Shown here piece after piece: positions 1 through 43,773 of a DNA stretch of 43,773 nucleotides. A program made the translations under genes and the position numbers. The DNA is from Candidatus Faecousia intestinigallinarum (GTDB lineage Bacteria; Bacillota; Clostridia; Oscillospirales; Oscillospiraceae): assembly GCA_018715805.1 (NCBI GenBank), contig DVKX01000059.1:1-43773 (forward strand). The letters run 5' to 3'. Below the pieces are notes generated by a model. The model made no database searches and was not told the origin of the DNA. It was given only the letters and a program-made list of their open reading frames with translations. The stretch's first letter is position 1. The number at the start of each line of letters is the position of its first letter.

Positions 1-136
1 CCGAAAGCGCCACTTCTTCATTTTTTCGCAGTTTTGTCATGGTTCCCGTGGCAATATTCAGATCCTTCCGCAGTGTAGCCGGAGAGATCTCTTTTTCAAT
101 GAGCAGTATCCAAAGCTTTTTATAACTAATCTTCAT
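1..136 (-). CDS. Xre-like HTH regulator, N-terminal part only
   Basis: The reverse strand from an ATG at 136 reads MKISYKKLWILLIEKEIS and continues as a basic helix-turn-helix (STLRK/TGTMTKLRKNEE-like spacing) until it runs off the window edge. About 45 residues are visible. This resembles the short Xre/YozG-type repressors common on Firmicutes mobile elements. A near-consensus promoter with an inverted repeat over its -10 lies directly upstream (179-207), suggesting autoregulation. The codons are AT-richer than in the core genes to the right, consistent with membership of an integrated element extending leftward. The exact family and full length cannot be seen. Confidence 0.6.
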   Translation of the reverse strand, partial: MKISYKKLWILLIEKEISPATLRKDLNIATGTMTKLRKNEEVALS

Positions 137-166
137 AGCACACTCTTTCTGAATCCATCTGCTTAT

Positions 167-207
167 CTTCTCAGTACCAGTATATAGTTGTTTTCCTGAG
201 AAGTCAA
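167..207 (-). promoter_or_regulatory. Promoter with overlapping 8-bp inverted repeat for the HTH gene
   Basis: On the minus strand TTGACT (202-207) and TATACT (179-184) are 17 bp apart. The arms CTTCTCAG (167-174) and CTGAGAAG (196-203) form a perfect inverted repeat that brackets the -10 box and touches the -35 box. This is the geometry expected of an autorepressor operator. Operator function is inferred. Confidence 0.65.
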
Positions 208-250
208 GACAGTAAGTTAATTACAAAACATTTTTTCGCAACTTCTTGCG

Positions 251-271
251 AATGCACACAAAAATGCACAC
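251..271. repeat. Short direct repeat AATGCACAC x2
   Basis: AATGCACAC occurs at 251-259 and again at 263-271, a 12-bp period, between the HTH promoter and the 3' end of the rlmD tail. Direct repeats of this kind close to an integration junction can be recombinase arm sites, but two copies of 9 bp could also be chance. Confidence 0.3.
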
Positions 272-341
272 CTAACTAAAGGAGTTTTCTCCTGGATAGG
301 CGTACCGTTATTCTCATAGAACGAGAAGAAAGAGACAACCA

Positions 342-521
342 TCAAATCATCCCAAAGAACTTCAACGCCTCCATAATCGCCGCTTCCTTTTCTGGTGGAC
401 ATTTCGGCTGTTTGGCATTTTCAGACTTTGGCTTGTTATAGTTCTCCCGCTCAATAATGCCATATTTCTGCTTAACCTGGGCAATGTAGAGGGAAGAAAC
501 CTTCAACCCGGTCTGCTGAAC
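342..521 (-). pseudogene. Out-of-frame C-terminal tail of rlmD (58 codons)
   Basis: Directly after the in-frame stop of rlmD, the minus strand carries 58 sense codons in another frame (518-345, stop 344-342). They read QQTGLKVSSLYIAQVKQKYG and onward to KFFGMI. From memory, this is the usual C-terminal extension of RlmD-type proteins in gut Clostridia, so the frame is meaningful. One missing base around 519-521 (gtg-tt-cag, where gtg-Ntt-cag is expected) separates it from rlmD. It is either a real frameshift or a sequencing error. The tail is AT-richer than the rlmD core. Confidence 0.7.
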
Positions 522-1969
522 ACCCGTTCTTTGATCTGACCATATGTGGCATCCTTCTGGAACCCAGACATATCCATATCCTCTAGCGAGAACTCCACAC
601 GAACCTTCTTCGAGTCGATTTCTCCCTTGGAAAGCAAGACAACCGTCTCAACATGGGCGCAGCGGGGGAAGAGGTCGGCGGCCTGGGCGGTGCGCAGGCA
701 ATAGCCTCGCTCCTTCAGCAGCGCCACGTCCCGCGCCAGGGTAGCAGGATCGCAGGACACATACACTACCCGCTGGGGCGACATCCGGGCGATGGCCTCG
801 ATGGCGGCGGCGTTCAGCCCTTTCCGGGGCGGGTCTACGGTGATGACGTCCGGGCGCAGCCCCCGCTGCTCCAGCGCCAGGGCGGCCTCTCCTGCGTCAC
901 CGCAGAAAAATTCCGCGTTCTCCACATGGTTCCGCCGGGCGTTCTCCCGGGCGTCCTCCACCGCCTGGGGCACTACCTCCACGCCGATGACCCGCCCCGC
1001 GGCCTTGGCCATCACCAGGGTGATGGTTCCCGCACCGCAGTACAAGTCCAGCACGGTGTCCGTTGGCGTGATCTGCGCCAGGGCGATGGCGGCGGCGTAG
1101 AGCCGTTCCGCCTGGGCGTGGTTCACCTGGTAAAAGGAACGGGCGGACAGACGAAAGCGCAGACCGCAGAGAGTATCCATAATATAGCCGGGGCCGTAAA
1201 GCGGAATAAACGTCTCCCCCAAAATGGTGTTGCCCCGGCGGGTGTTCACCGACAGCACCAGACTGGTAAAGCCCGGCACCGCCTGGAGGGCGGCGATCAG
1301 CCGCTTCTCCTGGGGGATTTCCCGGCCATTCACCACCAGGCACACCAGAATCTCGCCGCTCACCGCCCCCCGGCGGACGAAAATATGCCGCAGCAGCCCA
1401 CGGTGGGCGGTTTCGTCGTATACGCTGACGCCGCATTGGTTTACATAATCTATCACGATGTCCTTTACCCGGTCGGCTTCTTCCGGCAGGATCCGGCAGC
1501 GGCTGTTGGCCACCACCTTGTGCGTGCCTGCCTGAAAAAAGCCTGCGTACGCTTTGCCATTCCGCACCGCTACTGGATACTGCGCTTTGTTTCGGTAGCC
1601 ATAGCAGCTGGGGGCGGCTAAAATGGGCATTTCCGCCAGATGTTCGCCGCCGATGCGGTTCAGCGCCTGGCGCACCCGTTCCGCCTTCAAGCGGCACTCC
1701 TCTGCGTAGTCCATATGCCAGAAATCGCATCCGCCGCACAGCTTGGCCACGGGACATTCCCGGTTCCGGCGGTGAGGGGAGCGCTCCAGGATCTCCACAA
1801 TTTTTCCCGCCGCCCAGGTCTTCCCCACTTTTTCAACGCGGATGCGGCAAACTTCCCCGGCAATGGCGTTGGGCACGAACACGGCGCAGCCCTGGATTTT
1901 GGCAATGCCCTGCCCATCGGCGGTATAGTCGGAAATCACCGCTTCATATTGCTTCCCCGGCTCGATCAT
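503..1969 (-). CDS. rlmD: 23S rRNA (uracil-5)-methyltransferase RlmD/RumA, with foreign C-terminus and frameshift
   Basis: The product is a 488-residue SAM-dependent uracil-5 methyltransferase of 23S rRNA. An N-terminal TRAM domain (about 1-60) is followed by the iron-sulfur cysteines C72, C78 and C81 and a later NSRC. A Rossmann SAM site (VLDLYCGAGTITL) and the catalytic-cysteine motif VSCDPATLARD follow. The usual protein ends soon after HVETVVLLS (about 635-660). Here a further ~40 residues (KVRVEFSLEDMDMSG...) use AT-rich codons and stop early at 503, while the remaining 58 codons continue in another frame to 342. The ATG overlaps the stop of the upstream GNAT gene by 4 bp, so the two are co-transcribed. 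The catalytic core is complete, so it is probably active. Confidence 0.9.
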   Translation of the reverse strand: MIEPGKQYEAVISDYTADGQGIAKIQGCAVFVPNAIAGEVCRIRVEKVGKTWAAGKIVEILERSPHRRNRECPVAKLCGGCDFWHMDYAEECRLKAERVRQALNRIGGEHLAEMPILAAPSCYGYRNKAQYPVAVRNGKAYAGFFQAGTHKVVANSRCRILPEEADRVKDIVIDYVNQCGVSVYDETAHRGLLRHIFVRRGAVSGEILVCLVVNGREIPQEKRLIAALQAVPGFTSLVLSVNTRRGNTILGETFIPLYGPGYIMDTLCGLRFRLSARSFYQVNHAQAERLYAAAIALAQITPTDTVLDLYCGAGTITLVMAKAAGRVIGVEVVPQAVEDARENARRNHVENAEFFCGDAGEAALALEQRGLRPDVITVDPPRKGLNAAAIEAIARMSPQRVVYVSCDPATLARDVALLKERGYCLRTAQAADLFPRCAHVETVVLLSKGEIDSKKVRVEFSLEDMDMSGFQKDATYGQIKERVFSRPG

Positions 1970-2442
1970 ACTTCCTCCAAAATGGCTTCCATGCCGATCT
2001 TTTGGGGACGAAGTCCCTGAGAGCGGTAGAAATCCAGAGCGTTTTTGTTATTTGCCCATACGTTCAGCGTTATGCTGCTGCAGCCCTGGCGCTGCGCATA
2101 GCTGCGGGCGTAGTGATAGAGTTGGCTTCCTACATGCTGTCCCCGGCAGGCTTCGTCTACACACAGGTCGTCGATATACAGCGTTTTATAATCTGTGCGC
2201 ACCGGATCGCCGTGTATTTCCTGCAACATGCAGAAGCAGTAGCCCAGCATATGATCCGCCTCCATGGCGGCAAATACCGGGCGGGCAGGATCGGTGAACA
2301 GCCGCGCCAAGGCTGCGGCGTCATATTTCCGTGCTCCGGCGCGGAAGAGATCGGGGCGCGCCTGATGATGGACTTCCCCTACCTGCTCCAGCAGCACCAG
2401 GATCTGGGGAATATCGCCATGATTTGCTTTGCGGATAATCAT
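1966..2442 (-). CDS. GNAT family N-acetyltransferase
   Basis: This 158-residue single-domain GNAT protein probably transfers an acetyl group from acetyl-CoA to an unknown amine. It starts MIIRKANHGDIPQILVLLEQ. The acetyl-CoA pyrophosphate loop is CRGQHVGSQL, preceded by the YIDDLCVDEA strand. The C-terminal part (LNVWANNKNALDFYRSQGL) is the typical final GNAT helix and strand. The gene is first in a two-gene unit with rlmD (ATGA overlap) and has its own promoter at 2472-2500. The substrate cannot be read from the sequence. Confidence 0.85.
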   Translation of the reverse strand: MIIRKANHGDIPQILVLLEQVGEVHHQARPDLFRAGARKYDAAALARLFTDPARPVFAAMEADHMLGYCFCMLQEIHGDPVRTDYKTLYIDDLCVDEACRGQHVGSQLYHYARSYAQRQGCSSITLNVWANNKNALDFYRSQGLRPQKIGMEAILEEV

Positions 2443-2471
2443 GAAAAAGACCTCTTTTCAGTATTTTCTCT

Positions 2472-2500
2472 ATTGTATCATAGTTTTCATCAGGGGTAAA
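2472..2500 (-). promoter_or_regulatory. Promoter of the GNAT-rlmD unit
   Basis: On the minus strand TTTACC (2495-2500) and TACAAT (2472-2477) are separated by 17 bp, about 30 bp ahead of the GNAT start. It is back to back with the radical-SAM promoter at 2508-2536, leaving 7 bp between the two -35 boxes. Confidence 0.65.
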
Positions 2501-2507
2501 GCGGATA

Positions 2508-2536
2508 TTGCCAAGCCGGGGCGGGTGTGGTAAAAT
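2508..2536 (+). promoter_or_regulatory. Promoter of the radical-SAM gene
   Basis: TTGCCA (2508-2513), a 17-bp spacer and TAAAAT (2531-2536). Transcription would start near 2543. That leaves no room for a ribosome site before the ATG at 2551, so it supports the ATG at 2575 as the real start. Confidence 0.65.
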
Positions 2537-2574
2537 GAATCCAAGACGAGATGTTTCCGAAGGAGATTCTGCCG

Positions 2575-3435
2575 ATGCTGCGCTACTCCCCTTGCAACCT
2601 GTGCCCCCGGATGTGCGGCGCTGACCGAACCGGAGGAGAAACCGGCTTCTGCCGCTGCCCGGATACCGCTCTGGTGGCCAAAATCATGCGCCACTACTGG
2701 GAGGAGCCGGTGCTGGCGGGAGCGGGAGGCAGCGGGGCGATTTTTTTCGGGGGCTGTACGCTGGGCTGCCGTTACTGCCAGAACCGCGCCATCAGCGGCC
2801 GGCCGGTGGGGCAGGCCATGGACAGCGCCGCCCTGCGCCGGGTGATGGAAGACCTGATCGCCCAGGGGGCGGAGAATATCGATCTGGTGACCCCCACCCA
2901 GTTCCTGCCCACCATCCTCCCCGCCCTGCGGCCGAAGCTGCCGGTGCCGGTGGTCTATAACTGCGGCGGCTACGAGCGGGCGGAGACGCTGCGGGAATTG
3001 GCGGGTCTGGTGGATATTTACCTCCCCGACCTGAAATACGCCAAGCCCATCCTCGGGAAAGCGCTCTCCGGGGCGAAGGACTACTTCTCTGCGGCCGCCG
3101 GAGCCATCCAGGAAATGCATCGGCAGGTGGGGGATATAATCTGGGATGGGGAAAGGATCAAAAAAGGCGTGCTGATCCGTCATCTGATCCTGCCGGGGCA
3201 GGTGGAGAATACCCTGCGGGTACTGGACTGGATGGGGGAGCATTTTTCGCCGGGGCAGGTGCTGGTGAGCCTGATGCGCCAGTATACCCCCATGCCGGGG
3301 CTTACCGGCCAGCTGGCCAGACGGGTCACGGAGGAGGAATACCAAGCGGCGCTGAGCTGGATGTATCTCAACGGTCTGGAGGGCTTCATCCAGGAGGCCG
3401 GCGCTGCCGACGCTGGATTTATCCCGGATTTTTAG
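2575..3435 (+). CDS. Radical SAM protein, PflA/PflX-like (COG1313 type)
   Basis: This 286-residue radical-SAM enzyme resembles the putative pyruvate formate-lyase activating family PflX. The cluster motif C-x3-C-x2-C is present in GGCTLGCRYCQN. Extra N-terminal cysteines (SPCNLCPRMCG, FCRC) may bind a second metal or cluster. I choose the ATG at 2575 because AGGAG (2561-2565) sits 9 nt before it; the in-frame ATG at 2551 lies only about 8 nt after the predicted transcription start. No glycyl-radical enzyme is nearby, so the target is unknown. The gene is monocistronic, with a new promoter following at 3464. Confidence 0.85.
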   Translation: MLRYSPCNLCPRMCGADRTGGETGFCRCPDTALVAKIMRHYWEEPVLAGAGGSGAIFFGGCTLGCRYCQNRAISGRPVGQAMDSAALRRVMEDLIAQGAENIDLVTPTQFLPTILPALRPKLPVPVVYNCGGYERAETLRELAGLVDIYLPDLKYAKPILGKALSGAKDYFSAAAGAIQEMHRQVGDIIWDGERIKKGVLIRHLILPGQVENTLRVLDWMGEHFSPGQVLVSLMRQYTPMPGLTGQLARRVTEEEYQAALSWMYLNGLEGFIQEAGAADAGFIPDF

Positions 3436-3463
3436 GATTTACAAGCGCTTTACGGTTTTCCCG

Positions 3464-3492
3464 TTGCTCAGCAGGGGGTTTTGGTCTATAAT
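3464..3492 (+). promoter_or_regulatory. Promoter of the HD-HdeD-PPTase-TatD-ABC run
   Basis: TTGCTC (3464-3469), a 17-bp spacer and a consensus TATAAT (3487-3492), 33 bp ahead of the HD-gene start. The genes that follow are nearly gapless to 9529, so this may drive all seven. Confidence 0.7.
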
Positions 3493-3524
3493 AAAGAGGA
3501 ATGCTGTGTTTGAAGGAGATCATT

Positions 3525-4184
3525 ATGACAGTTTACGAGCAATTGCATGCCGACCCGCAGGTGGCCGCCCTGCTGGAAAAGGGCAACGCCGATCTGGGTG
3601 TGCTGGGGTTCACCGATCACTCCATCGCCCACACCACCCTGGTGGCGGAGCGGGCGGCCTACATCCTGCGGAAGCTGGGCTTTTCCGAGCGGGAGCAGGA
3701 ACTGGCGAAAATCGCCGGGCTGCTCCACGACATCGGCAACGCCATCAACCGCACCCACCACGCGGAATACGGCGCGCTGCTGGCGGGGGAGCTGCTCCGG
3801 GACAAGGCGCTGACCCTGACGGAGCGGGTGTGTGTCATGTCCGCCATTGGCAATCATGACGAGTCTACCGGCGGGGCGAAGGATCCGGTCTCCGCAGCGC
3901 TGGTGCTGGCGGATAAGAGCGATGTGCGCCGCAACCGGGTGCGCGCCAAGGAGAAAGAGAAGTTTGACATCCACGACCGGGTGAACTATGCCGTTACCGG
4001 CTCCAGCCTGAAGGTAGATCCGGAGGAGAACAAGATCTCCCTGAATTTGCAGGTGGATGAGCATATCTGCACCATGTATGAATATTTCGATATTTTTCTG
4101 GGGCGGATGATGATGTGCCGGGGCGCGGCGGAGATGCTGGGAGCAAAATTCCGCCTGACGGTGAACGGCGGAAAAGTGCTGTAA
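3525..4184 (+). CDS. HD-domain metal-dependent phosphohydrolase
   Basis: A 219-residue HD-superfamily protein. Metal-ligand candidates are H36 (DHSIAHT), the doublet H68-D69 (GLLHDIGN) and a later aspartate in LVLADKSD. GNHDES lies between them. HD proteins hydrolyse phosphate esters such as nucleotides or signalling nucleotides; this family's substrate is not evident. I use the ATG at 3525 because AAGGAG (3513-3518) precedes it, and the upstream ATG at 3501 lacks a site. It heads a run of seven closely spaced genes. Confidence 0.8.
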   Translation: MTVYEQLHADPQVAALLEKGNADLGVLGFTDHSIAHTTLVAERAAYILRKLGFSEREQELAKIAGLLHDIGNAINRTHHAEYGALLAGELLRDKALTLTERVCVMSAIGNHDESTGGAKDPVSAALVLADKSDVRRNRVRAKEKEKFDIHDRVNYAVTGSSLKVDPEENKISLNLQVDEHICTMYEYFDIFLGRMMMCRGAAEMLGAKFRLTVNGGKVL

Positions 4185-4196
4185 GGAGGGAACGCA

Positions 4197-4754
4197 ATGG
4201 GGCGGGATACAGTAAAATTCCTGTTTCAAAAATGTTTGGGGCCGATTGGCCTGCTGCTGGCGGGGCTGGTGCTGCTGTGCAACCCGGATTTGGGTTCTGC
4301 GGCGGCCGCCGTCATTCTGGGCTGGCTGCTCTCCGGCCTGGGGGCGGCGGGGATCGTGCTGTCTCTGGTGCTGCGGGCGGCGGGGGGCGCGCTGGCTTCC
4401 CTGGCCGGTCTGGTATGCGGCGTGTACATCCTCCGGCATCCCTTGTCTCTGGCGGTGGTGCTGGGCGTCGGCCTGGGGATTTACCTGGGGGTGCAGGGAC
4501 TCAGCGCCCTGCGGGATGGCCTGCGCCTGAAGCGCCTGGGCTATCCCTGGCTGTGGGGCACGGTGCTGGGAGCGGGCATGGTGCTATCTGGCATTGTGCT
4601 GATCTTCTCCCCCCTGATCACCTCCCGGCTGCTGATGACGGCGCTGGGGCTGGGTCTGCTGGTATTGGGCGGACTGCAGTTGGCGGTGCGGCTGTGGGAC
4701 AGAAAATATTTGGAGGAGAACGGCGGGGAGCGGATTATTGATGCCGACGAGTAG
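4197..4754 (+). CDS. HdeD-like (DUF308) membrane protein
   Basis: A 185-residue integral membrane protein with about six hydrophobic segments in three pairs and a charged C-terminus (RLWDRKYLEENGGERIIDADE). The paired-helix pattern and glycine-rich helices match the DUF308/HdeD family, whose E. coli member is linked to acid resistance. The function in Clostridia is unknown. TAAGGAGGG precedes the ATG, 12 bp after the HD gene, and the 3' end overlaps the PPTase gene by 14 bp. Confidence 0.75.
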   Translation: MGRDTVKFLFQKCLGPIGLLLAGLVLLCNPDLGSAAAAVILGWLLSGLGAAGIVLSLVLRAAGGALASLAGLVCGVYILRHPLSLAVVLGVGLGIYLGVQGLSALRDGLRLKRLGYPWLWGTVLGAGMVLSGIVLIFSPLITSRLLMTALGLGLLVLGGLQLAVRLWDRKYLEENGGERIIDADE

Positions 4755-5244
4755 TCTGTGGCTGTGGGGACAGGTTATCCCCCCGGGCAGCACCGGCCAC
4801 GAAGCCGGACGGGCGCTGCTGGAAAAAATGTACCGGGCGTATACCGGGGAGGCGCTGCCGGAAATCGCCGCCGCGCCTGGAGGGAAGCCCTATTTCCCCG
4901 ATGCTCCCCTGCATTTTTCCATATCCCATACCCCGCGCCATGTGTTCTGCGCGCTGAGCCCTCGGCGGGTGGGGGTGGATGCGGAGGAGCTGACGCGGAA
5001 TGTGAAGCTTGCCCTGGCGGAGAAAATTCTCTCCCCCGGGGAGTACGCCCAGTATGTCCGGGCGGAGGATCAGCGGCGGGCGCTGCTCACCTTCTGGGTG
5101 CTGAAAGAGGCGCAGGCCAAATGCACCGGCCGGGGGCTTACAGGCTATCCCAACCAAACCAGCTTTTCTCTGGAGGATCCCAGAGTGACCACGCAAAGCG
5201 GCTGCCTGGTGGCCGTGATGGAGGAGGAGACCGATGCTGTTTGA
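4741..5244 (+). CDS. 4'-phosphopantetheinyl transferase (Sfp/AcpT-like)
   Basis: This 167-residue enzyme would transfer phosphopantetheine from CoA to a serine of a carrier protein. The hallmark motifs are GVDAEEL (magnesium ligands) and FWVLKEAQAK (W-x-x-KE-A). HFSISHTPRHVFCAL is the conserved pre-motif. The ATG at 4741 follows GGGGAG; a TTG three bases earlier is also in frame. It overlaps both neighbours (14 and 11 bp). No polyketide or peptide synthetase lies in the window, so the client may be the fatty-acid ACP or a carrier elsewhere. Confidence 0.85.
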   Translation: MPTSSLWLWGQVIPPGSTGHEAGRALLEKMYRAYTGEALPEIAAAPGGKPYFPDAPLHFSISHTPRHVFCALSPRRVGVDAEELTRNVKLALAEKILSPGEYAQYVRAEDQRRALLTFWVLKEAQAKCTGRGLTGYPNQTSFSLEDPRVTTQSGCLVAVMEEETDAV

Positions 5245-5992
5245 TTCCCATGCCCATATGGACGACCGGGCGTTTGACGCTGACCGGGCGGCGCTGCTTT
5301 CCAGCCTGCCGGGGAAAGGCGTGGGGCTGCTGATGAATCCCGGGTGCAGCCTGAGCTCCTCCCGCAGCGCCATCGCGCTGGCGGAGCAATACGATTATAT
5401 CTACGCCGCAGTCGGCTCTCACCCGGACGCGGCGGCGGAGGTGGACGAAGGGGTGCTGGCGGAATACCGCGTCCTTTGCCGCCATCCGAAGGTAAAGGCC
5501 ATCGGGGAGATCGGCCTGGATTACCACTATGAGGACGTGCCCCGGGCGCGGCAGCAGGAAGCCTTCCGGGCACAGCTGGCGCTGGCGCGGGAGGCGGGGC
5601 TGCCCGTCATTGTCCACCAGCGGGACGCCCACCAGGACGCCATGGCCATCCTCCGGGAGTTTCCGGAGGTGAACGGGGTGTTCCACTGCTACTCCGGCTC
5701 GCCGGAGATGGCGCGGCAGCTGGTGGAAATGGGGTGGTATATTGGTTTTACCGGGGTGCTGACCTTCAAAAATGCCCGTAAGGCGGTGGAGACTGCCGCC
5801 AGTATCCCCTTGGAGCGGATACTCCTGGAGACGGACTGCCCCTATATGGCGCCGGAGCCATTTCGGGGCAGGCGGAACGACCCCAGCTACCTTTACCGCA
5901 TGGCGGAGCGGCTGGGGCAGATCCGGGGCATCTCCCCGGAGGCGGCGGCCGACGCCACCATGGAAAACGCCAGAAGGCTGTACCGCCTGTAG
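5234..5992 (+). CDS. tatD: TatD family metal-dependent hydrolase
   Basis: A 252-residue amidohydrolase-fold protein of the TatD DNase family, with 3'-5' exonuclease activity in characterised members. The metal-binding signatures are visible: DSHAH (H6, H8), GEIGLDYHY, VIVHQRDAH, FHCYSG and the late LLETDCPYMAP. It starts 11 bp inside the PPTase gene, and GGAGGAG lies in the coding region just before the ATG. Length and motifs are normal. Confidence 0.9.
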   Translation: MLFDSHAHMDDRAFDADRAALLSSLPGKGVGLLMNPGCSLSSSRSAIALAEQYDYIYAAVGSHPDAAAEVDEGVLAEYRVLCRHPKVKAIGEIGLDYHYEDVPRARQQEAFRAQLALAREAGLPVIVHQRDAHQDAMAILREFPEVNGVFHCYSGSPEMARQLVEMGWYIGFTGVLTFKNARKAVETAASIPLERILLETDCPYMAPEPFRGRRNDPSYLYRMAERLGQIRGISPEAAADATMENARRLYRL

Positions 5993-6020
5993 CGGCTCGC
6001 CGGCAGAGAGAGGAGACGCC

Positions 6021-7547
6021 ATGGAAGCGATTGTCGAATTTTCTCATATCACCATGGATTTTCCCGGAGTGCGCGCCAATGACGACGTGTCTCTTTCCAT
6101 TCGGAGGGGGGAGATCTTCGCCCTGGTGGGGGAAAACGGCGCGGGAAAATCCACCTTGATGAACATACTTTACGGCATCCACACCCCTACGGCGGGCAGC
6201 GTGACCATTCACGGCAAGCCCGTGGTTCGATTTGACCCCAAGGCGGCCATCGCCGCCGGGGTGGGCATGGTGCACCAGCATTTCATGCTGGTGCCCAGCT
6301 TTACAGTAACGGAAAATATCGTCCTGAGCCGGGAGCCCAGGAAGGGTATATTCTGCGACCGGCGGGAAGCCCGGCGGCAGGTGGAAGCCCTGAGCCGGGA
6401 ATACGGCCTGGAGGTGGAACCGGACAGCCGGGTGCGGGATCTCAGCGTGGGGCAGCAGCAGCGGGTGGAGATCCTGAAAACCCTGTACCGGGGGGCGGAG
6501 ATCCTGATTCTGGACGAGCCCACTGCCGTCCTTACCCCCCAGGAGACCAACGAGCTTTTTACGGTGCTCCGCCGAGTGGTGCGGGAGCGGGGTATGACGG
6601 TGATCCTCATTACCCATAAGCTGTACGAGGTCGCCGCCGTCTCCCAACGGGTGGGCGTCATGCGCCGGGGACGGCTGGTGGGCGTGGCGGATACCGCCTC
6701 CGTGAGCCAGCGGCAGTTGGCGGGGATGATGGTGGGGCGGGAGATGCAGCCCACCGCCCCCCGGCAGCCCCTCCGGCTGGGGGAGGAGAAAGTCCATATT
6801 CAGAATCTTTGCGTGGCCAATTCCCGGGGGCTGCCCGCAGTGCGGGATCTGTCCCTGACCCTGCGCGCCGGGGAGATATTGGGCATTGCCGCTGTGGAGG
6901 GCAACGGCCAGAGCGAGCTGCTGGAGGCCATCGCCGGAATGCGGCCGTTCCAGGGGGAGATCCAGGTGAACGGACGCAGCATCCGGGGACTTTCCCCGGG
7001 TCAGGTGCGGTCACTGGGACTTGCCCATGTGCCGGAGGATCGCCTGCGCACCGGCGTGGATCCGGAGGCCAGCGTGGCGGAGAACCTGGTGGCGGGGCGG
7101 CACAGAGCGCCGCGCTTTGCCCGCTTCGGCGTCCATCTGCGGAAGAAGGCCATCCGAGAATACGCGGAGGGGCTGTACCGGGCGTTCGACATCCGGGGCG
7201 CCGGGGCGGACACAGAGGCGGGGAGCCTCTCCGGCGGCAATATGCAGAAGACGGTCATCGCCCGGGAGATGTCCGCCGGGGCGGAGGTGCTGCTCATTGC
7301 CCAGCCCACCCGGGGCGTGGATATTGGCGCGGTGGAGTTTATCCACAGCCAGATTCTCGCCCAGCGGGACGGCGGCGCGGCGATCCTCCTCTCCAGCGCG
7401 GATCTGGACGAAATACTGACCCTGTCCGACCGGATCATCACTCTTTATGAGGGGCGCGTCACCGGGGAGTATACCGGGGAATTTTCCAAGACGGAGCTTG
7501 GTCTGGGCATGACCGGCGGCGGAAAGGAGGCAACCCATGAAGCGTAG
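6021..7547 (+). CDS. Nucleoside-type ABC importer, double ATPase (NupO/YufO-like)
   Basis: A 508-residue fused ATPase of the BMP/sugar-nucleoside importer class. Half 1 has an intact Walker A (GENGAGKST, 37-45), signature LSVGQQQRVE (141-150) and Walker B ILILDE. Half 2 has a degenerate P-loop (VEGNGQSELL, no GKS) but an LSGGNMQK signature, as is normal for this family. The ATG at 6021 follows AGAGAGGAG. It overlaps the first permease by 11 bp. No substrate-binding lipoprotein gene accompanies it. Nucleoside specificity is inferred from family resemblance. Confidence 0.85.
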   Translation: MEAIVEFSHITMDFPGVRANDDVSLSIRRGEIFALVGENGAGKSTLMNILYGIHTPTAGSVTIHGKPVVRFDPKAAIAAGVGMVHQHFMLVPSFTVTENIVLSREPRKGIFCDRREARRQVEALSREYGLEVEPDSRVRDLSVGQQQRVEILKTLYRGAEILILDEPTAVLTPQETNELFTVLRRVVRERGMTVILITHKLYEVAAVSQRVGVMRRGRLVGVADTASVSQRQLAGMMVGREMQPTAPRQPLRLGEEKVHIQNLCVANSRGLPAVRDLSLTLRAGEILGIAAVEGNGQSELLEAIAGMRPFQGEIQVNGRSIRGLSPGQVRSLGLAHVPEDRLRTGVDPEASVAENLVAGRHRAPRFARFGVHLRKKAIREYAEGLYRAFDIRGAGADTEAGSLSGGNMQKTVIAREMSAGAEVLLIAQPTRGVDIGAVEFIHSQILAQRDGGAAILLSSADLDEILTLSDRIITLYEGRVTGEYTGEFSKTELGLGMTGGGKEATHEA

Positions 7548-8631
7548 GAATTTAGGAAGCTATTTCCTCTCCCTGGGGCTGTCCATTCTCCTGGCGCTGG
7601 GGGTGGGTGCGGCCATCATGGCCGTCACAGGCTACCACCCCTGGGAGGCTTACCGGGCGCTGTTCCAGGGGGCTACCGGCTGCGGGGAGCTGGGCGATTT
7701 GCCCAGTCTCCTGACCCAGCGGCAGTTCGGCAATACGGTGGAATACGCCATGGTGCTCTTTCTCACGGGTCTGGCCTGCGCCCTGGGCGCCAGAGCCGGC
7801 ATCTTCAATGTGGGCGGCGAGGGGCAGCTCTATCTGGGGGCCATCGTCTCCGCCTACATTGGCGTGGTGCTGGCGGGACTTTCTCCCTGGGTGGTGATTC
7901 CGGCGGCGGCGCTGGGCGCCATGGCTGTGGGGGCGTTTTACGCCTGGATTCCCGGCGTTTTGAAGGTGAAATGCAAGGTCAACGAGGTCATCACCACCAT
8001 CATGCTGAACTCCGTGGCCATCTTTTTCTGCGCGTACCTCTCCAACGGCCCCTGGAAGACCGCCAATCCCAACCGGGTGTCCGGCACCGACCCTCTGGAG
8101 GCGGTCTACCGCTTTCCCCAGCTGATCCGCGGCTCCAATCTCACCAGCGCCATTTTTGCTTCGGCGGTGATCGCCCTGCTGGTGTGGTATGTAATGAGCC
8201 GCACCACCACAGGCTTTGAAATGAAGCTCACCGGGCACAATCCCCGCTTCGCCAGATTTTTGGGGCTGAACGTGGACAATATTGTGATCGCCGCCATGAG
8301 CGTCTCCGGAGCGATCTGCGGCCTGGTGGGGATGTTTCAGGTCTACGGCGTCAAGGGACACTACCAGGACGGCATCAGCAATGAATACTATTTCGACGGC
8401 CTGCTGGTGGCCATGATCATGGGCTACCGTCCGGTGGGCATCATCGTCATGAGCTTTTTCTTCGCCTTTTTGAAGGTGGGGGCGGCGGGCATGGAGCTGA
8501 ACGCCGGAGTGCCCGGGGAACTTTACCGCATCATCCAGTCGGTGGTTATCTTCTTCCTGGCCGCCGAGGGAGGCGTGAAGGCTCTGCTGGCCAGAAAGAA
8601 AACGAAAAAGGAGGCCGCCAACCATGGGTGA
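7537..8631 (+). CDS. Nucleoside-type ABC permease (NupP/YufP-like)
   Basis: A 364-residue polytopic permease of the BPD_transp_2 family with about ten hydrophobic helices. It carries the family signature segment KCKVNEVITTIMLN. GGAAAGGAGG precedes the ATG inside the ATPase gene (11-bp overlap), and the 3' end overlaps the second permease by 8 bp. It is paired with the 8624-9529 permease as one half of the channel. Confidence 0.85.
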   Translation: MKRRNLGSYFLSLGLSILLALGVGAAIMAVTGYHPWEAYRALFQGATGCGELGDLPSLLTQRQFGNTVEYAMVLFLTGLACALGARAGIFNVGGEGQLYLGAIVSAYIGVVLAGLSPWVVIPAAALGAMAVGAFYAWIPGVLKVKCKVNEVITTIMLNSVAIFFCAYLSNGPWKTANPNRVSGTDPLEAVYRFPQLIRGSNLTSAIFASAVIALLVWYVMSRTTTGFEMKLTGHNPRFARFLGLNVDNIVIAAMSVSGAICGLVGMFQVYGVKGHYQDGISNEYYFDGLLVAMIMGYRPVGIIVMSFFFAFLKVGAAGMELNAGVPGELYRIIQSVVIFFLAAEGGVKALLARKKTKKEAANHG

Positions 8632-9529
8632 TATTTTGACGGCGGGACTCCTGCGGCAGATGCTCCGCTCTGCCACCCCGGTGGCGCTGGCCGCCATGGG
8701 CGGCGCCATGACCGAGCACGCGGGGGTCATGAACATCGGTATGGACGGCATGATCCTCATTGGCGCTTTCGCGGCGGTGGCGGTGAGCGCCGTGACCGGC
8801 TCCGCCTGGCTGGGCGTTTTGGCGGCCATCGCCGCAGGGATCCTGGTGGGGATGTTCTTCGCGCTGTTTGTGGTAAAGTTCAAGAGCGATGAGTTTATCA
8901 TCGGCACGGCGCTGAACATCTTCGCCGGGGGGCTGACAGTGTTCCTGCTGGGGGCAATTTTCGGCGTGCGGGGCACCCTCCGTACCCAGGCGGGGCTGCC
9001 TGCGGTGGAGATCCCTGTTTTGCGGGACATCCCCTTTGTGGGGGAGGTGCTCAGCGGCAATTCTCTGTTCGTTTATCTGACGGTGCTGCTGGCCTGGGGG
9101 ATGTGGGCGTTGGTATACCGCACCCCCTGGGGCTATCACCTGCGGGCGGCGGGGGAGCATCCCGGCGCGCTGCGGACTGCGGGCATCAGTCCGGAGGGAC
9201 GGCAGTGGCAGGCTTCCATCCTCTGCGGGGCGCTGTGCGGTCTGGCAGGGGCGCAGCTTGCCCTGGGCAATGTGTCCATGTTCTCCGAGGGCATGAGCAA
9301 TTCCCGGGGCTATGTGGCTTTCGCCTGCGTGATCTTCGGCGCGGCCAACCCGGGGAAGGCATATCTGGCGGCGCTGATGTTCGGCTTCTTCGACGCTCTG
9401 GGCTACCGGCTTCAGGAATACCAGATCAGCGCCAACCTGACCTCCATGATCCCCTATCTCATCACCGTGGCCATGATGGTGTATGTCGTGCTGCGCGGAG
9501 AGCGCCGCCGGGCGGCCGGCAGAGCGTAG
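8624..9529 (+). CDS. Nucleoside-type ABC permease (NupQ/YufQ-like)
   Basis: A 301-residue BPD_transp_2 permease, the shorter partner in the usual two-permease arrangement. Typical segments include AAMGGAMTEHAGVMNIGMDG at the N-terminus and RAAGEHPGALRTAGIS in the cytoplasmic loop. It is the last gene of the run. No convincing terminator is visible before the gap promoter at 9614. Confidence 0.85.
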   Translation: MGDILTAGLLRQMLRSATPVALAAMGGAMTEHAGVMNIGMDGMILIGAFAAVAVSAVTGSAWLGVLAAIAAGILVGMFFALFVVKFKSDEFIIGTALNIFAGGLTVFLLGAIFGVRGTLRTQAGLPAVEIPVLRDIPFVGEVLSGNSLFVYLTVLLAWGMWALVYRTPWGYHLRAAGEHPGALRTAGISPEGRQWQASILCGALCGLAGAQLALGNVSMFSEGMSNSRGYVAFACVIFGAANPGKAYLAALMFGFFDALGYRLQEYQISANLTSMIPYLITVAMMVYVVLRGERRRAAGRA

Positions 9530-9613
9530 GAGGGAAGCCGCGCTCCGATTCTGCCTTTTTGCCGGTTTTGCCCCGTGTTCACAAAAAATTCCCGCAGAAT
9601 CTGAAAAATCCAC

Positions 9614-9701
9614 TTTACAAGCCCATTGGGTTATTGTATAATCTATCTGTACGGAATTATCGATTCCATACGGCAACTGTATATCATGCTGCAATGCAGC
9701 A
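9614..9701 (+). promoter_or_regulatory. gap promoter and leader with two small inverted repeats
   Basis: TTTACA (9614-9619), a 17-bp spacer and TATAAT (9637-9642) form a strong promoter. Just after the start point lie GGAAT-tatcg-ATTCC (9653-9667) and TGCTGC-aat-GCAGCA (about 9688-9702). They could be an operator and a leader hairpin; no known glycolytic regulator gene is adjacent. Confidence 0.65.
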
Positions 9702-9723
9702 ATTTTGAATGGAGGAAGTTACC

Positions 9724-10737
9724 ATGTCTGTTAAAGTTGCAATCAACGGCTTCGGCCGGATCGGCCGTCTGGCTTTCCGCCAGATGTTCGGCGCTGAGGG
9801 TTATGAGGTTGTCGCCATCAATGACCTGACCTCTCCCAAGATGCTGGCTCACCTGCTGAAGTACGATTCCACCCAGGGCAACTACAGCAACCAGCACACC
9901 GTGGAAGCCGGCGAGAACAACATCGTTGTCGACGGTAAGTCCATTACCATCTATGCCAAGGCCAACGCCGCCGAGCTGCCCTGGGGCGAGCTGGGCGTGG
10001 ACGTGGTTCTGGAGTGCACCGGCTTCTACACCAGCAAGGCCAAGGCGCAGGCGCACATCGACGCCGGCGCGAAGAAGGTGGTCATTTCCGCCCCTGCCGG
10101 CAATGACCTGCCCACCATCGTGTACAACGTGAACCACACCACTCTGACCAAGGAAGACACCATCATCTCCGCCGCTTCCTGCACCACCAACTGCCTGGCA
10201 CCCATGGCCAAGGCACTGAACGACCTGGCTCCCATCGAGTCCGGCATTATGTGCACCATCCACGCCTACACCGGCGACCAGATGATCCTGGACGGCCCGC
10301 AGCGTAAGGGCGACCTGCGCCGCAGCCGCGCCGGCGCTGTGAACATCGTTCCCAACTCCACCGGCGCCGCCAAGGCCATCGGCCTGGTGATCCCCGAGCT
10401 GAACGGCAAGCTCATCGGCGCCGCTCAGCGCGTTCCCACCCCCACCGGTTCTACCACCATCCTGAACGCTGTTGTGAAGGGTGAGGTCACCGTGGAGCAG
10501 GTGAACGCCCAGATGAAGGCGGAGTCCACCGAGTCCTTCGGCTACAACACCGACGAGATCGTCTCCTCCGACGTCATCGGTATGCGCTACGGCTCCCTGT
10601 TCGACGCCACCCAGACCATGGTCATGAAGCTGGGCAACGGCACCACCCAGGTACAGGTCGTCTCCTGGTACGACAACGAGAACTCCTATGTTTCTCAGAT
10701 GGTTCGCACCATTAAGTACTTCTCCGAGCTGGGCTAA
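9724..10737 (+). CDS. gap: Glyceraldehyde-3-phosphate dehydrogenase, type I
   Basis: This 337-residue enzyme oxidises glyceraldehyde-3-phosphate to 1,3-bisphosphoglycerate in glycolysis. The NAD-binding site GFGRIGR is at 9-15, and D34 after the second strand suggests NAD rather than NADP. The catalytic cysteine is C153 in SAASCTTNC. The phosphate-site and C-terminal catalytic-domain motifs are complete. The ATG at 9724 follows GGAGG (9711-9715). Codon use is strongly biased (aag, ctg, acc), as expected for high expression. It is monocistronic and flanked by terminators; pgk and tpi are not adjacent. Confidence 0.97.
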
Positions 10738-10755
10738 TTTCTCACAAACCGACAA

Positions 10756-10782
10756 GATCCGCCGCATATGCGGCGGGTCTTT
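10756..10782 (+). terminator. Terminator after gap
   Basis: GATCCGCCGCA (10756-10766) pairs with TGCGGCGGGTC (10769-10779), followed by a short run TTTCTCT. The T-tract is modest; the hairpin at 10808 backs it up. Confidence 0.6.
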
Positions 10783-10807
10783 CTCTGCGGCAAAGCCATC
10801 TGCGGTC

Positions 10808-10839
10808 AAAAGCCCGCCGTGCTGTACGGCGGGCTTTTT
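10808..10839. terminator. Bidirectional terminator between gap and the antiporter
   Basis: AAAAGCCCGCCGT (10808-10820) and ACGGCGGGCTTTT (10826-10838) form a 13-bp stem with a 5-nt loop. T-tracts occur on both strands, so it can end both convergent genes. Confidence 0.8.
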
Positions 10840-10846
10840 GCGCTTG

Positions 10847-12112
10847 TTATGTCTTTGCCCGCTTGACGGTGGGCTTGGGGCGGATCTCTCCGGCGCGGGT
10901 CAGCGCCATCTTGGTGAGCAGCGGTCCCACCAGCTCATAGATCAGCACGGAAAACAGGACGATGTTGCGGATGATCGCGCCTTCCTGCCCGAACTGGGCG
11001 GCGACGGTGACGGTCATGCCCAGCGCCACGCCCGCCTGGGGCAGCAGGGTGATGCCCAGATATTTTCGGATGTTCCGGTCGCAGCCCATGAATTTGGAGC
11101 TGATGGAAGCGCCCAAAATCTTGCCTGCGGAGCGGCTGAGGATATAGGCGGCGCCGATGCCTACCACGGACGCCTGGGCGAACAGACGCAGATCCAGCTC
11201 CGCGCCGGAGATCACGAAGAACAGCACGTTAATGGGCGCCGTCCACTGCTCGGTTTTGAACATGATCTCCTCGGAGAAATCGCACAGATTGCAGAAGATG
11301 GTGCCGCACATCATGCACACCAGCAGGGAAGAAAAGCCGATCTCCACACCGCCGCCCAGGGAAATTTCCAGCTTGGAAAGCCCTGCGGACAGCGCTACGA
11401 ACGCCACGGCCAGGCTCAACCGCTTGGAATTGGAGTTGAAGAAAATTTCCACCTGGCTGAAGATCCAGCCCAGCGCCGCGCCCATCCCCAGGGAAAGGAG
11501 GATCTCCAGCGTGGGATTCAGCAGTACGGAAACCAGGCTGATGGAGCCGCTGGTCAGCGCCTTGGCCACACCGGTGGATACGGCGAACACGATCAGACCC
11601 ACCGCGTCGTCCAGCGCCACAATGGGCAGCAGGATGTCGGTTAGAGGACCCTTGGCCTTGTACTGGTTGATGACCATTACCGTGGCGGCGGGAGCGGTGG
11701 CGGTGGCGATGGCGCCCAGAAGGAGGCAGGTGGAAACAGGCAGCTGGTCGCCCAGCGCCAGGTGCAGCAGCAGCAGGGTGACGTCCACCAGGATGGTGGC
11801 GGAAAGCGCCTGGAAAATGGCGATGACGGTGGCCTGCCGCCCGGTTTTCCGCAGGGCGGTGATGCGGAACTCGCTGCCGATGGAAAACGCGATGAAGCCC
11901 AAAGCGGTATCCGAAACCAGCCCCATGGCCTCTACAAACGCAAAGCTTTCAAATCCCAGACCGGGGATGCCCAGCCGCCCCAGACACAGCGGCCCCACCA
12001 GCAGACCGGCCACCAGATAGCAGGTCACGTCCGGGAGGTTGAAGCGGGAGGTAAGCCGGGAAAGAAACAGGCCGGCGAACATAGCAACGCCGACAGCCAA
12101 AAGATATTCCAT
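10847..12112 (-). CDS. Cation:proton antiporter (monovalent cation/H+ family, CPA2-like)
   Basis: A 421-residue polytopic membrane protein of the sodium/proton exchanger superfamily with about 12-13 hydrophobic helices. The helix around IVALDDAVGL carries the paired aspartates typical of the ion site. ATATAPAATVMVI matches the preceding conserved helix. Cytoplasmic KTN/RCK domains found in Kef/YbaL proteins are absent, so only the membrane domain is present. The ribosome site is weak (GCGAGG). Ion specificity (Na+ or K+) cannot be read. Confidence 0.85.
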   Translation of the reverse strand: MEYLLAVGVAMFAGLFLSRLTSRFNLPDVTCYLVAGLLVGPLCLGRLGIPGLGFESFAFVEAMGLVSDTALGFIAFSIGSEFRITALRKTGRQATVIAIFQALSATILVDVTLLLLHLALGDQLPVSTCLLLGAIATATAPAATVMVINQYKAKGPLTDILLPIVALDDAVGLIVFAVSTGVAKALTSGSISLVSVLLNPTLEILLSLGMGAALGWIFSQVEIFFNSNSKRLSLAVAFVALSAGLSKLEISLGGGVEIGFSSLLVCMMCGTIFCNLCDFSEEIMFKTEQWTAPINVLFFVISGAELDLRLFAQASVVGIGAAYILSRSAGKILGASISSKFMGCDRNIRKYLGITLLPQAGVALGMTVTVAAQFGQEGAIIRNIVLFSVLIYELVGPLLTKMALTRAGEIRPKPTVKRAKT

Positions 12113-12148
12113 AAGAAAATGCCTCGCAATGCTTTCAAATCGGTATTA

Positions 12149-12176
12149 ATTATACTCCGAAAGCGAAAAGTTGCAA
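12149..12176 (-). promoter_or_regulatory. Promoter of the antiporter gene
   Basis: On the minus strand TTGCAA (12171-12176) and TATAAT (12149-12154) are 16 bp apart, about 40 bp before the start codon. Confidence 0.6.
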
Positions 12177-12277
12177 TGGGCGAAATCTACAAGATTCTTT
12201 TGGCGCGGGGGTGGAGAAATGAACACAATCGCCGTAGCGGCGAAGAAGCGCCGCCGTTTCCGCTCCTGAGAAAACGG

Positions 12278-13096
12278 TCAGATGGCGGCGAGAATCGTTT
12301 CCAGCAGGCGATGAAAGTCGTCGTGGACGCGGTTGGCGGTTTCCACTACCTCCTGATGGCTCAGCTTTACCGGCAGCACCCCTGCGGCCATATTGGTGAT
12401 GCAGGACACGCCGATCACCTCCATGCCGCTGTGGCCGGCTGCCAGCGCCTCCGGCACGGTGGACATTCCCACAGCGTCCGCTCCCAGAATCCGCGCCATG
12501 CGCACTTCCGCAGGGGTTTCGTAATTGGGGCCGGAGAACATCATATACACGCCCTCCTCCAGCGGGATGCCAGCCTGGGCGGCGCGCTCCTTGACAGCGG
12601 CGCGAAGACGGGCGGTATACAGATCGCTGACATCGGGGAAGCGGGGGCCGAAAGCGTCCAGATTCTCCCCAATCAGGGGATTCTGGCCGGAATAGTTGAT
12701 GTGGTCGGAAATGAGCATCAGGCAGCCCGCGTGGAAGCCCAGGTTCACCCCGCCGGCGGCGTTGGTGAGCACCAGAGTTTTTACGCCCATGGCCGCCAGC
12801 ACCCGGATGGGCAGGGTCAGCGCCTGCTGGGTGAAGCCCTCGTAGTAATGCAGCCGACCCTGGAGCACCACCACTTCCCTGCCGCAGCGGCGTCCAAAGA
12901 CAAATGCGCCGCTGTGCCCGGCCACGGTGGGCTGGGGGAAATCAGGGATCTGGGCATAGGGGACGCGCACCGGATTTTCCAGGGTGTCGGCAAAGTCCCC
13001 CAGGCCGCTGCCCAGCACCAGGCCGATGGTAGGACGGCTTTGCACATGGGATAAGAGATAGTCCGCTGCTGCGGAGATGGTTTCAGCGAGTTTCAT
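12278..13096 (-). CDS. punA: Purine-nucleoside phosphorylase (PunA, trimeric type)
   Basis: A 272-residue inosine/guanosine phosphorylase that cleaves purine nucleosides with phosphate to base plus ribose-1-phosphate. The phosphate loop GLVLGSGLG is near the N-terminus. Also visible are TVAGHSG (active-site His), LQGRLHYYEG, LTNAAGGVN and the base-site segment MFSGPNYETPAEVRM. AGGAGG precedes the ATG at 13096. It fits with the two nucleoside-type importers in the window as a salvage enzyme. Its promoter is at 13127-13155; a terminator-like hairpin lies just upstream of that promoter. Confidence 0.93.
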   Translation of the reverse strand: MKLAETISAAADYLLSHVQSRPTIGLVLGSGLGDFADTLENPVRVPYAQIPDFPQPTVAGHSGAFVFGRRCGREVVVLQGRLHYYEGFTQQALTLPIRVLAAMGVKTLVLTNAAGGVNLGFHAGCLMLISDHINYSGQNPLIGENLDAFGPRFPDVSDLYTARLRAAVKERAAQAGIPLEEGVYMMFSGPNYETPAEVRMARILGADAVGMSTVPEALAAGHSGMEVIGVSCITNMAAGVLPVKLSHQEVVETANRVHDDFHRLLETILAAI

Positions 13097-13126
13097 AGGA
13101 TCGTTCCTCCTGATAAGAATAAAAAC

Positions 13127-13155
13127 ATGATACCATAAATAGGAGCGGGATACAA
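13127..13155 (-). promoter_or_regulatory. Promoter of punA
   Basis: On the minus strand TTGTAT (13150-13155) and TATCAT (13127-13132) are 17 bp apart, about 30 bp before the punA start. Confidence 0.6.
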
Positions 13156-13420
13156 TCCTAAAAGCGCAGCGCCCCGAAAAAAGGAGAATCCCCGGTGCAG
13201 CGCACCGGGGATCTCCACAGAAAGGGATTAGAAAGAAGAGAGGTAGAAAAGAGGATCTACGAAACAGAAGTCAGACGGCTCACGGCTTCCGCCTGCCTTC
13301 TGAATATAGAATAATCGGGGCTTTTGAACGGCTCATGTCCGGTTTGAAAACAAAAAGCAACGAATTTATGAATAGATTTTGTCCCCTTTGGGAAAATTTC
13401 CCCATTCCTTGAAAAAAACC
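13156..13420. other. Gene-free region with large structured elements
   Basis: I see no coding sequence between the punA and rpsF promoters. The region contains a long near-palindrome at 13265-13302 (CAGAAG/CTTCTG ends, CAGACGG/CCGCCTG core). Next to it, at 13217-13256, is a purine-rich tract (plus strand). A very strong hairpin with a T-tract on the minus strand lies at 13177-13216. Together these look like a minus-strand structured leader or small RNA ending at that hairpin; no known riboswitch class was recognised. Confidence 0.5.
13177..13216 (-). terminator. Strong intrinsic terminator upstream of punA
   Basis: ATCCCCGGTGC (13188-13198) pairs with GCACCGGGGAT (13202-13212), extended by GGAG/CTCC past one bulged A. 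On the minus strand the stem is followed by six T residues (13177-13182). No minus-strand gene ends here, so it must stop an unannotated RNA or act as an attenuator for punA. Confidence 0.75.
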
Positions 13421-13449
13421 TTGACACTGCAGGGGAAAAAGGCTATAAT
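13421..13449 (+). promoter_or_regulatory. Consensus promoter of rpsF-ssb-rpsR
   Basis: TTGACA (13421-13426), a 17-bp spacer and TATAAT (13444-13449): both boxes match the SigA consensus completely, fitting a highly expressed ribosomal operon. Confidence 0.9.
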
Positions 13450-13455
13450 ACACTA

Positions 13456-13499
13456 GCCTGTCTATGCAGGCGATCCTTGCTCCCGGCGCGTCCGGGGGC
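13456..13499 (+). promoter_or_regulatory. rpsF leader with two hairpins (candidate S6:S18 site)
   Basis: The short leader folds into GCCTG-tctatg-CAGGC (13456-13471) and GCTCCCGG-cgcgt-CCGGGGGC (13479-13499). In many bacteria the rpsF leader is bound by the S6:S18 complex for autoregulation. The position fits, but I could not verify the conserved motif. Confidence 0.4.
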
Positions 13500-13526
13500 C
13501 AAAAGTCCAAAAGGAGGTGCAACAAC

Positions 13527-13823
13527 ATGGCTAAGATCACTGGTAAGTACGAGGTGCTCTACATCATCGACCCTGCCCAGGGCGAGGAGGGCATCGCCGC
13601 GCTTGTGGAAAAGTTCAAGGCAATGGTGGAAGCGGAGGGTACCCTGTCCAATGTGGACGAGTGGGGCAAGCGCCGTCTGGCCTACCCCATCAACGACCTG
13701 ATGGAGGGCTACTACGTTCTCATGAACTACGAGAGCAAGCCCGCATTCCCCGCAGAGCTGGAGCGTGTGATGAAGATCACCGACGGCGTCCTGCGCTGCC
13801 TGACCACTGTGGTGGCGGAGTAA
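13527..13823 (+). CDS. rpsF: 30S ribosomal protein S6
   Basis: A 98-residue S6 protein. It begins MAKITGKYEVLYIIDP, and the internal EWGKRRLAYPINDLMEGYY is the family signature. It binds 16S rRNA with S18 on the 30S platform. The start at 13527 follows AAAGGAGG. It is first in the conserved rpsF-ssb-rpsR order, 12 bp before ssb, and read from a consensus promoter. Confidence 0.97.
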   Translation: MAKITGKYEVLYIIDPAQGEEGIAALVEKFKAMVEAEGTLSNVDEWGKRRLAYPINDLMEGYYVLMNYESKPAFPAELERVMKITDGVLRCLTTVVAE

Positions 13824-13835
13824 GGAGGCAGTCCC

Positions 13836-14345
13836 ATGCTCAACCACATCATTATCATGGGTCGGCTGACCCGTGACCCGGAGCTGCGCCGTACCGGCAG
13901 CGGCATTGCCGTGGCGTCCTTCACCCTGGCGGTGGATCGGGATTTCTCTCCCAAGGACGGCGGCGAACGGGAAACCGACTTCATCGACTGCGTGGCCTGG
14001 CGGCAGACGGGAGAGTTCGTCTCCAAGTATTTCGCCAAGGGGCGCATGGCGGTGGTGTCCGGCCGTCTCCAGATCCGCAACTGGACGGATAAGGACGGCA
14101 ACAAGCGCCGCAGCGCCGAGGTAATTGCAGATAACGTGTACTTCGGCGACAGCAAGCGGGATGACCAGGGCGGCAGCGCCGCCGGCTCCTATGGCGGGAA
14201 CAGCTACGGTAATGGCAATAATCATTACAGCGGCTACGCCCCCGTGCCTGCCCCAAGCGGTGGCTTTGGCAGCTATTCCGCGCCCAGCGCCCCAGCGTCC
14301 GATTTCGCGATGCTGGAGGACGACGACGCCCAGCTGCCTTTCTAA
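13836..14345 (+). CDS. ssb: Single-stranded DNA-binding protein
   Basis: A 169-residue SSB. The N-terminal OB fold (about 1-107) starts MLNHIIIMGRLTRDPELRRT. It is followed by a Gly/Ser/Tyr/Asn-rich flexible linker and the acidic tip EDDDAQLPF, which recruits partner proteins. TAAGGAGG precedes the ATG. It sits between the S6 and S18 genes, the standard Firmicutes arrangement. Confidence 0.97.
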   Translation: MLNHIIIMGRLTRDPELRRTGSGIAVASFTLAVDRDFSPKDGGERETDFIDCVAWRQTGEFVSKYFAKGRMAVVSGRLQIRNWTDKDGNKRRSAEVIADNVYFGDSKRDDQGGSAAGSYGGNSYGNGNNHYSGYAPVPAPSGGFGSYSAPSAPASDFAMLEDDDAQLPF

Positions 14346-14384
14346 AAAGAACTTTTTCACAACGCTTACAAGGAGGTTATTTCC

Positions 14385-14621
14385 ATGGCAAACGAACAGC
14401 GTGTTCGTCCCCGCAAGCGCCGCAAGGTGTGCGCTTTCTGCGTGGACAAAGTGACCAGCATCGATTACAAGGACACTGCGAAGCTCCGCCGTTACCTGTC
14501 CGAGCGCGGCAAGATTCTGCCCCGCCGCACCACCGGTACCTGCGCGGCGCACCAGCGTGACCTGACCGGCGCCATCAAGCGTGCCCGCCAGATCGCCCTG
14601 CTGCCCTATGTGGCCGATTGA
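14385..14621 (+). CDS. rpsR: 30S ribosomal protein S18
   Basis: A 78-residue basic S18 protein with the family motifs [27 protein letters not shown] and [15 protein letters not shown]. The three cysteines near the N-terminus and middle resemble the zinc-binding C+ form. AAGGAGG precedes the ATG. It is last in the operon, followed by two terminators in a row. Confidence 0.97.
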
Positions 14622-14630
14622 TAATGTAAA

Positions 14631-14663
14631 CGCTCCAGGGTGCAAACCCTGGAGCGCTTTTTT
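14631..14663 (+). terminator. Terminator of the rpsF operon, first hairpin
   Basis: CGCTCCAGGGT (14631-14641), loop GCAA and ACCCTGGAGCG (14646-14656), then a T-run to 14663. A textbook intrinsic terminator. Confidence 0.92.
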
Positions 14664-14668
14664 GCGCC

Positions 14669-14702
14669 GCAGTCCCTGCGAGGATGGGACTGCTTTTTTT
14701 CT
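14669..14702 (+). terminator. Terminator of the rpsF operon, second hairpin
   Basis: GCAGTCCC (14669-14676) and GGGACTGC (14686-14693) with a 9-nt loop, then seven T residues. It lies only 5 bp after the first terminator. Confidence 0.85.
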
Positions 14703-14714
14703 CCCTAACGATCA

Positions 14715-15506
14715 TTATAAAATACAATCTGTCTTCGTATATTTCATAGCTTGCCTGTAATAGGCGGAGTGATTGACGATCTGGATCGCGCAGACGGCAA
14801 GGGACGGCAAAAAGCCGATACCAAATACCAAGGCGCAAATCGCAAGCAAAACGGCGAGAATGGTGCAAGCGGTATTCGTGGCGCGATATGCCTGAAACGC
14901 GCACTTACCCATCAGGAGCTTCTCAGCTTCATCGCAATGATCCACCCATTTCTTGTGAAACCGGAGATCGTAGTACGAAACCGCCTTTTCGGGATTTGTC
15001 TTTTTTGCGGTGTCGATGCACTTTTGCTGGATAATGACTGCTTCTAACATAACAGCGAAGAACGCGGCAATCACAGCGAAAAATGGTACGGCATTTTTCC
15101 AGTCTTCCAAATAAGTAAGCCCAACGGAATAGGATGCGGCAATAAGAAAATAGGAGACAATGATGGCGGCGTCCGAAATCCAAATGACCATGGATATTTT
15201 GTGTTCTGCTGCGTCGGATATTTCTTCATCCTCGCCATTCCAGCCGGCAAGCAGCTTTTTTGCATTTTTGTAAAGCGGAACGCAGACGATTGGCAGAGCG
15301 ATGGCTTCCGCGAACAGCAGCCACGGCGCAATGCGCATACAAAAGAAATCTGCGGCAGCTTTTATGCCGCCTGAAAGGGCGTCAAGCCTGTAATATCCTG
15401 ATAAAAAGCCGATTCCGGCGCCAACCAACGCGCTGATGACCATAATCAGTATATAGATCGGCAGCGCCTTGCGGTTTGCCTGCTGGATTTGCTGCTTGTT
15501 TTCCAT
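14715..15506 (-). CDS. DUF3169 family membrane protein
   Basis: A 263-residue membrane protein with about six hydrophobic segments in three pairs. It starts MENKQQIQQANRKALPIY. This layout and its pairing with a small Xre regulator match DUF3169 proteins, whose function is unknown. The ATG at 15506 follows AGGAGGAAG; an upstream ATG at 15545 lies inside the regulator gene. It is separated from the regulator by 1 bp, so the pair is one unit. The two genes are AT-richer than the ribosomal operon beside them, suggesting later acquisition. Confidence 0.75.
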   Translation of the reverse strand: MENKQQIQQANRKALPIYILIMVISALVGAGIGFLSGYYRLDALSGGIKAAADFFCMRIAPWLLFAEAIALPIVCVPLYKNAKKLLAGWNGEDEEISDAAEHKISMVIWISDAAIIVSYFLIAASYSVGLTYLEDWKNAVPFFAVIAAFFAVMLEAVIIQQKCIDTAKKTNPEKAVSYYDLRFHKKWVDHCDEAEKLLMGKCAFQAYRATNTACTILAVLLAICALVFGIGFLPSLAVCAIQIVNHSAYYRQAMKYTKTDCIL

Positions 15507-15507
15507 T

Positions 15508-15714
15508 CTATTCTTCCTCCTGTAAATAAAAAATTTCGTCCACACGAACGCCGCATACCTTTGCGATCGTCAGGGCAAGGGTAATGGATGGGGAATAGTC
15601 GCCGCGCTCAATAAGGCTGATGGTTTGCCTTGACACACCGCATAAGCGTCCCATTTCCTGTTGGTTGACATTCAGCGCGGCCCTGCGTTCTTTTAGTCGA
15701 TTTCGCAGAATCAT
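15508..15714 (-). CDS. Xre family HTH regulator
   Basis: A 68-residue Cro/C1-type repressor. The helix-turn-helix spans about 17-38 (NQQEMGRLCGVSRQTISLIE) and is followed by the usual GDYSPSITLALTIAKVCGV. It resembles the YozG/YgzD class that sits before DUF3169 membrane proteins. GGGAGG precedes the ATG. Its promoter carries a dense, phased array of TTGTC sites (15729-15802), which it probably binds. Confidence 0.88.
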   Translation of the reverse strand: MILRNRLKERRAALNVNQQEMGRLCGVSRQTISLIERGDYSPSITLALTIAKVCGVRVDEIFYLQEEE

Positions 15715-15728
15715 AGAGCACCTCCCTT

Positions 15729-15802
15729 GACAATGTTCCTTGTCTAAATGACAAGTATCGTTGTCATAATGAATTATACTATTGTCATGGGCGGGTTGTC
15801 AA
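15729..15802 (-). promoter_or_regulatory. Promoter with phased TTGTC operator array
   Basis: On the minus strand TTGACA (15797-15802) and TATAAT (15773-15778) are 18 bp apart. On the plus strand TTGTC begins at 15740, 15761 and 15782, exactly 21 bp apart, and again at 15796. The first copy is part of the perfect dyad CTTGTC-taaat-GACAAG (15739-15755). A further GACAA (15729-15733) forms a second dyad with the copy at 15740. This is strong evidence of a multi-site repressor operator. Confidence 0.75.
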
Positions 15803-16053
15803 GAGGTTTTGGGAAAAATTAAAACCATTTCAAAGGAAAACAAAAAACGGCGAAGGACATTGCTTCGCCGTTGGAAAACAAGCGTGTTCGTTCTTGTTTG
15901 CGATGCTCTGTGTATTTGCGCCTATGCGCGGTTCGGGAAAGCGCGAGCCTGCACGCAGCGGGATAAAGGATAAGGGAGGCAATCCTTTCTCAGAGGATGT
16001 GGGCGCTATGCGGCTTCAGACTTCCGGGGGATGCGGGAACAACGCGTCGGCGA
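15803..16053. other. Gene-free stretch between the two minus-strand units
   Basis: This is the rest of a 339-bp gap. Apart from the terminator at 15840-15872 I see no convincing gene or repeat here. The plus-strand open frames start without ribosome sites and match nothing I recognise. Confidence 0.5.
15840..15872 (-). terminator. Terminator of the zinc-ribbon/sigma-like unit
   Basis: AACGGCGAAG (15846-15855), loop GACATTG and CTTCGCCGTT (15863-15872). On the minus strand the stem is followed by TTTTTTGTTTT. It lies about 180 bp after the sigma-like gene. Confidence 0.8.
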
Positions 16054-16296
16054 TCAGTAGCGCAGGTATCGCCGGAGCTTCTCCTCCGCGCGCTTCAGGG
16101 TGCGGCAGACGGTGCTTTTGTGCACGCCCCGGCGCTGGGCGATCTGGGGAATGTTCTGCCGGTGTATGTAGTAGGCCAGCAGCGTCTCCCGCTGGAGGGG
16201 CGTCAATTCCTCCTGGATCACCCGCTGAACCCGCCGCATCTGCACCGCCTGAGGCAGGCGCGGCCCCTGATAGCCCTCATAGCGTGTATTTTTCAC
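16054..16296 (-). CDS. Sigma-70 region-4-like HTH protein
   Basis: An 80-residue basic protein. Its C-terminal half, LTPLQRETLLAYYIHRQN then IPQIAQRRGVHKSTVCRTLK, is a sigma region-4 type helix-turn-helix. There is no region 2, so it cannot be a full sigma factor; such proteins are seen in Clostridia and some phages. I prefer the GTG at 16296 (VKNTRYEGYQGPRLP), because AAAGGGG lies about 10 nt before it; the ATG at 16317 has no site. It overlaps the upstream coiled-coil gene by 20 bp. The role is probably transcriptional, but the target is unknown. Confidence 0.65.
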   Translation of the reverse strand: MKNTRYEGYQGPRLPQAVQMRRVQRVIQEELTPLQRETLLAYYIHRQNIPQIAQRRGVHKSTVCRTLKRAEEKLRRYLRY

Positions 16297-16510
16297 TGCG
16301 GTAATAACCCCTTTCATAGTATCGCGCCGTCAGCTCTGCCAACTCATTCATCTCTGTGAGCATGGGGGTCAGGGCGGCGATGCGCCGCTTCAGGCGCCAT
16401 ATTTCCTCTGCATCATCGGCAGCGGCCAGCTCCCGCCGCAGCTGGGCAAGCCTGCCGCGCAGCGGCGCAGCCGCTGCGCGGTAGCTTTCGCTGAGCTCCA
16501 GGAGGGTCAT
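16277..16510 (-). CDS. Small coiled-coil protein, function unknown
   Basis: A 77-residue, Arg/Glu/Ala/Leu-rich protein with no Cys or Trp beyond one W. The heptad-like pattern (LRGRLAQLRRELAAADDAEE, then WRLKRRIAALTPMLTEM) predicts a helical hairpin or coiled coil. The start is supported by AAGGAGG 5 nt upstream. It overlaps the zinc-ribbon gene before it by 4 bp and the sigma-like gene after it by 20 bp, so all three are translated together. I do not recognise the family. Confidence 0.65.
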   Translation of the reverse strand: MTLLELSESYRAAAAPLRGRLAQLRRELAAADDAEEIWRLKRRIAALTPMLTEMNELAELTARYYERGYYRSEKYTL

Positions 16511-16641
16511 GGCCGCCTCCTTTCACAGCGCAGGCACGTCAGGCTGGGTGGGTACAGCGCGCCGCCGCAGAGGGGGCAGTACCCGGCAGGCCGGACGGCC
16601 TGGGGGTCTGAGAACAGTGTGGATTCGACGTTTTGGTGCAT
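16507..16641 (-). CDS. Small zinc-ribbon protein
   Basis: A 44-residue protein. Two CxxC pairs (CPLC at 22-25 and CLRC at 36-39) with a GGALYPP turn between them make a zinc ribbon. AAGGAG precedes two adjacent ATG codons (16644 and 16641); the second gives the better spacing. Its stop overlaps the next ATG (ATGA). Being first in a three-gene unit with a coiled coil and a sigma-like HTH suggests a regulatory complex or a remnant of a mobile element. The function is unknown. Confidence 0.6.
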   Translation of the reverse strand: MHQNVESTLFSDPQAVRPAGYCPLCGGALYPPSLTCLRCERRRP

Positions 16642-16694
16642 CATACCATCTCCTTCGTATTGTCCATATGGGAAAATCGTCGAAAAAAAGTGAC

Positions 16695-16716
16695 CGGTTT
16701 TCCAAGCGGTTTTCCA
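16695..16716. repeat. Direct repeat CGGTTTTCCA x2 in the leader of the mini-operon
   Basis: CGGTTTTCCA occurs at 16695-16704 and 16707-16716, a 12-bp period. It lies between a likely -10 box (TATACT, minus strand, 16733-16738, weak -35) and the zinc-ribbon gene. A regulator-binding role is possible. Confidence 0.4.
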
Positions 16717-16809
16717 GGGACTTCCTGCTGAAAGTATACTACACATTCCGTGTGGAACCCATCGAATCGTGTAGGCGGTCAGATTTCTCCCCTTTTTTAC
16801 CCGGGGGTA

Positions 16810-16818
16810 TGGTATGAT
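16810..16818 (+). promoter_or_regulatory. Extended -10 promoter of the Xre regulator
   Basis: TGG-TATGAT (16810-16818) is an extended -10 element without a good -35. It lies 38 bp before the regulator start and diverges from the zinc-ribbon unit. Confidence 0.4.
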
Positions 16819-16855
16819 GTGGGCACAACGCAAAAATACAAAAGAGGTGGTTGCA

Positions 16856-17197
16856 ATGCTTGCTTCCCGGATTGCGGCGCTGCGGCGCAGCGCCGGTATG
16901 AGTCAGGCGGAGTTGGCGCGAAAGCTGCGGATCAGCCCCAGTGCTGTGGGGATGTACGAGCAGGGGCGGCGAGAGCCGTCGGCGGATATTTTGGTGAATA
17001 TGGCGCAGGTGTTTGGCGTGAGCACGGATTTTTTGCTCACCGGCAAGGCGGAGCATCCCCCGGATCAGGAGGCGCTGACCGCCGCCCTGCTGGAGACGCT
17101 GGAAAGCGCGGAATCCCGCCTGGCCGCCCGCCGGGGCGAGACGCTGTCCCGGCAGGAGCTGGCGGCGCTGCTGGCGGCGCTGCTGATGGAGGCTTGA
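16856..17197 (+). CDS. Xre family HTH regulator
   Basis: A 113-residue protein with an N-terminal Cro/C1 helix-turn-helix (about 1-62): MSQAELARKLRISPSAVGMYE, then GRREPSADILVNMAQVFGV and DFLLTGK. The C-terminal 45 residues are Ala/Leu/Glu-rich and probably helical, for dimerisation. The ATG at 16856 follows AGAGGTGG; the earlier ATG at 16814 would lie within the promoter. It diverges from the zinc-ribbon unit and precedes tadA by 48 bp. Its targets are unknown; the divergent unit is the obvious candidate. Confidence 0.85.
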   Translation: MLASRIAALRRSAGMSQAELARKLRISPSAVGMYEQGRREPSADILVNMAQVFGVSTDFLLTGKAEHPPDQEALTAALLETLESAESRLAARRGETLSRQELAALLAALLMEA

Positions 17198-17203
17198 CGG
17201 CGG

Positions 17204-17237
17204 CTCCTTTTTGGGGTAAGATGACCCCAAAAGGAGG
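17204..17237 (+). promoter_or_regulatory. Hairpin burying the tadA ribosome-binding site
   Basis: The 14-base arm at 17204-17217 (CTCCTTTTTGGGGT) pairs with 17224-17236 (ACCCCAAAAGGAG). The stem has 13 bp, one bulged T and a 6-nt loop. The right arm contains almost all of the tadA Shine-Dalgarno sequence AAGGAGG. No T-tract follows on either strand, so it is not a normal terminator. It should hinder tadA initiation unless melted by translating ribosomes, a ligand or a protein. Confidence 0.65.
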
Positions 17238-17245
17238 CGAAGCGT

Positions 17246-17731
17246 ATGGAGGATCAGGATTTTATGCGCCAGGCGCTGGCGCTGGCCGGAGAAGCGGCGG
17301 CAATGGGAGAAGTGCCGGTGGGCTGCGTGATAGTGCGCGGAGGAAAAATTGTAGGCCGGGGGCGGAACTGCCGGGAGGAGCGCAAAAGCGCCCTGGCGCA
17401 CGCGGAGATCGCCGCCATCCAGGAGGCGTGCCGGACGCTGGGCGGCTGGCGGCTGTGGGATTGCACGCTGTATGTTACCCTGGAGCCGTGCCCCATGTGC
17501 GCCGGCGCCATTCTTCACGCCCGGATTCCCCGGGTGGTATACGCGGCCAAGGATGAAAAAGGCGGTGCCTGCGGGTCGGTGTGCGATTTGTTCGCCATGG
17601 ACTTCAATCACCACCCCAAGGTGGAAGCGGGGCTTCTGGAGGCGGAAAGCGCCGCGCTGCTCCAGGACTTTTTCCGGCAGCTGCGGCTCACCCTGCGCGG
17701 GCGACCCCGGTGGCGCAGGCCGGAGGGATAA
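17246..17731 (+). CDS. tadA: tRNA-specific adenosine deaminase TadA
   Basis: This 161-residue zinc deaminase converts the wobble adenosine 34 of tRNA-Arg(ACG) to inosine. The catalytic site is HAEIAAI (H52, E54) with PCPMC (C82, C85). GEVPVGCVIV and ARIPRVVYAAKDEKGGACGS are family-typical. The C-terminus is rich in Arg for tRNA binding. The AAGGAGG site at 17231-17237 lies in a hairpin. spoIIP follows after 45 bp. Confidence 0.93.
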   Translation: MEDQDFMRQALALAGEAAAMGEVPVGCVIVRGGKIVGRGRNCREERKSALAHAEIAAIQEACRTLGGWRLWDCTLYVTLEPCPMCAGAILHARIPRVVYAAKDEKGGACGSVCDLFAMDFNHHPKVEAGLLEAESAALLQDFFRQLRLTLRGRPRWRRPEG

Positions 17732-17776
17732 ATTCGACGTTTCGCGTTTTCTCGACAGTGGAAAAGGAGGCGGTTC

Positions 17777-18760
17777 ATGGTGCGTCGGCGCACCTTGCAG
17801 ATGGGGGCGGCGGCCATCGCGCTGGCGGTGGCGGTGCGGCTGACGGCGGGGGGCGTGCTCACGCCCCTGACCCAGACCCTGGGAAAGTGGGAGACGGCCT
17901 CTCTGCTGCTCTATTTGGAGACGGGGCGGGTGGTGCGCCCGCCGAATCCGCCGGAACCCACAACGCCGCAGCCGCAGAGTCCCGCGCAGAGCGCGGAAAG
18001 CCTGGAACGGCCGGCATTTTCCGGGGAGGAAACGGTGAGCATCCGGGAAAGCTGGGACTATGGCGCGGATGTTCCCGCGCTTCTGGAGCAGCCCCTGCGC
18101 TGGGATCTCCGGCAGGAGGCGCCCACTGTACTTATTTACCACACCCATGCCTCGGAAAGCTATACCAAGGAGCCTGGACAGGACTATGCCGAGGAGGTGC
18201 CCTACCGCACCCAGGACACAGACTATAATATGGTGGCGGTGGGCGCGGCCATTCAGCGGCGGCTGGAGGCCGCCGGCATCCACACGCTGCACGATACTAC
18301 CCTCCACGACTATCCCTCCTACAATGGTTCCTACGACCATGCCAGACAGACGCTGGAGGGCTATTTTTCCCAGTATCCCAGCCTGCTGCTGGTGCTGGAT
18401 GTGCACCGGGACGCGGCGGAGGACGGCAACGGCAACCAGGTGGCCACCACGGCCACCCTCTCCACCGGGGAGACGGCGGCGCAGCTGATGTTTGTGCTGG
18501 GCTCGGAGGGGGGCGGCTATGAGCATCCCTATTGGGAGGACAACCTGGCCTTGGCGGTGAAGCTCCAGGCGCTGCTGGAGGAAAAGGATCCGGGCATCTG
18601 CCGCTCGCTGCAGCTCACCGCCCAGCGGTATAACCAGGAGATGTACCCCGGGATGCTGCTGGTGGAGGTAGGCACCGCAGGCAATACGCTGACCCAGGCG
18701 CTGCGGTCGGCGGAGCGGCTCAGCGACGCCATCATCGCGCTGGCCGACGGGACGGCATAG
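17777..18760 (+). CDS. spoIIP: Stage II sporulation protein P
   Basis: This 327-residue membrane-anchored peptidoglycan amidase/endopeptidase works with SpoIID and SpoIIM during engulfment. An N-terminal transmembrane segment (about 9-30) and a Pro/Gln-rich linker (50-80) precede the catalytic domain. LIYHTHASESY (H122, H124, E127), LVLDVHRDA and VEVGTAGNT carry the likely zinc and catalytic residues. AAAGGAGG precedes the ATG. It shows that the organism, or its lineage, forms endospores. No clear SigE/SigF promoter was recognised. Confidence 0.92.
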   Translation: MVRRRTLQMGAAAIALAVAVRLTAGGVLTPLTQTLGKWETASLLLYLETGRVVRPPNPPEPTTPQPQSPAQSAESLERPAFSGEETVSIRESWDYGADVPALLEQPLRWDLRQEAPTVLIYHTHASESYTKEPGQDYAEEVPYRTQDTDYNMVAVGAAIQRRLEAAGIHTLHDTTLHDYPSYNGSYDHARQTLEGYFSQYPSLLLVLDVHRDAAEDGNGNQVATTATLSTGETAAQLMFVLGSEGGGYEHPYWEDNLALAVKLQALLEEKDPGICRSLQLTAQRYNQEMYPGMLLVEVGTAGNTLTQALRSAERLSDAIIALADGTA

Positions 18761-18837
18761 CCCGGGAAAACGCGCGAAATTCCAGTGAAATTTGGCATAT
18801 ATTTCCTGGGTTTAATGAAAATTTAATAAATTGGGGG

Positions 18838-18866
18838 GAGACAAGGAAGAAATTCTGTGTTATACT
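18838..18866 (+). promoter_or_regulatory. Promoter of the DUF3810 gene
   Basis: An extended -10, TGT-TATACT (18858-18866), with a weak -35 GAGACA (18838-18843) 17 bp away. The surrounding 20 bases nearly equal those of the MATE promoter at 42811-42830. Confidence 0.5.
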
Positions 18867-18927
18867 ATGAAAAGGTATCTACCTTGCCGTAGAATACAGA
18901 ATTTTGTGATAACAGGAGGCGTTTCCT

Positions 18928-20088
18928 TTGAAATATTGGCGTGGTTATTTGACTGCGGGTATTTTCGGCCTGTTTACCTGGCTGCTGATGGAGTTCGCCA
19001 AAACCCATGCGCAAATCGTGGACATGGTATATCCCTACATCTCCCGTATGCTCCAGACGACGCTTGCCGAGTGGAGCGGCGGCGTGGATTTCTGCCTGTG
19101 GCAGCTCCTGGCGGTGCTGCTCCTGCTGGGCGTTATCGCCAGCATCGTATTGATGGTGGTGCTGCGCTGGAATCCCATCCAGTGGTTTGGCTGGATTTTG
19201 GCCGTGGCGGCGGGCATCTTTTTCCTGCATACCGGCCTGTACGGGCTGAATACCTATGCCGGACCCATTGCCGACGATCTGCGTCTGGAAGTGGTGGAGT
19301 ACACCCTGGACGAACTGCAGGAGGCCACCGTCTACTACCGGGACAAGGCCAACGCGCTGGCAGGACAGGTGAGCCGGGACGCCGGGGGCAATCCTCAGTT
19401 TGCCGATTTTGACGCCTTGGCGCTTCAGGCGGCGAACGGCTTTGACGCCATGACCTACGACGAGTACGAGCCGGTGTTCGCGGGCAGCCGCTTGCCGGTG
19501 AAGAAGCTGGCCTGGGCGGATCTGTACACTTCTATGGGCATCACCGGCGTGACCATGGGCATCACCGGCGAGGCCGCAGTGAACCCCCAGATCCCGGCGG
19601 TGAGCCTGCCGTTTACCATCTGCCACGAAATGAGCCATCGGAATGCCATTGCCATTGAGCGGGACGCCAATTTTGCCGCGTTCCTGGCCTGCCGCGCCAA
19701 CGAGAGCGTGGAATTTCAGTATTCCGGCTATTTTATGGCCTATCGCTATTGCTACAATGCCCTGGTCAGCGCCGGGGGCAGCCTGCAGGCGCAGGAGGTG
19801 GCCGGGGGCGAGAGCAGCCTGCTGAAGCAGGATCTGGCCGCCTACCGGGACTTCTTTGCCGGACGGCAGGATCAGACTGCCACCAACCTGGCCAATAAAG
19901 CCAACGACACCTACCTGAAGATCAGCGGGGACGAGCAGGGCGTGGCCTCCTATCAGGATGTGAGCACGCTGCTGGTGAGCCTGTACCACAAGGAAGTGGT
20001 GCTTCCCGCCCAGGTGATCCCCGAGCCGGAGTTCGATCCCCTGGATTCCAGCCAGGTGGACGTGACCGACATTCCGCGGGTCTGGTAA
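18928..20088 (+). CDS. DUF3810 membrane protein with HExxH motif
   Basis: A 386-residue protein. Three N-terminal transmembrane segments (about 5-21, 53-78, 88-108) are followed by a large soluble domain. Residues ICHEMSHRNAIAIERDANF contain HEMSH plus a downstream glutamate, the arrangement of gluzincin metallopeptidases. The DUF3810 family is generally annotated without function; a membrane metalloprotease is my inference. AGGAGG precedes the ATG. The stop lies 4 bp before rsmG, so they are co-transcribed. The spoIIP gene upstream may be read through. Confidence 0.8.
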   Translation: MKYWRGYLTAGIFGLFTWLLMEFAKTHAQIVDMVYPYISRMLQTTLAEWSGGVDFCLWQLLAVLLLLGVIASIVLMVVLRWNPIQWFGWILAVAAGIFFLHTGLYGLNTYAGPIADDLRLEVVEYTLDELQEATVYYRDKANALAGQVSRDAGGNPQFADFDALALQAANGFDAMTYDEYEPVFAGSRLPVKKLAWADLYTSMGITGVTMGITGEAAVNPQIPAVSLPFTICHEMSHRNAIAIERDANFAAFLACRANESVEFQYSGYFMAYRYCYNALVSAGGSLQAQEVAGGESSLLKQDLAAYRDFFAGRQDQTATNLANKANDTYLKISGDEQGVASYQDVSTLLVSLYHKEVVLPAQVIPEPEFDPLDSSQVDVTDIPRVW

Positions 20089-20092
20089 GGCT

Positions 20093-20785
20093 ATGCTGGA
20101 TACGCTGCGTCGGGCGCTGCCCGACATTGGCCTGGAGCTGCCCCAGGAGACGCAGGAAACCCTCTGCCAGTTTGGCCGGCGGGTGGTGGAGCAGAACGCG
20201 GTGATGAACCTTACCGCCATCACCGCCCCGGAGCAGGTGGCGAAGCTCCATCTTTTGGACAGTCTCACCGTGCTCAGCACAGTGGATCTGCGGGACAAGA
20301 CCCTGATCGATGTGGGCTGCGGCGCAGGATTTCCCGGCGTGCCCCTGAAGATCGCCTGCCCCGCGCTGCGCCTGACGCTGCTGGATTCCCTGGGAAAGCG
20401 GATGCGCTGGCTGGAGGAGGTGCTGCCCCAGCTGGGGGTGACGGCGGAATGTGTCACCGCCCGGGCGGAGGAAGCCGCCGCTGAGCGGCGGGAGCAGTAT
20501 GACTATGCCGTCAGCCGCGCGGTGGCGCGGCTGCCCATTCTCTTGGAACTCACCGCCCCCTATGTGAAGGTGGGCGGCGCTGTGCTGGCCATGAAAGGCG
20601 CTGCGGCCAGGGAGGAATTGGCGGAATCGGAAAATGCCATGCGGAAGCTGGGAGTTCAGCTGGAGCGGGTGGCGGAATATCCCATTGACGGCGGCAGTCA
20701 TGCAGTCCTTGTCCTGCGGAAGACGGCGCCGACCCCTCCCCGCTATCCCCGGCGCTATGCCAAGATCAAGCAGACGCCGCTGTAA
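20093..20785 (+). CDS. rsmG: 16S rRNA (guanine-527-N7)-methyltransferase RsmG
   Basis: A 230-residue SAM-dependent enzyme (GidB) that methylates G527 of 16S rRNA. NLTAITAPEQVAKLHLLDSL is the conserved N-terminal region. The SAM site VGCGAGFPGVPLKIA is intact, and YAVSRAVARL and LAMKG follow. The family is usually beside mnmE/mnmG near the origin; here it follows DUF3810 after only 4 bp with a weak ribosome site (TAAGG), hinting at translational coupling. Confidence 0.95.
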   Translation: MLDTLRRALPDIGLELPQETQETLCQFGRRVVEQNAVMNLTAITAPEQVAKLHLLDSLTVLSTVDLRDKTLIDVGCGAGFPGVPLKIACPALRLTLLDSLGKRMRWLEEVLPQLGVTAECVTARAEEAAAERREQYDYAVSRAVARLPILLELTAPYVKVGGAVLAMKGAAAREELAESENAMRKLGVQLERVAEYPIDGGSHAVLVLRKTAPTPPRYPRRYAKIKQTPL

Positions 20786-20787
20786 AA

Positions 20788-20827
20788 ATGACCCAGCCGA
20801 GCATCCATCGGCTGGGTCATATATTTT
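20788..20827. terminator. Terminator between rsmG and the convergent membrane gene
   Basis: A 13-bp stem, ATGACCCAGCCGA (20788-20800) and TCGGCTGGGTCAT (20808-20820), loop GCATCCA. ATATTTT follows on the plus strand; A/T sequence lies on both sides, so it may act in both directions. Confidence 0.8.
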
Positions 20828-20860
20828 GAGGCTCGCAGGCGCTTGGGCGGGCGGACGGGA

Positions 20861-21268
20861 CTATTTCCTTTTGCGCAGGAGGGAGAGGCTCACCATCAGC
20901 AGACATGCCCAGCCAAACATCCCCAGCGCCCAAAACTGAATACATACCATGGGGCTGGACACCACCACCAGAACGGCGTACAAGGCCGCGCCCACAGCTT
21001 CGTCGGCGCGCACCAGGGCAAAATTCAGAACCAGCGTCAGGAAGGTAAGCGCCAGGGACAGCAGGCTCAGGCTGCGAATAATGCGCAGGGAATGGACGTC
21101 CCCCCGCTTGCCTGCCCGATGCAGCAGGACGCCGCCGGGGACGAAAAAGCCGATTCCCAGGAGGATCAGTACCGCCTTCCCCAGATTGTCGGGATTCGGA
21201 ATAAAACCCAGGCCGGCGCAAAGAATAAACAGGACGGCCCAGAGGATATACAACGTTTTGCTTTTCAT
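20861..21268 (-). CDS. Small membrane protein, function unknown
   Basis: A 135-residue protein with four hydrophobic segments (about 5-22, 28-50, 66-88, 94-127) and a basic tail LLRKRK. It starts MKSKTLYILWAVLFILCAGL. GAGGGAG precedes the ATG. I do not recognise the family. It has its own promoter at 21303-21331 and converges on rsmG. Confidence 0.75.
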   Translation of the reverse strand: MKSKTLYILWAVLFILCAGLGFIPNPDNLGKAVLILLGIGFFVPGGVLLHRAGKRGDVHSLRIIRSLSLLSLALTFLTLVLNFALVRADEAVGAALYAVLVVVSSPMVCIQFWALGMFGWACLLMVSLSLLRKRK

Positions 21269-21302
21269 GGCAGCTCCCTCTTGCTTGGAAAATGATGCTT
21301 AT

Positions 21303-21331
21303 ATTGTACCCTATTTTTTCCGCCTTGACAA
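21303..21331 (-). promoter_or_regulatory. Promoter of the 20861-21268 gene
   Basis: On the minus strand TTGTCA (21326-21331), a 17-bp spacer and TACAAT (21303-21308), 35 bp before the start codon. Confidence 0.65.
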
Positions 21332-21366
21332 CCCCATAGCGCTTGTGGAAAATGGCAAAAAGGGGC

Positions 21367-21395
21367 TGGACATATGCGGAAGATTCTGGTATAAT
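21367..21395 (+). promoter_or_regulatory. Promoter of nrdR
   Basis: TGGACA (21367-21372), a 17-bp spacer and TATAAT (21390-21395) with a TGG extension. No NrdR boxes were recognised here. Confidence 0.75.
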
Positions 21396-21477
21396 TATCT
21401 TATATCCATGGCAATTTCCCTTTGTACGCGCCGGCCTCCGGGCAGGACGTGCAAGGAACGCAAAGGAGTAACAGCCT

Positions 21478-21921
21478 ATGAAATGTCCTTACTGCGGCGA
21501 GCTGGAGAGCAAGGTGGTGGATTCCCGCCGGTCGGACGACGGCATGAGCATCCGCCGCCGCCGGGAGTGTCTGTCCTGCCAGCGCCGGTTCTCTACTTAT
21601 GAGATCATTGAAAATCCCCCCATCCTGGTCATCAAGCGGGATGGCAGCCGTCAGACCTTTGACCGCAATAAAATCCTCAATTCCATGGTGCGCGCTTTCG
21701 ACAAGCGGCAGGTATCGCTGTCTGCGCTGGAGGCCGTCACCGCCGAAATTGAGCAGACCATCCAGAACTCCCTCTCCCGGGAGGTGACCACCGAACGCCT
21801 GGGAGAAATGGTGATGGAACGGATCAAGCCCATTGACGAGGTGGCGTATATCCGCTTCGCCTCGGTGTACCGCCGGTTCCAGGACGTGAGCGGATTCATC
21901 CGCGAGATTGAAAACCTATAA
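21478..21921 (+). CDS. nrdR: Transcriptional repressor NrdR
   Basis: A 147-residue ATP/dATP-sensing repressor of ribonucleotide reductase genes. The N-terminal zinc ribbon has C3, C6, C31 and C34 (MKCPYCGEL, CLSCQRRF). The ATP-cone domain follows (VIKRDGSRQTFDRNKI to the C-terminus). AAAGGAG precedes the ATG. No nrd gene is in the window, so it acts in trans. The next gene starts 37 bp later. Confidence 0.96.
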   Translation: MKCPYCGELESKVVDSRRSDDGMSIRRRRECLSCQRRFSTYEIIENPPILVIKRDGSRQTFDRNKILNSMVRAFDKRQVSLSALEAVTAEIEQTIQNSLSREVTTERLGEMVMERIKPIDEVAYIRFASVYRRFQDVSGFIREIENL

Positions 21922-21958
21922 ACGCAGGGGGCAGCCCTGACGGAAAGGAGATGTTTTT

Positions 21959-22423
21959 ATGGATAAGATCATGGGTCTTTTGGAGGGGTTTGACCCCGCC
22001 GCGCTATTGCCGGACCTGAGCAATATGATGGGAACTGTGAATTTTCTGCTGCGCCTGGCGGTGCTCATTGGACCCATTGTGGTGCTGGTCTTGGGTCTTT
22101 GCTACTTCTTCCTGTCCCCCAAGGAGGCCAACCATTCCTTTGGCTATCGATTTTTCTGGGGGATGAGCAGCGTGGAGGCATGGCGCTTTATGCAGAAGCT
22201 GGCCGGCCTGGTGTGGGGCGGCCTGGGGCTTATCCTGTTGGTGGTGATGCTGATTGTATGCGCCAGCTTCGGCGGTATGGAGACCATGGACATGGTTTGG
22301 TCGGCGCTTACCTGCGTACTCTGGGAGCTGGGGCTGCTCATCGCAGCCAGCCTGGCTGTTGACATCACATTGATCGTTCGTTATGACCGCAAGGGCGCGC
22401 GCAGAACAAAAAAAGAGAAATAA
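21959..22423 (+). CDS. SdpI-like membrane protein
   Basis: A 154-residue membrane protein with four hydrophobic segments. The loop NHSFGYRFFWGMSSVEAWRF, then MQKLAG, resembles the SdpI immunity/signal family segment with its conserved FGYR and W-x-x-x-x-K-LAG. A basic tail ends the protein. Family membership is a moderate-confidence call, and no SdpC-like toxin is nearby. AAAGGAG precedes the ATG; a terminator follows at 22430. Confidence 0.6.
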   Translation: MDKIMGLLEGFDPAALLPDLSNMMGTVNFLLRLAVLIGPIVVLVLGLCYFFLSPKEANHSFGYRFFWGMSSVEAWRFMQKLAGLVWGGLGLILLVVMLIVCASFGGMETMDMVWSALTCVLWELGLLIAASLAVDITLIVRYDRKGARRTKKEK

Positions 22424-22429
22424 TTTCTG

Positions 22430-22458
22430 CCCCCCGGCCGTCCCCGGGGGGAATTTTT
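22430..22458 (+). terminator. Terminator after the SdpI-like gene
   Basis: CCCCCCGG (22430-22437) pairs with CCGGGGGG (22444-22451), loop of 6, then AATTTTT. Confidence 0.75.
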
Positions 22459-22495
22459 GCTGAATTCCCACATTTCACGAAAGGAATGGACAACA

Positions 22496-24478
22496 ATGAC
22501 ACCGAAAATCATGAGCATCGATCCCTATTTGAAGCCCTATAAGGGGGATATCCTCCTGCGAATGGAGAATTACGCCCAGACCAAGGCGCGCCTCCTGCCC
22601 GACGGGGGCTGCCTGAAGGATTTTGCCAATGCCCATCAGTTCTTCGGCATCCATAAGGTGCGGGGCGGCTGGTTCTATCGGGAGTGGGCGCCGGGAGCGG
22701 AGGAAATGTACTTCACCGGCGACTTCAATCACTGGGATCGCCGCGCCTGCAAAATGGAGAAAAAGGAAAACGGGGTGTTCGAGGTTTTTCTCCCCGGGGC
22801 GCGGGCGCTGAAGAACGGCCAGCATGTGTGCGCCGTGGTTATCCATGAGGGCAAGGAGCTGGAGCGCATTCCGGCGTATGCCACCCATGTGGAGCAGAAT
22901 CCGGAAACCCGGGCGTGGGACGCTGTGGTACATCACCAGGCAAAGCCCTTTCCCTGGACGGACGGGAATTTTAAGCCCAAAAAGGATCTCTTCATCTACG
23001 AATGTCACATTGGCATGGCGCAGCAGGAGGGCAAGATCGGCACATATGAGGAATTCCGGGTGAACATCCTGCCCCGGGTGAAGCGCTTGGGCTACAATAC
23101 CCTGCAGATCATGGCGGTGATGGAGCACCCCTACTACGCCTCCTTTGGGTATCAGGTCACCAATTTCTTCGCCGCCAGCTCCTGGTTCGGGATGCCGGAG
23201 GATCTGAAGGCGCTGGTGAACGACGCCCACAAGCTGGGTCTGGCGGTGCTGCTGGATATTGTCCATTCCCATGCCTCCAAGAATACCCGGGAGGGCATCA
23301 GCGAATTTGACGGTACGCCCTACCAGTATTTCCACGACGGCGGCCGGGGGGAGCATCCCGCCTGGAATACCCGCTGCTTCAACTATGGCAAGGACGAGGT
23401 GCTCCATTTCCTCCTCTCCAATCTGAAATTCTGGCAGGAAGAGTACCACTTCGACGGCTTCCGCTTTGATGGCGTTACCTCCATGCTTTACCGGGATCAC
23501 GGCCTGGGCAGCGCTTTCGGCAACTACGATCACTATTTTTCCCTGAATACCGACACGGAGGCGGTCACCTATTTGCAGCTGGCCAACGAACTGGTGCGGG
23601 AGGTGAACCCCCACGCCATTACCATTGCGGAGGATACCTCCGCCATGCCGGGGCTTTGCCTGCCCATCTCCTGGGGCGGCATCGGCTTCGACTATCGTCT
23701 GGCCATGGGCGAGCCGGATATGTGGATCAAGCTGCTGAAGGAATATCGGGATGAGGACTGGGATATGTGGAAGATCTTCTACGAGCTCACCGGCCGCCGT
23801 CCCAAGGAAAAGGTCATCGGCTACTGCGAATCCCACGACCAGGCGCTGGTGGGGGACAAGACCATCATGTTCCGCCTGTGCGACGCGGAAATGTATTACG
23901 GCATGGAGAAAAATAATCACAACGTCATCATTGACCGGGGCATGGCGCTGCATAAGATGATCCGCCTGATTACCATGAGCCTGGGCGGCGAGGGTTATCT
24001 GACCTTTATGGGCAATGAGTTTGGCCATCCCGAGTGGATCGACTTCCCCCGGGAGGGCAACGGCTGGAGTTATCACTACTGCCGCCGCCAGTGGAATCTG
24101 GCGGACGATCCCAAGCTGAAATACCAGTTCCTGAACAACTTCGAAAGAGCCATGGTGGCCATGTGCAAAAAAGAAAAGCTGTTTTCCGGCCGCACAGTGA
24201 GTCTGTGGACGCACCAGGGGGATAAGGTATTGATGTTTGCCCGTGGCGACGGTATTTTCGCCTTTAATTTTGATCCGGTTCGCTCGTTTGACGGCTATTT
24301 TGTACCGGTGTTGGAGGAGGGCGACTACCAAGTGGCGCTTACCAGCGACGACGGAGAGTTCGGCGGCCACAGCCGGGTGTCGCACCAAACCTACACCGCC
24401 AAGCCCCAGGGAGACGGACGCATCGGCTTCCAGGTCTACCTGCCCAGCCGCACCGCCACCGTATTCCATAAGATCTGA
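22496..24478 (+). CDS. glgB: 1,4-alpha-glucan branching enzyme, eukaryote-like GH13 type
   Basis: This 660-residue enzyme makes the alpha-1,6 branches of glycogen. The N-terminal CBM48-like domain includes HKVRGGWFYREWAPGAEEM and FTGDFNHWDR. The GH13 barrel has VLLDIVHSHAS, the nucleophile D325 in GFRFDGV, acid/base E379 in ITIAEDTS and ESHDQAL. The sequence resembles the eukaryotic GBE1-like subgroup rather than E. coli GlgB. AAAGGA precedes the ATG at 22496. No other glycogen genes adjoin it. I saw no separate promoter after the terminator at 22430-22458, so read-through may supply transcription. Confidence 0.92.
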   Translation: MTPKIMSIDPYLKPYKGDILLRMENYAQTKARLLPDGGCLKDFANAHQFFGIHKVRGGWFYREWAPGAEEMYFTGDFNHWDRRACKMEKKENGVFEVFLPGARALKNGQHVCAVVIHEGKELERIPAYATHVEQNPETRAWDAVVHHQAKPFPWTDGNFKPKKDLFIYECHIGMAQQEGKIGTYEEFRVNILPRVKRLGYNTLQIMAVMEHPYYASFGYQVTNFFAASSWFGMPEDLKALVNDAHKLGLAVLLDIVHSHASKNTREGISEFDGTPYQYFHDGGRGEHPAWNTRCFNYGKDEVLHFLLSNLKFWQEEYHFDGFRFDGVTSMLYRDHGLGSAFGNYDHYFSLNTDTEAVTYLQLANELVREVNPHAITIAEDTSAMPGLCLPISWGGIGFDYRLAMGEPDMWIKLLKEYRDEDWDMWKIFYELTGRRPKEKVIGYCESHDQALVGDKTIMFRLCDAEMYYGMEKNNHNVIIDRGMALHKMIRLITMSLGGEGYLTFMGNEFGHPEWIDFPREGNGWSYHYCRRQWNLADDPKLKYQFLNNFERAMVAMCKKEKLFSGRTVSLWTHQGDKVLMFARGDGIFAFNFDPVRSFDGYFVPVLEEGDYQVALTSDDGEFGGHSRVSHQTYTAKPQGDGRIGFQVYLPSRTATVFHKI

Positions 24479-24533
24479 GGAAAGCGGGATGGATTTTGCC
24501 CCGGCTGGCATACCGGGGCAAAGGGTGAACAGC

Positions 24534-24572
24534 AACAGCGCCCCAGCGAAAGCTGGGGCGCTGTTCCTTTTT
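24534..24572. terminator. Terminator between glgB and the SPFH gene
   Basis: A 14-bp stem, AACAGCGCCCCAGC (24534-24547) and GCTGGGGCGCTGTT (24552-24565), with a GAAA tetraloop, then CCTTTTT. A weaker hairpin (CCCCGG/CCGGGG) lies just before, near 24500-24520. Confidence 0.88.
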
Positions 24573-24578
24573 GCCATA

Positions 24579-25499
24579 TCACTTCTCCTGAATGCTCTCC
24601 ACCAGGCCGTTGGCCAGACCCACCAGACCCTGCATTTCGCTGGGGATGATGATCTTGGTGGCCTTGCCGTCGGCCACCTTCTCCATGGCCTGGATGGCCT
24701 TGAGCTGGATGACCTGGGCGTTGGGAGCCTGCTGGTTCAGCATGCCCATGGAGTCGGCCAGAGCCTGCTGCACGGTGCGGATGGCCTGGGCTTCGCCGTC
24801 TGCCCGAAGAATGGCGGCCTGCTTCTCGGCCTCCGCCCGGAGGATGGCGGCCTGCTTCTCTGCGTCGGCCTGGAGGATGGCGGATTCCCGCTCGCCTTCG
24901 GCGATGAGGATGGCGGATTTCTTCTTGCCTTCTGCCTGGAGAATGGCCTGCCGGCGGTCACGCTCGGCCTTCATCTGCTTCTCCATAGAGCTTTGGATGT
25001 CCTGAGGCGGGAGAATGTTCTTCAGCTCCACCCGGTTGACTTTAATGCCCCAGGGGTCGGTAGCCTCGTCCAAAATGGCGCGCATTTTGGTATTGATGAC
25101 GTCCCGGCTGGTAAGGGTCTGATCCAGCTCCAGGTCGCCGATGATATTCCGCAGGGTGGTGGCGGTGAGCGTCTCCATGGCCATCATGGGCTGCTCCACG
25201 CCGTAGCAGTAGAGTTTCGGATCGGTGATCTGGAAATATACCACAGTGTCGATCTGCATGGTCACGTTGTCCTTGGTGATGACGGGCTGAGGGGGATAAT
25301 CCAGCACCTGTTCCTTCAGGCTCACCTTTCGGGCGATGCGGTCAAAGAACGGGATTTTGAAGTGCAGACCCACGCCCCAGACCGCCTGGAACGCGCCCAG
25401 ACGCTCGATCACGTACGCGCGGGACTGCTGTACCACGGCAATGTTGCAGATGACCAGCAGGAACACGACCACAAGAATGCCTAAAATGATCCACCACAT
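24579..25499 (-). CDS. SPFH/Band-7 membrane protein (QmcA/stomatin-like)
   Basis: A 306-residue protein. An N-terminal transmembrane helix (about 3-20) is followed by the SPFH domain: YVIERLGAFQAVWGVGLHFK, VLDYPPQPVITKDNV, TLRNIIGDLELDQTLTSRD. A coiled coil built of five 11-residue repeats (185-239) and a C-terminal tail complete it. SPFH proteins form membrane-ordering rings and often pair with NfeD, encoded 37 bp upstream. The role is membrane organisation or protease scaffolding; the substrate is unknown. It is the second gene of the nfeD unit. Confidence 0.9.
   Translation of the reverse strand: MWWIILGILVVVFLLVICNIAVVQQSRAYVIERLGAFQAVWGVGLHFKIPFFDRIARKVSLKEQVLDYPPQPVITKDNVTMQIDTVVYFQITDPKLYCYGVEQPMMAMETLTATTLRNIIGDLELDQTLTSRDVINTKMRAILDEATDPWGIKVNRVELKNILPPQDIQSSMEKQMKAERDRRQAILQAEGKKKSAILIAEGERESAILQADAEKQAAILRAEAEKQAAILRADGEAQAIRTVQQALADSMGMLNQQAPNAQVIQLKAIQAMEKVADGKATKIIIPSEMQGLVGLANGLVESIQEK
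24783..24947 (-). repeat. Five tandem 33-bp repeats inside the SPFH gene
   Basis: Residues 185-239 are five consecutive 11-residue units of the form AILxAexekxa (AILQAEGKKKS, AILIAEGERES, AILQADAEKQA, AILRAEAEKQA, AILRADGEAQA). At DNA level this is a 33-bp period, with units 3-5 the most alike. Unequal crossing-over could change the copy number. Confidence 0.85.
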
Positions 25500-25536
25500 A
25501 ATTACTGCCTCCTAAAAAGTATTTTTGGATAACGGG

Positions 25537-25980
25537 TTATACCTTGGCGGTGACTTCCACCGGGGATACAAAAACCTTGACGCCCTCCACCCGATCCACT
25601 TTCACACGGGTGCCGGCAGGAATGGGATAGCCGGAGGTGCTCCGCGCCGTCCACTCCATGGAAGCCAGCTTCACCTGGCCGGTGGCTTCCACATTATGGA
25701 TGTTGGCGGTGACGATACCTTGGGTGCCGATGATGCTGTCCACATTGGTTCTGGTGAGCTTGGGGGTAAAATACTTCCGTGCCAGCGGACGCAGTGCGGC
25801 CAGCAGCGCGCCGGATAGCAGGAAAAACACCAAAGCCTGCAGCCACAATTCGCCGCCCAGCAAGCTGATTACCACCGCAGCCAAAGCACCGATGGCGAAC
25901 CACAGAGAGACCATCGCCACGGTAGCGGCTTCCACGATCAGGAACACCGCCATCAGGATCAGCCATATCACTGTATTCAT
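25537..25980 (-). CDS. NfeD family membrane protein
   Basis: A 147-residue NfeD-like protein. Two or three transmembrane helices (about 4-70) are followed by a C-terminal OB fold (SIIGTQGIVTANIHNVEATG to the end). The ATG at 25980 follows AAAGGAGG; the longer open frame upstream is not supported. NfeD proteins work with SPFH proteins, here the next gene. The protease domain of long NfeD proteins is absent. Confidence 0.88.
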   Translation of the reverse strand: MNTVIWLILMAVFLIVEAATVAMVSLWFAIGALAAVVISLLGGELWLQALVFFLLSGALLAALRPLARKYFTPKLTRTNVDSIIGTQGIVTANIHNVEATGQVKLASMEWTARSTSGYPIPAGTRVKVDRVEGVKVFVSPVEVTAKV

Positions 25981-26007
25981 ATTTGCTTCCTCCTTTCTTA
26001 TGAGAAT

Positions 26008-26036
26008 AGGATACCAGATAATTGCGGATTTGTCTA
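26008..26036 (-). promoter_or_regulatory. Promoter of the nfeD-SPFH pair
   Basis: On the minus strand TAGACA (26031-26036), a 17-bp spacer and TATCCT (26008-26013) with a TGG extension. Confidence 0.6.
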
Positions 26037-26290
26037 TTGACAATTTTATCAAAAGCCCAAAAACAACGGTGTTTCCCGTGAAGATATTGTAAAGATTCCT
26101 GAAAATGGCTTTTCGGGAGCATTGGCGCGGTGCAGGCGCGGGGGCAAAGGCTGCGGGGGTGAACTGGAAAATTGCCTTTATCGATATATTTGCACCGATT
26201 AAGGCTGGGGCTTTTCAAAGCGTTCCCGGTATTTTTCCGATTTTTTCTGGTTTCTCTGGGGTTAAAATTTGGAAAAAACCGGGAAAATGG
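26037..26290. other. Gene-free stretch between the nfeD and pta promoters
   Basis: This is most of a 389-bp gap between divergent genes. I see AT-rich runs and G-rich patches but no gene, known riboswitch or clear repeat. Plus-strand open frames here lack ribosome sites. Confidence 0.5.
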
Positions 26291-26348
26291 TTGCGCGGCA
26301 GGGGAAGCTGGTGTATAATGAAAGCGAATTTTAGGGCGCTGCGCCCTA
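26291..26348 (+). promoter_or_regulatory. pta promoter and leader palindrome
   Basis: TTGCGC (26291-26296), a 17-bp spacer and TATAAT (26314-26319). Just downstream, TAGGGCGC-t-GCGCCCTA (26332-26348) is a perfect inverted repeat between the start point and the ribosome site: a leader hairpin or an operator. Confidence 0.75.
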
Positions 26349-26369
26349 CATATGAAGGAGTTGGTTATC

Positions 26370-27368
26370 ATGTTTCAGGCGATGATTGAGACGCTGAAGG
26401 CAAATCCCCGGAAGATCGTGTTTACCGAGGGCTCGGATAAGCGGATTCTGGAGGCGGCCGCGCGGCTGAAGAAAGACGGCTTCCTCACCCCCATCCTGGT
26501 GGGCAATGTGGAAGAGGTTCAGGCTGCGGCCAAGGCCGGTAATTTTGATATTGCAGGACTGGAGATCCTTGACCCCGCCGCTTACCCCGGCATGGACGAG
26601 ATGGTGGAGAAGATGGTGGAGCTGCGCAAGGGCAAGATGAGTCCCGAGGACTGCCGCAAGGCGCTGTCCAAGGGCAACTATTTCGGCACCATGCTGGTGA
26701 AGATGGGTTACGCCGACTCCCTGCTGGGCGGCGCCACCTATTCCACGGCGGATACCGTGCGACCCGCTCTGCAGCTGGTAAAGACTAAGAAGGGCGCGCA
26801 TCTGGTTTCCTCCTGCTTCATTTTGGTGCGGGGCGAGGAAAAGCTGGCCATGGGCGACTGCGCCATCAACCTGAGTTATGAGGACAGCGTGGACAAGGAC
26901 GGCAACGTGACCCTGTCCGCCGCCCAGAAGCTGGCGGAGGTGGCCGTTGAGACTGCCAAGACCGCCAAGGTCTTTGGCATCGACCCCAAGGTGGCTATGC
27001 TGAGCTTCTCCACCAACGGCTCCGGCAAGGGCGGCACGGTGCAGCTGAGCCACGACGCCACCATCGTTGCCAAGGAGATGGCGCCGGAGCTGGCCATCGA
27101 CGGCGAGATGCAGTTTGACGCCGCTGTTGCCCCGGAGGTGGGGCAGCTGAAGTTCCCCGGTTCTCCGGTGGCGGGCTATGCCAATACCTTCATCTTCCCC
27201 ACCATTGAGGCCGGCAACATCGGCTATAAGATCGCCCAGCGCCTGGGCGGCTTCGAGGCCTACGGCCCCATCCTGCAGGGACTGGCTGCGCCCATCAACG
27301 ACCTGTCCCGGGGCTGCAATGCCGACGAGGTATACAAAATGGCCATTATTACGGCCGCATTGGTGTAA
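26370..27368 (+). CDS. pta: Phosphate acetyltransferase
   Basis: A 332-residue enzyme that interconverts acetyl-CoA and acetyl phosphate in acetate fermentation. Typical segments are RKIVFTEGSDKRILEAA, the central GGATYSTADTVRPALQ, MLSFSTNGSGKG, PELAIDGEMQFDAA and the C-terminal ARGCNADEVY-like SRGCNADEVYKMAIITA. The ATG at 26370 follows AAGGAG; the earlier ATG at 26352 precedes that site. It is the short form, without regulatory N-terminal domains. ackA is not adjacent. It is monocistronic, with its own promoter and terminator. Confidence 0.95.
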   Translation: MFQAMIETLKANPRKIVFTEGSDKRILEAAARLKKDGFLTPILVGNVEEVQAAAKAGNFDIAGLEILDPAAYPGMDEMVEKMVELRKGKMSPEDCRKALSKGNYFGTMLVKMGYADSLLGGATYSTADTVRPALQLVKTKKGAHLVSSCFILVRGEEKLAMGDCAINLSYEDSVDKDGNVTLSAAQKLAEVAVETAKTAKVFGIDPKVAMLSFSTNGSGKGGTVQLSHDATIVAKEMAPELAIDGEMQFDAAVAPEVGQLKFPGSPVAGYANTFIFPTIEAGNIGYKIAQRLGGFEAYGPILQGLAAPINDLSRGCNADEVYKMAIITAALV

Positions 27369-27380
27369 GCATATTCCATG

Positions 27381-27415
27381 CTGTTCCCGCCGGATCTCCG
27401 GCGGGAACAGTTTTC
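27381..27415 (+). terminator. Terminator of pta
   Basis: A 13-bp stem, CTGTTCCCGCCGG (27381-27393) and CCGGCGGGAACAG (27398-27410), loop ATCT, then TTTT. Confidence 0.85.
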
Positions 27416-27457
27416 CCCAATGGGGATAAACATTACAAAAAATTCACAAACTACCCA

Positions 27458-27510
27458 TTGACAAATGGGCGGCAGGAGGATATAATATATCTGTAAATAA
27501 GAATTATTCT
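27458..27510 (+). promoter_or_regulatory. perR promoter with Fur/Per-type dyad
   Basis: TTGACA (27458-27463), a 17-bp spacer and a consensus TATAAT (27481-27486). AGAATTATTCT (27500-27510), inside an AT-rich stretch right at the start region, resembles a Per/Fur box, so autoregulation is likely. Confidence 0.75.
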
Positions 27511-27523
27511 CAAGGAGGGCATC

Positions 27524-27928
27524 ATGGACGCTACTTGCAAGCAATTCCGCAAGCGAAACGCCATTCTTGCCTGTCTGCGGCAGAGCCGGGAGCATCCCTC
27601 CGCCGAGCGCGTGTACGAGCTGCTGAAGCAGGATTCCCCGGACATCTCCCTGGCCACCGTCTACCGAAACCTGGCGCTTTTTAAGAAGCAGGGCGTCGTC
27701 CGCAGCGTGGGCACTGTGAACGGCGTGGAGCGGTTCGACGGGGACGTCAGCCAGCATGCCCATTTTATCTGCCGCGTCTGCGGCCAGGTGACGGATCTTG
27801 CGAATCTGTCGCTGCCGGAAGCGCTGTTCGCTTCCCTGAAAGCATCCGGCGCCCAGCCGGAGCGCTACAGCTTGTGCCTCACCGGCTTGTGCCGGAACTG
27901 TCAAAACAAAGGTGGTGAAGCGGAATGA
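27524..27928 (+). CDS. perR: Fur-family regulator, PerR-like
   Basis: A 134-residue metalloregulator. The winged helix (about 10-75) includes [24 protein letters not shown] (H78, H80) lies in the regulatory metal site. The structural zinc site is C83/C86 (CRVC) and C123/C126 (CRNC). It is co-transcribed with a rubredoxin-like and a reverse-rubrerythrin gene, which supports a peroxide role (PerR) over iron uptake (Fur). AAGGAGG precedes the ATG. Its stop overlaps the next ATG (ATGA). Confidence 0.85.
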
Positions 27929-28041
27929 AGAAGTTTGTGTGCACCGTTTGCGGCTATGTCTACGAGGGGGACGAGCTGCCGGAGGATTTCGAGTGCCCCC
28001 TGTGCGGCGTTGGCCCCGACCAGTTTGAAGAAGAAGCGTAA
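27925..28041 (+). CDS. Mini-rubredoxin (38 residues)
   Basis: A very small rubredoxin-like protein, [20 protein letters not shown] then [18 protein letters not shown]. Four cysteines (C6, C9, C24, C27) should bind one iron. Its ATG overlaps the perR stop, and GGTGG precedes it. About 23 of its 36 aligned residues equal the N-terminal rubredoxin domain of the following reverse rubrerythrin, with identical cysteine spacing, so a partial duplication is likely. At 38 residues it is shorter than classical rubredoxins (about 52). It is probably an electron donor to the peroxidase. Confidence 0.8.
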
Positions 28042-28047
28042 TTCCCT

Positions 28048-28062
28048 GGGCGCGCGGCGCCC
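28048..28062. repeat. GC-rich palindrome before the reverse rubrerythrin
   Basis: GGGCGC-gcg-GCGCCC (28048-28062) is followed by CTTACAT. It resembles the pta leader palindrome (GGGCGC-t-GCGCCC followed by TACAT). It may be a common operator or a simple leader hairpin. Confidence 0.45.
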
Positions 28063-28095
28063 TTACATTTGAAATTCTATTGGAGGTAAATTATC

Positions 28096-28689
28096 ATGAA
28101 GAAATTTGTTTGCCCTGTCTGCGGTTATGTTTACGAGGGTGAGTCCATTCCCGAGGGCTTCAAGTGCCCTGTGTGCAAGGTGGACGGCTCCAAGTTCAAG
28201 GAGATGACCGATGCCAACAAGCTGGCCGCTGAGCATACTTTTGGCGTGTATGAGACTACTGTGAAGAACAACCCCGACATTTCCGAGGAGGACAAGGCGT
28301 ATATCCTGGAGCAGCTGATGGCCAACTTCAACGGCGAGTGCGGCGAAGTGGGTATGTATCTGTGCATGGCGCGCATTGCCCACCGGGAGGGCTACCCCGA
28401 GATCGGCCTGTACTGGGAGAAGGCCGCCTATGAGGAGGCGGAGCACGCCGCCAAGTTTGCGGAGCTGCTGGGCAGCACCCTGGAGCCGAACATGACCAAT
28501 TCCACCAAGAAGAACCTGGCCTGGCGGGTGGACTGCGAGTTCGGCGCGACCCAGGGCAAGGTAGATCTGGCCGTCTGCGCCAAGAAGAACGGCCTGGACG
28601 CCATCCACGACACGGTGCATGAGATGGCTCGGGACGAGGCTCGCCACGGCAAGGCGCTGAAGGGTCTGCTGGAGCGCTACTTTAAGTAA
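28096..28689 (+). CDS. Reverse rubrerythrin (peroxidase)
   Basis: A 197-residue protein with the rubredoxin domain first (C6, C9, C24, C27) and the four-helix di-iron domain after it. The helices carry [36 protein letters not shown] and [14 protein letters not shown], the E/ExxH ligands. This domain order defines reverse rubrerythrins of clostridia, which reduce H2O2 and O2 with NADH-derived electrons. TTGGAGG precedes the ATG. It is the last gene of the perR unit. Confidence 0.93.
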
Positions 28690-28758
28690 GCATTCCCCAA
28701 GCCCAAAAGGGAGCGGCTTCGATAGCTGCCCATAGAACAGAATAAGAAGGTTTTCAGG

Positions 28759-28790
28759 AAACGGCGTAGCTTTGGCTATGCCGTTTCTCT
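28759..28790 (+). terminator. Terminator of the perR unit
   Basis: AAACGGCGTAGC (28759-28770), loop TTTG and GCTATGCCGTTT (28775-28786), a 12-bp stem with one G-U pair, then CTCTATT. The T-tract is weak. Confidence 0.6.
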
Positions 28791-28879
28791 ATTCGCTGGT
28801 CAAATAATTTTCCCTTGGGGCAATTGCCGCCGCTTCACAGTCTTTTCACTGGAATAAAAATATTATCCCCAGGGGGGGC

Positions 28880-28907
28880 TTGCCAAGACTTATTCAAAAA
28901 GTATAAT
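28880..28907 (+). promoter_or_regulatory. Promoter of the oligopeptide importer operon
   Basis: TTGCCA (28880-28885), a 16-bp spacer and TATAAT (28902-28907), about 70 bp before the lipoprotein start. Confidence 0.7.
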
Positions 28908-28974
28908 ACACTTGAAAGCAAACTGATGCGCATATATAGGGCTTTGCAAAACCAAAAAGAAAGGAAAACCTTCC

Positions 28975-30534
28975 ATGAAAAAGGTTATAAGGAAACTGCC
29001 GGCATTGCTTTTGGCGCTCACAATGTGTCTGAGCCTTGCCGCCTGCGCAGGCAATGATCCTGGCGCCTCCGCCGCGCCGACCACGCTGGTGTATGGCAGC
29101 GGAGATTATACCTCCATCAACCCAATTATGAATGAGCACTGTGAAATTAAATACCTGCTGTTCGATGGTCTTATGGCTCGTGATGGCGACGGCAATCTTG
29201 TGCCTGCGCTGGCCGAATCGTATGACTATGATGAGGCAACCATGACCTACACATTCAAGCTGCGGGATGATGTTCAATGGCATGATGGCCAGCAGTTTAC
29301 GGCCGATGATGTGAAATTTACCATAGAGGCGATCATGGATCCGAACAACGGCTCGGAAAATGCGCCAAACTATGAAGAAATCAGCCAGATCAACATTCTG
29401 GGGGATTATGACGTCGCGTTTGTTCTCACAGAGCCGAATGTGGCTTTCCTGGACTACATGACCATGTCGATCATGCCGGAGCATCTGCTCCAGGGCGAGG
29501 ATATGTGGGAATCTGATTTCTTCAGAAATCCGGTTGGCACCGGCCCCTACAAGCTGGAGAGCTGGGATGTGGGTCAGGCGATCACAATGGTGAAAAATGA
29601 AGAATATTTCGCGGGCGCTGCCAATATCGACACCATTATCTTCAAAATTGTTACGGACGATAGCGCCAAGGCGCTGCAGCTGCAAAGCGGAGAGCTTGAC
29701 CTTGCGCAGGTAGCGCCCAAGGATGTGGCTGCCTTTGAAGGCAAGGACGGTTTTACCGTTTATGATATGACAACCTCCGATTATCGCGGGATCCTCTATA
29801 ACTTCGGCAACGAGTATTGGCAGGAAAATGCTGACCTTATCCCGGCTATCAGCTATGCCATTGACAAGCAGGCGATTTTGGATGCCGTTGTACTCGGCTA
29901 CGGCGAGGTTGCTTACAGCCCCATACAGCGCAACATCTATCATTATGAAGGCGTTGAAAAATATGCGTACGACCCGGAGAAGGCTGCGCAGGTGATGACC
30001 GATGCAGGCTGCACGAAGGATGCGGATGGTTACTGGACGCGAAACGGCGAACGCATTGGCTTTGTCCTCAGCGCCACGCCCGGCGACCAGGTGCGTATCG
30101 ACATGGCGCAGATAGCCGCCCAGCAGCTTCAGGAGTTTGGCTTGGATGTGACGGCGGATGTTCCGGCGGAAGGGATTGACTGGGGCGGTCAATACGCCTG
30201 CATCATCGGCTGGGGATCTCCCTTCGATGCGGATGACCATACCTATAAGGTCTTTGGCACTGGTAAGGGCGCCAACTATTCCGGCTACTCCAACGCTTTG
30301 GTTGACCAGTATCTCACGGAAGCACGTCAAACTTTCGATACGGATGAACGTGCGGAAGCCTACAAAAATTTCCAGATCGAACTGGCAAAAACGCCTGCAT
30401 ATACGTTCTTCTGCTATATCGATGCCATGTACGTGGGGAATCAGGCGATTCAGGGAATCGACGCGGATACCGTTCTGGGTCATCATGGCGTAGGCATTTT
30501 CTGGAATGTCTGCGACTGGACTATGGAAAGCTGA
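28975..30534 (+). CDS. Peptide-type ABC importer, substrate-binding lipoprotein
   Basis: A 519-residue family-5 extracytoplasmic binding protein. The signal peptide ends in the lipobox LAAC (C24 is lipidated). VPALAESYDYDEATMTYTFK and LRDDVQWHDGQQFTADDVKF are family hallmarks. It would capture peptides or a similar ligand (some relatives bind nickel or dyes) for the channel encoded downstream. AAAGGAAAA is a modest ribosome site. Gene composition is clearly less GC-rich than that of pta or rubrerythrin beside it. A long intercistronic hairpin follows. Confidence 0.9.
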   Translation: MKKVIRKLPALLLALTMCLSLAACAGNDPGASAAPTTLVYGSGDYTSINPIMNEHCEIKYLLFDGLMARDGDGNLVPALAESYDYDEATMTYTFKLRDDVQWHDGQQFTADDVKFTIEAIMDPNNGSENAPNYEEISQINILGDYDVAFVLTEPNVAFLDYMTMSIMPEHLLQGEDMWESDFFRNPVGTGPYKLESWDVGQAITMVKNEEYFAGAANIDTIIFKIVTDDSAKALQLQSGELDLAQVAPKDVAAFEGKDGFTVYDMTTSDYRGILYNFGNEYWQENADLIPAISYAIDKQAILDAVVLGYGEVAYSPIQRNIYHYEGVEKYAYDPEKAAQVMTDAGCTKDADGYWTRNGERIGFVLSATPGDQVRIDMAQIAAQQLQEFGLDVTADVPAEGIDWGGQYACIIGWGSPFDADDHTYKVFGTGKGANYSGYSNALVDQYLTEARQTFDTDERAEAYKNFQIELAKTPAYTFFCYIDAMYVGNQAIQGIDADTVLGHHGVGIFWNVCDWTMES

Positions 30535-30540
30535 TTGAGG

Positions 30541-30578
30541 CGCACAACAGGGGGCTGGAAACAGCCCCTTATTGTGTG
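30541..30578 (+). promoter_or_regulatory. Intercistronic hairpin between binding protein and ATPase
   Basis: The arms at 30541-30557 and 30562-30578 form a 17-bp stem (core GGGGCTG/CAGCCCC) with one C/A mismatch, two G-U pairs and a GAAA tetraloop. No T-tract follows. It probably stabilises the upstream message or partly blocks read-through, so that the binding protein is made in excess. Confidence 0.7.
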
Positions 30579-30598
30579 TCTGAGGTGGGAAGATAACT

Positions 30599-31612
30599 AT
30601 GTCAGAATTACTTGAAATCAAAAATCTGTCTGTCAGCATATTTTCTCCCAGCGGAGAAGTGGAAGCTGTCAGAGATGTCAGCCTCACGCTGCGCAGAGGC
30701 GAAATTCTCGCTGTGGTTGGGGAATCCGGCTGCGGAAAGAGCATTCTGTGTAAGTCCATCATGAAGCTGCTTCCAAAGCATGCGAAAATCCAGCAGGGCA
30801 GCATCATTGCAGACGGTACAGACATTACCAACTATACGGAACGGGATATGGTCAAGCTGCGCGGGAAATTGTTCTCTATGATCTTTCAGGATCCAATGAC
30901 CGCGCTGGATCCTACCATGACCATTGGCGCGCAGATTGCCGAGGCAATACTGGTACATAATAAAAAACTGCCCAAGGAAGAGGTTCGTCGCAGGGTAATC
31001 GCGCTAATGGAACTGGTAGGTATCCAACAGCCCAGAGAACGGTACAAACTCTATCCCTATAATTTTTCGGGCGGGATGCGGCAGCGAAGCGTTATGGCCA
31101 TGGCGCTGGCCGGCGATCCGAAAATCCTTCTGGCAGACGAACCGACCACAGCGCTGGATGTGACGATTCAGGCGCAGATACTGGATCTTCTCCGGGACAT
31201 CCAGAAAAAGCTGGGCACGGCAACGATTTTAGTTTCCCACGATTTAGGGGTTGTGGCGCGGGCGGCCGACCGCGTTGCCATTATGTATGCCGGTAAAATC
31301 GTTGAGATCGGCACGGCGGAGGAAGTATATTACGATCCCCGGCATCCTTATACATGGGGGCTGCTGCAAGCGCTGCCTGCACTCTCCAGGGGGAGAAAAG
31401 AGCTGCGCGCCATCCCCGGTATGCCGCCCACCTTGATTGCCCCCCCAAAAGGGGACGCCTTCGCCTGTCGGAATGAATACGCATTGGCAATTGATTATGT
31501 ACAAGAGCCGCCCATGTTCCGAATCTCGGATACCCATTATGCAGCCACATGGTTGTTAGATCCAAGGGCGCCAAAGATAAAATATCCGATGGGAGGCGGA
31601 AAGAATGCTTGA
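30599..31612 (+). CDS. Peptide-type ABC importer ATPase (OppD-like)
   Basis: A 337-residue ATPase with Walker A GESGCGKS, Q-loop IFQDPMTALDPTM, signature FSGGMRQRSVMAMAL and Walker B ILLADEPTTALD, then VSHDLGV. The C-terminal oligopeptide-family segment is present in loose form (AIPGMPPTLIAPPKGDAFAC) with fewer cysteines than usual. AGGTGGGAAG precedes the ATG. It overlaps the OppF-like gene by 8 bp. Confidence 0.9.
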   Translation: MSELLEIKNLSVSIFSPSGEVEAVRDVSLTLRRGEILAVVGESGCGKSILCKSIMKLLPKHAKIQQGSIIADGTDITNYTERDMVKLRGKLFSMIFQDPMTALDPTMTIGAQIAEAILVHNKKLPKEEVRRRVIALMELVGIQQPRERYKLYPYNFSGGMRQRSVMAMALAGDPKILLADEPTTALDVTIQAQILDLLRDIQKKLGTATILVSHDLGVVARAADRVAIMYAGKIVEIGTAEEVYYDPRHPYTWGLLQALPALSRGRKELRAIPGMPPTLIAPPKGDAFACRNEYALAIDYVQEPPMFRISDTHYAATWLLDPRAPKIKYPMGGGKNA

Positions 31613-32504
31613 CCCCTTAGTGTCGGTGGAGCATTTGTCCCACCTGTTCAAGCTGTCGAAAAAAGCGCTGATCCGGGCGGTAGACGATGTCTCGTTTCAA
31701 ATTGGACGCAGAGAGATTTTTGGGCTTGTGGGCGAATCCGGCTCAGGAAAATCCACGGTTGCCCGCTGTATCATGAATATTTATAAGCCTTCCTCCGGCA
31801 AGATTCTTTATGAGGGCATTGATACCTGCGATCCTGCCCAGTACCGTGCGCACAGAGCAATACTGGAAAAGGAGCGGCAGATTATCTTTCAGGATTCTAC
31901 TTCCAGCTTGAATCAACGAATGAAGGTAGCGGATATTATTGCGGAACCCATGTCAATCCATAGGATGAAACCGCCCCGCGGCAGTCTGCGGGCGGAGGCG
32001 GCGTTCCAGCTTCATTATGTTGGAATGGACGAAAGCTATCTGGACAAGTATCCTCCGGAGCTTTCCGGCGGTCAGCGCCAGCGCGTGGCCATTGCCAGAG
32101 CGCTTTCCATGGAGCCAAAGCTGCTGGTAGCGGATGAGCCGATTGCCTCGCTGGACGTGTCTATTCAGGCGCAAATCATCAACCTTTTTCGTCATCTGAG
32201 GGAGGAACATGGCTTTTCCATCTTGTTTATTGCCCATGACCTGGCCATGGTGGAATACCTCTGCGACCGTGTGGGAGTTATGTATCACGGCAGGCTGGTA
32301 GAGCTTGCCCCCACGGACAGGCTTTTTCAGACGCCCTGCCATCCATATACGAAAGCATTGCTGTCGGCGATTCCGATACCCGACCCCATACTGGAGCGCC
32401 AGCGCCAGCACATTTCTTTCGACAATCTTCATTTTGACCTTTCCGGCGCCATGCGGGAGGTAGCGCCGGGACATTTTGTTTTGCAGGGAAAGGAGGAGCG
32501 CTGA
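31605..32504 (+). CDS. Peptide-type ABC importer ATPase (OppF-like)
   Basis: A 299-residue ATPase with Walker A GESGSGKST, IIFQDSTSSLNQRM, signature LSGGQRQRVAIARAL and Walker B LLVADEPIASLD. The C-terminal region is shorter than that of the OppD partner. GGGAGG precedes the ATG inside the oppD-like gene. Its last base pairs overlap the permease start (TGATG). Confidence 0.9.
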   Translation: MLDPLVSVEHLSHLFKLSKKALIRAVDDVSFQIGRREIFGLVGESGSGKSTVARCIMNIYKPSSGKILYEGIDTCDPAQYRAHRAILEKERQIIFQDSTSSLNQRMKVADIIAEPMSIHRMKPPRGSLRAEAAFQLHYVGMDESYLDKYPPELSGGQRQRVAIARALSMEPKLLVADEPIASLDVSIQAQIINLFRHLREEHGFSILFIAHDLAMVEYLCDRVGVMYHGRLVELAPTDRLFQTPCHPYTKALLSAIPIPDPILERQRQHISFDNLHFDLSGAMREVAPGHFVLQGKEER

Positions 32505-33511
32505 TGCGTACGGCCAAAAGGATAACCTATTATCTCCGCAAACTTGCGATATTCCTGCTCAGCGTTTTTATTCTTTCCCTGGCAGTGTTTTATATATCCC
32601 GCCTAACGCCTACCGACCCGCTGCAATCCTACTATGGAGACCGGGTGGAAAAGATGAGCGCAGAAGAAAAAGAGCAGGCTCGCGACAGACTGGGATTAAA
32701 TGAACCCCTGCACATCCAATATCTCCGCTGGGTTGCGGGCGCGCTGGAGGGAGACTTCGGTATCTCCTATAAATATAAACAGGATGTGCTGGACGTCATC
32801 CGTCTGCGTATAGAAAATACCCTGATTCTAGGCGGCATCGGCTTTGTACTGACGTTCTTGGGAGCGCTTGCGTTGGGAATTTTCTGCGCGTGGTTTGAGG
32901 ATCGGTGGCCGGACAGGCTGCTGTGCAAATTGGGGACGCTGACAAGCTGCATTCCCGAGTTTTGGTTTTCGCTGATATTGATTCTGGTGTTCTGCGTTTC
33001 CCTGGGCTGGCTTCCCAGCAGCGGAGCATACAGTGTCGGCAAAGCGGATGATGTGGGAGATCGCATTATGCACCTGATTCTGCCCATGATCGTTGTGCTG
33101 TCCTCCCATCTCTGGTATTATGCCTATATGATTCGCAACAAGCTGCTGGAGGAAACACGGGCGGACTATGTGCTGCTGGGAAAATCGAAGGGGCTGTCGC
33201 GGCGGCAGATATTGTTCCGGCATTGTTTAAGGAATATTCTGCCCTCTTATATCAGCATTATGGCGATTTCCGTACCGCATGTGCTGGGCGGAACCTACAT
33301 CGTGGAAACCGTGTTTTCCTATCCGGGCATCGGCACGCTGTCCTACGAAAGCGCCCGCTACGCCGATTACAATATGCTGATGGTGCTGTGTATGATGACT
33401 GGCGTTACGGTAATCTTTTGCAATATGATCGGACAAATTATCAATGAACACATTGACCCCCGCATAAAAGCCAATGAGGTGGTTGAGACGTCGGAGGTGA
33501 CAACGGTATGA
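32504..33511 (+). CDS. Peptide-type ABC importer permease (OppB/DppB-like)
   Basis: A 335-residue polytopic permease. N-terminal segments ISRLTPTDPLQSYYGDRVEK and RLGLNEPLHIQYLRW are typical of the B subunit. The EAA loop (VLLGKSKGLSRRQILFRH) contacts the ATPase, and VETVFSYPGIGTL follows. AAAGGAGG precedes the ATG within the previous gene. About six hydrophobic helices. It overlaps the next gene by 4 bp. Confidence 0.9.
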   Translation: MRTAKRITYYLRKLAIFLLSVFILSLAVFYISRLTPTDPLQSYYGDRVEKMSAEEKEQARDRLGLNEPLHIQYLRWVAGALEGDFGISYKYKQDVLDVIRLRIENTLILGGIGFVLTFLGALALGIFCAWFEDRWPDRLLCKLGTLTSCIPEFWFSLILILVFCVSLGWLPSSGAYSVGKADDVGDRIMHLILPMIVVLSSHLWYYAYMIRNKLLEETRADYVLLGKSKGLSRRQILFRHCLRNILPSYISIMAISVPHVLGGTYIVETVFSYPGIGTLSYESARYADYNMLMVLCMMTGVTVIFCNMIGQIINEHIDPRIKANEVVETSEVTTV

Positions 33512-34392
33512 CAGAAAAAGAGCTGTTTACAGTTGTCGGCATGCGCCCTGTGCCGGCGAACACGCCTGCCAAAAGGTATCCACGAAAAATCCCTGTTGTC
33601 TCCATTGTGGTATTGTGCCTGATGGTACTGGGCTGTCTTTGCGCTGAACTTCTGATGACCAAGGATCCAGCCTACCTGGATTTGGCAAACTACACCACCC
33701 CCCCCAATCAAGAGTTTTTATTTGGAACCGACACCTTGGGACGGGATATCTTCTCCTGCATTTGGTATGGAGGACGCATATCCTTGTTCATCGGCTTCTT
33801 CTCCACGATCCTATCCACCCTGATCGCAATTGTATACGGTGCGATCAGTGGGATTGCGCCTGCATGGCTGGATACCATACTCATGCGTTTGACGGAGATC
33901 TTCCTCAGCGTACCCACCTTACTGGTTATCATTTTCCTTCAGGCCATTTTAGGGGAGGCGAACGTGCTTTCCATATCCATCGTTATCGGTGTCACAAGCT
34001 GGTGCAGCATTGCAAAAATTATCCGCACCGAGGTAAGGCAGATACGAAACAGCGAATATGTGGTGGCTTCCAGGTGTATGGGGGGCGGATTTTTCCATGT
34101 ACTGCGCCGCCATCTGGCGCCGAACTTCGTGTCTTCCATCATGTTCATGGTTGTAATGAATGTCCGCTCTGCCATTGTGTCCGAGTCAACGTTGAGTTTT
34201 ATGGGGATTGGGTTACCGCTGGAGGTCATTTCCTGGGGGAGTATGCTATCCCTTTCAGAAAAGGCGCTTATGACCCGCGCTTGGTGGATTATTTTGATTC
34301 CCGGCGCCTTCCTGATAATCGTTTTGATGTGCCTGACAAACCTTGGAAATTGGATGAGAAAAAGTGTAAACCAAAAAGAAAGCAATTTATGA
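33508..34392 (+). CDS. Peptide-type ABC importer permease (OppC/DppC-like)
   Basis: A 294-residue permease with the C-subunit hallmarks EFLFGTDTLGRDIFSCIWYG and the EAA loop YVVASRCMGGGFFHVLRRHL. A large periplasmic loop lies between the first two helices. It completes the five-gene A-D-F-B-C order, which differs from the classic A-B-C-D-F order. Translation is coupled to the OppB-like gene. A 22-bp terminator hairpin follows 15 bp later. Confidence 0.9.
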   Translation: MTEKELFTVVGMRPVPANTPAKRYPRKIPVVSIVVLCLMVLGCLCAELLMTKDPAYLDLANYTTPPNQEFLFGTDTLGRDIFSCIWYGGRISLFIGFFSTILSTLIAIVYGAISGIAPAWLDTILMRLTEIFLSVPTLLVIIFLQAILGEANVLSISIVIGVTSWCSIAKIIRTEVRQIRNSEYVVASRCMGGGFFHVLRRHLAPNFVSSIMFMVVMNVRSAIVSESTLSFMGIGLPLEVISWGSMLSLSEKALMTRAWWIILIPGAFLIIVLMCLTNLGNWMRKSVNQKESNL

Positions 34393-34407
34393 GCGAAACT
34401 GTGTCAC

Positions 34408-34463
34408 AAAGCAGGAGAAGCAACGGCGGTATATTGCCGCCGTTGCTTCTCCTGCTTTTTCCT
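34408..34463 (+). terminator. Very long perfect hairpin terminator after the importer operon
   Basis: A perfect 22-bp stem (34408-34429 with 34437-34458), 7-nt loop TATATTG, then TTTTTCC. The stem starts AAAGCAGGAGAAGC. It is much longer than the other terminators here and could also be a small repeated element. Confidence 0.85.
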
Positions 34464-34513
34464 TTGCCTGCTTTCAAATTGCTGTGCCGGCGGCGGCAAG
34501 ACCTGCGCGCTTG

Positions 34514-35368
34514 TTATTTCCCCAGATAGGCTTCCAGTGCCGGCCAGGATTCCTCCGCTGTCTGGCGGCCGTGGCGGTAATAGACGCCCAGCTGCTCCGC
34601 GTCCTTTTCCAGCGTCCTTACAGGGCATATTTGGGGACGGATCACCAGGATCTGCCCCTCCTTTTCCAGCTCCAGGATTTCATCCAGCTGGGCAAAGTAC
34701 CGCTTGGAGCGGGTCATCAGGGCGGCGTAAAAGGCGGGGTATTTTCCCTTATACAGCTGCCGGAGCAGGGTGCGCTGGCGGCTGTAGTCTGTGGGCTGAA
34801 GATTCTCCGCAGGCTTGGTGGTGATAAGCACCACTTTTTCACAGCCCTGGTTCAGCGCCCGAAATACGGGCATGGCGTCGGCGATGCCTCCGTCCAGGTA
34901 GTGCTCCTCTCCCAGCCTTACCGGGGAGCAAAGTCCCGGAAGGGAGCAGCTGGCCTTGATAATGTCGATGAGCCGCTTCTGGTATACCGTCTCCTGAAAG
35001 TATGCCGCCTGCCCGGTTTCGCAGCAGGTGAGCACATATTCGCAGACCATGGGATTCTCGTAGTAGGCGTGGAAATCGAAGGGGAACGCCCCTTCATAGC
35101 TCATGGTGTCGTACAGGTAGTCCAGGTTCAGCAGCCGGCCGGATTTCCGTGCCTGGGACATCCCGTAATACACCCGGGGATCGGTGCCGCCCAGGATTGT
35201 CCATGCCCGCCCAGCCTGGCGGGACTTGAAATTCATGGCGTTGCCTGCCCCGGCGGATACCCCGGCGCAGTAGTCAAAGGTCAGCCCCCGCTCCAAAAAT
35301 ACGTCCAGTACCCCGGAGGTGAATACGCCCCGGCTGCCGCCGCCCTCCAATACCAAGCCTGTTTTCAT
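34514..35368 (-). CDS. Patatin-like phospholipase family protein
   Basis: A 284-residue patatin-fold serine hydrolase. The oxyanion loop LEGGGSRGVF (8-17), the nucleophile elbow GVSAG with S38 and the catalytic dyad aspartate D159 in YLDGG are all present, so it should be active. The substrate is probably a lipid ester. It has no signal peptide, so it is cytoplasmic or membrane-peripheral. It converges on the peptide importer and diverges from the GntR regulator. Confidence 0.9.
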   Translation of the reverse strand: MKTGLVLEGGGSRGVFTSGVLDVFLERGLTFDYCAGVSAGAGNAMNFKSRQAGRAWTILGGTDPRVYYGMSQARKSGRLLNLDYLYDTMSYEGAFPFDFHAYYENPMVCEYVLTCCETGQAAYFQETVYQKRLIDIIKASCSLPGLCSPVRLGEEHYLDGGIADAMPVFRALNQGCEKVVLITTKPAENLQPTDYSRQRTLLRQLYKGKYPAFYAALMTRSKRYFAQLDEILELEKEGQILVIRPQICPVRTLEKDAEQLGVYYRHGRQTAEESWPALEAYLGK

Positions 35369-35493
35369 GGGATTGCCTCCAAAAGTGTTTTCTCCGCCGC
35401 GTCCCAGCGGGGGAGTACGTGTTTATTATACCCCTCCGCTGGGCGGCGGGCAAGAGGCAGGGGGGCAATTTTCAAAAAATTCATCAACGGCTA

Positions 35494-35541
35494 TTGACAA
35501 ATACTCTGCGATTTGCTATAACTGTATTAGTACAGTTAATA
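35494..35541 (+). promoter_or_regulatory. Promoter and operator of the YtrA-type operon
   Basis: TTGACA (35494-35499), a 17-bp spacer and TATAAC (35517-35522) with a TGC extension. Nested dyads follow: ACTGTA-ttag-TACAGT (35521-35536) and GTATTA-gtacagt-TAATAC. They overlap the start point, as expected for autorepression by the GntR/YtrA-type protein. Confidence 0.8.
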
Positions 35542-35570
35542 CGATTCATACGCTGAAAGGAGGAAAGCCC

Positions 35571-35936
35571 ATGATTCATCTGGATTTCCGGGACACCCGC
35601 CCCATCTATACCCAGGTTATCGACGGCTTCCGGGAGCAGATTCTCTCCGGAGTGCTGCGGCAGGGGGAGCGCCTTCCCTCTGTGCGGGAGCTGGCAAGCC
35701 GGCTTGCCATCAACCCCAATACCATCCAGCGCGCCTACCGGGAACTGGAGCTGCAGGGCTGGATCGTGTCCGTACCAGGAAAAGGCAGCTTTATTGCCGG
35801 CGTTCCCGCCACGGCGGAAATGCGGGATCTGCTGGAACGCTTCGACCGCACCGCCGCCGCGCTGCTGGCGCTGGGCGCCACCCGCCAGGAGTTGTGCAGC
35901 AGAATTCCCCAAGAAGGAGGAAACACCCATGCTTGA
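35571..35936 (+). CDS. GntR family regulator, YtrA subfamily
   Basis: A 121-residue repressor. The N-terminal winged helix (1-75) includes IYTQVIDGFREQILSGVLRQ, LPSVRELASRLAINPNTIQR and LELQGWIVSVPGKGSFI. Only a short helical tail follows, which defines the YtrA subfamily. These proteins usually repress a linked ABC transporter and sense cell-envelope or antibiotic stress indirectly. GAAAGGAGG precedes the ATG. It overlaps the ATPase gene by 8 bp. Confidence 0.92.
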   Translation: MIHLDFRDTRPIYTQVIDGFREQILSGVLRQGERLPSVRELASRLAINPNTIQRAYRELELQGWIVSVPGKGSFIAGVPATAEMRDLLERFDRTAAALLALGATRQELCSRIPQEGGNTHA

Positions 35937-36810
35937 ACTGAAAAACATCACCAAGACCTTTGGCAGTGTCCGCGCCCTGGACGATTTGAACCTCACGGTG
36001 CCCCGCGGCGCGGTATATGGTCTGGTGGGACCCAACGGCGCGGGGAAAACCACGGCCATCCGCCATCTTACCGGCGTTTACCACCCCGACAGCGGCCAGG
36101 CGCTTATGGAGGGACTGCCCATCTATGAGAATCCCGCGGTGAAAGCGCGCATCGGTTTCATACCCGACGAGATTTTCTACTTCCCCACCGCCTCCATCCT
36201 GGAAATGCGCCGGTTCTATCAGGGGATCTATCCCCAGTTTGACGGTGCGCTGTTTGAAAAGCTGTCGGAGGTCTTTCCGCTGCCCCAGAAAAGCCCTATT
36301 CGGCGCTTCTCCAAGGGGATGCAGAAGCAGGCGGCTTTCCACCTGGCCATCTGCCTGCAGCCGGAGGTGCTGATCCTGGACGAGCCGGTGGACGGCCTTG
36401 ACCCTGTGATGCGCCGTCAGGTTTGGAGCATTTTGCTCTCCCAGGTGGCGGAGCGGGGGATGACCGTGCTGGTATCCTCCCACAATCTGCGGGAGCTGGA
36501 GGACGTCTGCGACCATGTGGGCATTATGGATCATGGGAAAATGCTGCTGGAGCGGAGCCTTGCCGATATGCAGGGAGGCACCGTGAAGGTGCAGCTGGTG
36601 GGAGAAACGCCCCAAGGGCTGGAGATCCTCCACGAAAGCGCCTCCGGGCGGCTGAAAACGCTGATCGTCCGGGGCACGGCGCAGGAAACTGCGGAAATTC
36701 TGCGGCAGAGGAGCCCTGCGTATTTCGACGTACTGCCCCTGTCCCTGGAGGAGATCTTCATCTACGAGTTGGGAGGTGCGAACTATGCAATCCGTGAAAT
36801 CGTACTTTAA
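35929..36810 (+). CDS. ABC exporter ATPase (YtrB-like)
   Basis: A 293-residue ATPase with Walker A GPNGAGKTT, signature RFSKGMQKQAAFHLAI and Walker B VLILDEPVDGLDP, then SSHNLREL. The RFSKGMQ signature is typical of ABC-2 exporters next to YtrA regulators. AAGGAGG precedes the ATG. The 3' end overlaps the permease gene by 26 bp. It probably powers the membrane protein that follows, for detoxification or envelope maintenance. Confidence 0.9.
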   Translation: MLELKNITKTFGSVRALDDLNLTVPRGAVYGLVGPNGAGKTTAIRHLTGVYHPDSGQALMEGLPIYENPAVKARIGFIPDEIFYFPTASILEMRRFYQGIYPQFDGALFEKLSEVFPLPQKSPIRRFSKGMQKQAAFHLAICLQPEVLILDEPVDGLDPVMRRQVWSILLSQVAERGMTVLVSSHNLRELEDVCDHVGIMDHGKMLLERSLADMQGGTVKVQLVGETPQGLEILHESASGRLKTLIVRGTAQETAEILRQRSPAYFDVLPLSLEEIFIYELGGANYAIREIVL

Positions 36811-38458
36811 CAAAGGGGTTGTCCGCAAGGATATTCTCCGCTTTTCCCCGGTATGGGGATTCTACAGCCTGATGCTGGCGATGATGCTGCTGATCCCCGC
36901 GTTGAATCAGCAGAACATTCCCTGGATCTTGGCGCGGGCAATCAACTTTCTGGCGCCCATTAATCTGGTCTACGGGCTGGTGTGCGCCTTGGCGCTCTTC
37001 GGTGATTTGTACCGCCCCCGCCACTGCAACGCCCTCCACGCCATGCCCCTGCGCCGTGAGGGATGGTTTTTCAGCCATGTGACCAGCGGACTGCTGTTCA
37101 GCCTTGTCCCCAGTTTGATTTTCTGCGCCATTGCCGCCTGCACCGGCGACGGGGGCGTGTATGTAGCTGGGTGGTGGCTGCTGGCCTCCACCCTGAGCTT
37201 CCTGTGCTTCTTCGGCATGGCGGTGTTCTGCGCCTTGTGCGCGGGCAATGCCCTGGCGGCCGTCATGCTCTATGGGATGCTCAATGTCCTGGCAGGGCTG
37301 TTGAGTCTGATGCTGGAGGGGATGCTCTCCCCACTGCTGCCCGGCGTGGTGCTGGATATCGACTTCCTGTACTATCTGATCCCCCTGCTGACAATGAGCG
37401 CGGCACAGTATCTGGGCTATGAAAGCTCGATTAACGGCTACTTACTCGTCCTGAAGGACGGCTGGGGCTATCTGGCGGTCTGCGCCCTGGTGGGACTGGC
37501 GCTGCTGGGTCTGGCACTGCTCTTCTACCGCAAGCGGAAGCTGGAGCGCGCCGGGGACTTCCTAGCGGTGGGGTGGCTGCGGCCGGTGTTCCTGGTGGTA
37601 TTTTCCCTGTTTGCCGGCACCCTGGGCTTCCTGGTGCAGATACTCTTCTTCCGGGAGGATACCGTCGCCTCCTGGGTGCTCTTCGCCGTGGGGCTGGCGG
37701 CGGGCTTCTTCCTGGGGAAGATGTTCCTGCACCACCGGGTTCAGGTATTCCAGCGGCGCAGCTGGGTGCAGCTGGCGGCGCTGGGGGCGGTGGTGGCCGC
37801 CTGTCTGTTGGCGGTGTACTTTGACCCCATGGGGATTGTCACCTACATCCCCCCGGTGGAGGAGGTGCGCTCCGTGTACCTGGAGGTTGGATATGGGGAT
37901 GGGGACGCCGCTGTGGTTACCAATCCCAGCGACATTACCATCGTGGAAGCTCTGCACGAGGAAATACTGCCGTCTGCCAGGGAGAAGCAGACCGCCAATA
38001 CTTTCCGCGTGAAATTGACGTACGACCTGGGGAGCCGAACAGTACAGCGCTCTTATTATTTGCCGGAACGGCACTATGGCAGCCAAAGCCAGTTCCTGAA
38101 GCAGCTTCAGGGTGTGCTGACCCGGAACGGGCAGCTTTTCCAGGGTGGTTACACCCAGAAGGAGGCACTGGAGCGGCTTGACTCCCTTCGCATTAATAAT
38201 ACCGACATCCCCCAAAAGCTGCTCCCTGGCCTGCTGCTGGCCATGGAGGCAGACCTGCAGGAGGGAACGCTGCTTCAGAATCGGATGTTCCATGATGACA
38301 ACTGCGGCTGCAGTTATACCATGGAATGGATATTTGACCGGGAGGACGTGGATGGCAAAAGCTACAGCACCTATTATTACCGGCAGATTTTTGAATGTTG
38401 TACCAATACCATCGCTTGGATCCAGGCGCACCCAGAATTGCATATCTCCAGTTATTAA
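36785..38458 (+). CDS. ABC-2 type permease with large C-terminal extracytoplasmic domain
   Basis: A 557-residue membrane protein. About ten hydrophobic segments fill residues 20-350. A hydrophilic domain of roughly 200 residues (YIPPVEEVRSVYLEVGYGDG to the end) follows the last helix. I recall similar proteins annotated as ABC permeases with a DUF6449-type domain, but this is not certain. GGGAGGTG precedes the ATG at 36785. It ends the GntR-ATPase-permease operon. Confidence 0.75.
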   Translation: MQSVKSYFNKGVVRKDILRFSPVWGFYSLMLAMMLLIPALNQQNIPWILARAINFLAPINLVYGLVCALALFGDLYRPRHCNALHAMPLRREGWFFSHVTSGLLFSLVPSLIFCAIAACTGDGGVYVAGWWLLASTLSFLCFFGMAVFCALCAGNALAAVMLYGMLNVLAGLLSLMLEGMLSPLLPGVVLDIDFLYYLIPLLTMSAAQYLGYESSINGYLLVLKDGWGYLAVCALVGLALLGLALLFYRKRKLERAGDFLAVGWLRPVFLVVFSLFAGTLGFLVQILFFREDTVASWVLFAVGLAAGFFLGKMFLHHRVQVFQRRSWVQLAALGAVVAACLLAVYFDPMGIVTYIPPVEEVRSVYLEVGYGDGDAAVVTNPSDITIVEALHEEILPSAREKQTANTFRVKLTYDLGSRTVQRSYYLPERHYGSQSQFLKQLQGVLTRNGQLFQGGYTQKEALERLDSLRINNTDIPQKLLPGLLLAMEADLQEGTLLQNRMFHDDNCGCSYTMEWIFDREDVDGKSYSTYYYRQIFECCTNTIAWIQAHPELHISSY

Positions 38459-38467
38459 GGAGACAGC

Positions 38468-38499
38468 GCCGCCCGCGGAAAACCGCGGGCGGCAATTTT
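38468..38499 (+). terminator. Terminator of the YtrA-type operon
   Basis: GCCGCCCGCGG (38468-38478), loop AAAA and CCGCGGGCGGC (38483-38493), then AATTTT. Confidence 0.8.
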
Positions 38500-38559
38500 C
38501 TTCTCATTCTGCGGCCTGGCAGGACAGCGTGTAAAAGAAGGGCTGGCGGAGCTTTCCGC

Positions 38560-38602
38560 AAAAATTTCAGCGCTCCGGCTTTTGCCGGGGCGCTGAAATG
38601 AA
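38560..38602 (-). terminator. Terminator of the second nucleoside-type importer
   Basis: ATTTCAGCGC and GCGCTGAAAT ends with a CCGGC/GCCGG core around TTTT (38564-38599), one internal mismatch. On the minus strand TTTTT follows the stem. Confidence 0.78.
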
Positions 38603-38611
38603 AACAAGCAA

Positions 38612-39622
38612 TTACCTGGTTCCCTTGTCGTAGGGCACGCCCTCCGCCTTGGGAGCGCGGGATTTTTTGGAGGTAAAGGCCAGCACCACCAGGGTGATGA
38701 TAAACGGCAGCATCCGGTAGATATTGGGGTCGATGCCGATCTCCTTCAGCAGATACACGCCGTCGCCGTTGATGTCGATGGTGGAGTAGCCTGCGGCAAT
38801 GCATTTGCAGAAGCCGAAGAGGAACGCCGCCAGGGCGGTGTTCAGGGGCTTCCAGTTGCCGAAGATCATCACGGCCAACGCCAGGAAGCCGAAGCCGGCC
38901 ACCTCGCCGGTGGAGGCGCAGTTGGCGGTGGTCAGTGCGAAAGTAAAGCCGCCGATGCCCGCCAGGGCGCCGGAAATGGTGACGCCCGCGTAGCGCATCT
39001 TGTATACGTTGATACCCAGGGAATCTGCCGCCTGAGGATTCTCGCCGCAGGCGCGCAGGCGCAAGCCGAAGCGAGTCTTGTACAGGATAATGGAGAGCAC
39101 CACGTAGAGGATGATGCAGATATAGGTGGTCAGGTAAAATTTGTGCAGGAATGTTTCGCCCAGCACGCCCAGATCCTGCGTCCGCGCGAAGCCCAAGTCA
39201 GTCTTTTTAATCATGAACCAGGAAGCGGCGTCGCCGGTGTACATATTCATGGTGTTCTGGCTGGTAATCAGGTTGATGAGGAACAGCACCAGCGCCGGAG
39301 CCATCAGGTTCAGCGCCGTGCCGCCGATGGTCTGGTCTGCCCGCAGATTGATGGCTGCGAACGCCAGCAGCAGGGAGAACAGCGCGCCGAAAAAGGCGGA
39401 GGTGCCCAGGGCAATGAGCATCAGGAGCTGACCGCTGTCCTGGTCAAAGATGCCGGCCTCCTGGAATAGATACACGGTAAATACGCCAATAAACGCGCCC
39501 ATAATCATGATGCCTTCCAGCGCCAGGTTGATGACGCCGCTGCGCTCGGCAAAGATACCCGCCAGCGCCACGATCAGCAGTGGGATGGCATAAATCAAGG
39601 TCTGCTGCAACAGGAATGTCAT
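38612..39622 (-). CDS. Nucleoside-type ABC permease, second system
   Basis: A 336-residue BPD_transp_2 permease, paralogous to the 8624-9529 product in position and layout (AERSGVINLALEGIMIMGAF at the N-terminus, RACGENPQAADSLGINVYKM in the loop). The ATG at 39622 follows GGAAAGGAG, not the longer open frame. It overlaps the upstream permease by 4 bp. It is the last gene of the minus-strand unit. Confidence 0.88.
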   Translation of the reverse strand: MTFLLQQTLIYAIPLLIVALAGIFAERSGVINLALEGIMIMGAFIGVFTVYLFQEAGIFDQDSGQLLMLIALGTSAFFGALFSLLLAFAAINLRADQTIGGTALNLMAPALVLFLINLITSQNTMNMYTGDAASWFMIKKTDLGFARTQDLGVLGETFLHKFYLTTYICIILYVVLSIILYKTRFGLRLRACGENPQAADSLGINVYKMRYAGVTISGALAGIGGFTFALTTANCASTGEVAGFGFLALAVMIFGNWKPLNTALAAFLFGFCKCIAAGYSTIDINGDGVYLLKEIGIDPNIYRMLPFIITLVVLAFTSKKSRAPKAEGVPYDKGTR

Positions 39623-40842
39623 TGTGCATTCTCCTTTCCGGTGTCTTGCCCATCGTCCGCCTTGGGGGGCGGGGCGGCGGCCTTTTTCTTCCGGCCGTTC
39701 AGCCACATCTTAATAATGAGGGAGAAGGAGCTCATATACACAATGGCAGAAATAATGATGTCGGTAATATACTCATTATACGCCGTCAGGGTCTTGAGCT
39801 GCAGGCCGGAGATATTCAGCAGCGACATAAACATGGAGGTAAAGATCACGCCCACAGGATGATTGGCGGCCAGCAGCGCCACAGGGATACCGTTGAAGCC
39901 TTCGGTGGGCAGCGTCTGATAGGTGGACCAGTAAAACTCCGTATTGCCGGAGAGCCAGTAGAGCGCTGCGCCGCAGCCTGCCAGCGCGCCGGCGATGGCC
40001 ATGGAGAGGACGATGTTGCGCTTGTCGTTGATGCCTGCGTACCGGGCGGCATGGCGGTTGGCGCCGCAGGCGCGCAGTTCATAGCCCAGAGTGGTTTTTG
40101 TCATAAGGATGTATACGCCGATGGCGATGAGGATGGCCACCAGAATACCGCCGTTCACCTGGGAGCCGGGGAAGATCACATCCAGCCCCATTTTAGAGGT
40201 AGCCACGCCGTTGGCAATGGTCTTTTTCACATAGGCCACCTTGCCCGCCTCCTCGGCGTTCTTCATGAACTCCGCCATGTCAAAGACCATGGTCACCAGG
40301 TTGGCGGCGATCCAGTTGGTCATGATGCAGGCCAGCACTTCGTTGATGTTCCGGGTGGCCTTCAGAATGCCGGGAATAGCGCCCCATACAGCGCCCGCCA
40401 GCATACCCGCCAGCAGCGCCAGGATCCATACCAGCCAAGCAGGCACTACGCTGGTGGGGATGCACAGGGCGGTGAACAGAGTGGCCGCCGTGCCCATCAG
40501 GTACTGCCCGGGCGCGCCGATGTTGAACAGGCCGGTCTTAAAGGCCACGGCCACGGAGAGGCCGGTCATCATCAGGGGCATGGCGCGGAAGAGCAGGTTG
40601 CCCCAGTTCTGGGGATTAAAGCCGAAGGTCAGCGCGCCGGCGGCGTTCCGGCCGGTGCTGAACACACCGAAGAACACCAGGGCGATGCCCTCCAGTCCGC
40701 CTTTTACCGAGATGCTGTCGTTGGTCAGCGAGACGATGAATACGATCAGCGCGCCCAGCACCAGGCCGATAAGAATGGAGATGATGGACGCCAGGATTGT
40801 TTTCGTGGCGTCCCGCTTCAGCAAGGGCGATTTGCGTTCCAT
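39619..40842 (-). CDS. Nucleoside-type ABC permease, second system
   Basis: A 407-residue BPD_transp_2 permease, the longer partner, paralogous to 7537-8631. KTGLFNIGAPGQYLMGTAAT and KATRNINEVLACIMTNWIAA are family-typical. The C-terminus is a basic, proline-rich cytoplasmic tail. GGAGG precedes the ATG just after the ATPase gene (2-bp gap). Confidence 0.88.
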   Translation of the reverse strand: MERKSPLLKRDATKTILASIISILIGLVLGALIVFIVSLTNDSISVKGGLEGIALVFFGVFSTGRNAAGALTFGFNPQNWGNLLFRAMPLMMTGLSVAVAFKTGLFNIGAPGQYLMGTAATLFTALCIPTSVVPAWLVWILALLAGMLAGAVWGAIPGILKATRNINEVLACIMTNWIAANLVTMVFDMAEFMKNAEEAGKVAYVKKTIANGVATSKMGLDVIFPGSQVNGGILVAILIAIGVYILMTKTTLGYELRACGANRHAARYAGINDKRNIVLSMAIAGALAGCGAALYWLSGNTEFYWSTYQTLPTEGFNGIPVALLAANHPVGVIFTSMFMSLLNISGLQLKTLTAYNEYITDIIISAIVYMSSFSLIIKMWLNGRKKKAAAPPPKADDGQDTGKENAQ

Positions 40843-40844
40843 GG

Positions 40845-42380
40845 TTAAGCCTCCTTACTGTCCCGCTTGGCGCCAGCCATGTAAAGGCCAAGCTCCTGCA
40901 CGGTGGTGGTTTTGGGATCCAATTCGCCCACGATTTCGCCTTCGTACATGACGAGGATCCGATCAGCCAGGTTCATGACCTCGTCCAGCTCCAGGGACAC
41001 CAGCAGCACCGCTTTCCCGGCGTCCCGCTGCGCCACCAGCTGGGCGTGGATATATTCGATGGCGCCGACATCCAGGCCGCGGGTGGGCTGTACGGCAATA
41101 ATTAGAGGATTCTCCCGGTCGATTTCCCGACCGATGATGGCCTTCTGCTGGTTGCCGCCGGACATACTCCGGGCGACGGTCACGGGACCCTGGCCGGAGC
41201 GAACGTCGTACTGCTGGATGATCTTGTTGGCATAATTCCGGATGGCGTCCCGCTTGACGAAGCCCATATGCTGGAAGCGCGGCTGCCGGTAGGTCTGGAG
41301 CACCAGGTTGTTCTCCAGGGTATCGTCCAGCACCAGGCCGTACTTGTGCCGATCCTCCGGGATGTGGCTGGAGCCTGCCAGACTGCGGCGGCGGATGCTG
41401 GCCTTGGAAATATCCTGACCGCACAGGTGGATGACGCCGGAGGAGGTCTTTTCCAGGCCGGTGAGTCCGTAGATCATTTCCGACTGGCCGTTGCCGTCGA
41501 TACCGGCAATACATACGATCTCGCCGGCGCGCACCTGGAAGGAAATGTCCTTCACCGCATTGTTCTTATGCAGCTTGGAGGGCACGGTCATATGCTCTAC
41601 GTTTAATATCACATCTCCCGGCACGGCGGGCGCCTTGTGCACCTGGAGCTGCACCGGGCGGCCGACCATCATATTGGAAAGCTCCTGGATGTTGGTGTCC
41701 TTGGTGTTCACTGTACCGATGCACTTTCCCTTGCGCAGTACCGTCACCCGATCGGACACCGCCATGATTTCGTTGAGCTTATGGGTGATGAACAGGATGG
41801 ACTTGCCCTCCTGGGCGAAGCCCCGCATAATCTCCATCAGCTCGTCGATCTCCTGGGGGGTGAGCACAGCGGTTGGTTCGTCGAAGATCAGGATCTCATT
41901 GTCCCGGTAAAGCATCTTCAGGATCTCGGTGCGCTGCTGCATACCCACGGAGATGTCCTCCACCTTGGCGTCCAGATCCACATTCAGCTTGTACTTTTCC
42001 GAAAGCGCCGCGACCTTTTTCCGAGCCTCCTTTTTTTGCAGGAAGCCCAGCTTGGTATCCTCTGCACCCAGGATGATATTGTCCAGCACGGAGAATACCT
42101 CCACCAGCTTGAAATGCTGGTGCACCATGCCGATGTGCAGAGCAGTGGCGTCGTTGGGGCTGTTGATCTTCACCACTTCCCCATTCTTCTTGATAACGCC
42201 TGCCTCCGGCTGATAGAGGCCGAACAGGACGCTCATCAGCGTGGATTTTCCCGCACCGTTCTCACCCAGCAGGGCATGGATCTCCCCCCGGCGAAGCTGG
42301 AGGGTGATATCGTCGTTGGCAACAATGCCGGGGAATTCTTTTCTTATATTGAGCATTTCAATGATATAGTCGGACTGCAC
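40845..42380 (-). CDS. Nucleoside-type ABC importer, double ATPase, second system
   Basis: A 511-residue fused ATPase paralogous to 6021-7547. Half 1 has [22 protein letters not shown] and [13 protein letters not shown]. Half 2 has a degenerate P-loop ([12 protein letters not shown]) and [15 protein letters not shown] place the start at a GTG (42380, reading [16 protein letters not shown]), because AAGGAGG lies 9 nt before it; the upstream ATG at 42419 has no site. As in the first system, no binding-protein gene is linked. Confidence 0.88.
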
Positions 42381-42428
42381 TGAAAAAGCCCTCCTTCCCG
42401 TTTGATATGGGCACGCCATTCTGTCTAT

Positions 42429-42457
42429 AGTATACTATACCGCAAAACCAAAAGCAA
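42429..42457 (-). promoter_or_regulatory. Promoter of the second nucleoside-type importer
   Basis: On the minus strand TTGCTT (42452-42457), a 17-bp spacer and TATACT (42429-42434), within the palindrome TATAGTATACTATA (42426-42439). Confidence 0.65.
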
Positions 42458-42797
42458 GAATAATTGTTCATTATTTGTTAATTTGCTTTCTTTCCCCGAA
42501 AAAAAGCGAAAAATCCCGCCATGGGAAAAAGCCGCGGCGGTCAATACCCCAGGAAGGGCGGCTGCTGCGGAAAAATGCAAAGCGCAGCGCCGCACAAGCG
42601 GCAATCCGGGAAAGAAAGAAAAAAAGAGGAAATCCAAAGGGAGGGGCTACATAAGGAAGTAGATTCTCCCTTTGACGTTATAATCAGCCGGATCGATTGA
42701 AATTGCGGGAAAAATCAATAATTTTGGAGGATTCTGGAGTGGAAAACAGGACAATTATTATTTGGTTTCACTGTTAAAATGATTTTTGAAAAAACCT
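42458..42797. other. Gene-free stretch before the MATE gene
   Basis: This is most of a 527-bp gap between divergent units. I see A-rich tracts (for example 42478-42520 and 42600-42650) but no gene, known RNA or clear repeat. Open frames here are lysine-rich and lack ribosome sites. Confidence 0.5.
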
Positions 42798-42883
42798 TTG
42801 AAAATTTTGAAATTCCGTGTTATACTATTTAGTAGTGCGTAGCCAGAAGGCGTAAGTCCAGCTTAGTTGGACTTACGCCTTCT
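42798..42883 (+). promoter_or_regulatory. Promoter and 16-bp leader hairpin of the MATE gene
   Basis: TTGAAA (42798-42803), a 17-bp spacer and TATACT (42821-42826). In the leader, AGAAGGCGTAAGTCCA (42845-42860), loop GCTTAGT and TGGACTTACGCCTTCT (42868-42883) form a perfect 16-bp hairpin without a T-tract, 25 bp before the start codon. It may be an operator or an RNA switch. Confidence 0.7.
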
Positions 42884-42907
42884 CTGCGTTTGTAGGAGGT
42901 AAATGAA

Positions 42908-43669
42908 ATGGAACAAAACAGTCAAGCTTACCTTGTTACAGAAAAGGTAAGCAAGCTAATGGGCAAGTACGCTGTGCCCTGTATTATTTCTCTTTTAGTC
43001 GGTGCGCTTTACAATATCGTTGACCAAATCTATATTGCAAATGCCGATTATCTCGGCTCGTATGGTAATGCGGCGAATACCGTGGTCTTTCCGCTGACCG
43101 TAATTGCGCTTGGCATCGCCGTTATGATCGGTGACGGCTGCTGTGCGTTTGTCAGCCAATCCCTTGGTGCAGATCGAAAAGAAGACGCACACAAGAGCGT
43201 TGGGAATGCCGTGCTGCTTTGCATTGTCAGCAGCATCGCTTTAACCGCTGTGTATCTAATTTTTGATGAGCAAATCCTGACTGCCTTTGGCGGCAGAGTA
43301 AATGCTGAAACTTTTGCCGATTCCAAAGAATATTTCTTTTGGATTTCACTCGGTATTCCGTTTTATATGTTCGGGCAGGCGATGAATCCCATCATCCGTT
43401 CTGACGGAAGTCCCAAGTTCGCAATGCTTGCCGTTCTTGCCGGTGCGATTACCAATATCATTCTTGACTATATTTTTATTTACCCCATGAAGATGGGTAT
43501 GGCAGGCGCCGCTATTGCAACGGTCATCGGCCAGATACTGACCGCCTTCCTTTCTCTTTGGTATATCTGTCATATGAAATCCGTTAAGCTGGGCAAGAGC
43601 AGTTTTGGCTTCTTCGGCAGCCTGATGAAAAAGTTCCTTGCACTTGGCTTAACAGTGATAAGGAACTAA
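42908..43669 (+). pseudogene. MATE family efflux pump, truncated
   Basis: A 253-residue MATE transporter fragment. The N-terminal half looks intact (GKYAVPCIISLLVGALYNIV, then DQIYIAN; GDGCCAFVSQSLGA; GQAMNPIIRSDGSPKFAM). Normal MATE proteins have about 450 residues and 12 helices; here only about six or seven remain. The reading frame leaves family sequence near LMKKFLALGL and stops five codons later. GTAGGAGG precedes the ATG. It is AT-richer than the core genes. It is probably non-functional after a deletion or insertion; the missing half is not in the remaining 104 bp. Confidence 0.8.
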
Positions 43670-43715
43670 TCACCTATCAACTGTTAGCTGACGGTTTCCG
43701 GGGTGCATACGGACA

Positions 43716-43758
43716 AATCCCGTCTGATTTCCAGAAGGAAGTCAGACGGGATTCTTTA
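43716..43758 (+). terminator. Terminator after the truncated MATE gene
   Basis: AATCCCGTCTGA (43716-43727) pairs with TCAGACGGGATT (43742-43753) across a 14-nt loop, followed by CTTTATAT. It may be the original terminator brought next to the break. Confidence 0.65.
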
Positions 43759-43773
43759 TATCCTCCGTCAAAA

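Follow-up and report, generated by a model that had tools for sequence, protein, structure and literature searches.

The rlmD gene at the left edge of contig C37 of Candidatus Faecousia intestinigallinarum changes character close to its 3' end, raising the question of whether that end still belongs to the host or marks the junction of an integrated mobile element. The window, meaning the whole stretch of 43,773 nucleotides analyzed here, is the entire contig, one of 99 in a genome of 2.09 Mb. The features that bear on the question lie at its left end:

503–1969, minus strand: full rlmD frame (from reading of the open reading frame)
656–1969, minus strand: host body of rlmD up to the junction, encoding 23S rRNA uracil-C5-methyltransferase (Pfam PF05958 and TRAM)
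639–652, minus strand: probable att core GTTGAGACGGTTGT, inside the HVETVV codons (start of module homology at 652–658; bases shared by attL and attR in relatives)
506–628, minus strand: foreign tail, residues 1–41, read in the rlmD frame (open reading frame, tail profile search)
518–519, minus strand: single-base frameshift in the tail sequence (aligned against five close relatives)
345–518, minus strand: remaining 58 residues of the tail, in another frame (tail profile, 105 bits)
235–252, minus strand: inverted repeat TTCGCAA-N4-TTGCGAA, operator-like or terminator-like (repeat and terminator scoring)
179–207, minus strand: sigma-70-like promoter match before the HTH gene (2 in the region versus 0.8 expected in shuffles)
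2–136, minus strand: Cro/C1-type HTH gene, first 45 residues, cut by the contig end (PF13443, E 1.1e-7)

The junction at the end of rlmD

RlmD proteins of congeners are 66–77% identical to that of the window, and a fused homologue, L055, is called as TIGR00479 rumA/RlmD. The motif HVETVVLLS is encoded at 629–655 (minus strand) and foreign sequence comes next: at about 639–655 the gene passes from GC-rich host DNA into a foreign tail of about 95 codons that reaches 342. The initial annotation described GC-rich rlmD codons to the right of about 655 and AT-rich ones leftward, and 200-base windows bear this out, with a GC content of 0.61–0.72 over 701–1400, 0.36–0.46 over 1–600, and a change near 650. 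Because the 300 bp past rlmD also turn AT-rich (GC 0.33–0.59) in 20 congener loci classed as tail-less, the drop is weak evidence and not diagnostic by itself.

Homology gives a sharper boundary. In 16 of 80 related loci, where RlmD itself is diverged, the DNA match to the tail starts abruptly at query 343–349, equivalent to window 652–658 (4 of the 16 also match separately within the rlmD body). It ends at window 341–367, at or near the tail stop codon, in 14 of these loci, and the contig end falls inside the tail in the remaining two. The abrupt start agrees with the earlier placement of an att core near 635–660, and in both L086 and L070, attL and attR have 11 bp equivalent to the core in common. 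A foreign C-terminus of about 100 extra residues had also been proposed. The foreign sequence after HVETVVLLS stands; the length does not, as the stop of the rlmD frame lies at 503–505, 41 residues past the motif. Relative to five aligned close relatives, the window is one base short at about 518/519, and because this frameshift cuts the tail, RlmD gains 41 foreign residues instead of about 100. The missing base may be a sequencing or assembly error.

Beyond the tail lies the start of the Cro/C1-type HTH gene, likely the first cargo gene of the element. It had been described as a truncated gene with its own operator. The gene is present, and its homologues are 68–83 aa long; decay is not indicated, since the contig end cuts the gene. 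The inverted repeat at 235–252 is likewise present and is a candidate operator that also scores as terminator-like. By eye, a TTCGCAAGAAGTTGCGAA-like inverted repeat occurs upstream of the homologous HTH genes in L150, L032 and L048, is weaker in L107, and is not seen in L104. The homologues sit after the tail or the rlmD end in L032, L048, L104 and L107, and one lies inside the element of L100 (L150), deeper than the tail end. In L032 the homologue is followed by zinc-ribbon/SPFH genes, in L107 by GmrSD-like genes and in L104, one gene further on, by a PAPS-reductase-domain protein. Because the genes after the HTH differ among these three loci, the missing cargo of the window's element cannot be named.

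The tail as an exchangeable module

Among 80 fetched loci (the best 80 of 279, enriched in tails because one search pattern, EDMDMSGF, comes from the tail), 42 carry the tail fused in frame, 24 have no tail, and 14 are too short, leaving 66 informative. Congener and Faecalibacterium loci were retrieved with tail-less queries: 29 congener loci divide into 4 with a tail, 20 without and 5 too short, and 30 Faecalibacterium loci into 10, 17 and 3. A comparison with relatives lacking the extension, suggested at the outset, accordingly finds no tail at 20 of the 24 informative congener loci and at 17 of the 27 informative Faecalibacterium loci, with the caveat that a few tail-less entries resemble broken tails (in L049, L053 and L107 the match to the query extends into the tail, and the congeners L191 and L196 have tail-like ends of 20–25 residues). 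Most tail-less congeners (16 of 20) stop 2–7 residues beyond the matched stretch; the other four stop at 20, 21, 25 and 117. In congener L189 a different extension, 117 residues long and unrelated to the tail, is fused to the RlmD C-terminus at this position. The RlmD–tail joint of the window itself recurs in congener L179/L210. Across 12 congener stretches 3' of rlmD (L204–L212 and L214–L217), no gene is common to any two except a short frame in L204 and L209; because congeners share almost no gene after rlmD, this right flank of the site is highly variable.

A wider search through 393 genomes from the class finds a tail match in 58, a count that includes the window's own genome and some broken matches. 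Thirty loci from this search were inspected, and 17 have the tail in an RlmD frame, 2 in the frame of a large serine recombinase (LSR), and 11 in neither. All 11 of these orphan tails keep core-like residues, L230 only partly, being cut. The tail also has a composition and a history of its own. In tail-bearing loci the 450 bp past the motif mostly have a GC content of 0.39–0.46, whatever that of the upstream host DNA (0.34–0.72), with exceptions such as L085 (0.29) and L096 (0.55). The tails of the window and L055 share 94% DNA identity, and the whole proteins 54%; two pairs of loci have at least 95% tail DNA identity with only 49–55% RlmD identity. Tail DNA identity shows no correlation with RlmD identity over 741 pairs from 39 tail-bearing loci (rho −0.06, p 0.11).

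The LSRs indicate where the tail comes from. In viral contigs L108, L110, L112 and L114, and in L149, an LSR is fused in frame to the tail through the core. The first of two neighboring LSRs ends in the tail domain in the viral contigs L110, L112 and L113 (93–106 bits), as does an LSR of L247 (104 bits); a VET-like triplet before the domain is kept in L113, and no clear core is seen in L110, L112 or L247. The circular plasmid pAPRE01 (L115) has an attP-like arrangement of LSR, core and tail without rlmD, in which LSR and tail are read in different frames. This conjugative plasmid carries two tail copies with cores of their own (5948–6255 and 8558–8836), one of them directly behind an LSR gene. 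Taken together, these arrangements identify the tail as a C-terminal LSR domain, conserved and unnamed, which can be exchanged owing to where attP lies.

Substitution patterns in 23 tails of equal length give a median pS of 0.69, a pN of 0.14 and a finite dN/dS of 0.083, the last a rough value with pS near saturation, and none of the 253 pairs has pN equal to or above pS. The tail is thus under strong purifying selection, which from these comparisons could act in either home, RlmD or LSR. AlphaFold2 modeling of the L055 tail with 36 sequences (mean pLDDT 72.9, pTM 0.57) places helices at residues 29–40, 46–55 and 79–91, predicting with moderate confidence a helical fold; that this is a helix-turn-helix is a guess. 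A Foldseek comparison of the model with the PDB gives a best E value of 3.8, and a PDB sequence profile search with the tail gives 0.051. NCBIfam has no family for the two tails scanned alone, and the best Pfam match, to ribosomal L23 (E 0.0086, in 7 of 36 members), is not convincing.

Elements in relatives and the empty site

LSRs were searched for in 30 genomes, 29 of which gave a match, and the seven with a match downstream on the rlmD contig were opened, leaving stretches L158–L160 out of the element analysis. The seven elements span 10–21 kb and follow one plan: rlmD, core, tail, variable cargo, backbone and LSR, with a single serine integrase beside the far end. From core to LSR end they measure 10.4 kb in L086, 11.3 kb in L106 and 15.95 kb in L058, and from coordinates about 15 kb in L055 (whose rlmD end lies in the original locus, outside the fetched element stretch), 18 kb in L070 and 21 kb in L100. 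The last LSR codons span a second core and lead into an end that is short and different, except in the first LSR of L149, from the genome of L083, which runs into a second tail and not the host end.

The insertion itself can be read from a pair of Faecalibacterium genomes. G491 is empty, its RlmD ending in ...HCECVLLMSKAQ, and G508 is occupied. In G491, the 378 bp that lead to the site correspond to G508 936–1313 (87%), and the 258 bp from the site onward to G508 17153–17410 (91%); 8 positions are common at the junction, and 15.8 kb is inserted at the core. The native RlmD end of G508 is displaced behind the LSR and now reads ...VECVLLMSKAQ. A reciprocal exchange of the 3' ends of rlmD and LSR is therefore seen in this pair, and attR ends in the seven elements. 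G491/G508 is the only clean empty/occupied pair: the empty G489 and G506 showed no flank match to occupied genomes, and the flank of G507 matched only inside other places.

Because the G491/G508 insertion falls exactly at the site, the window can be read as holding the attL of an rlmD-integrated element. Its left edge is very probably the attL of an integrative element inserted by an LSR into the HVETV codons of rlmD, with the body of the element to the left of position 1. The original proposal that an element extends leftward and replaces the rlmD 3' end is supported by the module boundary, the tail-less congeners, the seven elements and the empty/occupied pair, all of them evidence from relatives.

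The attachment sites share little sequence. The longest attL/attR match is 5–6 bp in L058, L106 and L100, partly outside the core. Ten Clostridia LSR ends with a core read it in the RlmD frame; L115 reads it in another frame, and L232 probably does likewise. LSRs that carry no core also occur near rlmD (G010 at 25.6 kb, four matches in G493 and one on the other strand of G508), so not every nearby LSR belongs to the rlmD site.

In Faecalibacterium G010, about 82 kb is inserted between rlmD and a G491-type flank (C18 370634–469000; L149 and L284–L287). Counted from the rlmD start, that flank is reached at 84 kb, and the intervening DNA matches LSRs at 10.0, 25.6 (weak), 71.7 and 83.3 kb (partial); several elements are probably stacked there. 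The Streptococcus suis phages offer a related picture: in YS162 rum and tail are still fused, and in YS387 the annotated rum ends at 1356 with a tail and its own core about 4.7 kb downstream. This pattern fits a nested insertion.

Cargo varies among the elements and is often related to restriction or defense. Examples are type I restriction-modification, a SIR2-HerA pair alongside a type IIG-like enzyme, a ResIII/HNH protein and, by eye, ABC-transporter-looking genes. Pfam assigns L149 a sigma-70-like factor, an HTH protein, a DUF5906/D5-like protein, LSR domains and a Mob_Pre relaxase; L155 also has Mob_Pre, and L157 has a CHC2 primase zinc finger. No conjugation or mobilization module is visible in the window. 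A first scan for defense cargo was biased, its nine proteins having been picked for a cargo-like look. A less selective comparison took ORFs of at least 150 aa starting within 6 kb downstream and searched them with PADLOC (E ≤ 1e-15). The 87 ORFs of 28 tail loci matched 184 families and the 88 ORFs of 22 tail-less loci 36, figures that are not counts of systems since PADLOC models overlap. Up to 6 ORFs in tail loci match each type I methyltransferase model and 6 match one specificity model, and no type I restriction model is among the 25 families listed for tail-less loci, a set made impure by L107 with its partial tail homology, HTH gene and GmrSD-like cargo.

The initial annotation pointed to the rest of the genome for an integrase and a second junction copy. 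The contig ends 342 bp into the element, and the window's own assembly yielded neither. The 24-base junction has no second copy within 3 mismatches; such a pattern search is unable to catch a typical attR, because the junctions of relatives share only 5–11 exact bases. No LSR in the 2.09 Mb exceeds 27% identity to an element-type LSR, L150-type SPFH cargo finds no better match than 27% identity (E 1.9e-5), and a scripted reading of eight stretches that contain LSR or tyrosine-integrase genes turned up no core. Contig C73 of the same genome (G000) has three adjacent serine-recombinase frames at 26584–30648 (L166 6584–10648), without an rlmD core, which adjoin a truncated tyrosine integrase and a methylase-like fragment. 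This trio is not assigned to the rlmD site.

Competing explanations and significance

In the related elements, attP lies inside the LSR gene, just before the stretch encoding the C-terminal domain of about 95 residues. Recombination with rlmD moves this domain in frame onto RlmD, and the LSR receives the host's short native RlmD end in exchange; excision would reverse the exchange. We infer the same arrangement in the window's strain, with the HTH regulator and further cargo to the left of position 1.

A residual scar is an improbable alternative, in which an element brought the tail and the HTH gene and was then lost or decayed. The frameshifted tail, the common orphan tails away from RlmD and LSR frames (11 of 30 inspected loci) and the lack of an element-type LSR in 2.09 Mb would all suit such a history. 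The contig, however, stops 342 bp into foreign DNA, so absence itself was not observed, and five relatives have a homologous HTH gene in a like setting followed by cargo genes. Draft bins often miss mobile elements, which also counts against this possibility. An assembly chimera at the contig end is very unlikely. The junction does lie within 660 bp of that end, and several public contigs likewise stop inside the tail, but the same joint recurs in congener L179/L210, in the strain-titled contigs L055, L058, L083 and L106, and on long contigs of 1.19 Mb (L100) and 2.78 Mb (G508), and it falls at the att core. Finally, a native RlmD extension or read-through without any mobile element, to which AT-rich DNA in tail-less congeners and the extension of L189 could be fitted, has practically no standing against coding selection on the tail, tails on LSRs, inheritance decoupled from RlmD and the empty/occupied pair, evidence that refutes such an origin in relatives.

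An attL junction of an LSR-inserted element in rlmD belongs with reported systems. The claim that rumA/rlmD is an integration site whose 3' end is replaced holds for streptococcal ICEs in passages of PMC4701971. These describe single-serine-integrase ICEs in rumA with attR in the integrase gene, 2–21 bp repeats, and a reciprocal exchange of the 3' parts of rumA and integrase that changes the frame of both proteins. Parts of PMC5357655 and PMC5704250 describe IMEs in streptococcal rumA, also with a single serine integrase. The elements of the relatives resemble both in target gene, single LSR, att site in the integrase gene, 3'-end exchange and, in some of them, short repeats. For the streptococcal ICEs, however, the passages describe a frame change and mention no domain, whereas the Clostridia elements move a conserved LSR domain in frame. 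CTn5 of Clostridioides difficile, whose move into rumA of strain 630-delta-erm is cited in passages of PMC4701971, is alike as a serine-integrase element in clostridial rumA and different as a Tn1549-type ICE. In phage Mx8 (cited in the same passages) and in mycobacteriophage BPs with its integration-dependent immunity (PMC4557955), the att site lies within an integrase or repressor gene of the phage, so that integration alters the C-terminus of that protein. In these accounts the phage protein itself is changed, whereas in the Clostridia elements the removed part is also appended to a host enzyme. Serine-integrase IMEs bearing Mob_Pre are alike in the LSR, Mob_Pre and replication-like genes of L149 and the Mob_Pre of L155, and the Clostridia elements differ from them in defense-rich, variable cargo beside the tail.

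Titles and abstract openings in the literature searched, a coverage that mostly leaves out subscription journals, contain none on the tail domain, the in-frame exchange, or Clostridia rlmD elements with restriction cargo. The attL-type junction is genuine and of a published class. What is new, judged from sequence comparison, is that RlmD receives a conserved integrase domain in frame, a feature spread over gut Clostridia and accompanied by variable cargo.

By analogy with phage Mx8, loss or gain of the tail may change the activity or direction of the LSR. Tentatively, this could amount to a state switch, in which the LSR of the excised circle, with its tail, would be integration-competent, the integrated LSR with the host end would differ in activity or direction, and RlmD with the tail would keep or alter its rRNA methylation. 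The regulatory domain of the element's integrase would then be stored on a housekeeping enzyme of the host. If the tail domain matters, the frameshift in the window would leave the LSR of an excised circle with a broken end.

The in-frame exchange makes the dependence of serine integrase behavior on integration state testable. As a marker of rlmD-type junctions and LSRs, the tail domain offers a way to find such elements, which carry variable, often restriction or defense cargo and are apparently able to stack. On many RlmD proteins of gut Clostridia, the integrase-derived extension could pass for a native domain.
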